The notes below the pieces were generated by a model, which was given only the letters and a program-made list of their open reading frames with translations, was not told where the DNA came from and ran no database searches. Positions 1 to 64,000 of a stretch of DNA of 64,000 nucleotides are shown piece after piece. Numbering within the stretch: the first letter of the stretch is position 1; each line of letters begins with the position of its first letter. The stretch is from Beijerinckiaceae bacterium (lineage in GTDB: Bacteria > Pseudomonadota > Alphaproteobacteria > Rhizobiales > Beijerinckiaceae): NCBI GenBank assembly GCA_030684835.1, contig JAUXWZ010000015.1:1-64000 (forward strand), in the 5' to 3' direction. The translations under genes and the position numbers were made by a program.

Positions 1-95
1 ACGTTTTCGATCAGGATGTTCTGGCTGACGCCGCCACGCCCGATGCGTCGCGCCGTTATCTGGCAGCCGTCTTTCAAAAGGGCGCCAAGTCATGA
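1..95 (+). CDS. C-terminal end of a DNA-repair metallophosphoesterase (SbcD/YhaO-like), partial
   Basis: Only the last 30 codons are present, in the frame that stops with TGA at 93-95. The tail reads VFDQDVLADAATPDASRRYL and ends FQKGAKS, with no motif of its own. The stop overlaps the ATG of the next gene (ATGA), so the two are translationally coupled. The downstream gene is an SbcC-like ATPase of the YhaN type, which is normally paired with a YhaO metallophosphoesterase; the assignment rests on that context only. Confidence 0.5.
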   Translation, partial: VFDQDVLADAATPDASRRYLAAVFQKGAKS

Positions 96-3000
96 CGCCT
101 CCGGTGCGCTTGACGTCGCTGACGCTTGAAAAATACGGCCCATTTGAGAATCGCATTCTGAATTTCCGCAACGATGCGGCGCTGCACATTGTTTTCGGGC
201 GTAACGAAGCTGGCAAGTCGGTGACATTGCGTGCCGTCGCCGATCTCATTTGCGGCTTTCCCGCGCGTATCGACTCGGACGATTGCCGCGTTGTGCGCTT
301 CAAGAGCGGCGACTTGCGTTTGGCTGCGACAATGCTGCATGCGGACGGTCGCACGTTCAGTTTTCGCCGCCGAGCCGGGCGACAGAATACGCTTCTTGGC
401 GCTACCGATAACGACAAGTGCGATGAAGCCACGTTCCGTCATTTCACTGGCCTGCCCGAGCGCAAGGACTTTGAAAGCGAATTCGGCCTCACCGCAGAGG
501 CGTTGCGCAACGGCGGACAAGCATTGCTTGCAGCAGGCGGGCGCCTCGCTGAAACGCTCGCTGCCGGATCAGCGCACCTGTCCGTGCTGAACAAGGTCAG
601 AAGCCAATTGCAGGATGAGGCTGCGACGCTTTATCTTCCCAGGCACAAGAAACAAATCAACGAAGTCGTCGATCGTTATCTGAAGGCGAGCAGTCAGTTT
701 CGCGCCGCTGTTGTGACAGGGGAAGCGCTGAAGGACGCGCGTAAATTGCTGGACGAGGCGGAGGCGCGACGGGCGCAAATCAACGAGCGTCATCGCGACA
801 TGGAACGCCGTCGCGCGCTGCTCGAACGCGCGCGCCGAACCCGCGACAAGCTGCGTCAACGCGCGCAAGCCCTCGCGCGTCTTGCCGATTTTTCAACTCT
901 ACCTGAAATTGCCAAGACGCCCTTCGACGCGGGGTCGAAAGCCTGTGAGCGTGAGGCCAGCCGTGCGCAGGAAATTGCTGGCGCGCAGGCGAAGCTCGAA
1001 GATTTTGAGAATCAGGCGAAGGGACTGAATCCGTCGCCGGGCCTTCTGGCTGCAGCGGGCGAGATCGAAAAGCTGGTCGAGGCGCTGGGCGCCGCCGACA
1101 AGTCGCGCGGGGATCTGCCCCGCCGGGAGGAAGCGCTTCGCGCAGGCCTGCAAAAGCTGCAACAAGCTGCGCGCGGACTGGGCCTTGCTGACGCCAATGC
1201 GCTCATCGAGCGCATGCCGAATGATCTTGCGCTCACCCGTGTGCGTGAATTGCTTCGCCGCCGCACCGCCCTGCAGGCGGCGCGCGAGAGCGCGAAAGGC
1301 CGCGTTGAAAAGGCTCATATACGTCGGCGCGCACTCGATCAATCTGGCGCGCAGCGTGTGGATGACCCTACGCCCTTGTTGAATTCGTTTGCATCGTTCG
1401 CAGACATATCAGCGCTCGCCAAAAGCTTGCGTGATCAGGGCGCCAGTTTGCATGAGCAGAGCGCGAGACTCGCGCTAGAGGCGCAACGGTTGACGCCGTC
1501 TGTGCAGCTTGATGAGCTGTTGCGCGCGCCGCTCCCCGACGTCGCCGTCATCGAAACGCAATTGCGCCGCGCGACTGCGCTTGATGAGCTTGAACGCGAA
1601 AGCGAGCGCGATGAAAAGGCCCTCGCGAAGCGAATAAGCGAAACGCAAAAGCTGTTGCGTGATTTGGCGCGTCAGGGCGACATCTCATCGCCGGAAGACA
1701 TGCGGAACGCGCGCCATCAGCGCGATGTGATTATTGACACGATGGAAGTGCAACCCGAGCCAGATCCGCGCGAACGAACCTTGCGTTTTGCCGGTCTACG
1801 CAGCGCCATAGCGGATGCGGATCGTCAGGCGGATAATTTGTTGGGCGGCGCGGATCGCGCTGCGCGGCAGAGGCAACTTTCCGACACTCTTGCGCAAGCG
1901 CAGATCGAGAGCGCCGGTCTGACCGAAGTGCGTGCGGAGTGCGCACAGCAACGAGCGGTTTTTGATGAAGATTGGCGCGCCCTGTGGTCAGGCTGCGGTT
2001 TCGCCCCGCTGCCGCCAGCACTGATGCGCGATTGGCGCATGAAGGCCGCTGCGCTTGTTGAACGACATGACAATCTGTCCGGCGTCAGGGCAGCCTACAA
2101 AGCGGCGAGCGCGGAGTGCTCAGAGCGTGCGGCGCGCCTGCGTGTGTTTGCGCAACTCGCAGGTGTGCAAGCAGATGGTGAGGCGCCCGTCGCCGAAGTT
2201 TACAATCATGTGCGCATCGCGCTTGAAGCGGTGCAGAAGACCTGGAGTGATGGCCGTCAGCGCGAGGCCGATCTCGCCAGCGCAGCAAATGAGATTGCTG
2301 AAGCGGAAAAGGAAATCACAGAGCTGGACGACCGCGATGCGCAGGCTGCACGCGACTGGCGCGAGTCGCTCGCCACGCTCGCGCTAGGCGCAGATGGCGG
2401 CGTTGCGGAGGCGGAAGAGGCTCTGCGCATCTGGGCCGCGGCGATTGGAGACCTGCGCGACTATCGCGATGACGACCATCGCGTAACCACGATCCGTCGC
2501 GACATTGAGAGTTTTGAAATGCGCGTCGGGGACATGTGCGGGCGTTTCTGTCCGGACATGGCGGGCGAGACGCCGCGTCGGGTCGTGGAAACGCTGATCA
2601 AGCGCCGTGATGAGGCGCGCGCCGCCGCCACAAAGCTTGAGCAACTCGCCAAACAGAAGGACCAAGCCGCGCGGGACGCGGACGCGCTCCGCAAGCAGAT
2701 CTCCTTAGCGCGCGATGCGATTGCCACCGCCGCGACCACGCTCGGCCTGAGCGAAGAGAGCCTCTCCGCCGCCCTCCCGCAGATTGCGGAGCGGCTGGAG
2801 TTGATGGAGGTCAACAAATCGCTCTATCGCGACATCGCCGCCGCAGGCGATGGGCTCACGCCCGAACAGCTTGAAGCCGAGCAGGGCGAAATGGATTTCG
2901 ATGCGCTTCCCGCAGAGCTTGCCGAAATAAGCGCGCAGAAGAACGCCGTTCTGGACGACCTGCAGGGCGCGGCGATTGCGTCAGAAGCCGCGCGCAAGGC

Positions 3001-3565
3001 GCTTGGCGAGCTTGAGGCTGGCCGTGACGCCCCCTCCCGCATTCTTGAGCAGAAACAGGCGGCATCCGAGCTGCTGGACATTACGCGTGACTGGCTTTTG
3101 CGCATGGGCGCGGCGAAGCTGGCAGGCGTCGCCATGGAGCAGCACCGGCGGCGCAATCAGGACCCCGTGATCGCCGCCGCCTCAGGTTTGTTCGCCCACG
3201 CCACGGGCGGCGCATTTTCCGGGGTGGTCATCGACCTCGACGACGATGGCCAGCCCCTTCTCAAGGGCGCGCGCCGCGATGGCGCCCGGTTGGCGACCGA
3301 GGCGATGAGCGAGGGAACCCGCGACCAGCTTTTCCTCGCCCTGCGCCTAGCTTTGCTAGGCCAGCGCAGCGCCGATCCCATGCCCTTTATCGGCGATGAT
3401 CTACTGGCCAGTTTTGATGACGAGAGAACCGCTCATACCATTGAAATGATGTCGGAGTTCGGCTCCCAGCGGCAAACGATCCTGTTCACCCATCACGGCC
3501 ATGTGGTGGAGGCGGCCCGCGCCCGGCTCGGGGCCCGCGTTGACGTGGTTGACCTTGGCCTCTGA
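92..3565 (+). CDS. SbcC/YhaN-like AAA ATPase with long coiled coil
   Basis: The 1157-residue protein has a Walker A motif GRNEAGKS at about residues 36-43, a very long Ala/Arg/Glu-rich coiled coil in the middle, and at its end an ABC-type signature region (EAMSEGTRDQL) followed by a Walker B-like stretch (PMPFIGDDLLASFDD). This is the split-ATPase layout of the Rad50/SbcC family; length and N-terminus fit the YhaN branch. Such proteins pair with an SbcD-like nuclease and process DNA ends or hairpins. The ATG overlaps the stop of the upstream gene by ATGA, consistent with a two-gene operon. Family assignment is firm; the exact role is inferred. Confidence 0.85.
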   Translation: MTPPVRLTSLTLEKYGPFENRILNFRNDAALHIVFGRNEAGKSVTLRAVADLICGFPARIDSDDCRVVRFKSGDLRLAATMLHADGRTFSFRRRAGRQNTLLGATDNDKCDEATFRHFTGLPERKDFESEFGLTAEALRNGGQALLAAGGRLAETLAAGSAHLSVLNKVRSQLQDEAATLYLPRHKKQINEVVDRYLKASSQFRAAVVTGEALKDARKLLDEAEARRAQINERHRDMERRRALLERARRTRDKLRQRAQALARLADFSTLPEIAKTPFDAGSKACEREASRAQEIAGAQAKLEDFENQAKGLNPSPGLLAAAGEIEKLVEALGAADKSRGDLPRREEALRAGLQKLQQAARGLGLADANALIERMPNDLALTRVRELLRRRTALQAARESAKGRVEKAHIRRRALDQSGAQRVDDPTPLLNSFASFADISALAKSLRDQGASLHEQSARLALEAQRLTPSVQLDELLRAPLPDVAVIETQLRRATALDELERESERDEKALAKRISETQKLLRDLARQGDISSPEDMRNARHQRDVIIDTMEVQPEPDPRERTLRFAGLRSAIADADRQADNLLGGADRAARQRQLSDTLAQAQIESAGLTEVRAECAQQRAVFDEDWRALWSGCGFAPLPPALMRDWRMKAAALVERHDNLSGVRAAYKAASAECSERAARLRVFAQLAGVQADGEAPVAEVYNHVRIALEAVQKTWSDGRQREADLASAANEIAEAEKEITELDDRDAQAARDWRESLATLALGADGGVAEAEEALRIWAAAIGDLRDYRDDDHRVTTIRRDIESFEMRVGDMCGRFCPDMAGETPRRVVETLIKRRDEARAAATKLEQLAKQKDQAARDADALRKQISLARDAIATAATTLGLSEESLSAALPQIAERLELMEVNKSLYRDIAAAGDGLTPEQLEAEQGEMDFDALPAELAEISAQKNAVLDDLQGAAIASEAARKALGELEAGRDAPSRILEQKQAASELLDITRDWLLRMGAAKLAGVAMEQHRRRNQDPVIAAASGLFAHATGGAFSGVVIDLDDDGQPLLKGARRDGARLATEAMSEGTRDQLFLALRLALLGQRSADPMPFIGDDLLASFDDERTAHTIEMMSEFGSQRQTILFTHHGHVVEAARARLGARVDVVDLGL

Positions 3566-3631
3566 GGCCTCGCCTGTTTCCATTCGCCCTGCCGCGTGCT
3601 ACCTGCCGGGTCGCAAGCCATCAGGGACGCC

Positions 3632-4465
3632 ATGACCACCCGCATCGACCGCCGTTTCGCCAAGTGCGCCGCCGAAGGCCGGGCCGCGCTCGTCACTTTC
3701 GTGATGTGCGGCGATCCGGATCTGGACACATCGCTCGCGATCATCAAGGCCCTCCCGGGGGCCGGCGCCGACGTTCTTGAACTTGGCATGCCCTTCACAG
3801 ATCCGATGGCGGACGGCCCCTCTATCCAGGCGGCGGGCCTGCGCGCGCTGAAAAACGGCGGCTCGATGAGGAACACGCTGCGCGTCGTCAGCGATTTCCG
3901 CAACGGCGACGCGGACACGCCCATCGTGCTGATGGGCTATTACAATCCCATTTATGTTTACGGCGTTGACCGCTTTCTGGCAGACGCGAAAGCCGCAGGC
4001 GTTGACGGCCTCATCATCGTCGATCTTCCTCCCGAGGAAGACGCGGAATTGTGCGTGCCTGCGCTCAACGCGGGCGTGAACTTCATCCGGCTTGCAACGC
4101 CTACGACCGACGATAAACGCTTGCCGGCCGTGCTGCGCAATACATCGGGCTTCGTGTATTATGTGTCGATCAACGGCATCACGGGCGCCGCGATTCCCGA
4201 TTACTCGAAGGTCGCAAGCGCGGTCACGCGCATCAAAAAGCACACCAGCCTGCCGGTCGCGGTCGGCTTTGGCGTGAAGAACGCGCAGTCGGCGTCAGAA
4301 ATCGCGGCGCACGCTGACGGCGTGGTCGTCGGAACGGCGTTGATCGACGCATTGAAGAGATCGCTCGACGAGAATGATCGCGCAACAAGCGGCACGGTGG
4401 AAGCCGTTGCGAGCCTGGTGCGTGAAATTGCAAGCGGCGTAAAAAGCGCGCGCCGCGCCGCGTGA
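3632..4465 (+). CDS. trpA: Tryptophan synthase alpha chain
   Basis: TrpA is a TIM-barrel enzyme that cleaves indole-3-glycerol phosphate to indole and glyceraldehyde-3-phosphate and passes indole to TrpB. The 277-residue product shows the family hallmarks: TFVMCGDPD near the start, the catalytic Glu and Asp in [35 protein letters not shown], and the phosphate-binding VAVGFGV and VVGTALID segments. The start MTTRIDRRF at 3632 is preferred over an in-frame GTG at 3596 because it matches family N-termini. accD follows 42 bp downstream on the same strand and folC follows that, the common alphaproteobacterial trpA-accD-folC order. No trpB lies in the window; it may be beyond its left edge or elsewhere. 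Confidence 0.97.
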
Positions 4466-4507
4466 TCTTCCATCCTTGCGCGACTTTGCGCTGTTCGGGG
4501 ACGACAG

Positions 4508-5413
4508 ATGAACTGGATCACCGAAGCACTTCCTCCGAAAATCCGCTCCTTCTTGAAGCGCGAGACGCCGGAAAATCTCTGGGTGAAATGCCCTGACAGC
4601 GGCCAGCTCGTGTTTCACAAGGACATCGAGTCCAATCTGTTTGTCGTGCCGGGCTCGGGCTTCCATATGCGCATGCCCGCCCAAGCGCGCCTCGAAGCGC
4701 TGTTTGACGACGGCAAATGGGAAGAACTCGCGACGCCGGACGTGCCGCTTGATCCGTTGAAGTTTCGCGATGTGAAGCGCTACACGGACCGGCTGAAGGA
4801 ATATCGCGCCAAAACAGAGCGACCCGATTGCGTGCGTCTGGCTTGCGGCAAGCTGGAGGCGGTTGACGTCACCGTCGCCGTTCAGGATTTCGACTTCATC
4901 GGCGGCTCGCTTGGCATGGCGGCTGGCGAGGCGATTATCGGTGGCATGGAGGCGGCCATCGCGCGTCGCACGCCGTTTATCATCTTCACCGCGTCTGGCG
5001 GCGCCCGCATGCAGGAAGGCATGTTCTCGCTGATGCAGATGCCACGCACGACGGTGGCGGTGCGCCGCCTGCGCGCCGCGCGTCTGCCCTATATCGTTGT
5101 GCTCACCAATCCCACGACAGGGGGCGTCACCGCGTCCTACGCGATGCTGGGCGACATCCACATCGCCGAGCCCGGCGCCGTCATCGGCTTTGCTGGCGCT
5201 CGCGTGATTGAGCAGACCATCCGAGAAAAATTGCCGGAAGGCTTCCAGCGCGCCGAATATCTGCGCGCCCACGGCATGGTGGATATGGTCGTGCCGCGCA
5301 CGGAAATGCGCGAAACGCTGGCGCGCCTGTGCTCGCTGCTCACCAACACGCGCAAGGAGCCCGTCGTCGAGGTGAACGAGGCTTTGGAAGACGTCCTGAT
5401 CGAGAACGCCTGA
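4508..5413 (+). CDS. accD: Acetyl-CoA carboxylase carboxyltransferase beta subunit
   Basis: AccD with AccA transfers the carboxyl group from biotin to acetyl-CoA, the first committed step of fatty acid synthesis. The 301-residue protein has the crotonase-fold signatures [28 protein letters not shown] and [17 protein letters not shown]. The N-terminal zinc ribbon of the E. coli enzyme is degenerate: the two Cys pairs are replaced by KCPDSGQ and VPGSGF, leaving one Cys. That is usual in Rhizobiales AccD and not a sign of inactivation. It lies between trpA and folC with short gaps, so the three are probably co-transcribed. Confidence 0.97.
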
Positions 5414-5425
5414 GGCGATACGCCC

Positions 5426-6832
5426 ATGACGCCTTCTTCAAGCACACCTTCTTCAAGCACGCCTTCTTCAAGCACGCCTTCTGCAAGTATGTCGCCTCCA
5501 GGTAGGTCGCCACCAGGTACGTCGCCTTCGAGTACGTCCGACGTCTTCATGGCGCGCTTCCTCGCGCTGCATCCCAGGAAGATTGATCTTTCGCTGGGCC
5601 GCACGGAGCGTTTGCTTGCGGCGCTGGGTGATCCTCACAAGCGCATGCCGCCAACCGTTCATGTGGCGGGCACAAACGGCAAGGGCTCGACCGTCGCCTT
5701 CCTGCGCGCGATGCTGGAAGCTGCGGGCAAGCGCGTCCATGTTTATACGTCGCCTCATCTCGTGCGCTTTCACGAGCGCATCCGCCTTGCCGGCTCGCTC
5801 GTTAGCGAAGAGCAACTGGCGAGCGCGTTCGCGCGTTGCGAGCGCGCCAACGCGGGGGAACCGATCACGGTCTTCGAGATCACGACGGCGGCGGCGTTTC
5901 TGCTGTTCAGCGAAACGCCCGCCGACGCGCTGCTGCTTGAGGTAGGTCTTGGCGGACGCTTTGATTCCACCAACGTGATCGAGCGGCCGCTCGCCAGCGT
6001 CATTACGCCGGTGTCGATGGACCACCTGGATTTTCTGGGCGACACCCTTGGCAAGATCGCGTTTGAGAAGGCGGGCATCCTCAAGGCTGGCGTTCCGGCG
6101 ATCATCGCGCCGCAGGAGGATGAGGCGCTATCCGTCATCGAGCGGCAGGCCGCACGCATGCGCGCGCCGCTTTGCATTGCGGGGCGAGATTACCACGTCG
6201 GCGAGGAGGGCGGGCGCCTCGTCTATGACGACGCGCGCGGGCTTCTCGATTTGCCCTTGCCGCGCCTTCAGGGCCGCCATCAGCACGATAATGCGGCTGC
6301 GGCGATTGCGGCCTTGCGCAAAGCGTTTCCCGATGTCGGGTCCGGCGCCATCGAGGCCGGTCTGCGCGAGGCGCAATGGCCGGCTCGCATGCAGGCCCTC
6401 ACACGTGGCGCGCTTGTCGACCTAGCGCCCCCCGGCGCCGAACTCTGGCTCGACGGCGGGCACAATGCTGCAGGGGGCGCGGCGGTCGCGGCCGCCATGG
6501 CGGAACTGGAGGGACGCAATTCGCGTCCGCTGATTCTCATCAGCGCCATGCTTGCCTCCAAGGATATGGACGGCCTGCTGCGGCCGTTCGCCGGTCTGGC
6601 GCGCGAGATCGTCTGCGTGCCGATGAGCGGTGACAGCGCTACCCACGCGCCCCAGGCCATGGCGCAGGCCGCCGCCGCGCTGGGCCTCACCGCCTCGCTG
6701 GCGGCGGGTGTGCCCGAAGCGCTGCGCGCCATGGCGGCGCGCGACTGGCCCACGCCACCACGTATCCTCATCGCTGGCTCGCTCTACCTTGCGGGCGAAG
6801 TCCTGCGCGCCAACGGCACGATCCCGGATTAA
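5426..6832 (+). CDS. folC: Bifunctional folylpolyglutamate synthase / dihydrofolate synthase
   Basis: FolC adds glutamate to dihydropteroate and to reduced folates using ATP. The Mur-ligase-like core is clear: P-loop HVAGTNGKGSTVAF, then LLEVGLGGRFDSTNVI, TPVSMDHLDFLG, KAGILKAG and the C-terminal WLDGGHNAAGG. The chosen ATG at 5426 lies 12 bp after the accD stop and gives a 468-residue product. About 40 N-terminal residues are low-complexity (TPSSS repeats) and come from a 15-bp tandem repeat. The conserved part begins near an internal ATG at 5549 (MARFLALHPRKIDLSL), so the true start could be 5549 or close to it. Family assignment is firm; the start is uncertain. Confidence 0.93.
   Translation: MTPSSSTPSSSTPSSSTPSASMSPPGRSPPGTSPSSTSDVFMARFLALHPRKIDLSLGRTERLLAALGDPHKRMPPTVHVAGTNGKGSTVAFLRAMLEAAGKRVHVYTSPHLVRFHERIRLAGSLVSEEQLASAFARCERANAGEPITVFEITTAAAFLLFSETPADALLLEVGLGGRFDSTNVIERPLASVITPVSMDHLDFLGDTLGKIAFEKAGILKAGVPAIIAPQEDEALSVIERQAARMRAPLCIAGRDYHVGEEGGRLVYDDARGLLDLPLPRLQGRHQHDNAAAAIAALRKAFPDVGSGAIEAGLREAQWPARMQALTRGALVDLAPPGAELWLDGGHNAAGGAAVAAAMAELEGRNSRPLILISAMLASKDMDGLLRPFAGLAREIVCVPMSGDSATHAPQAMAQAAAALGLTASLAAGVPEALRAMAARDWPTPPRILIAGSLYLAGEVLRANGTIPD
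5429..5533 (+). repeat. 15-bp coding minisatellite at the folC 5' end
   Basis: About four near-identical 15-bp units based on ACGCCTTCTTCAAGC run from 5429 to 5488. They are followed by about three diverged units of the same period (CCAGGTAGGTCGCCA-like) up to about 5533. Because the period is a multiple of three the array stays in frame and encodes TPSSS-type repeats in front of the conserved FolC domain. Confidence 0.85.
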
Positions 6833-6931
6833 GCCAGATCCGGGATAAGAGTTGAGAACGTCGCGCACGCCATTGACCCGCAAGCGCTGCTTCTGTTGAT
6901 TGCAGCCGACCCTTTCACCGATGAGGCCGCC

Positions 6932-7501
6932 ATGACCGCTCTGACGCCCGCCGAACGCGCCCGCCTTGCCGACATCATTTTCGCCCGCTCGTTCGGACGC
7001 GGAAAGGTGGTCCTCGCCTCCGGCAAGGAGAGCGATTTTTATTTCGACATGAAGCCCTCGATGCTCCACCCCGAAGGCGCGGCGCTCATCGCCCGCGCCG
7101 TGCTGGAAGAGGTCAGCAAATCGGGCGCGACCCACGTTGGCGGGCTGGAGATGGGCGCGGTGCCGATCACCGGCGCGCTCTGCCAGCATTCGTTTGAGGC
7201 GGGCGCGCCCGTGCAGGGTTTCTTCGTGCGCAAGCAGGTTAAGGACCACGGCGCCAAGAAGCGCGTCGAAGGCCTGCCGAAGGGCGAGACGCTGGCGGGC
7301 AAGGACATCGTCATCGTTGAAGATGTGACAACCACAGGCGAAAGCGCCTGGAAGGCCGCGCAAGCCTGTATCGAGGACGGCGCAAACCTCAAGCTCGTCG
7401 TCACGATTGTTGATCGCGAAGACGGCGCCGAGGAATTCTACAAGGAAAAGGGCGTGCCCTTCGCGACGATCTTCCGCGCAAGGGAATTTCTGGCGCGATA
7501 G
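6932..7501 (+). CDS. pyrE: Orotate phosphoribosyltransferase
   Basis: PyrE joins orotate to PRPP to give OMP in de novo pyrimidine synthesis. The PRPP-binding signature DIVIVEDVTTTGES is intact, and the N-terminal half has ASGKESDFYFDMKPSMLHPEG, typical of the family. The ATG at 6932 gives 189 residues, matching the short alphaproteobacterial PyrE; an in-frame TTG at 6896 would add 12 unconserved residues. It stands alone after folC and faces trxA tail to tail. Confidence 0.95.
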   Translation: MTALTPAERARLADIIFARSFGRGKVVLASGKESDFYFDMKPSMLHPEGAALIARAVLEEVSKSGATHVGGLEMGAVPITGALCQHSFEAGAPVQGFFVRKQVKDHGAKKRVEGLPKGETLAGKDIVIVEDVTTTGESAWKAAQACIEDGANLKLVVTIVDREDGAEEFYKEKGVPFATIFRAREFLAR

Positions 7502-7630
7502 TTGAGCGTCTGGGCGGGCCGACCTTGGCCCGCCATGGTGCGAGACTGTGCTTAGGTCTGTTGGCAAGCGCAGTGAGTCGTCATGGTCGCGACGGGAATA
7601 AGCAAGCGCCTACGAATGTCTTGACCGCAC

Positions 7631-7660
7631 GCAAAAAGGCCGCCCTTCGGCAGCCTTTCT
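7631..7660 (-). terminator. Rho-independent terminator of trxA
   Basis: The hairpin AAAGGC..GCCTTT at 7635-7658, with a GC-rich stem and a short loop, is followed on the minus strand by a run of five T residues (plus-strand AAAAA at 7633-7637). It lies just after the trxA stop, between the convergent pyrE and trxA genes. Confidence 0.75.
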
Positions 7661-7683
7661 GATTCCACGAGTGCGAGAAGGGC

Positions 7684-8004
7684 TCAAATCGAGCCGCTGA
7701 TCCACTTCGACAGTTCGCCCTTGGGGGCAGCGCCCACCTTCTGCGACTTTACCTGACCGCCTGTGAACAGGAACATCGAGGGGATGGAGCGAATGCCCAT
7801 CTTGGCGGCGACGTTGGGGTTCTCATCGACGTTGATCTTGGCGATCTTCACCTTGCCGGCCATCTCGTCGGAGATTTCCTCCAAGGACGGACCGATCATT
7901 TTGCAGGGGCCGCACCATTCCGCCCAGAAGTCGACGACAACGGGGATCGTTGACTCGATCACTTCAGCTTGAAACGTGGCGTCTGTAACTTTCACCGTGG
8001 CCAT
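7684..8004 (-). CDS. trxA: Thioredoxin
   Basis: This is a 106-residue cytosolic thioredoxin with the active site [10 protein letters not shown], the conserved [20 protein letters not shown] segment with cis-Pro, and FTGGQ. The start at 8004 ([11 protein letters not shown]) is chosen because the upstream extension to 8109 is Pro/Arg-rich and unlike the family. It follows addA by about 110 bp on the same strand, an association common in alphaproteobacteria, and ends at a clear terminator. It supplies reducing power to ribonucleotide reductase and other targets. Confidence 0.96.
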
Positions 8005-8112
8005 GGCGACCTCAAAGGGAAGGCGGGATGATTCCCGCGGGTCGGGCGGAACGTATGGACGGCGCCGCGAGCCGTCAAGGCGCGCTAGGGGCGGGGGCGG
8101 CGCGCCCACAGG

Positions 8113-11100
8113 TCAATCGCTCGTGAATCGCCGCGCGACGGACCTCAGCGCGTCATCAAGGGCGTCCGGCGCCAGCTCCACCGCTCTGGGCCCCGCTGTC
8201 CACACAAGCACCGTGCGCACTGATTTTCCGGGCCACAATTGCGTCGCCGCCGCGCGGTAGAGCGCAAGCTGAGCGATGTACCCCGCCGGCGTCTCGTCGG
8301 CGCCACGGGGTACGCCGCTCTTGAAGTCGGCGATGGTGACGCGATCTTCGTCCACCGCCAGCCGATCGATTTGACCGATCATGGGGATTTCCGCGCCGAA
8401 CGCCTTGATGCGCGCGCAGATGTTCACCTCAGCACGCGAGCCCGGACCGAAGAGCGCTGAAAGCGAGGGATCGGCGATGACCGCCAGCGCGCGATCGGCA
8501 AGCGCCATGCGCTTTGCCTCATCGTAGTCGCCCGCCCGCGCAGCAAGAAAGCGCAGCGCCGCCGAACGCCGCGCTTCGGAAGTTATATCGGGCAGATATT
8601 GCAGCAGCGTGTGCGTCAGCGAGCCAATGCGCAGGCCTTCGCCGTTTTGCGTCAGCGGATCGGCGCCCGCATGATCGAGGCCAGCCTCGGTGATCTGGTC
8701 AGCGGCCGACAGCGCGGAGGAGGGCGATATCGGCGGCTCAGGCGGTTTTTCGCGCGGGGCAGGCGTCAGAAGCCAGCCGGGCAGTGCGGACGCCGGGGCC
8801 GCGATAGAGGGCGCGGCTGGCGCGTCCAGCGTCGCCGCCTCGCCGCCCCGCAAAACCATCTCGTCTGCGTTCCAGGGCGCGGGCGCCTGCTCAAGCCCGC
8901 CCATCAGCGCGTTCGACACCATGGCGTGCCAGCATCCGTCCTTCAGCGCGTTGCGTCCCTTGAAGCCGCAAATATACAGGCGCTCTTCCGCGCGCGTCAT
9001 CGCCACATAAAGCAGGCGGCGGTGCTCGTGTTCCTCCGCAATGCGGCTCTGCTCGAGTTGCGCGGTCAGCAATTGCGGATCGGAATTTTTGCCCTTTCGC
9101 CACGCGATGATTTCTTCGCCGTGGGCGTCTTTCAGCGCCACGATATTGGGATCATGCCCTCCCGACGGGGGGGAGCATGTGTCCGGCAAAAAGACGATAG
9201 GCGCTTCCAGCCCCTTGGACGCGTGAACAGTCATCACACGCACGGCTTGGCCAGCCGCCTCCATGTCGCGCTTGATCGATTTTTCGGAGTTCTTCATCGC
9301 GTGGAGAAAATTCACGAGCGAGGGCGCTTCAACGGTTTCGGAGTCGAGCGCCTGCCGCAGAAATTCATCCGCCGCGTCGGTTGCCTCCGGCCCCAGTCGC
9401 GCAAGCAGCGCGGCGCGTCCGCCCTCCGCGCCCAGAATGCGCGCGTAAAACTGAAACGGCGTATCGCCCGCGCGCCTGCGCCATTCAACGATGCGCGCGA
9501 CGGCCCGCTGATGCTCGGGCTTCTGCGATTGCCGCAGCGCGCGCCACAATGAGCCTTTGCGCTGTGGCGCAAGCTCAAGCAGGTCATCGTCGGTGAGATT
9601 CAGGAACGGCGATTTCAGCACGCAGGCAAGCGTGAGATCGTCGCGCGCAAGCAGCGCAACTTCTCCAGCAGCAATCAGATCGAGCACCGCAAGATGCGAC
9701 GTCAGCTGCAGCCTGTCGGCGCCAGCGACCGGAACGCCCTTTTCCTTCAAGGCGCGAATAACGGCTTCAAAGAACGGCCCGCGCTTGCGCACGAGAATGA
9801 GAATGTCGCCTGCATTAACGCGGCGCTTGTCGCCCTTCTTGTCATGAACCGCTTGAGTTGAATGAGGCTTCAACCAACCGTCAATCGTGTCGGCGATGCG
9901 CTCGGCGAGCATCTGCGGCGGCGCGCTGGCGTCCTGCCGGTCGAGCGGCAATTGCCACGTGTCAGGATTCTCCTTGCCCGTTGGCTCGATGGGCGCCCAC
10001 ACTTCGACGAGCCCCGGCAATGTCTCCTTCAACGCGTCATGCGGAAGCCATGGATCGCCGTGCGAGACAACGCCGACATGGTGCCCCAAGGCGTCAAACA
10101 CGCCATCGACCTTGCCGAGCAAGCCCTTGGCCGAGCGGAAGGAGAGCTTGAGATTCACGAACTCGAAGCGTTCGCCAGCTTTGCCTATTTTTGTCTGAAA
10201 GGCGCGCCGCTTCTCGGAGAACAGATCGACGTTCGCGCCCTGAAACGAGAAGATGGATTGCTTTTCGTCACCCACAGCGAAGAAAGTGCGCGTGGCCTTC
10301 GAGGCGCCGGCTCCGCTGAAAAATTCTTCGGTCAGATGTTGCAGAATGGACCATTGTTCGCTGGACGTATCCTGCGCCTCATCCACGAGCACGTGATCGA
10401 CGCCCGCATCAAGCTTGAAAAGCACCCATTGCGCGGCGTCGCCGCGTGAAAGCAAAGCAAGCGTGCGCTCGATCAGGTTGTCAAAATCAAGCAGCCCCCG
10501 CGCCTGTTTCAGGCGCTCGTAACGCGTCACGATACGCTCGGCGAGAATAGTCAGCGCCTCGCTGCGGTCGACGGCTTCAGCAACGCGCAGGGATTCGAGG
10601 CTTGAGATCAGCCGCTCTTGTTCGTTCGTCAGCGATTCAAGCAGAACGGCGTCGCTCTTGAATTTGCCAGTCACGATAGTCTTGCGCGGCTCGCCCTTTG
10701 ACGTGAGAAAGACAAGCAGCCATGCATCCAGTTTCGTTGCATCGGGCGCCGCAATGGCGCGGCGAATTTGCTTTGCGCACTTCTTGTCGTTGGCTGAGCC
10801 GGTGTCGATAAGAGCCGCCAACCCTTCCCACGCGCTTTGCGCAATGCCGCCGCCGATCATGTCCGCCCGAATATCGACAGCGCTTCGCTTGTCAACCGAG
10901 CCAAGCGCAGCCGCGAGGGCCTTGCGGATTTCGCCTTGCTGCCGGCGCCCGGCGGCGGCAATGGCGCGGCGTTGCCCAAGCGCCTGTCGTAGAAGCTTGC
11001 CGAACGTGTCCGCGGTTGTCAGGGACGCGACGATGTTCAGTGCGCTAAAGAGCACGAGATCTTCGCCGCGCATGGCTTCGCCGAGCACATCCTCGCGCGC

Positions 11101-11574
11101 GCGGCCCATCAGGTCTTCCTGCTGCTCTTCCGTCAGCACTTCAAAGCGGGCGGCGACGTTGGCTTCAAACGGGAAGAGATGAAGAATCTTCTCGCAAAAG
11201 GCGTGGATGGTTTGAATTTTTAACCCGCCCGGCGTCTCCACAGCCCGCGCAAAAAGCCGCCGCGCCTGCGCAAGATCGCTTAAAGCCGCGCCCGTCTTCT
11301 CGATTTCAGCGCGCAGGTCTCCATCGCTCAGCGCGGTCCATTTCGCCAGAGTGTCGAACACGCGCAGCGCCATGTTTGCGGCCGCTGCCTTGGTGAACGT
11401 GAGGCAAAGTATTTTTGAAGGCGCAACGCCATCGAGCATCAGGCGGATGACCCGCTGCGCGAGCACATACGTTTTGCCCGAGCCTGCGTGCGCGGAAACC
11501 CACGCGGACGTCTGCGGATTGGCGGCGTTGGTTTGCGCCTGTAGCGCGTGAGCTGGAATGGTCCAGGCGCTCAT
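8113..11574 (-). CDS. addA: Double-strand break repair helicase-nuclease AddA
   Basis: AddA is the UvrD-type helicase and nuclease subunit of AddAB, the alphaproteobacterial counterpart of RecBCD. The 1153-residue protein has Walker A SAHAGSGKTYVLAQ near its N-terminus, motif II VDEAQDTSSEQW, DEKQSIFSFQGA, VMTVHASKGLEAP, MTRAEERLYI, and a C-terminal RecB-family nuclease with GQIDRLAVDEDRVTIADFKSG. Its ATG at 11574 overlaps the addB stop as ATGA, so translation is coupled. The gene lies in the divL-tsaE-murU-addB-addA-trxA block. Assignment is firm. Confidence 0.96.
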   Translation of the reverse strand: MSAWTIPAHALQAQTNAANPQTSAWVSAHAGSGKTYVLAQRVIRLMLDGVAPSKILCLTFTKAAAANMALRVFDTLAKWTALSDGDLRAEIEKTGAALSDLAQARRLFARAVETPGGLKIQTIHAFCEKILHLFPFEANVAARFEVLTEEQQEDLMGRAREDVLGEAMRGEDLVLFSALNIVASLTTADTFGKLLRQALGQRRAIAAAGRRQQGEIRKALAAALGSVDKRSAVDIRADMIGGGIAQSAWEGLAALIDTGSANDKKCAKQIRRAIAAPDATKLDAWLLVFLTSKGEPRKTIVTGKFKSDAVLLESLTNEQERLISSLESLRVAEAVDRSEALTILAERIVTRYERLKQARGLLDFDNLIERTLALLSRGDAAQWVLFKLDAGVDHVLVDEAQDTSSEQWSILQHLTEEFFSGAGASKATRTFFAVGDEKQSIFSFQGANVDLFSEKRRAFQTKIGKAGERFEFVNLKLSFRSAKGLLGKVDGVFDALGHHVGVVSHGDPWLPHDALKETLPGLVEVWAPIEPTGKENPDTWQLPLDRQDASAPPQMLAERIADTIDGWLKPHSTQAVHDKKGDKRRVNAGDILILVRKRGPFFEAVIRALKEKGVPVAGADRLQLTSHLAVLDLIAAGEVALLARDDLTLACVLKSPFLNLTDDDLLELAPQRKGSLWRALRQSQKPEHQRAVARIVEWRRRAGDTPFQFYARILGAEGGRAALLARLGPEATDAADEFLRQALDSETVEAPSLVNFLHAMKNSEKSIKRDMEAAGQAVRVMTVHASKGLEAPIVFLPDTCSPPSGGHDPNIVALKDAHGEEIIAWRKGKNSDPQLLTAQLEQSRIAEEHEHRRLLYVAMTRAEERLYICGFKGRNALKDGCWHAMVSNALMGGLEQAPAPWNADEMVLRGGEAATLDAPAAPSIAAPASALPGWLLTPAPREKPPEPPISPSSALSAADQITEAGLDHAGADPLTQNGEGLRIGSLTHTLLQYLPDITSEARRSAALRFLAARAGDYDEAKRMALADRALAVIADPSLSALFGPGSRAEVNICARIKAFGAEIPMIGQIDRLAVDEDRVTIADFKSGVPRGADETPAGYIAQLALYRAAATQLWPGKSVRTVLVWTAGPRAVELAPDALDDALRSVARRFTSD

Positions 11575-14500
11575 TCGCCCTCTCCGCCAGAGGACCATTC
11601 GCGAAAGCGCGACAGGTGGTCGTAGGTCGTGCTCTTGCTCTCAAATTGCGGATAGGGCCGGGGAACATACGGAAATTGCGGATCGCGAAATTGCGCCAGG
11701 AGCAGCCGCAGGCCCTCCATGTGTTCGACGCCAAGATGCGCCACCGTCTTGCCAGTTTTTTTGTCGATGATGTCCTTGTCTTCCACGCCTTCGGCTCCGC
11801 CGAGCTTCACGTAAAGCGCGTCGCTAACCTTCGCGTTGCTCTCAACGCCGCCGAACGCGCCCAGTCGGATCATTTCGGCTTCGAGCGTCAACTGGGGCGC
11901 GAAGCCCACCTCCACCATTTTCTTGGACGGCGGCGTTCCTGTCTTGTAGTCGATGACGACATAAGAGCCGTCCGTCAGCTTTTCGATGCGATCGGCCGTG
12001 GCGCTCAGCGTGAATGCGCTCCCGTCCTCAAGCGTGATGTCGAGCGCGGCCCGCTCCTCGATGAGCACTCGGGCAATCTCCGGGCGGCGCTTGGCGTCCC
12101 AGCCGAGCCAGGCGTCGCAAATTGCTTCGATGCGGGGCCATTTGAACGCTTCGAATTCCGGGTCGTTTCGCAGATCGTCGAAAACATCCGCCGCGATGGC
12201 AAGCAGGTCGCTTCTGGCGTTCGCGCCGCCCCCGTTGGGGTTCTCGTTTTGAAAGCGCGCAAGCGCATCGTGCATGCGTGTGCCAAAGCCCTGCGCTGTT
12301 TCGTCCTCATCCAGTCCGTCAAGCGGCTTGAGACGCAAGATGCGCTCGGCGTAGATGGCGTAGGGATCGCGCCGCAGGGTTTCTATCCGCGTCACAGCAA
12401 GCTGTTTGGGACGAAGATCAACAAGCGGCCTTGGTTCGGGGCGCGAAACGGGCTTGAGGTCGCTCAACGCGTCCAGCGCCTGCGCCAGAGCAAGATAACG
12501 CGCTCCTGCTGTTTTGCACGCGCTTAAAGGTTCGCCCGCCACCGCGCCAAGCCTTTGTAGGAATCGCGATGGCGTTGTGGGCGCGCCAGCGCGTTTCTTG
12601 GCGCGCGTGAGAAAGACCTGTTTCGCGCCGAACGCTTGCACGAAGTCGTGCGCCGTCTGTCCGATGCGGCGCTCGGGCGCGCTCAACCCCAGCTCTGCGC
12701 GCATGGGACGGCTGAGAAATGAATCTGTCTTCGCCGCGGGCGGCCATACCGCTTCATCGAGTCCGGCAAGAACCACGACGTCGCTCGACATCAGGCGCGC
12801 CTCGAGCAGGCCAAGGCTTTTGATGCGTGGATGATGCGCGCGCTGGCGGCGCACGGTTGTTTCCCGCGCGGCGGTCTGGAAGAAGACTGCATAATCCTCC
12901 GCGCCAAGCCCGCCTTCGAAGTCTCCGGCGCGCGCCAGCTCTTCGAATAGCAGCGACAAGATGGGCAGATCTTCGATGGCGTTCGATTCTTCACCCGGCG
13001 CTTGCGCCAGAAGTGCACGCACACTTGCGCCATGCGCCTCAACCCATGTGCGCACTTGTGCGCCAGGCGCTGATTCTGCGATGCTGCGCAGAGGCTGAAG
13101 CGCGCTTTGCAGCCGCGCCAGCAAATCGCCCGCGCCCTCCCAATCGGACTCGGTGAGGCCCCTGATCGTTGGGTGCGCACGCCAGTCTTCGCGCACACGC
13201 TCACGGGTTTCGTGCGCCAGCTTCACGGGGTCGTGCAGATCGGGTTGCGATCCACGCAGCAGCCCAATCTCTGCGTCGCTTACGCGCCGCCCGATAACGG
13301 CAGCGGGAAAACCCAGGCGCACAAGGGGATGTCGCAAAAGCGCGAGGATGGGCGCGGACGCGCACGACGGTTGCGCGCAATCAAGCGCGAGGCGCGCCAG
13401 CACGCCGAGCGACGCGTTGGCGAGAGGATCGCCGCCGGAATCGTCAAGTTCAATGTTCCAGCGTTGCAACTCGCCCCGCACGCGCCGCGCAAGGTTGCGG
13501 TCCGGCGTGATGAGGGCTGCGGTCGCATGGGGTTGCTCGATCGCTTCGCGAAGCGCAATTGCGATCGCCAGCGCTTCCTCGCGCTCGTCCGCCGCCTCGA
13601 TGATCGCCACGCCACGCAACGCATCCTTGATCGCAGCGTCGTTCTTACCGTGCCGCCATGCGCTCCAGCGGTCGGTTGTTTCGGCCGGGCGCATGGCCTC
13701 GCACACAAGCGCCATACGGGGCGACATGCGCAGCGCGATATCGTGCGCTGCGCCGCCCAGTTCGCGCACGTCTTCCCGGTTCAATCCAACCAGGGGCAGC
13801 AGACGGCGGAACGCGCCTTGCGGATGGCCGGATGCGGGGTCGCTGCGCTCGCCTGCAATAGCCGACCAAGAATCGTCATCGAGCGTCTTGTCGAGACCCG
13901 GCAAAACGATTGCGCCGCGCGGCGATCTCGCAATCGCCGCCATGAGATGCGCTGTGGCGACGTTGGCGCCGGTTGAGCCCGCAACTATCTCGACGCCAGG
14001 AGAGGCGCCCGCCTCGATTTGTGCAACACGCCGGCTAATTAGCGCCATCTGCCGCGCGGCCTTGTCCGTAAGGCCAAGGCCCTCAAGATAATTGGGCCAT
14101 TCCTTCGTGGCGATCTTGAGAAATTCGAGCGTGATGCCCCAATATTTCGCGAGACCTTCGGGTGCAAGGGCATTCAGGCGCGACCAGTCCACGTCCTCAA
14201 TGATCATCTCGTCGATCAGCGCGCTCAGGTCGCCGGCCAAATGAAACGCATGCGCTGGCGCAACGGCGACGAGCATGGGTTCATCTTCACGCGCGGTGAT
14301 CTTGCCGTCGGGCCCCACTGACTGGATTGCATTGCGCACCAGCTTGCTCCACGCGTGGACGAGCTGGGTGAGAGTCAGCCTGCGCTGCATGTCAGGCACG
14401 GCGCCCGGCAGGTCGTCACCAAGCAGACGCGCGAGTTCGCTGTCGGGGGTCGATGCGTCAAACAGAAGATCGTTTTCCACGCCTTCCATTACGCCAAGCG

Positions 14501-14738
14501 GCACAATGCGCGGCAGGATGACCGCATCGCTATTCGCGATCTGCGCAAGTTCGAGGGCCAGCGCGCGCGCCGCGCGCCGCGTCGGCACATAAATAGTCGC
14601 TTGAGCGAGGGACGTCGGGTCACGCGCGTCGGGAAAGCCCTCGACGACGCGCCCATCCATCAAGGCGCGCGCGAAGGTTGGCAGGAAGGGCGCGCCCGGC
14701 GCGACTGAGCAGACGTTGGGCGCGCGGCGATCCGCCAT
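11571..14738 (-). CDS. addB: Double-strand break repair protein AddB
   Basis: AddB is the second AddAB subunit; with AddA it resects broken ends and loads RecA. The roughly 1055-residue protein matches the alphaproteobacterial AddB type: N-terminal NVCSVAPGAPFLPTFARAL, a degenerate helicase core, and a C-terminal PD-(D/E)XK nuclease with SATADRIEKL and VVIDYKTGTPPSKK. The start at 14738 (MADRRAPN) begins two bases after the end of the murU-like gene; an upstream extension to 14810 overlaps that gene and is not conserved. It is coupled to addA by a 4-bp overlap. Confidence 0.94.
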   Translation of the reverse strand: MADRRAPNVCSVAPGAPFLPTFARALMDGRVVEGFPDARDPTSLAQATIYVPTRRAARALALELAQIANSDAVILPRIVPLGVMEGVENDLLFDASTPDSELARLLGDDLPGAVPDMQRRLTLTQLVHAWSKLVRNAIQSVGPDGKITAREDEPMLVAVAPAHAFHLAGDLSALIDEMIIEDVDWSRLNALAPEGLAKYWGITLEFLKIATKEWPNYLEGLGLTDKAARQMALISRRVAQIEAGASPGVEIVAGSTGANVATAHLMAAIARSPRGAIVLPGLDKTLDDDSWSAIAGERSDPASGHPQGAFRRLLPLVGLNREDVRELGGAAHDIALRMSPRMALVCEAMRPAETTDRWSAWRHGKNDAAIKDALRGVAIIEAADEREEALAIAIALREAIEQPHATAALITPDRNLARRVRGELQRWNIELDDSGGDPLANASLGVLARLALDCAQPSCASAPILALLRHPLVRLGFPAAVIGRRVSDAEIGLLRGSQPDLHDPVKLAHETRERVREDWRAHPTIRGLTESDWEGAGDLLARLQSALQPLRSIAESAPGAQVRTWVEAHGASVRALLAQAPGEESNAIEDLPILSLLFEELARAGDFEGGLGAEDYAVFFQTAARETTVRRQRAHHPRIKSLGLLEARLMSSDVVVLAGLDEAVWPPAAKTDSFLSRPMRAELGLSAPERRIGQTAHDFVQAFGAKQVFLTRAKKRAGAPTTPSRFLQRLGAVAGEPLSACKTAGARYLALAQALDALSDLKPVSRPEPRPLVDLRPKQLAVTRIETLRRDPYAIYAERILRLKPLDGLDEDETAQGFGTRMHDALARFQNENPNGGGANARSDLLAIAADVFDDLRNDPEFEAFKWPRIEAICDAWLGWDAKRRPEIARVLIEERAALDITLEDGSAFTLSATADRIEKLTDGSYVVIDYKTGTPPSKKMVEVGFAPQLTLEAEMIRLGAFGGVESNAKVSDALYVKLGGAEGVEDKDIIDKKTGKTVAHLGVEHMEGLRLLLAQFRDPQFPYVPRPYPQFESKSTTYDHLSRFREWSSGGEGE

Positions 14739-14740
14739 CT

Positions 14741-15484
14741 CTAAAGGACCGAGCGAACGAACGTCCGCTCCGCCTCTTCGATAGCCTCCGGGGCGCCCAC
14801 ATGCAGCCATTGGCCCTCAAGCCGCAGTCCGTGCAGCTTGCCGCGTCGCGCCGCGTCGAAAAAGAACGGCGCGAGCGAAAAAGCATCGCGTGATTCATTG
14901 GCGAAAAGATCGGCCTTGATGATGCCAAAACCGGAATAGACGAAAGGCGCGACTGTGCGCTCTTCGCGCTTCACGAGGCGACCGTCGCTAAGCATCTGGA
15001 AGTCGCCCGGCCAGTCCACGCCCACGCTTGTGGCGGTGGTCGCCACGAGCAGCAGGATGTCCATCTTCTCAGGGTCCCACGCGGCGATCATGCGGCGCAG
15101 ATTTGAGCGCGGCCCCTCCAGCCAGATCGCGTCGGTGTTGCAGATGATGAAGGCGTCGCGGCCAAGATGGTCCATCGCTTTCATGATGCCGCCGCCCTGA
15201 TCGAGCAGCTTTTCGCGCTCGTCTGAAATGACGATCTTCGGCGCGGTGCGTGCTTGCAGATGATTGACGATGAGGTCAGGCAGCCAGTGAACATTCACGA
15301 CGGCGGTCTCGACGCCCGCTTCGGCGAGACGATCGAGCGTGTGGTCGATCAATGCGCGGCCTGCGACCTTAACAAGCGGCTTTGGCAGCGTGTGCGTTAT
15401 CGGCCGCATGCGGGTGCCAAGACCCGCCGCGAAGACCATGGCTGCGAAAGGCGTGCGCGCCCCCGCTGGGACAGAAAACGTCAT
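14741..15484 (-). CDS. murU: Sugar-1-phosphate nucleotidyltransferase, MurU-like
   Basis: The 247-residue protein has the nucleotidyltransferase glycine-rich loop FAAGLGTRMRPITHTLPKPL and the NTDAIW metal-binding segment. Its neighbour encodes an AmgK-type kinase. AmgK and MurU together turn recovered N-acetylmuramate into UDP-MurNAc, a route that bypasses MurA. The pairing makes MurU (N-acetylmuramate-1-phosphate uridylyltransferase) the best call; a mannose-1-phosphate guanylyltransferase-like enzyme is the alternative. It lies between tsaE-amgK and addB on the same strand. Confidence 0.85.
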   Translation of the reverse strand: MTFSVPAGARTPFAAMVFAAGLGTRMRPITHTLPKPLVKVAGRALIDHTLDRLAEAGVETAVVNVHWLPDLIVNHLQARTAPKIVISDEREKLLDQGGGIMKAMDHLGRDAFIICNTDAIWLEGPRSNLRRMIAAWDPEKMDILLLVATTATSVGVDWPGDFQMLSDGRLVKREERTVAPFVYSGFGIIKADLFANESRDAFSLAPFFFDAARRGKLHGLRLEGQWLHVGAPEAIEEAERTFVRSVL

Positions 15485-15511
15485 GCGCTTGTTATCCGGG
15501 GAAACGACTCG

Positions 15512-17065
15512 TCACGCCGCGATGAGTCGCGGCAGATGAGTTTTATACCAGCCCTTGATCGCCGCAAGCGCCGGGTGTTCGAGGTTTTTCGTTAGATAGC
15601 GCTCAACCCGCGGTATGTGCGCCAGATAGGCGGGCTTGCCGTCGCGCCGGTCAAGACGCGTGAAGATGCCAAGAATCTTGGTTGCGCGCTGCGCGCCCAG
15701 AATGGCGTAGGCCGCGGCGAAATCGGACATCCCGAAGTCGGCGTCCGCCTTGCTTCGCGTTACGGCGTAGTGGGACAGGAGACGCAGCTCCAGTTCATCC
15801 GACACGCTCACACGCGCATCCTGCAGCAACGACGCAACATCGTAGGCGGGATGGCCAAGCACACAATCCTGAAAGTCGAGCACGCCAACGCGCGCAAGAC
15901 CTTGGCGCTCGGGAAGCCAGATCAAATTGGGCGAGTGATAATCGCGCAGAACCCATGTGCTGCGCGCGTTCGCGAGATCGCTCAACGTGCTGCGCCACAG
16001 CGACAGGAAGATCGCCTTCGCCGCCGAAGATAACCTCGCGCCGCCAATGTGCGGCGCATACCACTCCGCCAGCAACTCAACTTCGATCAGTAGCGCGTCC
16101 AGATCATAGGCCGGTATGGAATACGACCGGCCATGAACGCTGGGAATGGTGCGCGGCGTGTCGGTCGCATGGAGAAAGGCCAGGATGGTTGTGGCTTCGC
16201 GATAGCGTTCGGGGTCTGGCGCTCCTTTATCATCGAGCACGCCTTCAGTTCCCAGATCCTCGATAATCGCGAGGCCTGCGTCCGTGTCATGCGCGAAGAT
16301 GCGCGGGGCTGTAATGCCTTTCGCCGAGATCGCCTCCGCCATGGCGATAAAGGGTTCGATGGTTTCCGCCAGACGCGCAATCGCGCTGTAGGGCTTGCCA
16401 AACCGCACCGGCGGCCCGTCCGGGCGCGGTGGTGAAATCATCAGGATCGCGCGTTCGCCGTTCGGCTTGCGTAAGCGCTCATAGGCGCGCACGGAAGCAT
16501 CGCCCAGCATGAAGGTGCGCTCGGCGTCCGCCCAGCCGGAGCTTTGCAGCAAGTGCGAGAGGGCGCGCGCGCGATCGAGACGCTCGGCGAAGTCGCCGTG
16601 CCCGGTCAGCGTGACTTCACGCCAGCTCTCCCCGCGCGTCGCATCCAGCGCCAGCGCAACATCCAGCCGGTCACTGGAAAGGGCGTCGCCCATCCGATCC
16701 GCCCATTCCACAAGCACCAGCGCGCCGTCCGCAGCTTCGTCCCAGCCAAGTTCGCCAAGCTCTTCTGGCGACTTCACGCGATAGAGGTCGGCGTGAACGA
16801 TGGGAAAGTGCGCGCCCTCGTAAATCTGCATCAGCGTGAAGGTGGGGCTCGGCGCCTCAAGCGCTGGGTCGTTGCACAGGCGCCGGATCAGCGCGCGCGC
16901 CAGAGCTGTCTTGCCGGCGCCAAGATCGCCCGTCAGCGTGACCAGATCTTCCGCTTTGACGAGCCCGGCAATCTCGACGGCCAGGGATTCCAGTTCGCGT
17001 TCGTTCTCGATCTCCATTCGCCAGGTCGCGATCGGATATCCTGAATCGGACGCGTCACCGGACAT
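15512..17065 (-). CDS. TsaE (t6A ATPase) fused to AmgK-type sugar kinase
   Basis: Two domains are fused in 517 residues. Residues about 17-160 are TsaE, with the P-loop TGDLGAGKTALARAL and SPTFTLMQIYEG, the ATPase of the TsaBCDE complex that makes threonylcarbamoyladenosine on tRNA. Residues about 175-517 are an aminoglycoside phosphotransferase-like kinase with LRDYHSPNLIWL (catalytic Asp and Asn) and VLDFQDCVLGHPAYD (metal site), matching AmgK, which phosphorylates N-acetylmuramate/N-acetylglucosamine at C1. The fusion is recurrent in Rhizobiales. Its start overlaps the divL end by 11 bp. Confidence 0.9.
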   Translation of the reverse strand: MSGDASDSGYPIATWRMEIENERELESLAVEIAGLVKAEDLVTLTGDLGAGKTALARALIRRLCNDPALEAPSPTFTLMQIYEGAHFPIVHADLYRVKSPEELGELGWDEAADGALVLVEWADRMGDALSSDRLDVALALDATRGESWREVTLTGHGDFAERLDRARALSHLLQSSGWADAERTFMLGDASVRAYERLRKPNGERAILMISPPRPDGPPVRFGKPYSAIARLAETIEPFIAMAEAISAKGITAPRIFAHDTDAGLAIIEDLGTEGVLDDKGAPDPERYREATTILAFLHATDTPRTIPSVHGRSYSIPAYDLDALLIEVELLAEWYAPHIGGARLSSAAKAIFLSLWRSTLSDLANARSTWVLRDYHSPNLIWLPERQGLARVGVLDFQDCVLGHPAYDVASLLQDARVSVSDELELRLLSHYAVTRSKADADFGMSDFAAAYAILGAQRATKILGIFTRLDRRDGKPAYLAHIPRVERYLTKNLEHPALAAIKGWYKTHLPRLIAA

Positions 17066-19571
17066 TTTTGGCAGCCTCCAGCTCGGGCTTTAGAGCCCCC
17101 TGCGCCGCACCGTTCGGGAAGATGCACGTCACGACCGTGCCCTCGCCGGGCGCAGACTCGATGTGGACCTGGCCGCCGTGCAATTCAACCAGCGAGCGCA
17201 CGATGGACAGGCCAAGCCCGACGCCGCGATGGCGCGTGCCGACCGTGTGCGAGCTGAAGCGTTCGAACACACGGTCGAGCACCTCGCGCGGAATGCCCCG
17301 GCCCTGATCGGTCACCTTGAAAACCACGTCGTCGCCGCGCCGGATGGCCGCGAGCGTCACGGTCTGGCCCGGTGAGGAGAAGCCAATGGCGTTTGAGAGA
17401 AGATTGAACAGGATCTGCCGCACGCGCTTTGCGTCCGCGCGGAATTGGCCGACACCATCGAGCGCGAGGATGTTCAACGTGATGTTGAGTTCCTTCAGCC
17501 GATCCTGCACGCCCTCTGCAGCGGCCTGCATCGTTTCAATCGCGTCAACGTCGACCAGATTCAGTTCAAGCGCGTCGGCGTCGATGGTCGCAAGGTCGAG
17601 GATGTCGTTGATGATGGCGAGCAGCGCGTCGGACGAGTTGAGGATGTGGTCCGCATATTCGCGCTGCTTGTCATTGAGATTGCCCACAGCCTTGTCGCCG
17701 AGCAGATGGATGTAGCCGATGATGTTGGTGAGCGGCGAACGCAGCTCGTAGGATACGTGGTGAACGAAGTCTTCGCGCAGCTTCTGCGCTGTCAGAAGCG
17801 CCTCGTTGCGTTCGGTGAGCGCGCGTTCGAAATCCGCGGCGGCGGTCACATCGGAGAACGTCACGAGCGTCGAGCCGTCCGGCAAAGGCATTGCGGCGCT
17901 ATCAAGAACGCGTTGGTCAGCCCGGCGCACGCGCCGCGCAAAACCTGTGCGGGCCTCGTGCAGACCGGCGATGACGCTGCGCAGGTCGTCCCACAATTCG
18001 TCGCCCGCGCATTGCGGATCGCAGGCGCCAGCGATGTCGTCCACGTGCGGCGCACGGGTGCGGATGGTCTCGGCCTCATGCAGCTGGCGTTTGACGTCGT
18101 CGTGGTCGAGCGACCACATCTGGGAGAAGGCGACATTGGCCAGCTTCAGGCGTCCGTCCGCGCCAAACACGGCGACGCCTTCGCGCAGCGTATCGAGTGT
18201 TTCACCCTGTACGGTAACGAGCGCGCGATATTGCGTCTGCAGGCGGTAACTGTCGGTCACATCGTCGAACAGATAGGTCACGCCGCCCTGATTGTTGGGC
18301 GTGATGACGACGCGCAATGTGCGCCTGTCCGGCAAATACCAGATGTGCTCGCTGGTCTCGGTGGAATGATAGGCGTCCATCAGGCCAGCTTTCCACACGC
18401 GGAAGTCTGCCTGTTCGGGCAGGCGGCGCTCCGCCCGCAGTTTATCGAGAATTTCCGTATCGCCGGGGTTGGATTCGAGCCAGGCGGCGTCAAGCGACCA
18501 GAACTGGCGATAGGCCGTGTTGTGAAACACCAGACGCTTGGTGCGATCGAATATAGCCACCCCCGTGGACAATTGATCCAGCGTGCGTGCGTGCGCCTCC
18601 ATCTGGCGGCTTAGATCCGCGCGTGCGCCTTCAAGTTCCGTCTGGTCGATCGCCATTCCGATGGCGCCGCTGGACGAGGGCGCCTCTGTGATTTCCAGTC
18701 GATGCCGTTGACCGGCCACGATGGCGCCTGCGTTTCCGCGCCAGACGGCGCCGCGACCGCGCGCTTCGGCTGCTGCGTCGCGTGTGGGTTTTTCCAGAAG
18801 CTCGATGCCTCGGGCGACGGCGTCGCGCGGGTCCGTTGCCTCAACGGCGCGGGCGTAGGCGCCGTTCACCCAGGCGAGGGCGCCGTTGGCGTTGCGCATC
18901 CATACGGGGCTTGGCAAAGCGTCGAGCAGCGCGCGCAGCCCGTCTGCTTCGAGCATTGCGCGCGTATGCCGCTCGCGCAATTGCGTGAGTTCAAGCCGAT
19001 CGCCCGAAACATCGCGGATGCGCAGCACAGCGCGCCCGCCCACTGCACGGCCCTGCGCTTCCAGATGGCGCCCGCCCAGCGTCACCAGCGGCATGCGAAA
19101 TCCTTCGCCCCGCGCGCGCAGCGTTTCAATGCAGCTATCAAGATCCTTTGCGAAGGACGGCGGCAACCACGTTCCGAACGCAAGCACGCGCTGCGGCGCG
19201 GGCTGCTCCATCGCCAGAGACAGATCGCCGGCGATGTCGGGCTCACCGCCCGCATGTCGCCACGAGACAAGGATTTGCGACTCGGCCGCGAGGAAAGAAT
19301 TAGAACGATCAAGGTCAGCGCGCGCTTGAGTCAGGTCGTTGACGAGCTGGCGTTCGCGAGCAGACCATTTGCGCCGGCTGGCGAGGTGAACGAGCGCGCC
19401 AGCGCAAGTGATGGCGGCGAGCGCGGCGAACAGCGTTGCGCCGGCGGCTCCATGAGACGCCATCGCGCGATCCAGATTCGCCCAGGAGAGTGGATTGGCC
19501 ATCGCAGCATCTGGCGCGAGCCAAAGGGCTGACGAGAGAAGGAGGGCGCGCCGTCGAAAGGCGTGAGTCAT
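17055..19571 (-). CDS. divL: DivL-like PAS pseudo-histidine kinase (Tyr at the phosphorylation site)
   Basis: This 838-residue membrane protein has an N-terminal signal/TM region, a second TM near residues 45-60, several PAS-like domains, a dimerization/phosphoacceptor domain and a HATPase domain (NLLSNAIGFSSPG, DQGRGIPREVLDRVF, HRGVGLGLSIVRSL). The H-box reads HHVSYELRSPLTNIIGY: the expected His is Tyr, the hallmark of Caulobacter DivL. DivL acts at the cell pole as a sensor for DivK and a modulator of CckA-CtrA signalling. The start at 19571 (MTHAFRRRALLL) is preferred to 19619. It heads a minus-strand block with tsaE-amgK, overlapping by 11 bp. Confidence 0.85.
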   Translation of the reverse strand: MTHAFRRRALLLSSALWLAPDAAMANPLSWANLDRAMASHGAAGATLFAALAAITCAGALVHLASRRKWSARERQLVNDLTQARADLDRSNSFLAAESQILVSWRHAGGEPDIAGDLSLAMEQPAPQRVLAFGTWLPPSFAKDLDSCIETLRARGEGFRMPLVTLGGRHLEAQGRAVGGRAVLRIRDVSGDRLELTQLRERHTRAMLEADGLRALLDALPSPVWMRNANGALAWVNGAYARAVEATDPRDAVARGIELLEKPTRDAAAEARGRGAVWRGNAGAIVAGQRHRLEITEAPSSSGAIGMAIDQTELEGARADLSRQMEAHARTLDQLSTGVAIFDRTKRLVFHNTAYRQFWSLDAAWLESNPGDTEILDKLRAERRLPEQADFRVWKAGLMDAYHSTETSEHIWYLPDRRTLRVVITPNNQGGVTYLFDDVTDSYRLQTQYRALVTVQGETLDTLREGVAVFGADGRLKLANVAFSQMWSLDHDDVKRQLHEAETIRTRAPHVDDIAGACDPQCAGDELWDDLRSVIAGLHEARTGFARRVRRADQRVLDSAAMPLPDGSTLVTFSDVTAAADFERALTERNEALLTAQKLREDFVHHVSYELRSPLTNIIGYIHLLGDKAVGNLNDKQREYADHILNSSDALLAIINDILDLATIDADALELNLVDVDAIETMQAAAEGVQDRLKELNITLNILALDGVGQFRADAKRVRQILFNLLSNAIGFSSPGQTVTLAAIRRGDDVVFKVTDQGRGIPREVLDRVFERFSSHTVGTRHRGVGLGLSIVRSLVELHGGQVHIESAPGEGTVVTCIFPNGAAQGALKPELEAAKNVR

Positions 19572-19729
19572 CGAGTGCGTTCCGGACGGAACGCTGCCAA
19601 AGCGACGCCGCAAATCCATGCTTCGGGTCCTGTCTCAGTCCGGGTGTCCGACGCGGAGCCTTGGGCCTCGCCCCCGCCGAATCACTTCAATGTAACTTCA
19701 CCAGCGACGATTGAGAATTCCGTTAACCA

Positions 19730-19768
19730 TAAGAAAAACGCCTCCGCGCTGGTTGGCGCGAAGGCGTT
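19730..19768 (-). terminator. Rho-independent terminator of ahcY
   Basis: A strong hairpin at 19737-19768 has arms AACGCCT-CGCGC and GCGCG-AGGCGTT and is followed on the minus strand by a T-rich tract (TTTTTCTTA). It lies 56 bp past the ahcY stop. Confidence 0.85.
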
Positions 19769-19824
19769 CTCGTCTTGTCCCAATCACGCGCGGCGGGCGT
19801 CGCGCGTAAGCTGCTGATATTGAC

Positions 19825-21219
19825 TCAGTAGCGATAATGCTCGGGCTTGTAGGGACCCTTTTGAGACAGGCCGAGATAATTTGCCTGCTGGTCGGTAAGC
19901 TTGGTCAGCTTCACGCCAATTTTGTCGAGATGCAGCGCCGCGACCTTTTCGTCGAGGTGCTTGGGCAGCGTGTAGACCTTCTTTTCGTACTGGCCCTGCT
20001 TGGTCCACAATTCGATCTGCGCCAGTGTCTGGTTGGTGAACGACGCCGACATCACGAACGAGGGATGGCCCATCGCATTGCCGAGGTTCACGAGGCGGCC
20101 TTCCGACAGAAGGATGATGCGACGCTCGGGGCCGATCTCGATCTCATCGACCTGCGGCTTGATGTTGGTCCACTTGAAGTTCTTCAGGCCAGCGACCTGA
20201 ATCTCCGAGTCGAAATGGCCGATGTTGCAGACGATGGCGCGGTCCTTCATGTCGCGCATGTGGTCGAGCGTGATGACGTCCACGTTGCCGGTGGCGGTGA
20301 CGAAAATGTCGGCGCGCGGGGCGGCGTCTTCCATCGTCGTGACTTCATAGCCTTCCATCGCCGCCTGCAGGGCGCAGATCGGATCGATTTCAGAAACGAG
20401 CACGCGGCAACCGGCATTGCGCAGCGAAGCCGCCGAGCCCTTGCCGACATCGCCGAAGCCCGCAACCATGGCGACCTTGCCGGCCATCATGGCGTCGGTG
20501 CCGCGGCGGATGCCGTCGACCAGCGATTCCTTGCAGCCATAGAGGTTGTCGAACTTCGACTTCGTGACCGAGTCGTTGACGTTGATGGCCGGCCAAAGCA
20601 GCGAGCCGTCCTTTTGCATGTTGTAGAGACGGTGCACGCCCGTGGTCGTCTCTTCAGAGACGCCCTTGATGGCCATCGCGCACTTTGTATAGAAGCCGGG
20701 GTTAGACTTCAGCCGGCCTTTGATGGAGGCGTAGAGAACTTCCTCTTCCTCGTTGGTCGGCTTTTCCAGGAAGGCGACGTCGCCCTTCTCGGCGCGGTGG
20801 CCGAGGTGGATCAGCACGGTGGCGTCGCCGCCGTCGTCGAGAATCATGTTCGGAACGCCGCCGTCATGCCACTCGAAGATCTTGTGGGTGTATTCCCAGT
20901 AATCCTCGAGGCTCTCGCCCTTGATCGCGAACACCGGCGTGCCGGCGGCGGCGATCGCGGCCGCAGCATGGTCCTGCGTCGAGTAGATGTTGCACGAGGC
21001 CCAGCGGACATCGGCGCCCAGCGCCTTCAGCGTCTCGATGAGCACGCCGGTCTGAATGGTCATGTGCAGCGAGCCGGCGATCCGCGCGCCCTTCAACGGC
21101 TGCGACGCGCCATATTCGGCGCGCGTCGACATGAGGCCCGGCATTTCAGCTTCGGCGATGTCCAGTTCCTTGCGGCCGTAAGCGGCAAGCTTGATATCTG
21201 CGATGGCGTAATCGGTCAT
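19825..21219 (-). CDS. ahcY: Adenosylhomocysteinase (SAH hydrolase)
   Basis: AhcY splits S-adenosylhomocysteine into homocysteine and adenosine, removing the inhibitor of methyltransferases. The 464-residue protein has the NAD-binding [17 protein letters not shown], the substrate-site [12 protein letters not shown], and the C-terminal [16 protein letters not shown] characteristic of the family. It is monocistronic, with a plausible promoter and a palindromic operator upstream and a terminator downstream. Confidence 0.98.
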
Positions 21220-21266
21220 GTCGGTCCCGGTCTGTCTGAATGGGTCGGATCTCGTCGTCCGGGCGC

Positions 21267-21295
21267 TCTATAGCAGGCTGTCCGGGGCGAAGCAA
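21267..21295 (-). promoter_or_regulatory. Candidate sigma-70-type promoter of ahcY
   Basis: On the minus strand TTGCTT (21290-21295) and TATAGA (21267-21272) are separated by 17 bp. The -10 box lies about 48 bp upstream of the ahcY ATG. A 20-bp palindrome is located immediately upstream of the -35 box. Confidence 0.55.
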
Positions 21296-21300
21296 TAAGG

Positions 21301-21320
21301 ACATAAGGATTTCTTTATGT
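21301..21320. promoter_or_regulatory. Palindromic operator upstream of ahcY (SahR/ArsR-like candidate)
   Basis: ACATAAGGATTTCTTTATGT is a 20-bp inverted repeat with a single mismatched pair. AT-rich palindromes with ATAAAGA/TCTTTAT half-sites resemble the operators I recall for ArsR-family SahR regulators of S-adenosylhomocysteine recycling in Proteobacteria. The position just upstream of the ahcY -35 box supports a regulatory role. The regulator itself is not in the window. Confidence 0.55.
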
Positions 21321-21332
21321 GGATGTGCGCGC

Positions 21333-21776
21333 TCACCTCCCCGGGCGCTGCTGCCATGCCCGCACGCCGGGGGTCCGCTTCTGGACCATCGAGAAAAGCT
21401 TTGCGGCGTTGCCGGGCGCAAGTCGGATGCAGCCGTGAGACGCGGGGCGACCCAAAGCGCCAACGGCGCTCGTGCCATGGATCGCCCAGCCCTTGTGGAA
21501 AAAGATGGAATGAGGCATCGGCGCCATGCCGTATTTGCGCGAATAATGCATGCGCCGCAGGCTCTGCGGGCGATAGACGCCGCGTGGCGTCACAAAGCCC
21601 ATGCGGCCCGACGAGATCGCCCAATTGTGCCTTTCCCCAGAGCTGGTCGCCACGGTCATACGCTGGGCGGCAAGATTGACGCTGATGTTCACCGTTGCCG
21701 AGGCTGGGGCTGCCCACAGGACTACCAGCGCGAGGATGGCGAGGCGCGCAAAAAAGCGGACGATCTGTGAAAGCAT
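21333..21776 (-). CDS. L,D-transpeptidase (YkuD family), exported
   Basis: The 147-residue protein has a hydrophobic N-terminal segment (ARLAILALVVLWAAPASA) that looks like a signal peptide, then one YkuD domain with the catalytic motif HGTSAVG...SHGCIRL (catalytic Cys and His present). Such enzymes form 3-3 peptidoglycan cross-links or attach proteins to the wall in the periplasm. The start at 21776 (MLSQIVRFF) places the signal peptide at the N-terminus; 21824 would add 16 residues. It lies upstream of ahcY on the same strand with about 113 bp between, so probably a separate unit. Confidence 0.88.
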   Translation of the reverse strand: MLSQIVRFFARLAILALVVLWAAPASATVNISVNLAAQRMTVATSSGERHNWAISSGRMGFVTPRGVYRPQSLRRMHYSRKYGMAPMPHSIFFHKGWAIHGTSAVGALGRPASHGCIRLAPGNAAKLFSMVQKRTPGVRAWQQRPGR

Positions 21777-21919
21777 GACGCGAACTCCGGAAAACAAGTG
21801 ACGCAGGCCCCCGTCCGCCGCCACTTTCGTGGTTCTCCCGTCATTGTTGCGCCTGCGGCCAAGGCGGGCAATCTTAAGCTCCCGTTAAGGTTTACGCGCG
21901 CGCTGAGGGATTATTCCAT

Positions 21920-21933
21920 TTGATGCCGATCAA
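21920..21933. promoter_or_regulatory. FNR/FixK-type box upstream of hemN
   Basis: TTGATGCCGATCAA is a perfect match to the FNR/FixK consensus TTGAT-N4-ATCAA, 34 bp before the preferred hemN ATG. Oxygen-independent HemN is a classic FNR/FixK target. The box also argues against a hemN start at 21920, which would fall inside the operator. Confidence 0.8.
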
Positions 21934-21967
21934 CGCGGCCATGTGCGGCGTTGTCCAAACTGCCCCA

Positions 21968-23389
21968 ATGAACGCTCCCCTCAGCGCGGCTCCCGCGCAG
22001 CCTGTTCCCGCGCAACCTGCCGCGGCGCAACTTGTCCCGGCGCAACTTGCCGCCTCGCTCGTGCTCGCCGAAAAGTCCGTGCCCCGCTACACGAGTTATC
22101 CTACAGCGCCGCACTTCCATGCTGGCGTGACGCCGCAGCTTGCGTCCGGATGGCTCGCGGCGCTGCCTGCGGATGCGCGGTTGTCGCTTTATCTGCACGT
22201 CCCGTATTGCAAGGCGATCTGCAATTATTGCGGCTGCAACACCAAGGCCGCTCTACGCGATGCGCCGCTCGACGCCTATGTCGCAACGCTCCTCAAGGAA
22301 ATCGACATCGCCGCGAATGCGACGCAGGCGAGGCGTGTGTCCTTCATCCATTGGGGCGGCGGCACCCCGAGCCTTCTCGGGCCAGACCGGCTTGCGCAGC
22401 TGTGGGCGACTCTTGGCGCGCGCTTTGATCTTTCACATGTGGACGAACACGCCATCGAACTTGATCCGCGCACCGTCGACAAGCCGCTCGCGGACGGTCT
22501 CGCCGCCATCGGCGTCAACCGCGTGAGCTTCGGCGTGCAGGATTTGAACGCCCATGTGCAACAGGCCATTGGCCGCGTGCAGCCGTTCGAGATTGTTGAG
22601 CGCGCCGTGCAACTCGTGCGCGCAGCAGGAATATCCGCGGTCAATCTCGACCTCATGTATGGTCTGCCCGAACAATCCATGGACGATGTGGAGCGCACCG
22701 CGCATCTTGCCGCCAGCCTCGATCCCTCCCGGCTGGCGATCTTCGGTTACGCCCACGTGCCGTGGTTCAAATCGCATCAGAGGCTCATTGACGTCGCTGC
22801 GCTGCCTGGCGCCGCCGCGCGCATCGCGCAGGCCGCCGCCGCCCGCTCCGTGCTGGCGCGCGAAGGCTATCGCGCCATCGGCCTCGATCATTTTGCGCGC
22901 GAGACGGACGCCTTGTCGCTTGCCGCGCGCGCAGGTCTGCTGCGCCGTAATTTTCAGGGCTATGTCAACGATGACGCCGACGCGCTGATTGGCCTTGGCG
23001 CGTCATCCATTGGCCAGACGCCACATGGCTTCACGCAAAACGCCCCTGATGTTGCGGGCTGGCGGCGCATGGTGGAGACAGGCGAACTTCCAGTGGTGCG
23101 CGGCGTGGCGATCAACGATGACGATCGCCTGCGGGCCGCCGCCATCGAGCGGCTGATGTGCGATTTCGCGCTTGATTTCGGCGCGCTTTCGCAACGTATG
23201 GCGGGCAATGAAGCCGCGCTTGATGACGCGATCGCGCTGCTGGACGATCTCGATCGAGACGGCGTGCTCGTGCGCGCTGGGCGAACGGTGCGCATTACGC
23301 CGGCTGGAGAGCCCTTTGTGCGGCTGGCGGCGGCGGCGTTCGATACATACCTCCGGCGTGACGCGGCTCGCCATTCCGCAGCAGTCTAG
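21968..23389 (+). CDS. hemN: Oxygen-independent coproporphyrinogen III oxidase (radical SAM)
   Basis: HemN converts coproporphyrinogen III to protoporphyrinogen IX without oxygen. The product has the radical-SAM cysteine motif CKAICNYCGC, the family lead-in VPRYTSYPTAPHF, GGGTPSLL, RVSFGVQDLN and NLDLMYGLPEQ. The ATG at 21968 is preferred because upstream in-frame starts (21920, 21941) overlap or abut an FNR box; a later start near GTG 22061 is possible because residues about 5-40 are a low-complexity PAQ repeat. Expression under low oxygen is inferred from the box. It is transcribed away from the L,D-transpeptidase gene. Confidence 0.95.
   Translation: MNAPLSAAPAQPVPAQPAAAQLVPAQLAASLVLAEKSVPRYTSYPTAPHFHAGVTPQLASGWLAALPADARLSLYLHVPYCKAICNYCGCNTKAALRDAPLDAYVATLLKEIDIAANATQARRVSFIHWGGGTPSLLGPDRLAQLWATLGARFDLSHVDEHAIELDPRTVDKPLADGLAAIGVNRVSFGVQDLNAHVQQAIGRVQPFEIVERAVQLVRAAGISAVNLDLMYGLPEQSMDDVERTAHLAASLDPSRLAIFGYAHVPWFKSHQRLIDVAALPGAAARIAQAAAARSVLAREGYRAIGLDHFARETDALSLAARAGLLRRNFQGYVNDDADALIGLGASSIGQTPHGFTQNAPDVAGWRRMVETGELPVVRGVAINDDDRLRAAAIERLMCDFALDFGALSQRMAGNEAALDDAIALLDDLDRDGVLVRAGRTVRITPAGEPFVRLAAAAFDTYLRRDAARHSAAV
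21988..22049 (+). repeat. 15-bp coding minisatellite at the hemN 5' end
   Basis: About four imperfect 15-bp units (CCCGCGCAGCCTGTT, CCCGCGCAACCTGCC, GCGGCGCAACTTGTC, CCGGCGCAACTTGCC) encode a PAQPV/AAQLA repeat ahead of the conserved HemN domain. Period and location match the repeat at the start of folC. Confidence 0.75.
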
Positions 23390-23414
23390 GGGGCCCTGCA
23401 CGCACTGGGCGGAT

Positions 23415-23432
23415 ATGTGCGCAATCGCACAT
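23415..23432. promoter_or_regulatory. Perfect inverted repeat between hemN and the FecR-domain gene
   Basis: ATGTGCG-CAAT-CGCACAT forms a 7-bp perfect stem with a 4-nt loop, 58 bp before the FecR-domain gene start. It lacks a T-tract, so it could be an operator, an mRNA hairpin, or a weak end signal for hemN. Confidence 0.4.
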
Positions 23433-23489
23433 CCTTGCATTTCGCGAGCGGTTAAACTCTACTTCACATTCTTTCGTGTGGAGGCTTCG

Positions 23490-24581
23490 ATGGCCCGCCT
23501 GTTTCCGCTGTATCTGATCGTCTGCGCTGCGCCGACTTTCATGCTCGCGCAAGCCGCTCTTGCCCAGACCGCCATCGGCGGCGCCTCCGTTGTGGTCAAC
23601 GATGTGCGCGGCGACAACGCTGGCAAGCGCGCGCGCATCACGCTGGGCGACCGTGTGTTCGCCAATCAGGGCGTGCAGACGGCGACAGAAAGCATGGCGA
23701 AGTTTGTCTTCCTCGACGACACCAACATGACGCTTGGGCCCGACAGCCGCGCCAAACTCGATGCGTTTGTTTTCGATCCCCAAGGTGCGGGCAAGAACAT
23801 CGCAGTCACCGCCACTAAGGGCGCGTTTCGCTTCGTGTCCGGCAAGTCGCCGTCCGAGGCCTACAAGGTGACGACGCCCCACGCGCATATTGGCGTGCGC
23901 GGCACCACCTATGATGTGCGTGTGGAGAACGGCCGCACGCTCGTGGTGCTGCAGGAAGGCGTGGTTAATGTGTGCCTGCGTAACAGCGCGCGCTGCCGTG
24001 AGCTGACAGAGTCCGGGCAAAGCCTCGTCGTCACAAACGACGATATTGCGGGGCCAGCGTCCCCCGCCGATAAGCCTTGGGATTTTGCCAGTCTGTGCGA
24101 GGGCCGAACGGCGGACCTGTGCGGCGTAACGCAGTTCGCGCAAACGCCATCGCCCACGCGCCGCGCGCAGGCTACGCCCCCGCAACGCCAAGCTGCCCCA
24201 CCGCGCAGAGCCGCGCCCCAACAAAAGGCGACGCCTCCGCGCCAGACCGCGCGTGCGCCCGAGCGTCGGCCGCGGCCCGCGCGCGTTGTGCAGGTCGAAG
24301 AGTTTTACGACGAACCGGTATATGTCGGGAGCCCCGTTCCCTTTATCGTGGGAGCAGGCGCGGTGTTGCCGTTTCTTCACGGAGGCGGACGCCCTCGCCC
24401 CGGCTGGCGCCCGCCCGGCGGACGGCCTCCCCAGGGCACAAGGCCTCCGCAGGGCACAAGACCGCCATCCGGAAAACCCCCATCAATTGGCGGGCGCAGG
24501 CCGGTTGAGACAAATCGCATGGCCAGTCCCGTTCGCCAGGGATCAGTCAGGCCTTCGCGCGCAGGTTACTCAAGACGCTGA
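23490..24581 (+). CDS. Exported FecR-domain protein with proline-rich tail
   Basis: The 363-residue protein has an N-terminal signal peptide (FPLYLIVCAAPTFMLAQAALA), then a FecR domain at about 45-175 (TLGDRVFANQGVQT, FVFLDDTNMTLGPDS, THAHIGVRGTTYDV-like region, LVVLQEGVVNV), then a long Pro/Arg/Gln-rich low-complexity tail with PPQGTR repeats. FecR domains occur in signalling and surface structural proteins; no sigma factor or TonB receptor lies nearby, so a FecR-type iron signalling role is unlikely. The ATG at 23490 has a GGAG about 6 nt upstream and places the signal peptide first. Confidence 0.82.
   Translation: MARLFPLYLIVCAAPTFMLAQAALAQTAIGGASVVVNDVRGDNAGKRARITLGDRVFANQGVQTATESMAKFVFLDDTNMTLGPDSRAKLDAFVFDPQGAGKNIAVTATKGAFRFVSGKSPSEAYKVTTPHAHIGVRGTTYDVRVENGRTLVVLQEGVVNVCLRNSARCRELTESGQSLVVTNDDIAGPASPADKPWDFASLCEGRTADLCGVTQFAQTPSPTRRAQATPPQRQAAPPRRAAPQQKATPPRQTARAPERRPRPARVVQVEEFYDEPVYVGSPVPFIVGAGAVLPFLHGGGRPRPGWRPPGGRPPQGTRPPQGTRPPSGKPPSIGGRRPVETNRMASPVRQGSVRPSRAGYSRR
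24424..24465 (+). repeat. 18-bp tandem repeat in the FecR-protein tail
   Basis: Two 18-bp units around CCCCAGGGCACAAGGCCT and CCGCAGGGCACAAGACCG encode PPQGTR twice within the proline-rich tail. Confidence 0.6.
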
Positions 24582-24670
24582 GCGCGCAACAGGTCTGGCG
24601 GGCGCCGCTTGACAGCCGCTGCGCCCGCGCCGCATCAAGCCCGCATATTGAACGCGCGGGAGGATGCATT

Positions 24671-26746
24671 TTGGGCCGGTATCGCATTGGCGTGGACGTC
24701 GGCGGCACGCACACGGACGTCGCGTTGACCCACGGGGACGGCAGCGCGTACCGGATCGAGAAAGTCACGTCCACGCCGCATAATCCCGCGATTGCGGTGC
24801 TTGCAGGTGTTGATCGGCTCATCGCGTCGGGTGTCGCGCCGCACGAGATCGAATTCTTCAGCCACGGCACCACGGCGACCACCAACGCGCTGCTTGAGAT
24901 GAAGGGCGCGAAGACGGCGCTGCTCATCAACGCAGGCATGAGCGGCGTCTTTGAGGTGCAATCGCAGGGGCGTGACGGCTGGAGCCCGTTCGATCATTTC
25001 TTCCAGCGACCCGAAAAACTGGTGCGCCCGCGCCTCATTCATGAAATTTCCGGCCGCATGGATTATCTTGGCCGCGAGATCGAGCCGCTCGACGAGGCCG
25101 CGGTGCGCAAAGCGGCGCGTGCGCTGGTCGCGCAGGACGTGCAATCAATCGGCGTCTGTTTTCTCTTCTCGTTCATGAACGCCGCGCACGAGGCCCGCGC
25201 CGCGCAGATCGTGCGCGAAGAAGCGCCGGGCGTGTTCGTGTCGCTGTCGAGCGCGGTTCTGCCGCGCCTGCGCGAATGGCCGCGATTTTCAACCACCATG
25301 CTCAACGCATGGCTCGCGCCTGTGCTGGCGCGTTATTGCGCGCAGATCGCCGAAGGCCTTGATGCGCGCGGCGTCGTCACCCAGCAGCGTTTTCTCATGC
25401 AATCCAACGGCGGCGTCATGCCGCTGAACGCCGATGCGGAAATTCATGCCGTGCGCACGCTTCTGTCCGGTCCGGCGGCTGGCGTGCGCGGCGCAAGCTA
25501 TCTGCTGGGATCGATTCAAGGGTGGCGCAATCTCGTTACGATGGATATCGGCGGCACGTCCTGTGACATCGCTTTCATCGAAGCTGGCGAGCCTCTGGAG
25601 CAGGCTGAAAGCGTGATTGAGGGACGCATCATCGGCGTGCCGGCGCTCGATGTGACGACGGTGGCTGCTGGCGGCGGCTCCATTGCGCGCGTGGATGCGG
25701 CCGGCATGCCGCAAGTTGGTCCGCGCAGCGCGGGCGCCACGCCGGGCCCCGCCTGTTATGGACGCGGCGGCGCGGAGCCGACGACGACAGACGCCAATCT
25801 TGTGTGCGGCGCGCTCAACGCCGATTATTTCCTGGGCGGCGAAACGAAGCTTGATCTGGCGGCCGCGCGCCGCGCGATTGAAGAGCGCCTCGCGCAGCCC
25901 ATGGGCGTCAGCGTTGAAGAGGCTGCGGCGGGTGTGCTGCGCATTGTCAACGCGCATATCTCTGACGCGATCCGCATTGAGGCCGCCAAGAAAGGGCTCG
26001 ATCTTGCGGGCCATACGCTCGCGCCCTTTGGCGGCGCAGGGCCTGTTCATGCAGCGCTTGTCGCTGAAGACCTGGGCGTCACGCGTGTGCTCGTGCCGCG
26101 CAATCCCGGAGCGTTCTCCGCGCTTGGGCTTCTGTGTTCCGACGTGCGGCATGATTACCTGCGCTCGGAAATGGCGAGCCTTGCAACACTCGATCCGGCC
26201 CGCGCGGAAAGTTGCTTCGCAACGCTTGAAGATCAAGCGCGCGGGGAACTCGCGCGCGAGGGACTGGGCGACGGCGACGCATTATTCTCGCGCGAACTCG
26301 ATCTGCGCTATGCGGGGCAGGGCTACGAATTGCGTGTGGCGCTGGAAGGCGTACGCGCGCCGCTGGACGCTGATGCGCTGGGCGCGATTGCAATGCGCTT
26401 CCATGCGCAGCACGCCGCCGTGCATGGCCATTGCGCGGAAGATTCTGATGTCGAGATTGTCAGCTATCGTCTGCGCGCCATTGTCCAGATGCGCAAATAC
26501 GCGCCTCTGCCGCAGCCGCAAGGCGTCGCTCTGGCGCCTCCACCGCGCGGTGAACGGCGCGTCACGCTGGGCCCGCATCGCGCCTTCGATGCGGCCATCG
26601 TGCGGCGCGATGACATAGCGACCGGATGGAGCACGCGCGGTCCGGTCATCATTGAGCAAAAAGATTCAACCACGCTCGTTCCCGATGGATGGAGCGTGCG
26701 ATGTGATGAATGGTCGAACCTCATTCTCGAAAGGGCGCCCGCATGA
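24671..26746 (+). CDS. hyuA: Hydantoinase/oxoprolinase subunit A
   Basis: HyuA is the ATP-binding subunit of N-methylhydantoinase/5-oxoprolinase-type enzymes, which open hydantoin-like rings in the cytosol. The 691-residue protein starts with the actin-like phosphate loop IGVDVGGTHTDVALTHGDG and has FSHGTTATTNALLE, LSGPAAGVRGASYLLG, MDIGGTSCDIA and PFGGAGPVHA, all typical. The start is TTG at 24671, supported by GGGAGG seven bases upstream and by the motif sitting at residue 6. hyuB overlaps its stop by ATGA. The natural substrate cannot be told from sequence. Confidence 0.92.
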   Translation: MGRYRIGVDVGGTHTDVALTHGDGSAYRIEKVTSTPHNPAIAVLAGVDRLIASGVAPHEIEFFSHGTTATTNALLEMKGAKTALLINAGMSGVFEVQSQGRDGWSPFDHFFQRPEKLVRPRLIHEISGRMDYLGREIEPLDEAAVRKAARALVAQDVQSIGVCFLFSFMNAAHEARAAQIVREEAPGVFVSLSSAVLPRLREWPRFSTTMLNAWLAPVLARYCAQIAEGLDARGVVTQQRFLMQSNGGVMPLNADAEIHAVRTLLSGPAAGVRGASYLLGSIQGWRNLVTMDIGGTSCDIAFIEAGEPLEQAESVIEGRIIGVPALDVTTVAAGGGSIARVDAAGMPQVGPRSAGATPGPACYGRGGAEPTTTDANLVCGALNADYFLGGETKLDLAAARRAIEERLAQPMGVSVEEAAAGVLRIVNAHISDAIRIEAAKKGLDLAGHTLAPFGGAGPVHAALVAEDLGVTRVLVPRNPGAFSALGLLCSDVRHDYLRSEMASLATLDPARAESCFATLEDQARGELAREGLGDGDALFSRELDLRYAGQGYELRVALEGVRAPLDADALGAIAMRFHAQHAAVHGHCAEDSDVEIVSYRLRAIVQMRKYAPLPQPQGVALAPPPRGERRVTLGPHRAFDAAIVRRDDIATGWSTRGPVIIEQKDSTTLVPDGWSVRCDEWSNLILERAPA

Positions 26747-28392
26747 GGATCGATCCTGTCACCGTGCAAATTCTGCGCAATCGCGTTGGCGGTTTGATGG
26801 AGGAAATGGCGCACCGTTTCTTTCGGTCGGGCTATTCAACCATCGTGCGCGAGTCTCGCGATTTTTCCTGCGTCATCGTTGACGCCAAGGGCAGGCTCAT
26901 CGTCTCGCCGCCGATGTTCTATCACGCGACGGCGTATTATTATCTCGCGCAGAAAATCATCGCGCTTTATGGCGACACGCTGCGCGACGGCGACATGTTT
27001 GTCGCCAACCATCCCTATGAAGCCTACATGCCGCACGCGCCCGATATGGCGCTGATGGCGCCGATCATCGTTGACGGCGTGCTCGTGGGCTTTTCCGCCG
27101 CCATTGCACACAAGGCCGATATCGGCGGCACGGTGCCGGGCTCCTCCTGGGGACAGGCGGTCGAAATCTTTCAGGAAGGCTTACACATTCCGCCCATGCG
27201 CCTTTACGAGGCGGGTATTCTGAGCGGCGATATGGAGCGGCTGATCGCCGCCAATAGCCGCCAGCCGCGTCTGGTGCTGGGTGATTTGCGCGCGCAGGCG
27301 GGCGCGGTGCGCGTGGGGCGCGAGCGCATGCAATCGCTCGCGCGCGAGCATGGCGCACAAACGCTTGTGGACGCGCTCGACGCGATGATCGACGCTGCAG
27401 GCCGCGAGATGGCGGCGGCGTTCGCAACCCTGCCCGAGGGCGAGAGCGAAGCCGAGGGCTTCCTCGACGTTGACAGCGGCGAACTCGTTCGTCTGCATGT
27501 GCGCGTACGAGTAAAGAGCGGCCGCGTCTCGTTCGATTTTGCAGGCACAAGTCCGCAAACGCGCGCGCCAATCAACTTGCGGCCTGCGCTGGTCGAAGCT
27601 TGCTGCTTTCACGCGCTCATCGGATTGATTGATCCCTCGCTGCGGTATTCAGATTCCGCCCGCGCGCTGGTCGACATCAACGCGCCCGCGGGCTCCGCAG
27701 TGAACGCGCTGTCGCCCGCGCCCTGTTCCAGCTATATGAAAAGCTGCCAGAGGCTGATCGATGTGCTGATCGACGCGCTCAATCCGTTTTGTCCTTCGCG
27801 CGCAGCGGCGAATGCAGGCGGTAGCGGCGGCTCTATCGTCGTGACATGGGGGCACGGTTCTGGATCCGTCGAACGGCCGACGCATCACAATCAGCACGAA
27901 ATCTTCGGCTCGGCGTATGGTGGCGGCCATGGTTGCGACGGCGCGTCGGGCACAACGGTGCATCTGTCGAACATTTACGTAACGCCTATCGAAATCGTCG
28001 AGACCGAGTTTCCAACCCGCGTCACGCGCTTTGAGCTTGTTCCCGATTCCGGCGGCGCCGGGCAATGGCGCGGCGGTCTAAGTTTCCGGCGTGAATACAT
28101 TGTCGATCAACCCGCGACCATTCTCTACCGGGGCGACAAGGCGCGCTTTCCCGCACGCGGCGCGGCGGGCGGCGCGGATGGGCGGCGCAGCCGTTTCATC
28201 GTCAATCCCGGCGGGCCGAATGAAACGGAAATGCCTGCTAATTGCCGCGTCGAGTTGAAGCCCGGCGAGCGTTTTCGCGTGGAAGCTGCGGGCGGCGGCG
28301 GCTTTGGCGACCCCGCAAGCCGCGATGCGCAGGCCCACGCGCGCGACATCGAGGATGGCTACGTGAGCGCGCCGGCGCCAGCAATCAAGTAG
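26743..28392 (+). CDS. hyuB: Hydantoinase/oxoprolinase subunit B
   Basis: This is the partner subunit of HyuA. The 549-residue product shows the family features RIDPVTVQILRNRVGGLMEEM, DFSCVIVDAKGRLI, HPYEAYMPHAPDMALM, IAHKADIGGTVPGSSW, and the C-terminal GGGGFGDPASRD. The ATG at 26743 overlaps the hyuA stop (ATGA), indicating translational coupling and a two-subunit enzyme. No transporter or regulator of hydantoin use lies next to it. Confidence 0.92.
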   Translation: MRIDPVTVQILRNRVGGLMEEMAHRFFRSGYSTIVRESRDFSCVIVDAKGRLIVSPPMFYHATAYYYLAQKIIALYGDTLRDGDMFVANHPYEAYMPHAPDMALMAPIIVDGVLVGFSAAIAHKADIGGTVPGSSWGQAVEIFQEGLHIPPMRLYEAGILSGDMERLIAANSRQPRLVLGDLRAQAGAVRVGRERMQSLAREHGAQTLVDALDAMIDAAGREMAAAFATLPEGESEAEGFLDVDSGELVRLHVRVRVKSGRVSFDFAGTSPQTRAPINLRPALVEACCFHALIGLIDPSLRYSDSARALVDINAPAGSAVNALSPAPCSSYMKSCQRLIDVLIDALNPFCPSRAAANAGGSGGSIVVTWGHGSGSVERPTHHNQHEIFGSAYGGGHGCDGASGTTVHLSNIYVTPIEIVETEFPTRVTRFELVPDSGGAGQWRGGLSFRREYIVDQPATILYRGDKARFPARGAAGGADGRRSRFIVNPGGPNETEMPANCRVELKPGERFRVEAAGGGGFGDPASRDAQAHARDIEDGYVSAPAPAIK

Positions 28393-28524
28393 CGGCGAAA
28401 CCTTCCTCGTTCGCTGTGGCGTCCGGTTGATCAGAGCGATCCGCGCATCGCGTAAAGCCATGCCCGCTGGCCACCCGGCGCTTGCTTCGATATTAAACGC
28501 CAAATTCCTCAGTCAGAACGATCC

Positions 28525-29271
28525 ATGCCCCGTTACAAGCTCATCATCGAATACGACGGCACGCCTTTTGTGGGGTGGCAGCGGCAAACCAACGGCCAGT
28601 CGGTGCAGCAGGCGCTTGAGGCTGCCTTGAAGCGGTTTGCCAGCGAGTCCCCGCTCATCATTGGCGCCGGGCGAACGGATGCGGGCGTTCATGCCACGGG
28701 GCAGGTCGCGCACGTCGATCTGGGCTATAATTGGCGGAGCGACGAAATTCGCGACGCGATGAACTTTCATCTGCGGCCGCATCCGATTTCCGTGCTGTGT
28801 GTTGAAGCCGTCAGCGATGACTTTCAGGCGCGCTTCTCGGCCATTCGCCGTCATTACATTTATCGCATTCTCAATCGCCGCGCTCCGGGCGCGTTGCAGC
28901 GCAATTGGGTCTGGCACATCGCGCGCGCGTTGAACGCAGACGCCATGCATGAAGCGGCGCAGTGGCTTCTCGGCCATCACGACTTCTCGACCTTCCGCGC
29001 GTCTGAATGTCAGGCCAATTCACCCATGCGCACGCTTGAGCGGCTGGACGTGGTGCGCATCGGCGACATCATCGAAATTCATGCATCGGCGCGCTCGTTC
29101 CTGCATCATCAGGTGCGCTCGATGGCCGGTTCGCTGGAGCACGTGGGCTCGGGCAAGTGGCGTGTGGACGATCTCGCCGCCGCGCTGGAGGCGAAAGATC
29201 GCCGCCGATGCGGCACAGTCGCGCCCCCCACCGGCCTCTGCCTCACGCAAGTTGATTACCCCGAAGCGTGA
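28525..29271 (+). CDS. truA: tRNA pseudouridine(38-40) synthase
   Basis: TruA isomerizes uridines 38-40 in the anticodon arm of tRNAs. The 248-residue protein has [15 protein letters not shown] at the N-terminus, the catalytic Asp in [17 protein letters not shown], and the [19 protein letters not shown] segment. The ATG at 28525 gives the family length. It is transcribed toward the minus-strand pentapeptide gene and ends 5 bp from it. Confidence 0.97.
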
Positions 29272-29276
29272 CGTGG

Positions 29277-30776
29277 TCAGCGTCGGCCGGGGCAGATGTA
29301 CCGGAGCCCGGCCGCGCGGAACCCGGCTTCGCAATTGTCGGCGAGGTAGGTCTGGGCGGCCTTGCGGCAAGTCTCCCCCAGCGTCACACCCGGATTGGCC
29401 TGCGTCGCGCGCCGCGCTGTGTCGATTGTCTCGGCGAAGGTCGTCCATTCGGCCACGGACGCCTCGTCTCGCCGCCCTCGTATGGCTGGAGCAGGCGCGC
29501 AGTTGATGCTGCTGGCTTCGATGCGCGCGAAAAGCAGGCTCGCCAGCCCAAGAGCCGGGCCGTCATCACGCGCCGTCAGGCTGTGGTCGAGCACAAGGCG
29601 CACGTTGCGCAGATGCGCGCCCTCCGTGCGCGGGCCAGAGGGGCCAATTTTCAGCTCCACCTCGCCGTTCACCGGCCCAGCCACCCGCGCATTGCGCAGG
29701 TCGCTCTTGGCCAGTTGAGTGAGCGCGCCCGTGATGTTCTCAAAGTTGGTTTCGCGGGCGGACGTCGGCGCAAACGATGCGTCGAACCCGGTCGCCCCTT
29801 CGAAATCGGCCCCGTCGAGGTTCGCGCGGGAAAAGTCAGCGCCTGTCACGCGCGCGCCCGCAAACAGCGCGCCACGCAGGTCGAGATCACGAAACGACAT
29901 GCCCGCCAGATCCTTGCCACGGAAATCGAGCGCATAGGCCCCGCCGCACAGGTCCAGCGGGATGAGTTGCGCGGAATCGGTGTTCAGGCCCTTGGCGAAG
30001 CGTGTACCGCAATCGACGCGCGCGCCCTTGAGCACAGCGCCGCCAAGATTGGCGCGCGATAAATCCGCACCGCGCAGATCGGCATTGAGAAGTTTGGCGC
30101 CGGAAAGGTTTGCGCGGCCAAAACGGCCAGCGCGCAAATCGGCGCCGGAAAAGTCTGCTCCTGTAAAATTTGCGTCTTCAAAGTCGGCGCCGACCGCACG
30201 AATGTTGAGAAACGAGGCCCGCTCGGCAGAGAGGCCTTGCGCCCGCGCCCGCACAAAGGAGGAATCGTCGAACACCGCGTCGCGCAAGCTGGCGCGGTCC
30301 AGCACAGCTCCGTCGAGGTTGACGCGCAGAAAGTGCGCGCGGGAAAAATCCGCCTCGAACAATTGCGCCCCGGCCAGATCAACGCCCTCAAGCCGCGCAA
30401 GCGACCAATCGGACCGCGGGCCGTGAACATTCGAAATCGTCAGGCCAGACAAAACGATCCGAGAAAAGTCCTGCGCCTCGAGCGGCATCCGCAAAACATC
30501 GACCGCGGGCGCCTTGGCCTGGGCGCCCGAGGCCAGCCAGTTCACTTGAGCGCTAAGCAAGATCGCGCGTGCGTTGTTGGGCTCAAGCGCCAGCGCCTTC
30601 GAAAACGCGGACAGCGCATCGTCGTACTGGCCTTCGCGCATAAAGGCTTCGCCCTGCCGGTCAAGCGAACGCGACGGCGAGTCGACAGACGATTGAGGCT
30701 GCGCCGTCGCGCTGGCGGCCGTCGCACAGAGCAGCGCCGCGACAAGCGCGCCTCTCAGCCTTTGCGGCAAAACCAT
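29277..30776 (-). CDS. Exported TPR plus pentapeptide-repeat protein
   Basis: The 499-residue protein begins with a signal peptide (LRGALVAALLCATAASATAQ), then one tetratricopeptide unit (GQYDDALSAFSKALALEPNN), then a long run of pentapeptide repeats of the A(D/N)LxX type (GADFSGADLRAGRFGRANL and similar) from about residue 125 to 390, and a C-terminal segment with Cys residues (CEAGFRAAGLRYICPGRR). Pentapeptide repeats fold as a square beta-helix; their function outside gyrase-protection proteins is usually unknown. Start 30776 puts the signal peptide first. The stop abuts the convergent truA. Confidence 0.8.
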   Translation of the reverse strand: MVLPQRLRGALVAALLCATAASATAQPQSSVDSPSRSLDRQGEAFMREGQYDDALSAFSKALALEPNNARAILLSAQVNWLASGAQAKAPAVDVLRMPLEAQDFSRIVLSGLTISNVHGPRSDWSLARLEGVDLAGAQLFEADFSRAHFLRVNLDGAVLDRASLRDAVFDDSSFVRARAQGLSAERASFLNIRAVGADFEDANFTGADFSGADLRAGRFGRANLSGAKLLNADLRGADLSRANLGGAVLKGARVDCGTRFAKGLNTDSAQLIPLDLCGGAYALDFRGKDLAGMSFRDLDLRGALFAGARVTGADFSRANLDGADFEGATGFDASFAPTSARETNFENITGALTQLAKSDLRNARVAGPVNGEVELKIGPSGPRTEGAHLRNVRLVLDHSLTARDDGPALGLASLLFARIEASSINCAPAPAIRGRRDEASVAEWTTFAETIDTARRATQANPGVTLGETCRKAAQTYLADNCEAGFRAAGLRYICPGRR

Positions 30777-30795
30777 GGGTGAACTATCTCGCGCG

Positions 30796-31725
30796 TTACA
30801 GGTCCCGCGCCCGGATGACGAAAACTTCGCCTTGGCTTTCCTCGGTGTCGAGCCACAGCAAGGGGAGATCGGGCAAGGCCTCTTCGAGCGCCGGACGGCA
30901 ACGGCCAATTTCGCAGATCATCGCCCCGTCGTCTGTCAGATGTTGACCTGCCTCGCTTAAAATCCGCTTCACGATGTCGAGACCGTCTTCGCCAGCGCCC
31001 AGCGCCATCGCGGGCTCGTGCGCATATTCCGGCGGAAGGGTCGCCATGCCCTGCGCATCGACATAGGGCGGGTTGGTGATGATGAGGTCGTAGCGACGTC
31101 CCTTCACGGGGCCGAAAAGATCGCCCTGTAAAAGCTCGATGCGTTCGGCAAAGCCGCTCTCGTCAATGTTGCGGTGCGCCACCGCCGCCGCATCGCTTGA
31201 CAGCTCCACCGCGTCGATCTGCGCGAAGGGAAACACCCGCGCGGCCAGAATCGCCAGCGCGCCCGAGCCCGTACAAAGATCCAGCACGGTCTCCACGGCG
31301 TTTGGGTGCGCCACCACGCTGCCTTCGCCGTCGCCGAACAGGTCTGTGAACAGAAGCTCGCCGATGAAGGAGCGCGGCACGATTACGCGCTCGTCGACGT
31401 AAAACGGCACGCCCTTGATGTAGGCCTTGTTGAGCAGATACGGCGCGGGCTTGCGGGTTGATACGCGGGCGTCGATAAGGTCCGCCAGCCGCTCGCGCTC
31501 AAATGGCAGAAGGCGCGCGTCGAGAAACGGGTCGAGCCGGTCGATAGGCAGATGCAGGCCCTCCAGAACCATGAAGGCTGCCTCGTCCAGCGCGTCGATC
31601 GCCCCGTGACCATAGACAAGGCCCGCCGCCTCGAAGCGGCTCACCCCGTAACGCAAATAGTCGCGCACGGTGACAAGTTCGCTCGTCACGACGCTGCGGG
31701 GTGGATTGGCGACGGCCTCGACCAT
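30796..31725 (-). CDS. prmB: 50S ribosomal protein L3 glutamine methyltransferase
   Basis: PrmB methylates a glutamine of ribosomal protein L3. The 309-residue protein has the HemK/PrmC-type signature TNPPYVDAQGM and a SAM-binding VLDLCTGSGALAILAA; the N-terminal RDYLRYGVSRFEAAGLVYGHG region and PRSFIGELL fit PrmB rather than PrmC. It lies upstream of the pentapeptide gene on the same strand, 19 bp apart, so the two may be co-transcribed. Confidence 0.92.
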   Translation of the reverse strand: MVEAVANPPRSVVTSELVTVRDYLRYGVSRFEAAGLVYGHGAIDALDEAAFMVLEGLHLPIDRLDPFLDARLLPFERERLADLIDARVSTRKPAPYLLNKAYIKGVPFYVDERVIVPRSFIGELLFTDLFGDGEGSVVAHPNAVETVLDLCTGSGALAILAARVFPFAQIDAVELSSDAAAVAHRNIDESGFAERIELLQGDLFGPVKGRRYDLIITNPPYVDAQGMATLPPEYAHEPAMALGAGEDGLDIVKRILSEAGQHLTDDGAMICEIGRCRPALEEALPDLPLLWLDTEESQGEVFVIRARDL

Positions 31726-31867
31726 ATTGCTCGTCCTTTCGATGACGCCCCCCGTTTAGGGGCTCGGGGGCGGGGGGACAAGCTGTCCGGCTGTCCGGCG
31801 ACAGGTGATTGCCGCCCGCGCGAGGCGGGGCTACAAAGCTCCATCAACAATCTGGGGAGGATAGAGC

Positions 31868-32725
31868 ATGCGTCTTTGCCGTTACGACGACGACCGTCTT
31901 GGCGTCGTCATCGGGGATCAGGTCCACGATGTCACTCCGGCGCAGGATGAAATCCGTCGCGCCGCCCGCTACGACATGTTTGGCGACGCTGTCGTCGCCG
32001 CGCTGCCCGAATGGCGCGGCCGGATTGAAGAGATGGCGAAGAAGGCGCCTGGCAAGCCCATTTCGCAGGTGAAACTGCTCCCGCCCGTCGCCCGCCCGTC
32101 GAAAGTCATGGCTGCCCCGACCAATTATCGCGCCCATATCGCCGAAATGGCCGAGCGCAGCGGCACGGCGCCGGAAAACCATCGCGGCATTGGCGCTGCG
32201 GGCATTTTCCTCAAGGCCAATTCATCCATCGTCGGCCCGTCGGGCACGATTCCGCTGCGCTTTCCCGAGCGCCTGAATGAACACGAGCTCGAAGTCGTGA
32301 TCATCATCGGCAAGAAGGGCACCAACATCAGCCGCGAGAACGCTCTCGATCACGTCGCAGGCTATTGCATGGGCCTCGACATGACGACGCGCGGCAAGGA
32401 AGACCGCAGCTTCCGAAAGTCTATTGATGGGTATTCGCCGGTTGGCCCGTGGATGGTGACAGCCGACGAAATCGCCGATCCGGACAACCTGCCGATCGTG
32501 TTGACGGTTAACGGCGTGACCAAGCAGGAGTCGAACACGTCGAACCTGGTTTACGACATTCGCAAGCTGATCGAGTTCGCCTCGTCGTTCTACACGCTGC
32601 ATCCCGGCGATTACTTTTTCACCGGCACGCCGAACGGCGTTTCTCCTGTGAGGCCGGGCGACTGGGTGACCGCCTCCTGTCCGCAGATTGGCGAGCTGAA
32701 AATTCAGGCGTCAGAGCAGAAATAA
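31868..32725 (+). CDS. Fumarylacetoacetate hydrolase family protein
   Basis: The 285-residue protein has an N-terminal MRLCRYDDDRLGVVIGDQVHD and a FAH core with APTNYRAHI, FLKANSSIVGPSGTI, HELEVVIIIGKKG (metal-binding Glu residues), GLDMTTRGKED and FFTGTPNGVSPVRPGD. Members hydrolyse or decarboxylate diketo acids in aromatic or sugar-acid catabolism; the substrate is unknown here. A GGGGAGG stretch stands just before the ATG. It is divergent from prmB and is followed by a strong terminator, so monocistronic. Confidence 0.9.
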   Translation: MRLCRYDDDRLGVVIGDQVHDVTPAQDEIRRAARYDMFGDAVVAALPEWRGRIEEMAKKAPGKPISQVKLLPPVARPSKVMAAPTNYRAHIAEMAERSGTAPENHRGIGAAGIFLKANSSIVGPSGTIPLRFPERLNEHELEVVIIIGKKGTNISRENALDHVAGYCMGLDMTTRGKEDRSFRKSIDGYSPVGPWMVTADEIADPDNLPIVLTVNGVTKQESNTSNLVYDIRKLIEFASSFYTLHPGDYFFTGTPNGVSPVRPGDWVTASCPQIGELKIQASEQK

Positions 32726-32777
32726 GCAGGAGCGGGCGCTCCGCTTAAAGCGTCCTTGCGTCCTATCTTAAGACATC

Positions 32778-32814
32778 AGCCGGGACGGCGCGGATGCGCC
32801 GCTCCCGGCTTTTG
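32778..32814 (+). terminator. Rho-independent terminator after the FAH-family gene
   Basis: A long two-part hairpin has outer stem AGCCGGG/CCCGGCT and inner stem CGGCGC/GCGCCG with a GGAT loop, followed by TTTT. Confidence 0.85.
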
Positions 32815-32935
32815 CTGCGACGGAGCAGCGCGTCGCTTCAAGGCGTAACAGTCTCATGTCGCTCCCGGACTTTTCACTCTGAAGATTTCAGCATAAGCCT
32901 GTAAACTAGCTTAACGTTTAGAATGCGAAGCGGCG

Positions 32936-33793
32936 ATGCTGACCAGAAAATTCGCGCCAACATCACACCTCTTCACACACATCGCGCATAGTTTGTTGCA
33001 GCCATTGCAAAGCGTTTTGCGAAAGTCGCGACTTAGAGATTTTGAAATTGCGCCCGGCGCAACCCTTCCTGAGGTCCGGCTTGATCCCCGGCTGGGTTGT
33101 GATTGCGCCGATCCCGGCTGTCAGCACTTGATCTCCGACGCGCTGCGATTTCATAGCCCCAATGCGCCACGCCCGGGAATCATGCGTTGGACCGTGCCCT
33201 CGGCCATGCTGCTGGACCTGCGTAATTTTCCTACAGCTGAGAGTTATGTTCAGGCCGTCTCGAAACGCTCGCGGGGCAATGTTCCGCGGGCAGCCAAGAA
33301 GGCAGTCCGCCTTGGCTGCACCTGTATGCCCATTCGGCTCGAGAGCTATGCGGCCTCCATCGCCGTAATTCACGCGTCCAAGCGTTTTCGCTCTGGCGGG
33401 CCTGTTCTGGCCGCCTGGTTTGGCGCTCAGGGAAATTTGACGGATTCGCTTGCGCCGTTTGAAGCGCCGGTGTGCTCAAAACACTGGACCCTCAGCTGGG
33501 GCGCCTTTCTCGATGAGGGAGGTGGACCGCGCCTGATCGCTTATCTCTCGTTGCGGCGCGTGGGCGATATGTGTCGAACCCATGAGTTGATGGCGCACGG
33601 GGATTACCTGAACACGGGTGTCATGAAGCTGCTTTTTCTTGAAGTCTGCCGCTGGCTGGCCGACAGAAAAGCCATCGAAGCCATGGGCCTGTCCTGGTTC
33701 ATGTATGGCGCCCTGGAACATGGCGGGTCTGGGCTTCACGAATGGAAACGCTTGATGTGTTTCGAGCCCATGACCTTCACCATGACGAGCTAA
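32936..33793 (+). CDS. Hypothetical protein with a possible GNAT/FemAB-like acyltransferase fold
   Basis: The 285-residue protein has no signal peptide. The segment SYVQAVSKRSRGNVPRAAKK followed by a central LIAYLSLRRVGDMC and a late HGDYLNTGVMKLLFLEVCRWL is reminiscent of FemAB/GNAT-type acyltransferases (the SKRSRGN-like stretch and acceptor-side helices). Early Cys residues (RLGCDCADPGCQH) could bind a metal. I do not recognise a named family. It stands alone between a terminator and the CorC-like gene, with less GC-rich sequence upstream. Confidence 0.5.
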   Translation: MLTRKFAPTSHLFTHIAHSLLQPLQSVLRKSRLRDFEIAPGATLPEVRLDPRLGCDCADPGCQHLISDALRFHSPNAPRPGIMRWTVPSAMLLDLRNFPTAESYVQAVSKRSRGNVPRAAKKAVRLGCTCMPIRLESYAASIAVIHASKRFRSGGPVLAAWFGAQGNLTDSLAPFEAPVCSKHWTLSWGAFLDEGGGPRLIAYLSLRRVGDMCRTHELMAHGDYLNTGVMKLLFLEVCRWLADRKAIEAMGLSWFMYGALEHGGSGLHEWKRLMCFEPMTFTMTS

Positions 33794-33943
33794 TCTTAGG
33801 AATAAAACCGAAATCGCGCTGCCGCTACCCTTCTATCGCCGGCATTCCATTCCATTGACCTTCGACGCAGCACCCCCCATTGTGCGGCCTGTTTCATCAT
33901 AGGAGAGGTTCGGGGCGCGTCAGGCGAGCCGGCCTGAGTAGCT

Positions 33944-35242
33944 TTGCTAGAGCTTGCCATTGCGGCCTTTTTGATCGCCCTTAACGGGGTGTTCGCGATG
34001 TCTGAACTCGCGATCGTTTCGTCCCGAAAATCACGCCTTAAAGCAATGGCCGCTGACTCTCGCGCGGGCGCCTCCGTCGCCTTACGGCTTGCGGATGACC
34101 CTGGCCGATTTCTTTCGACGGTTCAGATCGGCATCACCATGGTGGGCGTTCTGGCTGGCGTTTTCTCCGGCGCCGCGCTCTCCGAAATGCTGTCGACGTA
34201 TTTGCGCGAGATGGGCTTTAGCCCGCTGGCTTCAAATACGGTCGGTTACACCGTCGTCGTGGGGCTCATCACATATTTCTCCGTCGTCGTCGGCGAACTC
34301 GTTCCCAAGCATTTCGCGCTGCGCAATCCCGAGCGGATTGCTTGCGTGATAGCGCCGCCGATGCATTTCCTCTCGCGTGTCGCGGCGCCAATTGTCTGGT
34401 TGCTCGATTCGTCCACGCGCTTGCTGTTCCGCCTTCTGGGCGGAGACTCGAGCAAGGAGACGGCGATCACGGAAGAAGAGATCAAGTCGCTTGTCGCTGA
34501 AGCGGCGACGGCGGGCGTGATCGAAAGCGACGAAAGCCGGATGATTTCAGCTGTATTTCGGCTTGGCGACCGGCCCGTGCGCTCCATCATGACGCCGCGC
34601 ACCGACGTGGTTTGGCTCGACCTTGACGAGCCTCTTGAAGACATTATCGAGTGCTTGCGACAGTCTAACCATTCACTCATTCCGGTTGCGCGCGGCGAAA
34701 TCGAAAACGTGATCGGCGTTGTGAAAGTGCGGGAACTTCTCTGGCCCGCGCTCTTGGGCGAGAAGCTCGACATAGAAAGCTTTTTGCACGAAGCGCCCGT
34801 CGTTCCCGACACGCTCCACGCGCTCGATGCGCTGCAAGTGCTAAAGGATGGGGACGTTCCGATGGCGCTCGTCCACGATGAGTACGGCCATTTCGATGGC
34901 GTTATCACGCCAGCCGATATTCTCGACGCGCTCGCGGGCGCCTTTCCGACAGGTGAGGACGAAGAAGAGCCCGCCGCCGTCAGGCGCGACGATGGATCGT
35001 GGCTCATTGCAGGATGGATGTCGGCAGACCACCTTTCCGAAGAGATCGGCGTCATTCTGCCTGAGAAACGCGATTACGAAACTGTCGCCGGTCTCGTGAT
35101 CAACAAGCTTCAGCACCTTCCGGTGACAGGCGAAAAGGTCGACGCCTACGGCTGGCGTTTCGAGGTCGTCGATCTCGACGGACGGCGCATCGACAAGGTG
35201 ATCGCGACGCGTGTGCTGGCGGACGAGGACGACACGGGCTGA
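33944..35242 (+). CDS. CorC/CNNM-type hemolysin-family transporter
   Basis: The 432-residue inner-membrane protein has an N-terminal DUF21 domain with about three to four TM helices (LELAIAAFLIALNGVFAMSELAIVSSRKSRLKA, split by GITMVGVLAG and VVGLITYFSVVVGE), two CBS domains (MTPRTDVVWLDLDEPLEDI; VHDEYGHFDGVITPADILDA) and a C-terminal CorC_HlyC domain. The family exports Mg2+ or related cations. The start is TTG at 33944: the conserved LELAI N-terminus begins there and no ATG fits, so this is a moderate-confidence start. Confidence 0.88.
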   Translation: MLELAIAAFLIALNGVFAMSELAIVSSRKSRLKAMAADSRAGASVALRLADDPGRFLSTVQIGITMVGVLAGVFSGAALSEMLSTYLREMGFSPLASNTVGYTVVVGLITYFSVVVGELVPKHFALRNPERIACVIAPPMHFLSRVAAPIVWLLDSSTRLLFRLLGGDSSKETAITEEEIKSLVAEAATAGVIESDESRMISAVFRLGDRPVRSIMTPRTDVVWLDLDEPLEDIIECLRQSNHSLIPVARGEIENVIGVVKVRELLWPALLGEKLDIESFLHEAPVVPDTLHALDALQVLKDGDVPMALVHDEYGHFDGVITPADILDALAGAFPTGEDEEEPAAVRRDDGSWLIAGWMSADHLSEEIGVILPEKRDYETVAGLVINKLQHLPVTGEKVDAYGWRFEVVDLDGRRIDKVIATRVLADEDDTG

Positions 35243-35353
35243 TTGCTCAGTTCGGGCGCACGTTGACGTGAATATTGAGTATGGACAAGCTTGTTGCAAA
35301 TTTGCAAGCAACCGTTCAGGATTACATGTCGAGATGTCGAACGGAATTGCCGA

Positions 35354-35608
35354 ATGGAATCTGCGCCCAAGAACGAGCAAACACCGGTTGATGTAAGCAA
35401 CAAACAGCTTTCATCAGGCGCTGCTCCAAGTCCTCCCCCTCACCCACTCGATCGAGAATGGTTTCTGTTCATTGATGGACAGACCTATGGCCCATATACT
35501 GGCCGAACTATCGCTGAGTATGCTTCCGAAGCCCGAGTAGATCGGGACACACAGGTAATGCGTGTAGGAACTGAAGACTGGGTGCGAGCTTCTACTGACC
35601 TACGATAA
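35354..35608 (+). CDS. GYF_2 (DUF4339) domain protein
   Basis: The 84-residue protein is mainly one GYF_2 domain: WFLFIDGQTYGPYTGRTIAEY, then a V-D-R-D-T-Q-V turn and GTEDWVRAS. GYF_2 domains are often linked to membrane proteins. The start at 35354 (MESAPKNEQT) follows a short gap. The next genes are a TM2 protein and a zinc-ribbon membrane protein, a combination that looks like a split membrane-sensor module. Base composition drops compared with the neighbours. Confidence 0.75.
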   Translation: MESAPKNEQTPVDVSNKQLSSGAAPSPPPHPLDREWFLFIDGQTYGPYTGRTIAEYASEARVDRDTQVMRVGTEDWVRASTDLR

Positions 35609-35637
35609 CGGCACCACCTCTGCATTTCTTGGCCGGT

Positions 35638-35877
35638 ATGGAGGAATTTGGCCCCAAGTCACCTGGCCTTGCTCTTTTGCTGTCCTTCCTATTTTGTGGC
35701 ATCGGTCAGATGTATTGTGGGCAAGTCGCCAAAGGAGTCTTGATGCTGATTGGCTGTATTTTGCTTTGGCTAGTTTTTTTGGGTTGGATTATTTGGATTT
35801 GGTCGATGATCGACGCCTATAGTACCGCCAAAAAGATCAACCTTCGCTATTTGCAGGCAGTAAAGAGCGCGTCCTAA
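35638..35877 (+). CDS. TM2-domain membrane protein
   Basis: The 79-residue protein has two hydrophobic helices (LALLLSFLFCGIGQMYCGQ and GVLMLIGCILLWLVFLGWII) and the TM2 features F-x-G-x-G-Q-M-Y-C-G-Q and a W-x-x-I-D-x-Y-x-x-A ending. ATG 35638 is preferred to TTG 35629. It lies 29 bp after the GYF_2 gene and is followed directly by a zinc-ribbon protein gene. Confidence 0.8.
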   Translation: MEEFGPKSPGLALLLSFLFCGIGQMYCGQVAKGVLMLIGCILLWLVFLGWIIWIWSMIDAYSTAKKINLRYLQAVKSAS

Positions 35878-35878
35878 A

Positions 35879-36316
35879 GTGGCCGATCATCGCGTTCATC
35901 CTCCCTTTGTCTGCCATTCGTGTGGTTCACCGTTTAGCCCACGGCTGAGTACTTGTCCGCATTGCGGAGCAATTCCCGCTGTGGATGGCGCGGTTAAGCG
36001 GATGCAATCCAAAGCTTCCCTAGTAATTAGACGGCTCTGGCTAGCAGTGCCAACGACTCACCCGATCATGTGGGTCATGGCGCTAACGCCAATTGTACTT
36101 GCGCCTCCCCTAACTGTAATTTGGTTATGTCTGCGAAATAACAGCTTAGTTATTCGAGATCAACGAACCGCACTGTGGTTGATGATTGTCGCAGCAGCCA
36201 ATGTGATCATCAGTTTGCTCATATTAAAGTGGATCGGAACCGCGATGTTTGAGCAAATCGATTGGTTGCGGAGTACAATTTTCAAGGCACCAAATAGTCC
36301 TGGTCTCATGATTTGA
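35879..36316 (+). CDS. Zinc-ribbon membrane protein, hypothetical
   Basis: The 145-residue protein has an N-terminal zinc ribbon (CHSCGSPFSPRLSTCPHCG) and two predicted TM helices (MWVMALTPIVLAPPLTVIW and ALWLMIVAAANVIISLLIL). It starts with GTG one base after the TM2 stop, so translation is likely coupled. The role is unknown; with GYF_2 and TM2 proteins it forms a three-gene membrane cluster. Confidence 0.65.
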   Translation: MADHRVHPPFVCHSCGSPFSPRLSTCPHCGAIPAVDGAVKRMQSKASLVIRRLWLAVPTTHPIMWVMALTPIVLAPPLTVIWLCLRNNSLVIRDQRTALWLMIVAAANVIISLLILKWIGTAMFEQIDWLRSTIFKAPNSPGLMI

Positions 36317-36329
36317 GCTGCGGTGGTTC

Positions 36330-36806
36330 TCAGTTCCGCCCTTTCAGCACCCCCATCTCGACGACGCTCCACGCCAGCGCGAGGCCGAGGACGATCCATG
36401 ACAGGAGCGCGATCATCGACACCAGCGGGCTGCCGACCTGCGGCTCAACCCAATTGGCCGCTCCGGTCAGCAGCGCGGCCAGCGGCGCGACGCCAGCCAG
36501 GCCCGGCGGGCGGCCCCGGTCCCGCAGGCGCTTCATCGACAACATGACGAAGCATACCGCCGTCAAGATCACCACAAACGCGTAACACGCGAGATAGATA
36601 TACGCCGCCAAAGTGAGCGGATCGAGAAACGCACGCTCATCGAGCCCGCGTTTTGCGAAAGGTTCGAGCACGAACCAGATCGCCGTCATGACGAAGAGAA
36701 TGGAAGCGAGCGGCGCAACGCCGAGCCACCAGACGCGGCGGCCGATCACGCCCTTTTCGCTGCGGTAGAGAAACCGCAGGCCTTCGCCCGACAGGACTGA
36801 GGCCAT
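36330..36806 (-). CDS. DUF805 family membrane protein
   Basis: The 158-residue protein has about four TM helices and the DUF805-type SMKRLRDRGRPPGL motif before its last helices. It runs convergent to the zinc-ribbon gene. Function is not known for the family. Confidence 0.75.
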   Translation of the reverse strand: MASVLSGEGLRFLYRSEKGVIGRRVWWLGVAPLASILFVMTAIWFVLEPFAKRGLDERAFLDPLTLAAYIYLACYAFVVILTAVCFVMLSMKRLRDRGRPPGLAGVAPLAALLTGAANWVEPQVGSPLVSMIALLSWIVLGLALAWSVVEMGVLKGRN

Positions 36807-36810
36807 CAGG

Positions 36811-36855
36811 GCATGATCCTGAAAAGTGGACGCCGGTTTTCAGACAAGATCATGC
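36811..36855. repeat. 45-bp palindromic element, Rhizobiales REP-like
   Basis: Outer arms GCATGATC (36811-36818) and GATCATGC (36848-36855) enclose inner arms TGAAAA and TTTTCA with a GTGGACGCCGG centre. This closely resembles the dispersed palindrome seen in many Rhizobiales intergenic regions (GCATGATC..GAAAAGTGG..CCGGTTTTC..GATCATGC). It sits between the DUF805 and dapD genes. Confidence 0.8.
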
Positions 36856-36893
36856 TCCATCCAAGAATCCGCGCTTTCCGGCCGGAAATCGCG

Positions 36894-37754
36894 CTAGTCC
36901 CTCAGCAATTCGTTGATGGCGGTCTTGGAGCGCGTCTGCGCATCGACCGTCTTCACGATCACGGCGCAATACAGCGACGGACCGGGCGAGCCATCGGGCA
37001 GCGCCTTGCCGGGCAGGGCGCCGGGCACGACGACCGAATACGGCGGCACATAGCCCACGTGCACCTTGCCCGTGGCGCGGTCGATGATCTTGGTCGAGGC
37101 GCTGATGAAGACGCCCATGGAGAGCACGGAGCCTTCGCCGACGATCACGCCTTCAACGACTTCCGAGCGCGCGCCGATAAAGCAATTGTCTTCGATGATC
37201 GTGGGGCCGGCCTGCAAAGGCTCCAGCACGCCGCCAATGCCGACGCCGCCCGACAGATGCACGTTCTTGCCAATCTGAGCGCACGAGCCGACGGTGGCCC
37301 ACGTATCCACCATCGTGCCGGAATCGACGTAGGCGCCGAGATTCACAAAGGACGGCATCAGCACCACGCCAGGGGCCACAAAGGCGGAACGGCGCACGAT
37401 GCAGCCCGGCACAGAGCGGAAGCCCGCGGCCGCATGATCTTTGGCCGTCCATCCGTCAAACTTGGAGGGCACCTTGTCCCACCACGACGCGCCGCCCGGC
37501 GCGCCTGAAATTGCGGACATGTCGTTGAGACGGAAAGACAATAACACCGCCTTCTTGAGCCATTGATTGACCTTCCAGCTCTGCGGGCCGCTCTCGCCGG
37601 CGATCTTTTCGGCGACGCGCGCCTTGCCGGCGTCAAGCAGCGCGAGCGCCTCGTTCACCGCGTCGCGGACGTCTCCGGTGGTGGCGGCATTGATTTCGCT
37701 GGCGCGGGCGAAGGCGTCGTTGATGGTCTGTTCGAGCGAGCTTGCAACCGACAT
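36894..37754 (-). CDS. dapD: Tetrahydrodipicolinate N-succinyltransferase
   Basis: DapD succinylates tetrahydrodipicolinate in the lysine/diaminopimelate pathway. The 286-residue trimeric enzyme has a C-terminal left-handed beta-helix of hexapeptide repeats ([44 protein letters not shown]) and ends [14 protein letters not shown] as in the family. It stands alone on the minus strand beside a palindromic element. Confidence 0.97.
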
Positions 37755-37857
37755 TGGAGCGTTCCCGATGGCTGGAATGGATTGGCTATGCGAGCCGTGC
37801 GGGCTATTTGCGAGGCGGGGCCGTCAAAGTCAACGCGTCAGGCTAAAGCCACGCGCG

Positions 37858-39330
37858 TCAGCCTTCGCCCGCCGCTATGGCGCGCCGCTGCGCGGGACGG
37901 TCGGGCAATTCGATCACGAAGGTCGCGCCGCCCTCCGCCCCCGCGTCCATGAGACGGATGTCGCCGCCATGTCCCGCAACCAGTTCGGCGGCGATGGCGA
38001 GGCCAAGGCCCGTGCCCCCCTGTCGCGACGAACCCAGAAACGGTTGAAACAGGGTCTTGCGGGCCCGCTCTGGCACGCCGGGGCCGGTATCGCGGACTTC
38101 GATCAGGATGCGGCCGTCGAGGCGGCGCGCGGTGAACCGCACTTCCGGGTCCAGCCCCGGCTGCGCGCCGGCGGCGGCGAGTGCGTCCAGCGCGTTGCGC
38201 AGAAGGTTCATCAGCACGCGCAGCATTTGTTCGCGGTCAGCGACCACCAGCAGGTCGCCGGGCGCGTCGTTGACCAGCGACAACTGGCCTGCCCCGGCGG
38301 GCGCAACGATTTCGATGGCCTCGTCGATGGCGTCGCGCAGGCGGAATGGCGCGAGCCGGGGCGCTGGTTCTGCTGCCCGTCCATAGGTCAGCGTCGACTG
38401 GCAAAACGCGATGGCGCGGTCGAGCGTCCTGATGAGCTTGGGCGCCACCGAGCGACCAAGCGGATCGGGCGAATGGGTGAGGCGGTCGGACAACAATTGC
38501 GCGGTCGAGAGCATGTTGCGCAGGTCGTGATTGATTTTCGCAACGGCGAGGCCGAGCGAGGCAAGCCGCTTTTTCTCGCGCAATTCTCCCAGCAGCGCGC
38601 TCTGCGTTTGCGCCAGCGCATCCTCCGCGCGGCCCATTTCGTGCCGCGCGCCAGAGGGTTCGATGATGCGTGAAGGGTCTTCCGGATTATCGCGAAACGC
38701 GATCAGGCTCGACGTCAGTCTTCGCACCGGGCGCAACACAAGAAGATGCAGCGCGAGAACCGCCAGCATCGCGACAATCGCCGAGATGATGAGCGACAGA
38801 ACAAGGATGTTGAAGGAATAGCGTCGCATCGCCTCGCGCAGAGGCCCGTCGCTGAGCGCGATCTCGATGAATTCCGCGCCGCGCGGCGCATCGCCAATCG
38901 CCACAAGCGTGCGGTTCTCGTCCGCCAGCAAAGTTGCGAACGCGCCGCGGATCGACTGCCACGGCGTCGCCGTGCGCAGATCGAACCGCTCGCTGGCGCT
39001 GGGGGGCATGTCGGTGACAGCCAGCAGCATGCGCGTATCTTTCGTCTTCAGCACGATGCTCTGGGCGCCGACGCTTGCGAGCAGATCGCTCTTCAATTGC
39101 TCAGGGATAGCGTCTTGCGGGGCGGCTTCGAGAACGAGCGCGGCGGTAAAGCCGGCGCTGAGGCGGTCACGCAGCCAGTTGTTACGAAAATTGGCGATGG
39201 ACGGAATGTAAATCGCGACTTCCGCAATCATCACAAATGCGATGGTGAGCAAGAGAACGCGTGTTGAAAGGCCCGGCGCCGTCCCGCGGCCTGGCGTCTC
39301 TTGCTTGATGTCGTCGCGCGCATCGCTCAT
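37858..39330 (-). CDS. Membrane sensor histidine kinase
   Basis: The 490-residue protein has a TM helix at about 27-45, a periplasmic sensor region, a second TM at about 175-195 (FNILVLSLIISAIVAMLAVLALHLL), a HAMP-like linker, a phosphoacceptor motif KINHDLRNMLSTAQLL, and a HATPase domain (MNLLRNALDA, RDTGPGVPERARKTLF, GGTGLGLAIAAELVAGHGG). The H-box is NHDLRN rather than SHELRT, typical of one Rhizobiales subfamily and not inactivating. No response regulator is adjacent, so it is an orphan kinase here. Confidence 0.88.
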   Translation of the reverse strand: MSDARDDIKQETPGRGTAPGLSTRVLLLTIAFVMIAEVAIYIPSIANFRNNWLRDRLSAGFTAALVLEAAPQDAIPEQLKSDLLASVGAQSIVLKTKDTRMLLAVTDMPPSASERFDLRTATPWQSIRGAFATLLADENRTLVAIGDAPRGAEFIEIALSDGPLREAMRRYSFNILVLSLIISAIVAMLAVLALHLLVLRPVRRLTSSLIAFRDNPEDPSRIIEPSGARHEMGRAEDALAQTQSALLGELREKKRLASLGLAVAKINHDLRNMLSTAQLLSDRLTHSPDPLGRSVAPKLIRTLDRAIAFCQSTLTYGRAAEPAPRLAPFRLRDAIDEAIEIVAPAGAGQLSLVNDAPGDLLVVADREQMLRVLMNLLRNALDALAAAGAQPGLDPEVRFTARRLDGRILIEVRDTGPGVPERARKTLFQPFLGSSRQGGTGLGLAIAAELVAGHGGDIRLMDAGAEGGATFVIELPDRPAQRRAIAAGEG

Positions 39331-39347
39331 AGCGGAATGCGAACTCC

Positions 39348-40772
39348 TCAGCCGAACCAGCGCATGAACGCCAGCAGCCGCTTCAGCGCGGGCCGGCGCA
39401 AGCTCGGTTGATAATGCAACAAAGCCGCCCGCCGCGAAACCTCAGACAGTGTCGGGTAGGGCAGGACGATGTTCGCCATATCGGCGAGCTTCAGGCCCTT
39501 CGTGACCGCCAGTTGCCACGGTGCGATCAATTCGCCCGCATGCGCGCCTACAATGCCTGCGCCCAAAATCCGGCCACCCGCTGTTGCGACCACCTTAATG
39601 TGACCTTCAATGCGCCGCTCGGCCCGCGCGCGGTCGTTTTCGGCAAATGGCCAGCGCAAAATTTGAAGCCTGGAGTGTTTTTCGCGCGCCTGCGTCTCTG
39701 TCAGGCCGGCAACAGCAATTTCCGGATCGGTGAATGTAACGCGCGGAATAAGCTCCGGCTTCACTTTCACCGGCAAGCGGAACAGCGCTGAACGCAAGAC
39801 GAGCCCCGCGTGATAATTGGCCGCGTGGGTAAATTGCGCGCCGCCCGCAACGTCGCCGATTGCGTAGATGCGCTTGTTTGATGTGCGCAGGCCCGCATTG
39901 ACCTTCACGCCCTTGTCGTCGAATTGGACGTTGGCGGCCTCCAGTCCAAGGTTGTGCACATTCGCCTTGCGGCCTGTGGCGACAAGAACATGCGTCGCGT
40001 CGATGAATTCTTCGACCGAGCCCGCTGGCAGGACGATTCGGGCCCCGCGCGCCGTCGCCACGCAGCGTAAAATCTTCACGCCCTCGCGGATGACCACGCC
40101 TTCGCGCAAAAGTGCGTCAATCGCGGGCCGCGCCAGTTCTTCGTCTTCGCGCGCGAGCGCCCGGCCTGTTTCCAGCACGGTGACTTCGCTGCCGAGCCTG
40201 CGAAACGCCTGCGCCATCTCAAGCCCAATCGGCCCGGCGCCGATGATGACGAGCCGATGCGGCAGTTCGTCAAGATCGAAAAGGGTTTCGTTGGTCAGAT
40301 AGCGCGTCAGTTCGATGCCAGGGATCGGCGGAACGGCGGGCGCCGATCCGGTTGCTATGACAAACCTGCGCGCCCGAACCTCAAAACCGCCTGCCTCCAG
40401 CCTGTCCGGGCCGGTAAATTTCGCCGCCGCGCGGATGACGCGCACGTTCATGGCCTTGAAGCGCTCCTCGCTGTCGTTGGGCGCGATGCCGTCGATGACG
40501 CCGCGCACATGCTTGCGCACGTCATCCATGGAGACGCGCGGCTCTGCGGCGTGCACGCCAAAGCGTTCCGCTTCCCGCATGGTTTGCGCCGTGCGCCCTG
40601 CAGCTATCAGTGCTTTTGACGGCACGCAGCCATAGTTAAGGCAATCGCCGCCCATCTCGCCTTTTTCGATAAGGACGACCGTCACGCCCATGGCGGCGGC
40701 GGCCGCAGCCACCGACAGACCGCCAGAGCCGGCGCCGATGACGCACAGATCCGGGCGCAACGCGTCAGCCAT
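39348..40772 (-). CDS. FAD-dependent pyridine nucleotide-disulfide oxidoreductase (mercuric-reductase-like)
   Basis: The 474-residue flavoprotein has the FAD motif CVIGAGSGGLSVAAAAAAMG, redox-active cysteines in GGDCLNYGCVPSKAL, the NAD(P) fold VIIGAGPIGLEMAQAF, and IYAIGDVAGG. The C-terminal PYPTLSEVSR lacks the His of lipoamide dehydrogenases and there is no MerA-type HMA domain, so it fits the uncharacterized mercuric-reductase-like group. It overlaps by 8 bp the upstream TVP38 gene, a frequent partner. Confidence 0.87.
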   Translation of the reverse strand: MADALRPDLCVIGAGSGGLSVAAAAAAMGVTVVLIEKGEMGGDCLNYGCVPSKALIAAGRTAQTMREAERFGVHAAEPRVSMDDVRKHVRGVIDGIAPNDSEERFKAMNVRVIRAAAKFTGPDRLEAGGFEVRARRFVIATGSAPAVPPIPGIELTRYLTNETLFDLDELPHRLVIIGAGPIGLEMAQAFRRLGSEVTVLETGRALAREDEELARPAIDALLREGVVIREGVKILRCVATARGARIVLPAGSVEEFIDATHVLVATGRKANVHNLGLEAANVQFDDKGVKVNAGLRTSNKRIYAIGDVAGGAQFTHAANYHAGLVLRSALFRLPVKVKPELIPRVTFTDPEIAVAGLTETQAREKHSRLQILRWPFAENDRARAERRIEGHIKVVATAGGRILGAGIVGAHAGELIAPWQLAVTKGLKLADMANIVLPYPTLSEVSRRAALLHYQPSLRRPALKRLLAFMRWFG

Positions 40773-41577
40773 TCGGGTGTCCTTCTTTCGCGGGTCGCAG
40801 CCGTCGCAGGATAATCGGGATGAGCGCCATGATTCCCAATGCTGTTATGGCGATCAATGTTTCCCGCGTCACGAGATCCTGCGGCGAAATGCCAAGCGTG
40901 CAGGCGGCGGGGCCGTTGGCCGCAATGCAGGCCTCATAGGCCTTTTGCTTCTGGTCGGCGATGGACCCGAGGCCGGCTCCCGCCAGCGCAAAAGCCAGCG
41001 TTGCGGGCATGATGCCGACAAACGTCGTCCACACGAAGGTCCAAAGCTTCACGCCAGTCATGGCGAGAGCGAGATTGACCAGCCAGAACGGGAAAACGCT
41101 CACCAGACGCAAAAACAGGAGGTAGGAGACCGCATCCTTCTGGAAACCAGCGCGAAGCCGCTCGATTTTTGGGCCCGCGCGTTCGGCAAGAAAGGCGCCC
41201 AGCGAGGTCCGGGCGGCGAGAAACAGCAGAGTGGCCCCTGCTGTCGCGCCCGCGACGGCAGCCGCCCCGCCCAGCCATCCACCAAAGAGCAGCCCGCCCG
41301 ACAAGGTGAAAAGGGACGCGCCAGGAATGGAGGCGGCTACAATCGCCGCATAGGCCAGCACAAAGAGACCAAGCGCCAGCGGCAGGTTGCGTTCGATGAG
41401 ACTGGACATCGACTCGCGGCTGGCCAGGAGGTTTTCAAGACTGAGAACGCTCGCCGCGCCCGACGCGAGCGCCGCCCCGAGCAAAAGAACCAGCACGATC
41501 AGCGGCGCGAGGCGCAGCCATGAACTTCGCCTTTTTGGGGCCGCTGCGTCGGTTTGATGTGTCATCGCCGGCAACAT
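40765..41577 (-). CDS. TVP38/TMEM64 family membrane protein
   Basis: The 270-residue protein has about six TM segments and a VTT/SNARE-associated (DedA-like) core: IPGASLFTLSGGLLFGGWLGG and FLRLVSVFPFWLVNLALAMTGV. Its stop overlaps the start of the disulfide oxidoreductase, and the two occur together in many proteobacteria. A role in lipid scrambling or membrane homeostasis is suggested for the superfamily; the specific function is unknown. Confidence 0.88.
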   Translation of the reverse strand: MLPAMTHQTDAAAPKRRSSWLRLAPLIVLVLLLGAALASGAASVLSLENLLASRESMSSLIERNLPLALGLFVLAYAAIVAASIPGASLFTLSGGLLFGGWLGGAAAVAGATAGATLLFLAARTSLGAFLAERAGPKIERLRAGFQKDAVSYLLFLRLVSVFPFWLVNLALAMTGVKLWTFVWTTFVGIMPATLAFALAGAGLGSIADQKQKAYEACIAANGPAACTLGISPQDLVTRETLIAITALGIMALIPIILRRLRPAKEGHPNG

Positions 41578-41661
41578 AGACTGTCCGCCTCAAGCGTGCA
41601 CGAACCGGCGGAGCTCGTGGCGTCACATTTGCGCGACGCGCGGAAAAGGCCGCGCCGTCAA

Positions 41662-41691
41662 TTGACTTGTGCGCCGGCTTTCCCGTATATG
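41662..41691 (+). promoter_or_regulatory. Candidate promoter of rpmH-rnpA-yidC
   Basis: TTGACT (41662-41667) and TATATG (41686-41691) are separated by 18 bp, about 150 bp upstream of rpmH, in the otherwise gene-free stretch 41578-41843 between divergent units. No DnaA-box cluster was recognised there. Confidence 0.6.
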
Positions 41692-41843
41692 GCCGCACTC
41701 GATTTCGGCGACGCCGACGTCGCTTTCTCGCTCGCTCGGGATATCCGCAGCAGCGGAAGCGGGGCGGCGTTTTTGACGTTAATAGGCCAGCTCTGCGGAC
41801 GCGCGTCGCGCCCGGGCCGGTCTCCAGCAACCGGAGAAGACCC

Positions 41844-41978
41844 GTGAAAAGGACGTACCAGCCCTCCAAGATCGTGCGCAAGCGCCGTCATGGTTTTCGG
41901 TCCCGCATGGCGACTGTCGGCGGCCGCAGGGTCATAGCCGCCCGCCGCGCTCGCGGCCGCAAGCGCCTGTCAGCCTGA
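41844..41978 (+). CDS. rpmH: 50S ribosomal protein L34
   Basis: This is the complete 44-residue L34: [20 protein letters not shown] followed by MATVGGRR and [10 protein letters not shown]. The start codon is GTG at 41844, preceded by GGAGAAGA. rpmH leads the conserved rpmH-rnpA-yidC-yihA cluster. Confidence 0.98.
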
Positions 41979-42010
41979 ACGCCTTCAGTCTCTCTTATCG
42001 CGAGCCAGCC

Positions 42011-42469
42011 ATGACCGGCTCCGGCGCATCAGTCACAACGACCGCGCCTCACTCCGGCCCATCCGGTTGCTCGTCTGCGCCTTGGCCTGAGGGTTTGCGC
42101 AATCGTGCGCAATTTCTCAACGTCGCCAAGGGCGCGCGCTTTCACGCAGCTTCCTTCAGCCTTCAAGCCATCGCCCGCAAGGGTGGCGAAGAAGACGGCG
42201 CGGGCCCGGCCCGTTTCGGATTCACGGTCACCCGGAAGGCTGGCGGTTCGGTGGAGCGCAACCGTATGCGCCGCCGCCTGCGCGAGGCGCTTCGTCGCGC
42301 AGCGCCTCTGGAAGCGAAGGCCGGCTTTGATTATGTCATTGTCGCTCGCCGCGAGGCGCTTGGCGCCGAGTTTGACCGGCTCGTGAAAGAACTCGGCCGG
42401 GCGATGCGGCTCATCGGCGACAGGCCGGCGCGATCAAAAGGACGGAAAACTCCGTCCGAATCTAGATAA
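42011..42469 (+). CDS. rnpA: Ribonuclease P protein component
   Basis: RnpA assists the RNase P RNA in 5' maturation of tRNAs. The conserved core is RNRAQFLNVAKGARFH, FGFTVTRKAGGSVERNRMRRRLREALR and DYVIVARREA. About 28 variable residues precede it. It follows rpmH by 32 bp and precedes yidC. Confidence 0.96.
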   Translation: MTGSGASVTTTAPHSGPSGCSSAPWPEGLRNRAQFLNVAKGARFHAASFSLQAIARKGGEEDGAGPARFGFTVTRKAGGSVERNRMRRRLREALRRAAPLEAKAGFDYVIVARREALGAEFDRLVKELGRAMRLIGDRPARSKGRKTPSESR

Positions 42470-42544
42470 CAGAAGACTTCTTGGCCATCGGCGGCGCTGC
42501 GGTTCAGCGGCCCCAATAGAGTTTGCGACACAGGGTTTGTGAGA

Positions 42545-44422
42545 ATGCGCGAGGACCAGAAGAACCTATTTATCGCCATGGGCCTCTCGCTTCTGGTCAT
42601 CATTGGCTGGAACTTCTTTTACGGCGTTCCCGAAGCGCAGCGTCAGCGCCAGTCGCAGCAACAGACACAATTGCCCCCGCAGACGACGCCGCCACAGGCC
42701 TCCCAGCCAGCGCCCTCGACGACTGCGCCTGGCGTCGTCGCGCCGCAAGGTGCGATCCCGGGTGCGCCCGCCCCGACACTTGCGCCCACTACCCCTTCGC
42801 CAGCGCCGGTTCCTGTTTTTGGCCTCACGCGTGAGCAAGCGCTTCAAGGCGCACCCCGTGTGCGCATCGACACGCCGAGCTTGTCTGGCTCGATCAACTT
42901 GCGCGGCGGCCGCATCGACGACGTGCGGTTGACCCAGTTCCGCGAGACGCTCCAGCCTGGCAGCGCAACAATCAGCCTGCTGAACCCGGCCGGCTCACCC
43001 AGTCCCTACTTCGTGGAATCGGGCTTTGTCGCCCAGCCCGGATCAAATGTCGTCGCGCCGCGTCCCGATACGCTTTGGACCGCTGACCGCCAGACGCTGA
43101 CCGCAGACCAGCCTGTGACCCTGACGTGGGACAACGGGCAGGGCCTGATTTTCCGCCGCATCGTGTCGGTTGACGCCAGTTACATGTTCACCATCCGCAA
43201 CGTGGTGGAGAACACGACAGACCAGCCTGTGACCCTCTTCCCCTATGCGCTTACCTCGCGCGTCGGCAAGCCGAGGACCGAGGGATACATCGTCCTTCAC
43301 GAGGGCTTTGTCGGCGTCGTCGGCGATTCGCGTGTGCAGGAATACACCTACGACAACGTCGAGAAGGAGCCGAAGCAGACGCGTCTGTTCAAGGGAACCG
43401 GCGGCTGGGTTGGCATCACCGACAAATATTGGGCGACGGCCGTCATTCCCGAGCAGAACGTTGCGTTTGAAGCCCGCTTCGCCGCGATGGGCCCGCCCAC
43501 GGCGCGCACCTATCAATCAGATTTTCTTGAGGAAGGCCGCACGGTCGCCCCCGGCGCCAGCATAGAGGCCACGCACCGTATCTTCTCGGGCGCCAAGGAA
43601 ACCCTGATCATCGATGGATATCAGGCCAACCTGCAAATCAAGAACTTCGACTTGATGATCGATTGGGGCTGGTTTTACTTCATCACCAAGCCGCTGTTCT
43701 GGCTCATCCATTACATCTATCAGTTCGTCGGCAATTTCGGCGTCGCGATCCTGGTCGTGACTGTTCTCATCAAGCTCGTGTTCTTTCCGCTCGCCAGCCG
43801 CAGCTACGTGTCGATGGCGAAGATGAAGGCCGTGCAACCTGAGATGAAGGCGCTGCAGGAGCGCTACGTCGATGACAAGCAGCAGCTCCAGAAGGAGCTG
43901 ATGGAGCTCTACAAACGCGAGAAGATCAATCCGATCGCGGGCTGCTTGCCTATTGTCGTGCAGATTCCGGTTTTCTTCGCGCTCTACAAGGTGATCTTCA
44001 TCACCATCGAGATGCGTCATGCGCCGTTCTTCGGCTGGATTCAGGATTTGTCCGGGCCCGATCCCACGAACCTGTTCAACCTGTTCGGCTTGCTGCCATT
44101 CAATCCGACGCTGATTCCGGTTATCGGCCCCTTCTTGTGGGTTGGCGTCTGGCCGATTCTGATGGGCATCTCGATGTTCGTTCAGATGAAAATGAACCCG
44201 GAGCCGACAGATCCGATCCAGAAGGCGCTGTTCGCGTGGATGCCGGTTATATTCACGTTCATGCTCGGCGCATTCCCTGCCGGTCTCGTGATCTACTGGA
44301 CGTGGAACAACGTTCTGTCGCTCGCGCAGCAGTATTACATCATGCGCAAGCAAGGCGTTAAAATCGAGCTGTGGGGAAATCTCGCTGGCCTCTTCCGCAA
44401 GAAGTCCGCGACCCAAAGCTAA
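42545..44422 (+). CDS. yidC: Membrane protein insertase YidC
   Basis: YidC inserts and folds inner-membrane proteins with or without Sec. The product of about 625 residues has TM1 near the N-terminus (NLFIAMGLSLLVIIGWNFFY), a Pro/Gln-rich linker, the large periplasmic beta-supersandwich domain (about 100-350), and the five-TM insertase core with FPLASRSYVSMAKMKAVQPEMK and KINPIAGCLPIVVQIPVFFALYKV. ATG 42545 (MREDQKNLF) is preferred over GTG 42539. A 9-bp hairpin lies between it and yihA. Confidence 0.97.
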   Translation: MREDQKNLFIAMGLSLLVIIGWNFFYGVPEAQRQRQSQQQTQLPPQTTPPQASQPAPSTTAPGVVAPQGAIPGAPAPTLAPTTPSPAPVPVFGLTREQALQGAPRVRIDTPSLSGSINLRGGRIDDVRLTQFRETLQPGSATISLLNPAGSPSPYFVESGFVAQPGSNVVAPRPDTLWTADRQTLTADQPVTLTWDNGQGLIFRRIVSVDASYMFTIRNVVENTTDQPVTLFPYALTSRVGKPRTEGYIVLHEGFVGVVGDSRVQEYTYDNVEKEPKQTRLFKGTGGWVGITDKYWATAVIPEQNVAFEARFAAMGPPTARTYQSDFLEEGRTVAPGASIEATHRIFSGAKETLIIDGYQANLQIKNFDLMIDWGWFYFITKPLFWLIHYIYQFVGNFGVAILVVTVLIKLVFFPLASRSYVSMAKMKAVQPEMKALQERYVDDKQQLQKELMELYKREKINPIAGCLPIVVQIPVFFALYKVIFITIEMRHAPFFGWIQDLSGPDPTNLFNLFGLLPFNPTLIPVIGPFLWVGVWPILMGISMFVQMKMNPEPTDPIQKALFAWMPVIFTFMLGAFPAGLVIYWTWNNVLSLAQQYYIMRKQGVKIELWGNLAGLFRKKSATQS

Positions 44423-44432
44423 CCAGACGCGC

Positions 44433-44455
44433 GACGCCCCCTGCGTGGGGGCGTC
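44433..44455 (+). other. Perfect 9-bp hairpin between yidC and yihA
   Basis: GACGCCCCC and GGGGGCGTC flank a TGCGT loop, just after the yidC stop and before the yihA ribosome-binding site. No T-tract follows, so it may stabilise the upstream mRNA end or attenuate read-through rather than act as a full terminator. Confidence 0.6.
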
Positions 44456-44469
44456 CCGACGGAGGCCTC

Positions 44470-45156
44470 GTGAACGACGCAGCCAATCAATCAGACGATG
44501 ACGCCGGCCCATTCCTTGAAGCAGGCCGGCTTCTGTTCGCGGGTCCGTGCGATTTTATCTGGGCAGCCGCCAAGGCTGACAATTTGCCTCCGCTCGGGCC
44601 GCCCGAGATCGCGTTCGCCGGCCGCTCGAATGTCGGCAAATCCTCCCTCCTCAACGCCCTCACGGGCCGCAACTCGCTGGCCCGCACCTCGCACACGCCA
44701 GGCCGCACCCAGCAGCTCAACTTTTTTGCGCTGGGCGGCGCGCCGGGCGCTGAAACCATGCGGCTGGTCGACATGCCCGGCTATGGCTATGCATCAGCCT
44801 CCAAGGACAAGATCGCCTCCTGGACAAAGCTGATGAAGGATTATCTGCGGGGACGCTCGACCCTCGCGCGCGTTTTCGTTCTGGTTGATGGCCGGCACGG
44901 CGTGAAAGACGTCGACAAGCAGATGTTCGACCTGCTGGATAAATCAGCGGTTTCCTATCAGGTCGTGCTGACCAAGCGCGACGAGGTGAAAAAGTCGGAG
45001 GTCGAGGCGCGCATCGACGATGCGCTGGAGGCGCTGAAGCGCCGCCCCGCCGCCTATCCGCACACAATCTTCACATCATCGCGCACCGGCGAGTGCGTGC
45101 CGGACTTGCGCTCCGCCGTTGCAAGACTTTTGGCCGAGAAGTCCGCGACCGCGTGA
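44470..45156 (+). CDS. yihA: Ribosome biogenesis GTP-binding protein YihA/YsxC
   Basis: An EngB-family GTPase needed for large-subunit assembly. The 228-residue product has G1 [16 protein letters not shown]3 DMPGYGYA, G4 TKRDE and the [11 protein letters not shown] switch. The start GTG at 44470 is preceded by GGAGG 4 nt upstream; a longer frame from 44371 would overlap yidC. Confidence 0.95.
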
Positions 45157-45226
45157 GCGATTGCGCCGCCGTCGCGGTCGCTCTACAAACGCGCACCATC
45201 GCAGCATCCGAACGCCGGAAAACGCC

Positions 45227-46123
45227 ATGACCGAAGCGCCCAACATTTCGCCGCAGGAGCAGGCCGCCGTCCTCATGCAGGCGCTGCCGCACATGCTGCG
45301 CTACGACGAGGCCATCGTCGTGGTGAAATACGGTGGACACGCCATGGGCGACGACAAGGTGGCCCGCGACTTTGCCCGCGACATGGTGCTGCTTGAGCAG
45401 TCCGGCGTGAACCCGGTCGTCGTGCACGGCGGCGGGCCGCAGATCGGCGCCATGCTCACCAAGCTCGGCATCAAGTCGGAGTTCGCGGCTGGCCTGCGCA
45501 TTACCGACAAGGCGACGGTTGAGATCGTGGAAATGGTGCTCGCCGGCTCCATCAACAAGCAGATCGTCGGCTTCATCAACAGTGAAGGCGGCCGCGCCAT
45601 TGGTCTGTGCGGCAAGGACGGCAACATGGTCACCGCCGAAAAGGTGACACGGTCCATTATGGACCCCGATTCCCATATCGAACGTATTGTCGATTTGGGG
45701 TTTGTCGGCGAGCCGAAGACCGTGGACACGACAGTGCTCGACCAAGTGCTTGGTCGCGAACTGATCCCCGTTCTGGCGCCCGTTGCGCAAGGCGCGGATG
45801 GCGAGACCTATAACGTCAACGCCGACACGTTCGCAGGCGCGATTGCAGGAGCCTTGAAGGCCAAGCGCCTTCTGTTCCTCACCGATGTGCCCGGCGTGCT
45901 CGACAAGAACAAGCAGCTCATCAAGGAGCTGTCTGTCGGGCAGATTCGCGACCTCATTGCCGACGGCACGATCACCGGCGGTATGATCCCGAAAGTCGAG
46001 ACGTGCATCTACGCGCTGGAGCAGGGCGTGGAAGGCGTGGTCATTCTCGACGGCAAAACACCCCACGCCGTTCTTGTGGAACTGCTCACGGATCACGGGG
46101 CGGGCACGCTCATCACGCGCTGA
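45227..46123 (+). CDS. argB: Acetylglutamate kinase
   Basis: ArgB phosphorylates N-acetylglutamate, the second step of arginine synthesis. The 298-residue protein has [46 protein letters not shown] and [13 protein letters not shown] 45227 matches family N-termini. The stop overlaps the next gene as TGATG. Confidence 0.97.
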
Positions 46124-46920
46124 TGAACAAGCCCCCCGAATCGTCAAAGCCACCGGCGCTCGGCGACCATGTCGCCGCCGTGCCGGGTGCAGAAAAGTTC
46201 GGCGAGATTGATCCGCGCGCGCGCTTCGCCCATGTGGACACGTGGGTCTTCGATCTCGACAACACGCTCTACCCGCCCCACAGCGACCTGTGGCCGAAGA
46301 TCGATGACCGCATGACCGTATTCATGTGTCATCTCTTCGGGCTGGATGGGCTCTCCACACGCGCGCTGCAAAAATATTATTATCAGCGGCACGGCACCAC
46401 GCTGCGCGGCCTCATCGACGATTACGGGCTCGATCCGCACGCGTTTCTTGAATTCGTGCATGACATCGATCGCTCGAATATCGAGCCCAATCTGACGCTG
46501 GCCGGCGCCATCGCCGCGCTGCCGGGGCGCAGGCTTATTCTCACCAACGGCTCACGCGATCACGCGCTGCGCACCTGCGAGCGGCTGGGCTTCGCCGATC
46601 TGTTTGAGGACGTGTTCGACATCGTCGCGTCGAATCTTTTCCCAAAGCCCGACCCGCAGGCCTACATGCTCTTCTTCGAGCGCCACGGGGTGGACCCGGC
46701 GCGCGCTGCCATGTTCGAGGACATTACGCGCAACCTGCTGGTGCCCCACGAGCGCGGCATGGTGACGACGCTTGTCGTGCCCCGTGAAGGCGCGCGCGAC
46801 CACCGCGACCCATGGGAAACGGCGCGCCAGCGGCCCCCTCATGTCGATTTCGTCACCGACGATCTGGACGGTTTTCTGCTCACGCTCACTGCGGTGGTCG
46901 GGGACGGAGCGACCGCCTGA
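46123..46920 (+). CDS. Pyrimidine 5'-nucleotidase, HAD superfamily
   Basis: The 265-residue HAD phosphatase has motif I VFDLDNTLYPP, motif II LILTNGSRDHA, and motif III/IV with KPDPQAYML and MFEDITRNL. It matches the SDT1/YjjG-like pyrimidine 5'-nucleotidase group commonly next to argB in Rhizobiales. Its ATG overlaps the argB TGA, so the two are co-translated. It is the last chromosomal gene before the tRNA-Arg that hosts the island. Confidence 0.88.
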   Translation: MNKPPESSKPPALGDHVAAVPGAEKFGEIDPRARFAHVDTWVFDLDNTLYPPHSDLWPKIDDRMTVFMCHLFGLDGLSTRALQKYYYQRHGTTLRGLIDDYGLDPHAFLEFVHDIDRSNIEPNLTLAGAIAALPGRRLILTNGSRDHALRTCERLGFADLFEDVFDIVASNLFPKPDPQAYMLFFERHGVDPARAAMFEDITRNLLVPHERGMVTTLVVPREGARDHRDPWETARQRPPHVDFVTDDLDGFLLTLTAVVGDGATA

Positions 46921-47049
46921 CAGGCGTCGCTGACTCACTTTTCGCGCCATGCGCACGGCAGGCGCACGAACGCCGGGAATAATCCGCGCGGACGGTTGCA
47001 AAGCCCCTTTGGACGGGTTACACGGATGCCGCGCCGGTCACCCGGCGCA

Positions 47050-47162
47050 AGGCGGGGTCCGCTTCGGCGAAGACCCTCCACAGCGCGCCCGTAGCTCAGC
47101 TGGATAGAGCACCAGACTACGAATCTGGGGGTCAGAGGTTCGAATCCTTTCGGGCGCGCCAT
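47050..47162 (+). repeat. Left 113-bp direct repeat (attL-side)
   Basis: Identical to 57320-57432. It spans about 35 bp upstream of the tRNA, the whole tRNA-Arg gene and one base beyond. This is longer than usual att cores, which normally cover only the 3' end of a tRNA gene. Confidence 0.9.
47085..47161 (+). tRNA. tRNA-Arg (anticodon ACG), left copy
   Basis: This 77-nt cloverleaf has acceptor GCGCCCG/CGGGCGC, D arm GCTC..GAGC, anticodon stem CCAGA/TCTGG with loop CTACGAA (anticodon ACG, Arg), a 5-nt variable loop, a TTCGAAT T-loop and encoded CCA. A TTGCAA-N17-TACACG pair ending at 47024 may be its promoter. It is the integration target, with the integrase starting 79 bp downstream. Confidence 0.97.
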
Positions 47163-47209
47163 TAGATTCAATGGGTTAGCTTCAACAGCGAAATCGCATT
47201 TCCGCTTCA

Positions 47210-47227
47210 GTCACACTGCCGTCACAG
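47210..47227 (+). other. Candidate integrase arm-type site, left
   Basis: GTCACACT-GCC-GTCACAG lies between the left tRNA and the integrase start. The same 8-3-7 arrangement, in the same orientation, occurs at 57207-57224 near the right end. Such paired motifs near both ends could be integrase or excisionase binding sites; this is inference from position and repetition. Confidence 0.35.
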
Positions 47228-47239
47228 TGGGACGACGAA

Positions 47240-48226
47240 ATGGCGACCATTCGCAAACGCAACGGCAAGTACCAAGTCCAAGTTAGGCTTCTCGGTAGCC
47301 CGCCCTCATCGCGCGCCTTTACTCTTAGAAGAGATGCCGAGGCATGGGGCCGCGAGGCGGAGCGCACCATCGAGGTCGGCGACCTGCCGATAAGCCGATC
47401 ACACCTGAAAGCGACACTTGGCGATCTGCTAGCGCGGTATCGCGACGAGGTGACCCCGGCAAAGAGAAGCGCCCATACGGAACGTCTCCGAATTGGCCTC
47501 ATACTTCGGCATCCCATTTCCAACCTCGCGGTTGCGCGGCTGAGGCCGGAAGACATCGCCCGCTTCCGGGACGAGCGACTGGCGAAACGCGCCACCGAGA
47601 CGGTGCGCCAGGATCTGGTGCTCCTGCGCCAGGTGCTCTTGGTCGCGCGGAAGGAATGGGGCATTCCGCTTTCGCAGAACCCGGTCGATGAGGTTCGTAA
47701 GCCGCCCCCAGCGACAGCTCGGACGCGGCGACTTATGCCAGGTGAGTTAGACGCGATCATATCCGCGACCCAGCGCACCCGTGATCCGCGGCTGCGCGCG
47801 CTCATCGAGTTCGCCATTTCCACCGCCATGCGGCGGAGTGAAATCCTGCGTATCCAATGGAAAGACATTGATTGGCGGAACAAGACCCTCATCATCCCGC
47901 AAGCGAAGAACGGCCACTCGCGCATAATACCCCTAACGTCGAAAGCACTGGTGGTCCTGGGGACCTTGCAGGAGCTCGAAAGCTGCCGACGAGTCCCCTT
48001 CGGGATGACCGCCAACGCAGTGCGCTTAGGTTGGCGACGAGTCGTCAGTCGAGCGGGGCTGATTGATTTGCGCATGCATGATCTCAGGCATGAAAGTATC
48101 AGCGCCTTTTTCGAACGCGGCCTCAACGTTCCTGAAGTTGCGCACATATCCGGCCATCGGGATGTTCGACAACTGCTGCGCTACACGCATGTCAATGCTA
48201 TCGCAATCGGACGCAAGTTGGACTGA
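47240..48226 (+). CDS. int: Site-specific tyrosine recombinase (integrase)
   Basis: The 328-residue protein has an N-terminal arm-binding stretch (MATIRKRNGKYQVQVRL), a SAM-like core-binding domain and a catalytic domain with all active residues: Arg in STAMRRSEILRI, Lys in AKNGHSRIIPL, HDLRHE (His-x-x-Arg), ISGHRD and the nucleophile Tyr in LLRYTHV. It lies directly downstream of tRNA-Arg in the same orientation, the standard place for an integrase using the tRNA as its attachment site. The frame is intact, so excision or transfer may still be possible. Confidence 0.95.
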   Translation: MATIRKRNGKYQVQVRLLGSPPSSRAFTLRRDAEAWGREAERTIEVGDLPISRSHLKATLGDLLARYRDEVTPAKRSAHTERLRIGLILRHPISNLAVARLRPEDIARFRDERLAKRATETVRQDLVLLRQVLLVARKEWGIPLSQNPVDEVRKPPPATARTRRLMPGELDAIISATQRTRDPRLRALIEFAISTAMRRSEILRIQWKDIDWRNKTLIIPQAKNGHSRIIPLTSKALVVLGTLQELESCRRVPFGMTANAVRLGWRRVVSRAGLIDLRMHDLRHESISAFFERGLNVPEVAHISGHRDVRQLLRYTHVNAIAIGRKLD

Positions 48227-48372
48227 GCCAGGGGGCGTGGCAATGGCTGGTCTCTTGCTTACCAATGAGGTCCTGAACCACCCGGATACCGCAGCCTTGT
48301 CAGGACCGCAGCCGCATCGCAGCGACTCAGGGTGAAGCCTCACCCAACTAACCAGCAAAAATACTGGCACCG

Positions 48373-48402
48373 TAAAACGAAGGGCGGACCGGAGCCCGCC
48401 CT
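48373..48402 (-). terminator. tracrRNA 3' terminator hairpin
   Basis: AGGGCGG and CCGCCCT flank an 8-nt loop, followed on the minus strand by TCGTTTTA. It ends the predicted tracrRNA and lies about 150 bp past the convergent integrase stop. Confidence 0.8.
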
Positions 48403-48458
48403 GATTTGGTGGAGTTGTCTCCTTGTTAACGGAGAGACCGCACCGCTCGTCTTGGTAA
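48374..48458 (-). ncRNA. tracrRNA
   Basis: On the minus strand, 48436-48457 is a perfect 22-nt complement of CRISPR repeat nt 11-32 as transcribed, and 48425-48432 pairs with repeat nt 1-7 with one bulged U. This gives the lower-stem, bulge, upper-stem duplex known in type II-C. Next come a small hairpin GGAG-ACAA-CUCC, the linker ACCAAAUC, then a terminator hairpin AGGGCGG/CCGCCCT (48381-48402) and UCGUUUU. Size is about 85 nt. It is divergent from cas9, with its promoter overlapping the cas9 upstream region. Confidence 0.88.
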
Positions 48459-48465
48459 CGGGAGT

Positions 48466-48493
48466 AGGCTAGCATGGCGATCGGAATGGTCAA
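48466..48493 (-). promoter_or_regulatory. Candidate tracrRNA promoter
   Basis: Minus-strand TTGACC (48488-48493) and a weak TAGCCT (48466-48471) are spaced 16 bp apart, predicting a start at about 48458, just at the anti-repeat. The -35 box lies 12 bp from the cas9 ATG, so tracrRNA and cas9 initiation regions overlap. Confidence 0.5.
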
Positions 48494-48505
48494 GTGGGGG
48501 CTAAG

Positions 48506-51500
48506 ATGGAGGGGCGACCAATCATTCGCTTTGCATTCGACCTTGGGACAAACTCGATCGGATGGGCTGTATTAGAGGGAGCCAAACCTGACGCCGCCGC
48601 ACCTGGTCACCAGGGGCAAAGCACTCAGCTAAGTGGCGTTAAGGCGATGGGAACGCGCGTTTTCCCCGATGGTCGAAATCCAAAGGACGGGACGTCGCTT
48701 GCTATGATGCGCCGCGCGCCCCGAGCTGCTCGGCGTAGAAGGGACCGCTTTCTCCAAAGACAACGCAAGCTGATAGCTCTGCTTATCAGGTTTGGCCTGT
48801 TGCCCGCGCGAGAAGGAGAGCGGAAGAGGCTTGAGCGATCCGACCCTTACGCGCTGCGTACTCGCGCCCTCTCGGAGAGCCTGACGCCTTTTGAGGTCGG
48901 ACGAGCGATTTTCCATCTCAATCAGAGACGCGGCTTTCAATCCAACAGGCGCACGGACCAGAAGGACGCGGAAACGGGTGTTTTGAGACAGGCCGCGAAG
49001 CGACTGGACGAAGCCCTCGCGGACGCGGGCGCGCGCAGCCTCGGCGAATTTTTGAACCTACGCATTCAGGCAGGAGAAGGTGCGAGATTTAGAATTACCG
49101 GCATCGGCGCCAAAGCCGGCCATCAGTTTTATCCATCGCGGGGCCTCATCCAGACTGAGTTTGACTCCATCTGGTCCTCCCAGGCCGGGTTTGATCCCGC
49201 GGTCTTCTCGGACGAAGCGAAAGAACAAATTCGAGAAGCGATGTTCCATCAGAGGCCGCTGAAGGCTGTTCGTCCCGGTCGTTGCACATTCAACCCAACT
49301 GAGGAACGGCTTGCCGCCGCACTGCCCTCGGTAGACGCCCGTCGAATTTATCAGTGGCTCAATGAACTCCGGTACGGGGAGGGTTTTACGCGGGGTAACT
49401 CCGCTGAGCATTTTGGAGCGCGATCTTCTCGCTAGCCGACTTTTGCAGGGTAGCTCACTCAAATGGGACCAGGTCCGAAGAGCCCTCAAACTCGGATCCA
49501 TTGTCCGGTTCAACCGTGAGGACTTCGAGCCCGAAATCAAGGGGTGTCAGACCGCCAAGCGCCTGGGGTCTTCGAAGAACCTCGGCAGTGCCTGGCATTC
49601 GCTGCCTTTAGTCAAAAAGGATCAGATGGTGCTCGAGCTCCTTATGCAAGAAGATGAGGAAACCCTCATCTCCTGGCTATGTTGCGAACTCGACTTATCA
49701 CACGAGCAGGCAACGGCAGTCGCCGCAACACCACTGCCAGATGGTTACGGTCGGCTTGGTTTGACCGCGAATACCGTGATCCTTGAGGAGCTGCAACGCG
49801 ACGTCATTACCTATTCCCAGGCCGCAGCGAGGGCCGGTTATCACCACTCTGACTTCGCCACTGAAAAAGGTGCCCGACTTCCCTACTATGGAAGGGCTTT
49901 GGAGCGACACGTTGCCTTTGGAACAGGCGACCCAGCTGATCCCGAAGACACTAGATACGGTCGTATCGCGAACCCGACGGTACACATTGGCCTAAACCAA
50001 CTACGCCGACTCACCAACAGATTGATCCAGAGCTACGGAAAGCCAGATGAGGTAATCCTCGAACTCGCGCGCGACCTGAAACTCACCAAGAAGCAGAAGG
50101 ATGAAGAGCAGAAGCGAAACAGGGATAATCGCACGGTGAATGAATTGCGCGTAAAAAAGCTGCACGATATAGGCATTCCGGATAATGCGCTCAACCGGTT
50201 GCTGCTGCGACTGTGGGAAGAGCAGCGTGATGGGGCGCATTCCTTCTGCCCCTATTCAGGAGCGCAAATATCCGTTGTGCAGCTTTTCTCCGACGAAACA
50301 GAGATCGATCACATTCTGCCTTTCTCACAGACACTTGATGATAGTGCCGCCAATAAGGTGGTGTGCTTCCGTGAGGCTAACCGTGAAAAGCGTAACCGGT
50401 CGCCATTCGCGGCATTTGGGCACAGGGCAAACTGGCAAGCCATAAGCTTGAACGCCGAGAAGTTGGCAGGCAACAAGCGTTGGCGATTTGCGCCCGATGC
50501 GATGGACCGCTTCAACACTGAAGGGCGTGACTTCCTCGACCGCCAATTGAACGAAACGAAATACCTCTCCCGCATTGCCAGAGATTATCTGAGCGTCGTA
50601 GCCGATGATGTATGGGTTAGCACAGGTAACCTCACAGCCATGCTGAGAGGCAAGTGGGGCCTCAATAGCATTCTGAGCGATGATAATCGAAAGAACCGTG
50701 ATGACCATCGTCACCACGCCATTGATGCTGCTGTTATTGGTTGCATGTCGCGCGGGTTGCTGAATGAAATGTCACGGCGCGCGGGACAAACAGAGCTTAA
50801 TCAACGGCATCAGATCATAGCCGATGTTCCGGTGCCGTATGAGGGCTTTAGGGATCAGGTCCGTGAGTTCGCTCGCACGATGGTCGTTTCTCACAAGCCT
50901 GAACACGGCAAAACAGGCGCGCTTCACGAGGAAACCGCTTATGGCATTGTCCGTAATGATGAAGAGCGCAAAACGGGTAATCTCATTTATCGCAAAGCGC
51001 TTACTGCGCTCACCGCGAAGGACATTGATCGAGTGCGCGATCCCATTCTGAGACAACAGCTTATTTATGTTCGAGAACGACGTCCACATCCACCCACAAA
51101 TTGGATGTTGCGCTTGCCGAATTTGCGGCGAGCGAGCACGATAAGGACCAATCTCTCGGAGCTCGCCGTGCTCCCCTCCGTCATGTCCGTGTGTTTAAGG
51201 CCGAAGCATCCGTCGTCGAGATTTCGAACCGTGACAGCGTGGCCTATAAGGCAGTTATTCCCGGCGAGAATTGGTGCATGGATGTTGTTTCCGTTCGGGA
51301 CGGGAAGGGAGGGTTTGTCTGGAAGGGCTTCGCAGCATCAGTGTTCGAAATCAATCAAAAAGGATGGCGGCCTGAATGGGAGCGCAATCGGATTGGCGGG
51401 AAGCTGATCATGCGTCTCCATAAGGGAGATCTAGTAGAGGTGAATGATCCGGACGGCGGGAGGAACATCAAGAGGGTTGTGCGGCTCAATCCTTCTGCAG

Positions 51501-51667
51501 GCCGCCTTTACCTTGTCAAACATAACGAGGCCGGTGACTACCAAAAGCGTCACGATGATCCAGATGACCCATTCCGGTGGGATCTCGCAGCAATCTCTAG
51601 TTTGCGCACAAGAAGCGCAACCAAGTTGCGCATCAACGAAGCTGGCAAAAGTAAAACTCAAAGTTAA
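48506..51667 (+). pseudogene. cas9: Cas9 endonuclease, type II-C-like, interrupted by two frameshifts
   Basis: Joined across two indels the product is about 1,050 residues, the usual type II-C size. RuvC-I is FAFDLGTNSIGWAV (Asp at residue 12), then an Arg-rich bridge helix (RAARRRRDRFLQRQRK) and HLNQRRGFQSNRR; RuvC-II is VILELARDL (about 50061); HNH is CPYSG..EIDHILPFSQTLDD..ANREKRNR (about 50260-50400); RuvC-III is HHAIDAAVIG (about 50710-50735). A WED/PAM-interacting C-terminus follows (RHVRVFKAE, FVWKGFAASVFEI). The frame shifts +1 near the G4 run 49392-49395 and -1 at about 51060-51100. ATG 48506 has GGGGG upstream; GTG 48494 is also in frame. All catalytic motifs survive, so recent decay or sequencing error are both possible. 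Confidence 0.9.
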
Positions 51668-51694
51668 GGCTGTTGTCGTCTAGATGTGGATCCA

Positions 51695-52381
51695 ATGTGG
51701 CGAAGACGAGCGGTGCGGTCCAACCGCAACCCATTCGATCCGCAAGGACGCCCGCAATGAAGGATACCAAGACGAGCGGTGCGGTCCAACCGCAACGCTT
51801 CCGCCAGTCTTTCAGGGTGATCTTTCGAGGATACTAAGACGAGCGGTGCGGTCCAAACCGAAACTATCCGCTTGCGAACTGCTGAGCGTGCGGTCCAACT
51901 GCAACCCATTGCTTTGCCCCCGTGTGCTGGCGGGTAGGATACCAAGACGAGCGGTGCGGTCCAACCGCAACAGGAGGAGGAGTCACGCCTTAACGAAGGC
52001 AGCATACCAAGACGAGCGGTGCGGCCCAACCGCAACCATATCAACGGCGAAAGACGACCGGACAACAGCATACCAAGACGAGCGGTGCGGTCCAACCGCA
52101 ACGTCTCCGTTTTCCATGATCCGATTCAAACAGCATACCAAGACGAGCGGTGCGGTCCAACCGCAACTTGCTCTTGCGATGCAACGGGTTCACCATCAGC
52201 ATACCAAGACGAGCGGTGCGGTCCAACCGCAACGCTGTAGGATGATCGGTTGGTGTCCATCAAGCATACCAAGAGTAGCGGTGCGGTCCAACCGCAACAT
52301 CAACGGGACCAACCACATGACCGAAGCAGGATACCAATACGTGCAGTGCGGTCCAACCACCGCCTATTGTCCGACCGCAAC
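51695..52381 (-). CRISPR. CRISPR array, 11 units, 36-nt repeat, 10 spacers of about 29-31 nt
   Basis: Units start at 51695, 51761, 51828, about 51883 (truncated), 51936, 52001, 52067, 52132, 52198, 52263 and 52328. The transcribed repeat begins GTTGCGGTTGGACCGC and ends CTTGGTATGCT, judged from GTTG starts of type II repeats and from the tracrRNA, so the array is read on the minus strand toward cas9. The unit at 51883 lost about 25 bp of spacer and repeat; the unit at 52328 is a composite of two repeat remnants; the unit at 51695 has a diverged end. The last 9 nt of the repeat (TGGTATGCT) resemble an extended -10 box. The array begins 27 bp past the cas9 stop. Confidence 0.96.
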
Positions 52382-52403
52382 CCGAAACCTCGACTCGTGA
52401 GAT

Positions 52404-52868
52404 TTAACGGAAAGCAGAACACCGAGGGCATACCTCGTCGAAGGCCCGCGCCAGCAAGCGTGTTCCGTGCTCTGTTGGAACGTGCTCGCTCAGCCCGCGT
52501 CTGCGGAGCCACGCGGCGGATACTTCCCAAGGCTGTAGCGAAACATACCCTGTGCTCGAAAGCCATGAGATTAGATCTTCAGGCATATAATAAATCCTGT
52601 TCCCCCGCCTGCGGAGGTGACCTAGTGTGGGCGGGCCGGTGCCCCGCACACGCCAGTTTGCTAATGATTGTAGGCTGACGCCAAGCAGGCGGGCTACATC
52701 CCGACTTGGAATTGGCAACCATGGCTGCTCATCTGACGCGACCATTCTTTCGATAGCTTCCAAAGAAGTAATCCTCTCCAAGAGGGTATCCTTTGCGCAG
52801 TTGGTAGCGATGCAGCCGACCTTCTTGTGCTCGACCCAGTGGTGCAATGCCGGAATAAAGCCCGACAC
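52404..52868 (-). CDS. Excisionase/AlpA-like helix-turn-helix protein
   Basis: The 154-residue protein has a central MerR/HTH_17-like domain: SRDVARLLGVSLQSLANWRV, RGTGPP, then a wing and YYMPEDLISWLSS, the layout of phage excisionases and AlpA-type regulators. The GTG start at 52868 is uncertain; an internal ATG at 52745 (MVASDEQPWL) would still keep the domain. It follows the primase gene by about 90 bp on the same strand and ends 22 bp from the CRISPR array. A role in excision control or replication-gene regulation is inferred from domain and context. Confidence 0.7.
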   Translation of the reverse strand: MSGFIPALHHWVEHKKVGCIATNCAKDTLLERITSLEAIERMVASDEQPWLPIPSRDVARLLGVSLQSLANWRVRGTGPPTLGHLRRRGNRIYYMPEDLISWLSSTGYVSLQPWEVSAAWLRRRGLSEHVPTEHGTRLLARAFDEVCPRCSAFR

Positions 52869-52957
52869 TGATCACATGCATCCCAAGAAAAGATCATGGG
52901 GGGTGAGTTTGTTCAGTCTGAAGTCCATCGACAACATCTTGAGACTTCATCACACGC

Positions 52958-55162
52958 CTAATTGACTGTCTGTCTAAGAGAATTTTCGAAAATAGAACTC
53001 TCACCCCCCCCGTGCCCGCGAAAGCGCCAAGGGTTGTTAGCCAGCAAGTCAGCGCGCACCTGGTCGGCAGAGTTTTCCTTCCACATCTCTTGATCCCTCC
53101 ATGCCCAAGGAGAGGCCCGCTCTTCGCCAACAATCCTGATTTGGCCAAGGGGGATCGCTCCAAATCGGCGAAGCGCGTCACGAACCTGTGCGACGCTACC
53201 TCCGCCACCGGGGAGGCGGACCCTCTCTAAAATCCACTCCGGAACTACCAAGGGACAAGGGTTCTCCTGAAGGAAGTCCTTAATACGCCTCTCAAATGGC
53301 GATTGACTTTCGGCGATCATTTCTCGCTTGGCGCTCGTTGAGGGCGGTGGGCTGTTAGGATTGAACAATCCTAACGGTCTTTGCAGAAGCAGCGCCTTGA
53401 ACGCTGCAAGAGCGTGTCGGGCGGCTTCACTGTTCAACGCTTCGTAGTAAGTCTTTTCCCTTGGGGTAGCGCGGCTATTGATCACGAACCACCGCCCATC
53501 ATCAGCTTCCGGGATCATGATCGGAAGATCGTTATTCGACAAAGCCAGAATGGCGAGGGGAGTACGGGCGCGGTAGAAGTCAATGTTCTTCCTTTGCGTC
53601 CTTACCTCGTCCTCTGAAATAAACTCTTTAAGGTCGTTGTAACGGTCTCTTCCTCTGACATAGAGCTCCTCGAAAACAGCAAGTTGTTTGTTATAAAACC
53701 CCCCTTGGAAGGTAGACTCGAGCTCCGTATTCGATACTGCCACGACATTACTCTTGCCCAGCATTTGCTTCCAGGCGCGCGCTATGGTCGATTTGCCTGT
53801 GCGCTGGTTGCCTTTAATCAAAATGGCGTGCCTGATCTTATATTGCGGCCGCTGCAAAGTATGGGCGATCACATTTAAAAGATGGTCGAGCTCTCCCTCG
53901 GCTTCCGGGATCAGGTAGCGGAAGTGATCCAACCAAATCTCACTATCTCCCGCAGCCGGAGAGATCCCGTCATCGATATACGTGTTTCCGATCCTGTGCC
54001 CAGCGTCGTTTGTCACAATGAGCGACCGCTCGCCAGGTAAGTATTGCAAAGTATCGACTTTGGGGGCCGTGCTTGACCTGATAAATTCTGCGTGGGGGCT
54101 TCCCTTCACCGCATGCGCGTAAGTTGCTGAAAAGTCTTTCGACTTCTTGATCAGTTGACGTCGGGTATCGTAGTAGACGTCCTCATCTGTTGCGTAAACG
54201 AAGCATTTTTGAAGTCGAACGATGTTGAGTTTCTCTCGGCCTATTTGAAGTGGCGTGGATATACTCGACCTGAACGTGCAGGCTGCACAGTGGGGCGACT
54301 CCTCGGCAAATTTACTGCATGTAAAAGGTCCGGTCATCTCCAGGACTCTATCAAGAGCGCGATCCGTATCCAGCTCAGAGTATCGATTGAAGTCGAGCGA
54401 TGACATGTGGTGGGCCAACCTGCGACCGTCCTCTGCGCGGCCAATCACGCTCAGGGCCATCTTCCAAAGCCACTCGCTAGCATGTTGTGCTTCCTCGTAA
54501 ACCGATCTTATAGCGCGGCAACCCTCCACCACGGTTTCTGCGTGGGCCGGCTCATTGGTAAAAGTGACTTCTTTTGTGGGATCAACGACCAACCTTCCGC
54601 TCTTCCTCCCAGGGTCGAGTGGCGGTGTAATTCTCTTATGGAGAAATTCAAGCAACCAGGGCGGGGCCTCTGCGACCTCCATTTCCCAAGGGGCGCACCC
54701 AGGTAGCCACAGATAAGGGTTACCGCTTTCGTGCACGGAAGGGCTGACTACAATCACGCCTCCCTCGCCACGAACATCGATGCCAGGAGCTATGTTCGCC
54801 GCGTTTTTGACGGTTCCTTGCGAAGGAAGGCGAAAAAGATAGTGGGCGCCGCCGCCTCCGGTCCGTTGCGTCGGAGTTGGAGGTAAAGCTCCATGTTCCT
54901 CGATGAGCGCGTGCAGGGTCGCCGGACCGCCGCTCTTTTTGTCAACGTCCAGAGCAAAGACACCCGACTTCACCCCGGTCGCCAGACCAATGTTTCCTGC
55001 GGAATTAGAAAACCATTGTCTGATGATCTCTTCATTCGACGTCGCGAGAGTGGGCCAATCCCTCATTTTCGGACCTTTGGCCTTATGGTCGATTGGGATC
55101 AAGGCAAACCCACAACGCGAAAGCCGAAGAGCTCCTTCCAGGACTTGGGTGCCGTCACTCAT
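52958..55162 (-). CDS. Primase-polymerase / SF3 helicase replication protein
   Basis: This roughly 734-residue protein has an N-terminal bifunctional primase-polymerase (AEP) domain with FALIPIDHKAKGPKMRDWP, GLATGVKSGVFALDVDKKSGG (catalytic acidic pair), GGGAHYLF and GIDVRGEGGVIVVSPSVHESG. A Cys-containing middle (CSKFAEESPHCAACTF) is followed by a D5/DUF5906-type superfamily 3 helicase with Walker A IKGNQRTGKSTIARAW and ILALSNNDLPIM. Such proteins start replication of phages, satellites and integrative plasmids. ATG 55162 overlaps the stop of the upstream gene by 8 bp; GTG 55171 is also in frame. An 8-base G run near the 3' end (about 53003-53011) is slippage-prone. Confidence 0.9.
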   Translation of the reverse strand: MSDGTQVLEGALRLSRCGFALIPIDHKAKGPKMRDWPTLATSNEEIIRQWFSNSAGNIGLATGVKSGVFALDVDKKSGGPATLHALIEEHGALPPTPTQRTGGGGAHYLFRLPSQGTVKNAANIAPGIDVRGEGGVIVVSPSVHESGNPYLWLPGCAPWEMEVAEAPPWLLEFLHKRITPPLDPGRKSGRLVVDPTKEVTFTNEPAHAETVVEGCRAIRSVYEEAQHASEWLWKMALSVIGRAEDGRRLAHHMSSLDFNRYSELDTDRALDRVLEMTGPFTCSKFAEESPHCAACTFRSSISTPLQIGREKLNIVRLQKCFVYATDEDVYYDTRRQLIKKSKDFSATYAHAVKGSPHAEFIRSSTAPKVDTLQYLPGERSLIVTNDAGHRIGNTYIDDGISPAAGDSEIWLDHFRYLIPEAEGELDHLLNVIAHTLQRPQYKIRHAILIKGNQRTGKSTIARAWKQMLGKSNVVAVSNTELESTFQGGFYNKQLAVFEELYVRGRDRYNDLKEFISEDEVRTQRKNIDFYRARTPLAILALSNNDLPIMIPEADDGRWFVINSRATPREKTYYEALNSEAARHALAAFKALLLQRPLGLFNPNSPPPSTSAKREMIAESQSPFERRIKDFLQENPCPLVVPEWILERVRLPGGGGSVAQVRDALRRFGAIPLGQIRIVGEERASPWAWRDQEMWKENSADQVRADLLANNPWRFRGHGGGESSIFENSLRQTVN

Positions 55163-55568
55163 CGTCAGCACCCCGGTTGAAGTGGAATGCGGTCAGGGTA
55201 TCGACGCATCCCTGAAGGCTTGGTGTGATCCAAACCCGCTCTTCGATGTAGTCAATCAAGAGGGCAAATTGTTCCGAGCAGCACCACTCGGCAATCTTAT
55301 TTCGTGTGGTAAAGTACGGGTTAGCGCGGGGGTACTCTGGGTGACGCCTCCCCAGAACTTCCAACTCCGTGTGGCGCAAGAGAAAACCCGCTATTTTTTT
55401 CTCCAGATCACCACGCTTATCGATGAACCCAGTAAGCGATTGGATGACCTTGGTGAAGGAGAACTCATCCATCCCTCCTTCGTTGTTCCACCATGTGGGA
55501 TCTTCGCCGATGGCAGGTGGTGGAGAAAAAACGACTTTTTTGGGTGTGCGCTTTGTTGGTCGTGGCAT
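55155..55568 (-). CDS. Hypothetical protein, first gene of the primase operon
   Basis: The 137-residue protein has a basic N-terminus (MPRPTKRTPKKVVFSPPP) and no TM segment; a region near the middle (FTKVIQSLTGFIDKRGDLEKKIAGFLL) looks helical. It is translationally coupled to the primase-helicase, overlapping its start, so a role in replication initiation or its control is plausible. I do not recognise the family. Confidence 0.65.
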   Translation of the reverse strand: MPRPTKRTPKKVVFSPPPAIGEDPTWWNNEGGMDEFSFTKVIQSLTGFIDKRGDLEKKIAGFLLRHTELEVLGRRHPEYPRANPYFTTRNKIAEWCCSEQFALLIDYIEERVWITPSLQGCVDTLTAFHFNRGADDE

Positions 55569-55896
55569 GGGATTATCCTTGAGGTTGTGGTCTTACCTCT
55601 TAGATATTGGGGCGGCTCGGATGACGGTCTACCACAGAGGTTCCTGCGGAGAACCAAGCTGTGTGCGTGACTGGGCATCACCGTCCAGTGGCTCACTGAC
55701 CTCGTGGTTCACCGCTGTCAGTAGATGCATGATGCATGCTGTTGTATGGCTAGCATTGGTGACCGCCCTTGCAATCAGGCAAGCCATCAATGGATAGGTC
55801 CTACTTCGCGGCGCGCAATCAGGTGCATCTGAGAACGAAGACAGTACCTGTGCATGGCCCCAGCCGGAACAGGCGGGAAACGTCTTGTTGCTGCGG
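55569..55896. other. Gene-free stretch between two minus-strand island genes
   Basis: No supported coding region is seen on either strand. It should hold the promoter of the primase operon; minus-strand TATCTA near 55609-55614 is a possible -10 box but no convincing -35 was found. A GATGCATGATGCATGC-like short repeat is located around 55726-55741. Confidence 0.4.
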
Positions 55897-56481
55897 TCAG
55901 TCCATAAAATAGAGCTTTCCAGGACGTACCGTTTCTACTTTTAGATCTTTGACGGAACACTCGAAAGAAGCCGCCCACCGTTTAATCCCACTGAACGAGT
56001 CGCTCGCGCTTTCCACGACCAACTTGATAGGAAGACCGGGTATCTTCCGAAGTTGGCTGATCGCACGGTCATCTGGATCGCCATCAGTCATCAAGGTGCT
56101 GGGCAGCCCCATTTTTGTTCGAAAAACGATAGCCGCGTTGCCTAGTTCTTCTAGCTGATGCGGGGCATATTTCGGGAAATACACGCTGAAAGTGGACGAC
56201 TGCCGTATGGTCTTTTCGATACTGCCTCTGCATTCATTGACAAGCGAAGCAAGGGAATGATCGGTAGCACCTTCTATGAGTTCGGCCTGCCGCGAACGCT
56301 CAGCTCTGCGCTCGTTTTCGTATTTGGCTTGCCTCGTTGCCTCTTCGTCTTGCCTCTTCACGGTTTCCTGAAGCTCACGCTTCGCTTTTTCCGCTCGCAT
56401 CTGCGGGTGTGGCCAAATGGTTAATGCCAGGATGGCCATACCTATCCCGACGTAGAAGACACCCTTCATTGAAAGCGCCAT
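55897..56481 (-). CDS. Membrane-anchored coiled-coil hypothetical protein
   Basis: The 194-residue protein has one N-terminal TM helix (VFYVGIGMAILALTIW), then a charged coiled-coil stretch rich in Glu, Arg and Lys (residues about 28-75), then a soluble domain with two Cys (VNECRG, FECSVKD). It could be a periplasmic-facing or cytoplasmic anchored factor. No family is recognised; its place inside the element suggests an accessory role. Confidence 0.65.
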   Translation of the reverse strand: MALSMKGVFYVGIGMAILALTIWPHPQMRAEKAKRELQETVKRQDEEATRQAKYENERRAERSRQAELIEGATDHSLASLVNECRGSIEKTIRQSSTFSVYFPKYAPHQLEELGNAAIVFRTKMGLPSTLMTDGDPDDRAISQLRKIPGLPIKLVVESASDSFSGIKRWAASFECSVKDLKVETVRPGKLYFMD

Positions 56482-56616
56482 TAGTAAATCTCCTTGCGTT
56501 CGGGGATCCGCATGTCAATTGAGCCTGTTTGTCACTGGCTGGGATCCGCCGGTGGGGGTGCCAGGAGATTGGTAGTTTCCTGTGCTTATGCTATGAGCAT
56601 GGTCAAACGTGAGCTT

Positions 56617-56654
56617 AGGAGTTCAGCATGTATCAAGCAGCTTGGCAATCATGA
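56617..56654 (+). promoter_or_regulatory. Ribosome-binding site and 8-codon leader ORF coupled to the lipoprotein gene
   Basis: AGGAG (56617-56621) stands 6 nt before ATG 56628, which opens an 8-codon frame (MYQAAWQS) ending TGA at 56652-56654. That stop overlaps the lipoprotein ATG at 56651 (ATGA). The layout suggests re-initiation from a short leader peptide. Confidence 0.5.
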
Positions 56655-56968
56655 TCAAGGTTGCCCTATCGATTATCTCTCTGTCTGTATTGATTGCGTG
56701 TGCAAAACATCCCGATGAAATACTCGCAGCGCGGGTTGAGATGACAACCATCAATAATTTGGATTGCGCGGCGCTGGCTTCGCGCCAAACCTCTCAAAGG
56801 TTGAAACTGGCCGAGGAAGAGCAACTTCAAAAAGTCTACTGGGCGCTCGATATAGCGCTTCCGTTCCCGCCCACCGGTTCAGTCCACAACAGGGACGTCC
56901 AAATCGGGCAGTTGAAGGGTGAACTTCAAGCTCTGCGTGAGGCATCGGCCAACAAGGGGTGTTCGTGA
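56651..56968 (+). CDS. Small lipoprotein, hypothetical
   Basis: The 105-residue product starting at ATG 56651 has a lipoprotein signal peptide (MIKVALSIISLSVLIAC, lipobox LIAC), then a helical domain with a late KGELQALREAS segment and terminal Cys. The pattern resembles short proteobacterial lipoproteins with an LKGE-x-x-AL motif. In prophages and satellites such proteins can act in superinfection exclusion, but that is speculation. A longer frame from GTG 56609 would bury the signal peptide. Confidence 0.6.
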   Translation: MIKVALSIISLSVLIACAKHPDEILAARVEMTTINNLDCAALASRQTSQRLKLAEEEQLQKVYWALDIALPFPPTGSVHNRDVQIGQLKGELQALREASANKGCS

Positions 56969-57319
56969 GGCTCTCAAACTCGCGTTTATAGATGGCTCCG
57001 TGCTGCCCCAAACCGCGATCCCCATGCACGCTTCTGGCGCCCGGACCGCGACCGTCCATTCCGATGACGACATCTCTGCCCCAGCGAGCATCAGGATGCT
57101 GCAGTCCAGTGAAATAGTCCTCAAAAATCAAAATTTCGCGCCAATATAAGCGGCTGCATGCCCAGGATTGCTGGGACGCTCACGAATAAAAGCGTCCACT
57201 CATCCGGTCACACTCTTGTCACAGCCGGCGAGCCGGTTACACTGACCCAGCATTGAGCAGTAGAACAAAGGTAGGTCGACTCGGCGGATTGTGACGAGCG
57301 ATTCGGGTGTGAAATCAGG
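56969..57319. other. Gene-free right end of the element
   Basis: No convincing coding region. It holds a candidate integrase arm-type motif at 57207-57224 and a possible promoter for the right tRNA copy (TTGTCA at 57217-57222, N16, then TACACT). Confidence 0.45.
57207..57224 (+). other. Candidate integrase arm-type site, right
   Basis: GTCACACT-CTT-GTCACAG matches the left-end motif at 47210-47227 in 15 fixed positions, same orientation. It overlaps the putative -35 box of the right tRNA copy, so it could instead be part of a promoter. Confidence 0.35.
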
Positions 57320-57432
57320 AGGCGGGGTCCGCTTCGGCGAAGACCCTCCACAGCGCGCCCGTAGCTCAGCTGGATAGAGCACCAGACTACGAATCTGGGG
57401 GTCAGAGGTTCGAATCCTTTCGGGCGCGCCAT
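57320..57432 (+). repeat. Right 113-bp direct repeat (attR-side)
   Basis: Identical to 47050-47162, including a full tRNA-Arg gene and 35 bp upstream. Recombination between the copies would release a 10,270-bp circle and leave one tRNA gene. Confidence 0.9.
57355..57431 (+). tRNA. tRNA-Arg (anticodon ACG), right copy
   Basis: Identical over all 77 nt to the left copy, with encoded CCA. It has a plausible promoter of its own upstream (TTGTCA-N16-TACACT), so both copies may be expressed. Confidence 0.96.
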
Positions 57433-57588
57433 AACGTCATGCACATTCTAAATCCGAAAGCTGCGGATGGTGACATCGGCAGCGATGCTTCACCTGGGCC
57501 TCGGCTGGAGTCGCGATAAGCGCGTGCAGTGAAGAAGCGTGACGATCTTTGGGCTTTGTTGCTTTTCAGATGCGGACGTCTGCGCTCG

Positions 57589-60069
57589 TCAGTCCGCGCC
57601 TGCCGCCGCTTTTTGGGTCACATCGCGATAGGCCAGCAAGCGCAAGGCGTTCGCCACCACAACGAGCGTTGAGCCTTCGTGGAACACCACTGCGGCGCCA
57701 AGCTGCAGTCCGAACAGGGTGGCGGGCACCAACACGGCCACCATCCCCAGGCTGATCCAGAGGTTTTGCCTGATGATGCGGCTGGTGCTGCGGCTCAGGC
57801 CGATTACGAAGGGAAGACGGTCCAGCTTGTCTCCCATGAGTGCGACGTCGGCGGTTTCCAGCGCAACATCCGATCCTGCGGCCCCCATGGCGATGCCGAC
57901 GGTGGCGTTGGCCATGGCGGGCGCGTCATTGACGCCATCGCCGACCATCGCGACCTCGTTTTGCGAGCGCAGGCGCTTGATTGAAGCCACCTTGTCTTCG
58001 GGCATCAAGTCGCCAAAGGCCTCGTCGAGTCCGACCTGCTTGGCGACCGCCTCAGCAACACGCCGGTTGTCTCCTGACATCATGACCATGCGCGTAATCC
58101 CCAGCGTGCGTAGCCGGGCAATTACCGGAGCTGCAGCAGCACGGGGCGTGTCCATCAGACCCAGTACGCCGAGATAATCATCACCCCGGCGGACAACCAT
58201 CGTGGTGCGGCCGCGCTCTTCCAAATCTTCGACGACTGACCGAATTGCTGCCGGCAAAGACGGTCCGTCGATCTCGGCAAACAGGGCCGCTTTCCCTACG
58301 AACACGGGAACACCGCTGATCTCGGCCGCAAGTCCTCTGCCGGTTATGCTGCGCAGGCTGTCAGCGATCGGCAGCCCAGAAGTCGCGCGAAGCTTTAAGC
58401 GTCCGTCGCGAACCACGGCGGCCGCGAGCGGATGGTCACTGAGTTCTTCCACCGCGATCACGACCCCAAGGAGGTCATCGACTTCAATCCCGGATGCGGG
58501 CACAACGTCCATGACGCGGGGCTTGCCTTCCGTCAGCGTACCCGTCTTGTCGAAGGCGATGGTACGGACAGCGCCGAGGCTTTCCAGCGGGCCTCCGCCC
58601 TTTACGAGAACGCCGCCACGTGCCGCCCGTGCGATGCCGGACAGCACTGCACTGGGCGTCGAGATTGCCAGAGCGCAGGGACTGGCGGCAACCAGTACCG
58701 CCATGGCACGGTAGAAACTGTCGCCGAACGGCTCGTCGATCACCACCCAGGCAAATAGAAGTAGGGCGACGCCAGCCAGCACCACAGGTACGAAAGTTCT
58801 CTCGAAGCGATCAGTGAAGCGTTGGGTGGGCGATTTTTGCGCCTCGGCTTCACCCACCATGCGGACAAGGCGCGCCAGCGTACTGTCTGCGGAAAGCTTG
58901 GTGACCCGAGCCTCAAGAACGCCGCTGCCGTTGATCGTCCCCGCATAAAGCCGGTGTTCGGCGGCCAGGCCTTCGGGCCGCAGGCTCGCGCGGCCAATAT
59001 CGTCTACCGCTTGCTTGTCCACGGGCACGCTCTCGCCCGTGATCGAGGCTTGATCGACGCTGCTTGCCCCAAGGACGACAAAACTATCCGCCGGAATTCG
59101 CGTGTTGGGTCTGACAACGACGATATCGCCAACGATCAGATCAGCGACGCCGACTTCGATCACTTCGCCCTCGCGTCGAACTTCCGCCATGGGCGGCGCC
59201 AGTTCGGCAAGAGCTTCGATCGCGCGGCGGGCTCGACCCATGGCGTAGTGTTCCAGCGCATGGCCGATGCTGAACAGGAAGAGCAGTAGCGCGCCTTCAG
59301 CCCATTTATCGAGCGCCGCTGCGCCGCCTGCCGCGACCAGCATCAAAACGTCGATCTCGAGCCGACCCAGACGAAGTGACGCTATGGCTTCACGGATCAG
59401 GTAGTAGCCGCCAAAACCATAAGCCGCGATGTAGAACGACAGGGGAGCCCAAGAGCGGACGGAGGGAACAAAGGAAACAATAAAGCCGGCGACGAGAAGG
59501 GCCCCGCAAATGACTGCGAATATCAGCTCTGTATTGTCACCGAATATTCCACCACGCTCGTCGTGAACTCTTTCATCGATCCCCGCATTCGGCGGAACCC
59601 GCACCTCAACGGCGAGATCGTCAAGCACTTTGCGCAGGTCATGCTCTGATGTCAGTGTCCGGTCGAATTCGATACGCACGGGTCCTGCGACCGTGGCCAC
59701 CGCTTCCATGACTCCCGTCGCCCGCTGAAGATATTCCGTAACCTTACGGGCTCGCCGCTCGTTGGTAAGTCCCCCGGTTTCCCAAAGGATGTGGCCGAAG
59801 CTCGCGGTTACGCGGGCGCCAGCACCTTCGGTGATCTCCTTGATTCGCCCTAGACTGAGAACCTCCGGACGGTAGTGAACACAGAGCTTGGCGGGTACGT
59901 CGCCCGATGCCGGAAGCACGTGAACCTGATCGATTCCATCACGGCCCGCCAATTCACCGACAAGTCGATCGACGCAGGCGTCGGCCTCGTTCTGCACGTT
60001 CGGCAACAGGACCGGGATGTCCAAACGAAAACGTTTTGCCTTATTCCTCTTCTGATGGAGGGCGTTCAA
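57589..60069 (-). CDS. Heavy-metal P-type ATPase (Zn/Cd/Pb type)
   Basis: The 826-residue P1B-type pump has a TM domain with the ion motif AASPCALAIS (Ser-Pro-Cys, typical of Cu, Zn or Cd pumps), the phosphatase motif TGESVP, phosphorylation site FDKTGTLTEGKP, SDHPLA and GDGVNDAPAMANA. The roughly 180-residue N-terminus has no CxxC metal-binding motif, so a canonical HMA domain is lacking or degenerate. It overlaps the OsmC-like gene by 4 bp and ends a permease-thioredoxin-OsmC-ATPase run. Zn/Cd export is more likely than Cu; this is an inference. Confidence 0.9.
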   Translation of the reverse strand: MNALHQKRNKAKRFRLDIPVLLPNVQNEADACVDRLVGELAGRDGIDQVHVLPASGDVPAKLCVHYRPEVLSLGRIKEITEGAGARVTASFGHILWETGGLTNERRARKVTEYLQRATGVMEAVATVAGPVRIEFDRTLTSEHDLRKVLDDLAVEVRVPPNAGIDERVHDERGGIFGDNTELIFAVICGALLVAGFIVSFVPSVRSWAPLSFYIAAYGFGGYYLIREAIASLRLGRLEIDVLMLVAAGGAAALDKWAEGALLLFLFSIGHALEHYAMGRARRAIEALAELAPPMAEVRREGEVIEVGVADLIVGDIVVVRPNTRIPADSFVVLGASSVDQASITGESVPVDKQAVDDIGRASLRPEGLAAEHRLYAGTINGSGVLEARVTKLSADSTLARLVRMVGEAEAQKSPTQRFTDRFERTFVPVVLAGVALLLFAWVVIDEPFGDSFYRAMAVLVAASPCALAISTPSAVLSGIARAARGGVLVKGGGPLESLGAVRTIAFDKTGTLTEGKPRVMDVVPASGIEVDDLLGVVIAVEELSDHPLAAAVVRDGRLKLRATSGLPIADSLRSITGRGLAAEISGVPVFVGKAALFAEIDGPSLPAAIRSVVEDLEERGRTTMVVRRGDDYLGVLGLMDTPRAAAAPVIARLRTLGITRMVMMSGDNRRVAEAVAKQVGLDEAFGDLMPEDKVASIKRLRSQNEVAMVGDGVNDAPAMANATVGIAMGAAGSDVALETADVALMGDKLDRLPFVIGLSRSTSRIIRQNLWISLGMVAVLVPATLFGLQLGAAVVFHEGSTLVVVANALRLLAYRDVTQKAAAGAD

Positions 60070-60467
60070 CCGCGTCTCCGGATGCCGCCGTCCAACTTGG
60101 TTGCGGCGGCAACGGTATTCGAGACGGTTCCATACTTTCGGACATTGGTATGAAGCAGCGCCGGGCGCGGGTCGCTTTCGTCGGTATCGACGATGAGCTC
60201 ATAGCGGACCGATACGATCTTTGGCGGAGAGTCCTGGCGGACCGCATGGAGCCGCACCTCGACTCCGCGAAGGTCGAAATGGAGCATCGGGGTTACGCGC
60301 TCGATACCCTTGATCATACAAGCTGCGATCGCCGCGAGGAAAAGCTCGGCGGGGTTGAACGCGTCACGCCTCCCGGCGGTATCCGTGTCGAGGACAATCT
60401 CCGCGTCCTTTGTTCTGGCTAGACTCCCGTGGGCGTCAATCCGGTGGGCGGTGACGCCGTATTCCAT
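60066..60467 (-). CDS. OsmC-like protein
   Basis: The 133-residue OsmC/Ohr-fold protein contains NPAELFLAAIAACMIKGIERV, the central helix with one of the usual Cys residues; the second is not evident. Ohr/OsmC proteins reduce peroxides through paired Cys, so a peroxidase role is doubtful here. It overlaps both neighbours by one to four bases, indicating a tight operon with the thioredoxin and the metal ATPase. Confidence 0.8.
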   Translation of the reverse strand: MEYGVTAHRIDAHGSLARTKDAEIVLDTDTAGRRDAFNPAELFLAAIAACMIKGIERVTPMLHFDLRGVEVRLHAVRQDSPPKIVSVRYELIVDTDESDPRPALLHTNVRKYGTVSNTVAAATKLDGGIRRRG

Positions 60468-60700
60468 TACAGGAGCCTCTCGATTTCCTGCGGCGTCAGA
60501 ACCTTGCCCGAGGACACGAGCTTCTCGTCAATCACGAGCCCGGGCGTGGACATCACGCCATACCCGGCGATCTGTGCAAAATCCGTCACCTTAACGATCT
60601 CAGCTTCTTTTCCGGCCGCCTTGGCCGCGGCCATGGCGTTCTCGCTCAACGCGACACATTTCTTGCAGCCAGTGCCTAGTATCTTGATGATCATCGTCAT
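60467..60700 (-). CDS. Small thioredoxin-like protein (redox-disulfide type)
   Basis: This 77-residue thioredoxin-fold protein has the active-site motif GTGCKKC near its N-terminus and the cis-Pro region GVMSTPGLVID. This short form is usually paired with an ArsP/DUF318-type permease, the next gene upstream, 10 bp away. GGGAG stands three bases before the ATG at 60700. Confidence 0.88.
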   Translation of the reverse strand: MTMIIKILGTGCKKCVALSENAMAAAKAAGKEAEIVKVTDFAQIAGYGVMSTPGLVIDEKLVSSGKVLTPQEIERLL

Positions 60701-60710
60701 TGTCTCCCTT

Positions 60711-61712
60711 TCAGAGGAATAGATGGGTGATGCTGTTGAAGATGTATCCGATAATCAGGATGCCTGCTGTAACGATCCCCAAAAACAAGATCAGAAGCGG
60801 CATCTTGATCACGCGTTTGAGCATGATGATCGAAGGCAGCGAAAGCGCCGTAACAGCCATCATGAAGGCCAAAACGGTCCCCAGCCCGACGCCCTTGCCC
60901 ACAAGAGCTTCGGCAATGGGCAAAGTCCCGAAGATGTCGGCATACATGGGGATGCCGACGACGGCCGCCACCAGAACTGACCACCACTTGTCCTGTCCCA
61001 GAAGAGCGGTAATCGTGGCCTCGGGAATCCAGTTGTGGATTAAAGCGCCGATGCCCACCCCGACAAGAATATAAGGCCAGACGCGCTGGATGATTTCCGT
61101 CACCTGATCCTTGGCGTAGCGAAATCGTTCTGCCCGAGACATATTTGCTTCGCCGTCATGGACCGGCGCGCTGTACACGAAGCTCTCCACCTGATTTTCC
61201 ATCCCGGCTCTGCCGATGAGGGTGCCTCCTGCCACCGCGAGCACCAGCCCAACGCCAATATAGGTCAAAGCGATCGGCCAACTGAAAATTGAGGCGATGA
61301 GGATCATCGAGGCCAGATCGACCAGGGGAGACGAGATCAGGAATGAGAACGTCACTCCGAGTGGCAGACCGGCCGCCGTGAACCCGATAAAAAGCGGAAT
61401 GGACGAACAGGAACAGAACGGCGTGATCGTTCCCAGAAGCGCGCCAATGACATTGGCGCCGATGCCGGAATATCCGCCAAGGATGCGGCGGGTTCGTTCC
61501 GGCGGGAAGTAGCTCTGGACCCAGGAGATCGCGAAGATGAGCACTGATAGCAGGATGAAGATCTTGATGACGTCATAAATAAAGAAATGGACGCTGCCGC
61601 CGATGGGTGAGGCGACGTCAAGCCCTGTGGCTACCAGAAGGTACGTCACCAAGTCCGACAGCCACTCCATCCGCAAAAATTGGTCATTCAGCCAGCCAAA
61701 GAATCCGCTCAT
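60711..61712 (-). CDS. Permease, DUF318/ArsP-like
   Basis: The 333-residue membrane protein has about eight TM helices in two halves, with PFCSCSSIPLFIGFTAAGLPLG and GIPMYADIFGTLPIAEAL, typical of the DUF318 permease family that includes organoarsenical exporters. The start at 61712 (MSGFFGWLNDQF) is chosen over 61796. Pairing with a small CxxC thioredoxin suggests thiol-linked metal or metalloid transport. It is the first gene of the four-gene cassette; no ArsR-type regulator is in the window. Confidence 0.88.
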   Translation of the reverse strand: MSGFFGWLNDQFLRMEWLSDLVTYLLVATGLDVASPIGGSVHFFIYDVIKIFILLSVLIFAISWVQSYFPPERTRRILGGYSGIGANVIGALLGTITPFCSCSSIPLFIGFTAAGLPLGVTFSFLISSPLVDLASMILIASIFSWPIALTYIGVGLVLAVAGGTLIGRAGMENQVESFVYSAPVHDGEANMSRAERFRYAKDQVTEIIQRVWPYILVGVGIGALIHNWIPEATITALLGQDKWWSVLVAAVVGIPMYADIFGTLPIAEALVGKGVGLGTVLAFMMAVTALSLPSIIMLKRVIKMPLLILFLGIVTAGILIIGYIFNSITHLFL

Positions 61713-61961
61713 ACGGCATTTTCCTGTTAAGCCGCGAGAACGAAATTCTGGACGCCCACCCTCGGGCAGGGATGAAACCATATGCAGTATAGTCACCGCT
61801 CACATCAGAAGCGAGGGTGACAAAGGTGGTGCTGCTTTGCGCAGTCCCAAGGGGCATCTCGCTAGAACTAATGAGTTAAGCCCTAGGCTTCAGCCTGTCC
61901 GGCGCGCCATTTCATTTCAATCATTCGCCAATGACTGCACGCCGAGAGGCGCGCCCCGCGC

Positions 61962-63305
61962 TCAACGCGTCGCGCTTTTCCCCGGTGTCGCAGGCGCCAC
62001 GCGCCATACCGTGTCGCCGACATCGTCGGCGACCAGCAGCGCGCCTTTGGCGTCCATCGTGACGCCCACGGGGCGGCCGAGGGCTTTGTCGTCCGCGCTG
62101 ACAAACCCGGTCAGCACATCGCGCGGCTGGCCGGTGGGGACGCCGTTCTCGAACGGGACAAAGATCACCTTGTAGCCGCTGCGCGGGCGCCTGTTCCACG
62201 AGCCGTGCTGGCCCACGAACGCGCCATTACGAAAGCCTTCGGGTAGAAGCTCACCGCGGCTGAACACGAGTCCCAGCGGCGCGGTGTGGTTGCCAAGCGC
62301 ATAGTCGGGCTTGATCGCCTTGGCGACGAGATCGGGACGCGCGGGCGTGATGCGCGTGTCGACGTTCTGTCCATAATAGGAATATGGCCAGCCATAAAAG
62401 CCGCCGTCTTTCAGGCTCGTCATGTAATCTGGAACCAGATCGCTACCCAGTTCGTCGCGCTCGTTCACGACAACCCAAAGCGCGTTGGTCTGCGGTTCGA
62501 ACTGCGGCGCGTTCGGGTTCCGCAGGCCCGAAGCGAACAGTCTCATGCGTCCGGTCGCGACATCAACTTCGTGAACCGCCGCGCGTCCTTCTTCTGCCGC
62601 CATGCCCTTCTCGCCGACATTGCTGTTGGAGCCAACGGTCACGTAGAGTTTCGTGCCGTCCGTTGAGGCGACGAGGTCTTTTGTCCAGTGATGATTGAAC
62701 GGCCTTGAAGGAAGATCGACGACTTTGGTCGGCGCCGCGTCGATCCGCGTATCTCCCTCTTTATAGGGAAAGCGGACAATCGCATCCGTGTTGGCGACAT
62801 AAAGGTTGCCCTCCAGAAGCGCCATGCCGAACGGAGAATTGAGGTTTTCCAGGAAGGGCGTCTTCAATTCCGCGCGACCATCGCCGTCCGCATCGCGCAG
62901 CAAAGAGATTCGATTCGCGCTCGGATTATTTGAGCCCGCCCGGCGCATCATGAAGCCCATGATCCACCCCCTTAGGCCTTGCGATTCCTCTTTTGGCGGC
63001 GCGTCGGATTCGGCGACAAGAACATCGCCATTGGGGAGCGTGAAAACCGTGCGCGGGTGCGTCAGGCCTGTTGCAAACGCGGTTACCGAGAGGCCTTCCG
63101 CCGCCTGCGGCTGCGCGCCCGCTGGCCAACCAACTGCCGGAGCAATGTTGACCGTCGGGATGAATGAAGTGGTCGGCGGCGGCAGCGCCGGATCGGCCCC
63201 ATAGGTTTCGTTTTCGGGAACGCTCGATCGTTCTCCACAGCCGGCCAGGGAGAGGGCGAGGGTCGCGGCAAAAGTCGCGGCGGCGGCGCGGGACAAATTG
63301 GTCAT
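61962..63305 (-). CDS. Sorbosone dehydrogenase family (PQQ-type beta-propeller) lipoprotein
   Basis: The 447-residue product starts at 63305 with a lipoprotein signal ([14 protein letters not shown]), followed by a six-bladed beta-propeller of the sorbosone/glucose dehydrogenase type: [84 protein letters not shown]. Likely periplasmic, membrane-anchored, with PQQ as probable cofactor; the sugar substrate is unknown. The frame extends to 63482 without a signal, so the later start is preferred. Confidence 0.9.
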
Positions 63306-63463
63306 GAAATCCTGGCGAAAAGCGGGGCGACTGGCGTTAACAGCCGGGAGCGCCAAGCTGTTCCTGACTGGTCCGTCGTTATTTCTTGCCCAAGCCACCG
63401 GACAGGCGCCATTCTTGCGACAAACAGCAAACTGCGCCTGTCCGCTCAAATAGGAAGAATCGT

Positions 63464-64000
63464 ATGGAAGCCACGCTCGCACGCCCCAAAGGCGAACTTA
63501 AGACCGTCGGGCTTGTGAGCTTCGCCCATCTGCTCAGCCATTTTTACATGCTGTCGCTGCCGCCGTTGTTCATCTTCGTGCGTGATGACCTCAACATCAG
63601 CTTCGTCTCACTGGGCCTGTGCGTCACGGCCTACGCCATCACCACCGGCTTGCTGCAAACGCCCATGGGCTTTCTCGTCAACAAGATTGGCGGTGGGAAG
63701 GTGCTGGCGGGCGGGCTGTTCCTGAACGCCGCCGCCATCGCCGCCGTGTCTTTGACGACCGAGTATTGGCAGATCATCGCGTTGATGTTTTTGGCGGGTG
63801 TTGGCTCCAGCGTGTTTCATCCGGCGGATTACTCGATTCTGGCCACGCGCGTTGGCTCCGAACGGCTGGGCCGCGCGCTCGCGACGCACGCGCTGGGCGG
63901 CAATCTCGGGTTCGTCCTTGCGCCTCCAATCGTGGTTGCGCTGGCCGCGATGTTTGGCTGGCGCAACGCCTTGCTGATCGTGGGGGGCGTCGGCATGTTG
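63464..64000 (+). CDS. MFS transporter, N-terminal part (truncated by window end)
   Basis: The 179 visible residues start at ATG 63464 with AGGAAG a few bases upstream. They form about five TM helices with the MFS loop motif [14 protein letters not shown] and helices such as [17 protein letters not shown]. The pattern [19 protein letters not shown] and VFHPADYSI is like the fosmidomycin-resistance (Fsr) branch. It is divergent from the sorbosone dehydrogenase-like gene. The C-terminal half lies outside the window. Confidence 0.85.

Follow-up and report, generated by a model that had tools for sequence, protein, structure and literature searches.

A probable tRNA-Arg-targeting integrative element of a Beijerinckiaceae bacterium with a type II-C Cas9 module that lacks adaptation genes and whose nuclease is probably broken

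Does a 10-kb segment between two identical tRNA genes hold a minimal mobile Cas9 system that defends the element carrying it? The first-pass annotation of this locus, which lies in the 64-kb window (the whole stretch of DNA analysed here), proposed that it does. We consider it quite probable that the segment is a tRNA-Arg-targeting element with swappable defence cargo, which here would be a type II-C module without adaptation genes and with a nuclease that has since been broken. The proposed defence cargo, bounded by an integrase and free of Cas1, is plausible, but a working Cas9 is not borne out, as its gene is broken by two frame changes and the array is degenerate. Unless errors in the assembly account for the breaks, the element is therefore unlikely to be capable of active defence.

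Boundaries and gene content of the element

The two direct repeats (Table 1) are 113 bp each and 100% identical to each other, each carries a full tRNA-Arg(ACG), and they bound an element of 10.27 kb, as the first-pass annotation had described. The G+C content is 55.3% within the element, compared with 63.0% in the left flank and 60.5% in the right flank. Judged from its sequence, the feature is a tRNA-targeting integrative element bounded by direct repeats. Of 20 loci from the same genus, five have a single tRNA-Arg, a tRNA-Arg(ACG) located after the orthologous HAD gene; in the other 15, the tRNA beside the HAD gene was absent from the fetched stretch. An exact empty site was looked for in the 20 loci and none was found, and the right flank of the element matched none of them (0/20).

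Table 1. Features of the element, with positions in the window
Feature	Position	Strand	Remarks
Left 113-bp direct repeat (att-like)	47050..47162	+	35-bp leader, then complete tRNA-Arg(ACG) 47085-47161
Tyrosine integrase, 328 aa, intact	47240..48226	+	Pfam Phage_integrase 7.3e-28
tracrRNA	48381..48459	-	Anti-repeat ~48459-48425, then hairpins, intrinsic terminator-like stem ending at 48381
cas9 piece 1, N-terminal, 313 aa to premature stop	48494..49435	+	Frame 2; NCBIfam cas_Csn1 2.9e-50, profile 3-298 of 1070
cas9 piece 2, middle, HNH + RuvC-III	49377..51077	+	Frame 0, within ORF 49362-51407
cas9 piece 3, C-terminal	51101..51667	+	Frame 2; 60% identical to the relative's residues 879-1062; without a family match of its own
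CRISPR array, 10 in-register repeats and 1 truncated (inside 51864-51935)	51695..52363	-	Spacers 29-31 nt
HTH protein, excisionase/AlpA-like, 154 aa	52404..52868	-	HTH_17 3.4e-7; PHROG 66 excisionase 1.1e-5
Primase-polymerase with SF3-type helicase, 737 aa, intact	52958..55171	-	Prim-Pol 1.3e-38, DUF5906 1.5e-14 (Pfam)
137-aa ORF	55155..55568	-	No family match (Pfam, NCBIfam, PHROG)
194-aa ORF, hydrophobic N-terminus (by reading)	55897..56481	-	No family above cut-off (Pfam, NCBIfam, PHROG)
119-aa ORF, small lipoprotein by look of sequence	56609..56968	+	No family match (Pfam, NCBIfam, PHROG)
Right 113-bp direct repeat	57320..57432	+	Complete tRNA-Arg(ACG) 57355-57431

The integrase, the excisionase-like HTH protein and the primase-polymerase/SF3 helicase, which had been named from the sequence, are all intact and are each backed by Pfam or PHROG matches. 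Residues R198, K223, H280, R283, H306 and Y315 of the integrase, which we take to be those expected for catalysis, are invariant in an alignment of five sequences including that of the window. The primase-helicase also matches a PHROG DNA primase (6.5e-69), and its score against the P4-family primase_Cterm model is 40.4 bits, below the cut-off of 108.7. The absence of virion genes holds as well, since no structural PHROG was matched among the nine ORFs of the element, and neither virion nor conjugation genes were recognised.

We propose that the tyrosine integrase, which is of phage type, carries out recombination between the element and the tRNA-Arg(ACG) gene, that the AlpA-like HTH protein probably governs excision, and that the primase-helicase probably replicates the excised circle. 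With no recognised gene for virions or conjugation, the element would depend on a helper for its transfer. The best reading of the element is that it is satellite- or plasmid-like.

CRISPR array, tracrRNA and the broken cas9

A CRISPR array was found beside cas9, as had been claimed. It reads GTTGCGG... on the minus strand, pointing to the 3' end of cas9, and the repeat was not found elsewhere in the genome at up to three mismatches. Among the ten repeat copies, three equal the consensus, three have one mismatch, one has two, and three have six or seven; this decay suggests that the array has no upkeep. The tracrRNA of the first-pass annotation kept its position and was placed on the minus strand, where its duplex with the repeat reaches -58.3 kcal/mol (mean of shuffled sequences -22.7, best of 200 shuffles -32.6) and its fold has a z of -5.2. 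It matched no Rfam tracrRNA family. Placement of the tracrRNA and array on the plus strand was rejected; a duplex also forms there (-51.5 kcal/mol), because such duplexes read both ways, and the minus strand was chosen for its longer duplex, the terminator-like stem downstream (48402-48381) and the orientation in the closest relative, described below. Shuffles of the region hold such stems about as often.

The reading of 48506-51667 as a single cas9 gene could not be upheld. An intact relative of 1062 aa aligns to it as three tblastn segments in frames +2, +3 and +2, with breaks near 49.38 and 51.09 kb. Piece 1 is 63% identical to residues 2-295 of this relative and piece 2 is 57% identical to residues 292-865. 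In addition, piece 2 matches NCBIfam cas_Csn1 (4.8e-105, profile 304-850), Pfam HNH_4 (6.3e-22) and RuvC_III (6.5e-20); the RuvC and HNH domains of a type II-C Cas9 are therefore present, though in pieces (cas_Csn1, HNH_4, RuvC_III). No second Cas9 was found in the genome at E ≤ 1e-20. Of the 46 other Cas9 loci sampled in the order and genus, 45 encode the protein in a single open frame of at least 981 aa, and the truncation seen here recurs in none of the 46, the one fragment (G016) being different. Programmed frameshifting was rejected by inference, as it needs two shifts of opposite sense and is seen in no relative.

The breaks are known from a single draft assembly. If both were assembly or sequencing errors, an intact and working Cas9 without adaptation genes, similar to that of CampyICE1 (see below), would be left, and the kept motifs and lack of any other stop in all three pieces, the otherwise complete module and the near-perfect tracrRNA-repeat duplex are consistent with this. 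We nevertheless regard such errors as unlikely, since sense-strand frame splits were found in none of 24 control ORFs, compared with two in the 3.2-kb cas9, decay also affects several of the array repeats, and at the second break the flanking matches lie 23 nt apart in the window and 39 nt apart in the relative. The control covers 12.9 kb of host DNA, only to the left of the element; 23 of the 24 filtered ORFs, taken from three same-genus loci, gave a single segment in the window, and the remaining one had a second segment that is an antisense shadow. Before filtering, more than one segment was obtained for 4 of 25 queries, which we read as antisense or wrong-frame shadows.

Taken together, it is most likely that the Cas9 nuclease has been lost, unless the assembly is wrong. 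The absence of further stops and the intact motifs suggest that the break is recent, and, given the two frame changes and decaying repeats, a recent relic devoid of nuclease activity is the most likely state of the module. We give almost no credence to the view that the broken Cas9 is retained in a different role, as a short N-terminal protein or through the tracrRNA and crRNA alone as regulators: the tracrRNA and the N-terminal piece are indeed intact, but the same truncation occurs in none of the 46 loci, and array decay argues against upkeep. The loss of the nuclease, as in the relic reading, also carries a caution, as a Cas9 called by eye from a draft genome can be a pseudogene.

No convincing spacer target came from the phage and plasmid collections, from 51 genomes of the genus or from IMG/VR 20-mers, these collections being incomplete. 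Against phages and plasmids (blastn), matches had E values of 0.2 or worse and some overlapped the repeats; against the 51 genus genomes, only two chance-level matches appeared besides the array and the anti-repeat; and exact 20-mers from five of the nine spacer intervals gave no match in IMG/VR.

Adaptation genes and relatives of the Cas9

The claim that the element has no cas1, cas2, cas4 or csn2 stood. Relatives of two type II-C Cas1 and one Cas2 were not found in the window at E ≤ 1e-4, and Cas4 and Csn2 had no Pfam or NCBIfam match among the nine element ORFs. In the draft genome, which is 96% complete, a search that recovers Cas1 in 9 of 14 control genomes gave no Cas1.

The nearest Cas9 (57-58% identity) belongs to G348, a complete type II-C locus on an uncultured alphaproteobacterial MAG contig (CALMUW010000057.1), and the two group together in the Cas9 tree with a support of 0.991, adjoined by L003. 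When genome contigs were scanned for close relatives of the Cas9, this contig was the only one returned. Viral contigs gave two matches of 32-35% and the phage collection one of 27%, and plasmid Cas9s reached at most 46% among the matches listed. G348 and the window share the start of the repeat (GTTGCGGTTGGACCGCACCG), an array opposite to cas9 and an integrase gene adjoining cas9, which in G348 lies directly upstream of it. Unlike the window, G348 has an intact cas9, cas1 and cas2, and 19 repeats, and its integrase differs from that of the window (28%). The gene beside the G348 integrase is presumably dusA-like, and no repeat of at least 14 bp was found in the flanks of the G348 island.

Among 46 other Cas9 loci, cas1 lies alongside in 45 and cas2 in 43, the one without cas1 being cut by the contig end. 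No relative of two test integrases occurs in the fetched stretch of 44 of the 46, seven of the 46 stretches being shorter than 7 kb. The first-pass annotation held that its proposal would be refuted by cas1 elsewhere in this genome, which was not seen, or by related cas9 genes outside integrase-bounded segments, towards which these 44 loci point. Since relatives of the Cas9 mostly adjoin cas1 and cas2, the simplest account of the cas1-less state is that this lineage lost the gene, rather than that it reflects an established design, as far as relatives at no more than 58% identity can tell. We infer that cas1 and cas2 were lost first and that cas9 was then broken by two frame changes. This would be a stage of decay inside an otherwise intact-looking element: adaptation gone, effector broken and repeats eroding.

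A published precedent for an adaptation-less Cas9 on a tRNA-integrated element is CampyICE1, a Campylobacter ICE with an orphan type II-C Cas9, as described in the available part of the report (PMC8743540). Like the present element, on which an orphan type II-C cas9 and an array also lie within an integrase-bounded segment, it is integrated at a tRNA (tRNA-Met), has an integrase and a primase, and carries the Cas9 and tracrRNA without cas1 and cas2, and its arrays are short. Its cas9 is interrupted in seven genomes, and frameshifts with stops are described there. On the other hand, CampyICE1 is 70-129 kb in size with conjugation genes, whereas the present one measures 10 kb and has no recognised transfer genes; CampyICE1 has three arrays, and plasmids are the predicted targets of 63.7% of its spacers (PMC8743540), compared with one array and no spacer match here.

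Relatives of the element and their cargo

At E ≤ 1e-40, 21 of 397 genomes encode a related integrase, the window included. Of 20 such integrases, 11 have a tRNA on their 5' side within ~180 bp, which in L197 is oppositely oriented, and tRNA-overlapping direct repeats were found in 7 of 19 further integrase neighbourhoods fetched. The first-pass annotation suggested a search for the same gene order at tRNA-Arg loci of other genomes. A homologous element was found in another family (G211) between identical 113-bp tRNA-Arg(ACG) repeats ~22.5 kb apart, with an integrase 53%, an HTH protein 55% (86 aa) and a primase 32% (509 aa) identical to those of the window, but it holds no Cas9.

PADLOC matches were obtained in chosen ORFs of five of eight delimited relatives, R-M genes being common generally. 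They comprise type IIG R-M (L188 and G211), a SIR2/ThsA-like gene (L189), Vsr with a methylase (L192) and type I R-M with a SIR2-like gene (L194); L197, L198 and L201 had no match in the single ORF scanned in each. The fetched stretches of the 20 integrase relatives hold no Cas9 (0/20), so the window is the one case of Cas9 as cargo of this integrase family. These data are consistent with a family that carries exchangeable defence cargo, here probably the type II-C module of cas9, minus-strand tracrRNA and minus-strand array. The Cas9 module would take its place next to R-M and SIR2-like genes among the cargo carried, in this bacterial order, by a family of small tRNA-targeting elements. It is fairly unlikely, in our estimation, that the element is a 10-kb, transfer-gene-free primase element with a fixed-memory Cas9 as exchangeable cargo, from a family swapping CRISPR, R-M and SIR2 at tRNA genes, sometimes with duplication of the complete tRNA and leader, and that the frame breaks are either errors or lineage-specific.

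Among known small elements, P4-like phage satellites also have a locus with exchangeable defence genes, which lies between psu and the integrase (PMC9122126, as far as its available part describes them). No P4 packaging gene was recognised in the present element. The Pleomorphomonas plasmid pSM30-2 (AP017628.1), a circular 21.4-kb record with a XerD annotation, encodes a primase-helicase 32% identical to that of the window over 96% of the query. Unlike the present element, it is a plasmid; its annotations include cysteine desulfurase and R-M but no Cas9. Viral contigs held one distant prim-pol locus, and the phage collection gave weak partial primase matches and integrases at 35% among the matches listed. 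The IMG/VR integrase scan kept 80 loci at 27-41%.

The whole-tRNA duplication of the present element (113 bp, leader included) exceeds in length the tRNA direct repeats known for S. meliloti prophages and islands, which are 12-98 bp in the available part of the report (PMC11476347). This length, together with the lack of recognised transfer genes, would suit an immobile host defence island that simply lies between two duplicated tRNA genes, which we hold to be very improbable, as the start of the integrase gene lies 78 bp 3' of the left tRNA, the related integrases are likewise often near a tRNA, and the same whole-tRNA duplication of 113/114 bp is present in G211 and G099. That three hosts share this duplication poses a small puzzle, open to testing, on the site use by these integrases.

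Structure of the element and its integration site

The first-pass annotation had proposed that the element is bounded by identical tRNA-containing direct repeats, and this was borne out by both copies (see the table), which lie at the ends of a 10.27-kb segment. The G+C content of the element is 55.3%, compared with 63.0% in the left flank and 60.5% in the right flank. An intact tyrosine integrase gene starts 78 bp past the left tRNA, and family searches placed an HTH gene and an intact primase-polymerase/helicase gene inside the element, which also holds the tracrRNA, the CRISPR array and cas9. For three small ORFs of the element, no family above the cut-off was found.

Positions of the direct repeats, the cas9 pieces and the anti-repeat in the window
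Feature	Position	Frame or strand	Remark
Left direct repeat	47050-47162		113 bp, complete tRNA-Arg(ACG) and 35 bp leader
tracrRNA anti-repeat	about 48459-48425	minus strand	
cas9 ORF 1	48494-49435	frame 2	
First cas9 frame break	49377-49387		
cas9 ORF 2	49362-51407	frame 0	
Second cas9 frame break	51077-51101		
cas9 ORF 3	end at 51667	frame 2	
Right direct repeat	57320-57432		113 bp, complete tRNA-Arg(ACG) and 35 bp leader

To the left of the tRNA lies a HAD gene that was found in 50 of the 51 genomes of the host genus. Among 20 fetched loci of this genus, tRNA-Arg(ACG) follows the HAD gene in five, once per stretch (four of these stretches being 4-5.5 kb), and no tRNA was found beside it in the other 15, some of which are short. 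No match to the right flank of the window turned up in any of the 20 loci, and no clean empty site could thus be demonstrated. The leader differs among the hosts of the genus, with alignments beginning only 23-28 bp into the repeat, but it is identical between both copies in the window and likewise in G211, a genome of another family with a related element. This fits recent capture, or exchange between the copies. In G397, the genome of this genus whose HAD gene is closest, reading of the sequence after tRNA-Arg indicated serine-recombinase-like and other recombinase-like genes (L128 9980-15874), which makes this site a possible hot spot of integration. Right of the element (57589-61799), a similar reading indicated a P-type ATPase of the heavy-metal type, together with genes resembling those of OsmC, thioredoxin and permeases.

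Interruption of cas9

Our results did not agree with the earlier description of cas9 as one gene, since it is divided into three ORFs in this assembly. The intact 1062-aa Cas9 of an uncultured alphaproteobacterial MAG (G348) aligned to the window in three segments in frames +2, +3 and +2, its residues 2-295, 292-865 and 879-1062 showing 63%, 57% and 60% identity, respectively. The NCBIfam Cas9 model was divided likewise over the pieces (3-298, then 304-850), and the first product, as sequenced, ends at 313 aa, ahead of HNH. A single uninterrupted frame, 981 aa or longer, was found in 45 of 46 other Cas9 places (43 from 397 genomes of the order and three more from the 51 genus genomes), the exception being a fragment in G016.

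As a frame control, 43 sense-like ORFs from three same-genus loci, selected by a codon-position G+C filter, were compared with the window. Twenty-four of them matched, covering 12.9 kb of host DNA within 28.5-46.9 kb; 23 gave a single segment, and the remaining ORF gave two, of which the second was an antisense shadow. An earlier unfiltered control had given more than one segment in 4/25 queries, and we read these extra segments as antisense or wrong-frame shadows. The clean control and the single frames elsewhere argue that the breaks are probably real. They are probably also recent, because no further stops were found in the three pieces and the motifs ELARD, EIDHILPFS and HHAIDA are all present in the middle one.

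tracrRNA, array and adaptation genes

The predicted tracrRNA was upheld as a sequence at its proposed place. Its anti-repeat pairs with nearly the whole CRISPR repeat (GTTGCGGTTGGACCGCACCGCTCGTCTTGGTATGCT in the minus-strand reading) at -58.3 kcal/mol, whereas shuffles gave a mean of -22.7 and a best of 200 of -32.6. Hairpins follow 3' of the anti-repeat, and then a terminator-like stem ending at 48381. The array, also on the minus strand, converges on cas9, as in G348. Compared with the consensus, its ten in-register repeats comprise three exact copies, three with a single mismatch, one with two and three with six or seven; a further, truncated repeat lies within a 72-nt interval. In contrast, the 19 copies of the G348 array share one core sequence. 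No spacer target was found in phages, plasmids or the 51 genus genomes, nor in IMG/VR with exact 20-mers from 5/9 spacer intervals.

In agreement with the reported absence of cas1, Cas1 was not found across the draft genome (96% complete, 208 contigs), nor was a second copy of the CRISPR repeat or of Cas9. Among the fetched stretches of the other Cas9 places, cas1 was present in 45/46 and cas2 in 43/46; cas1 was missed in L095 and cas2 in L095, L100 and L109, all at contig ends. Thus, this type II-C clade is normally complete, and the window locus is the odd one out. A relative of one of the two test integrases occurred in 2/46 places (L031 of G348 and L112, where it is weak and distant), and 7/46 stretches are shorter than 7 kb, so more distant integrases would be missed.

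The nearest Cas9 (57-58%) is that of G348, with a support of 0.991 in a tree of 30 sequences. Its system is complete, and an integrase gene immediately precedes cas9. The G348 island also carries three 29-nt repeats resembling those of type I-E, while a copy of their flanks at 85-89% lies between its integrase and cas9 (L031 5934-6084 and 12523-12659 for these features).

Proposed mechanism and known systems

We propose that the integrase, together with the HTH protein, would excise the element, the primase would copy it and a helper would transfer it. The Cas9 module would formerly have served in defence, and cas1 and cas2 may have been lost from it before the frame breaks and repeat decay.

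Systems of this kind have been described. CampyICE1 is an integrative element at tRNA-Met with an orphan type II-C Cas9 and no cas1/cas2, and its cas9 is interrupted or frameshifted in some copies (PMC8743540). P4-like satellites carry exchangeable defence genes adjoining the integrase (PMC9122126), and CRISPR-Cas is described on tRNA-integrated islands of Vibrionaceae (PMC6360697). A II-C variant like this one was not found in the consulted part of the CRISPR-Cas classification of 2025 (PMC12669027), and no title on the element was among the matches listed for open-licence PMC papers on Cas9 in islands, Rhizobiales or satellites. Therefore, as far as seen, the element itself is new and decayed, and its kind is already known.

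Related elements and their cargo

Relatives of the primase and of the integrase were found in 17 and 21 of the 397 genomes, respectively, window included. A like element at tRNA-Arg was indeed recovered in G211, but without a Cas9 relative. On a single contig, its integrase, HTH protein and primase are 53%, 55% and 32% identical to those of the window. Two tRNA-Arg(ACG) copies, spaced about 22.5 kb from each other, enclose these genes; the copies have a stretch of 113 identical bp in common, in which the leader is G211's own and differs from that of the window. Just beyond the right repeat, two ORFs make up a split GajA (Gabija-like) gene (L163 41-1647).

Of the 20 other integrase relatives (19 fetched neighbourhoods and G211), 11 have a tRNA on the 5' side of the integrase at a distance of up to about 180 bp, with the opposite orientation in L197. 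No Cas9 relative was found around them in the fetched stretches. TRNA-overlapping direct repeats of 61-114 bp delimit 7/19, in addition to G211. The longest, 114 bp, holds a whole tRNA-Arg and 37 bp of leader (G099, L194 809-922 and 18571-18684). The whole tRNA-Arg with about 34-37 bp of leader is duplicated in three hosts (113 bp in the window, 113 in L163/L157 and 114 in L194), and the repeats of the six other delimited relatives are 61-72 bp.

PADLOC matched defence genes in five of the eight delimited relatives, a raw count from chosen ORFs: type IIG R-M (L188, G211), a SIR2/ThsA-like protein (L189), Vsr with a methylase (L192), and type I R-M with a SIR2-like protein (L194). The one ORF scanned in each of L197, L198 and L201 gave no match. 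Near more distant primase relatives, type III R-M genes (G359) and SspABCD genes (G010) were found. One primase relative is located on the 21.4-kb circular Pleomorphomonas plasmid pSM30-2 (AP017628.1), beside cysteine desulfurase and R-M annotations, and a 21,484-bp contig of G010 (C1) may be a near relative of this plasmid.
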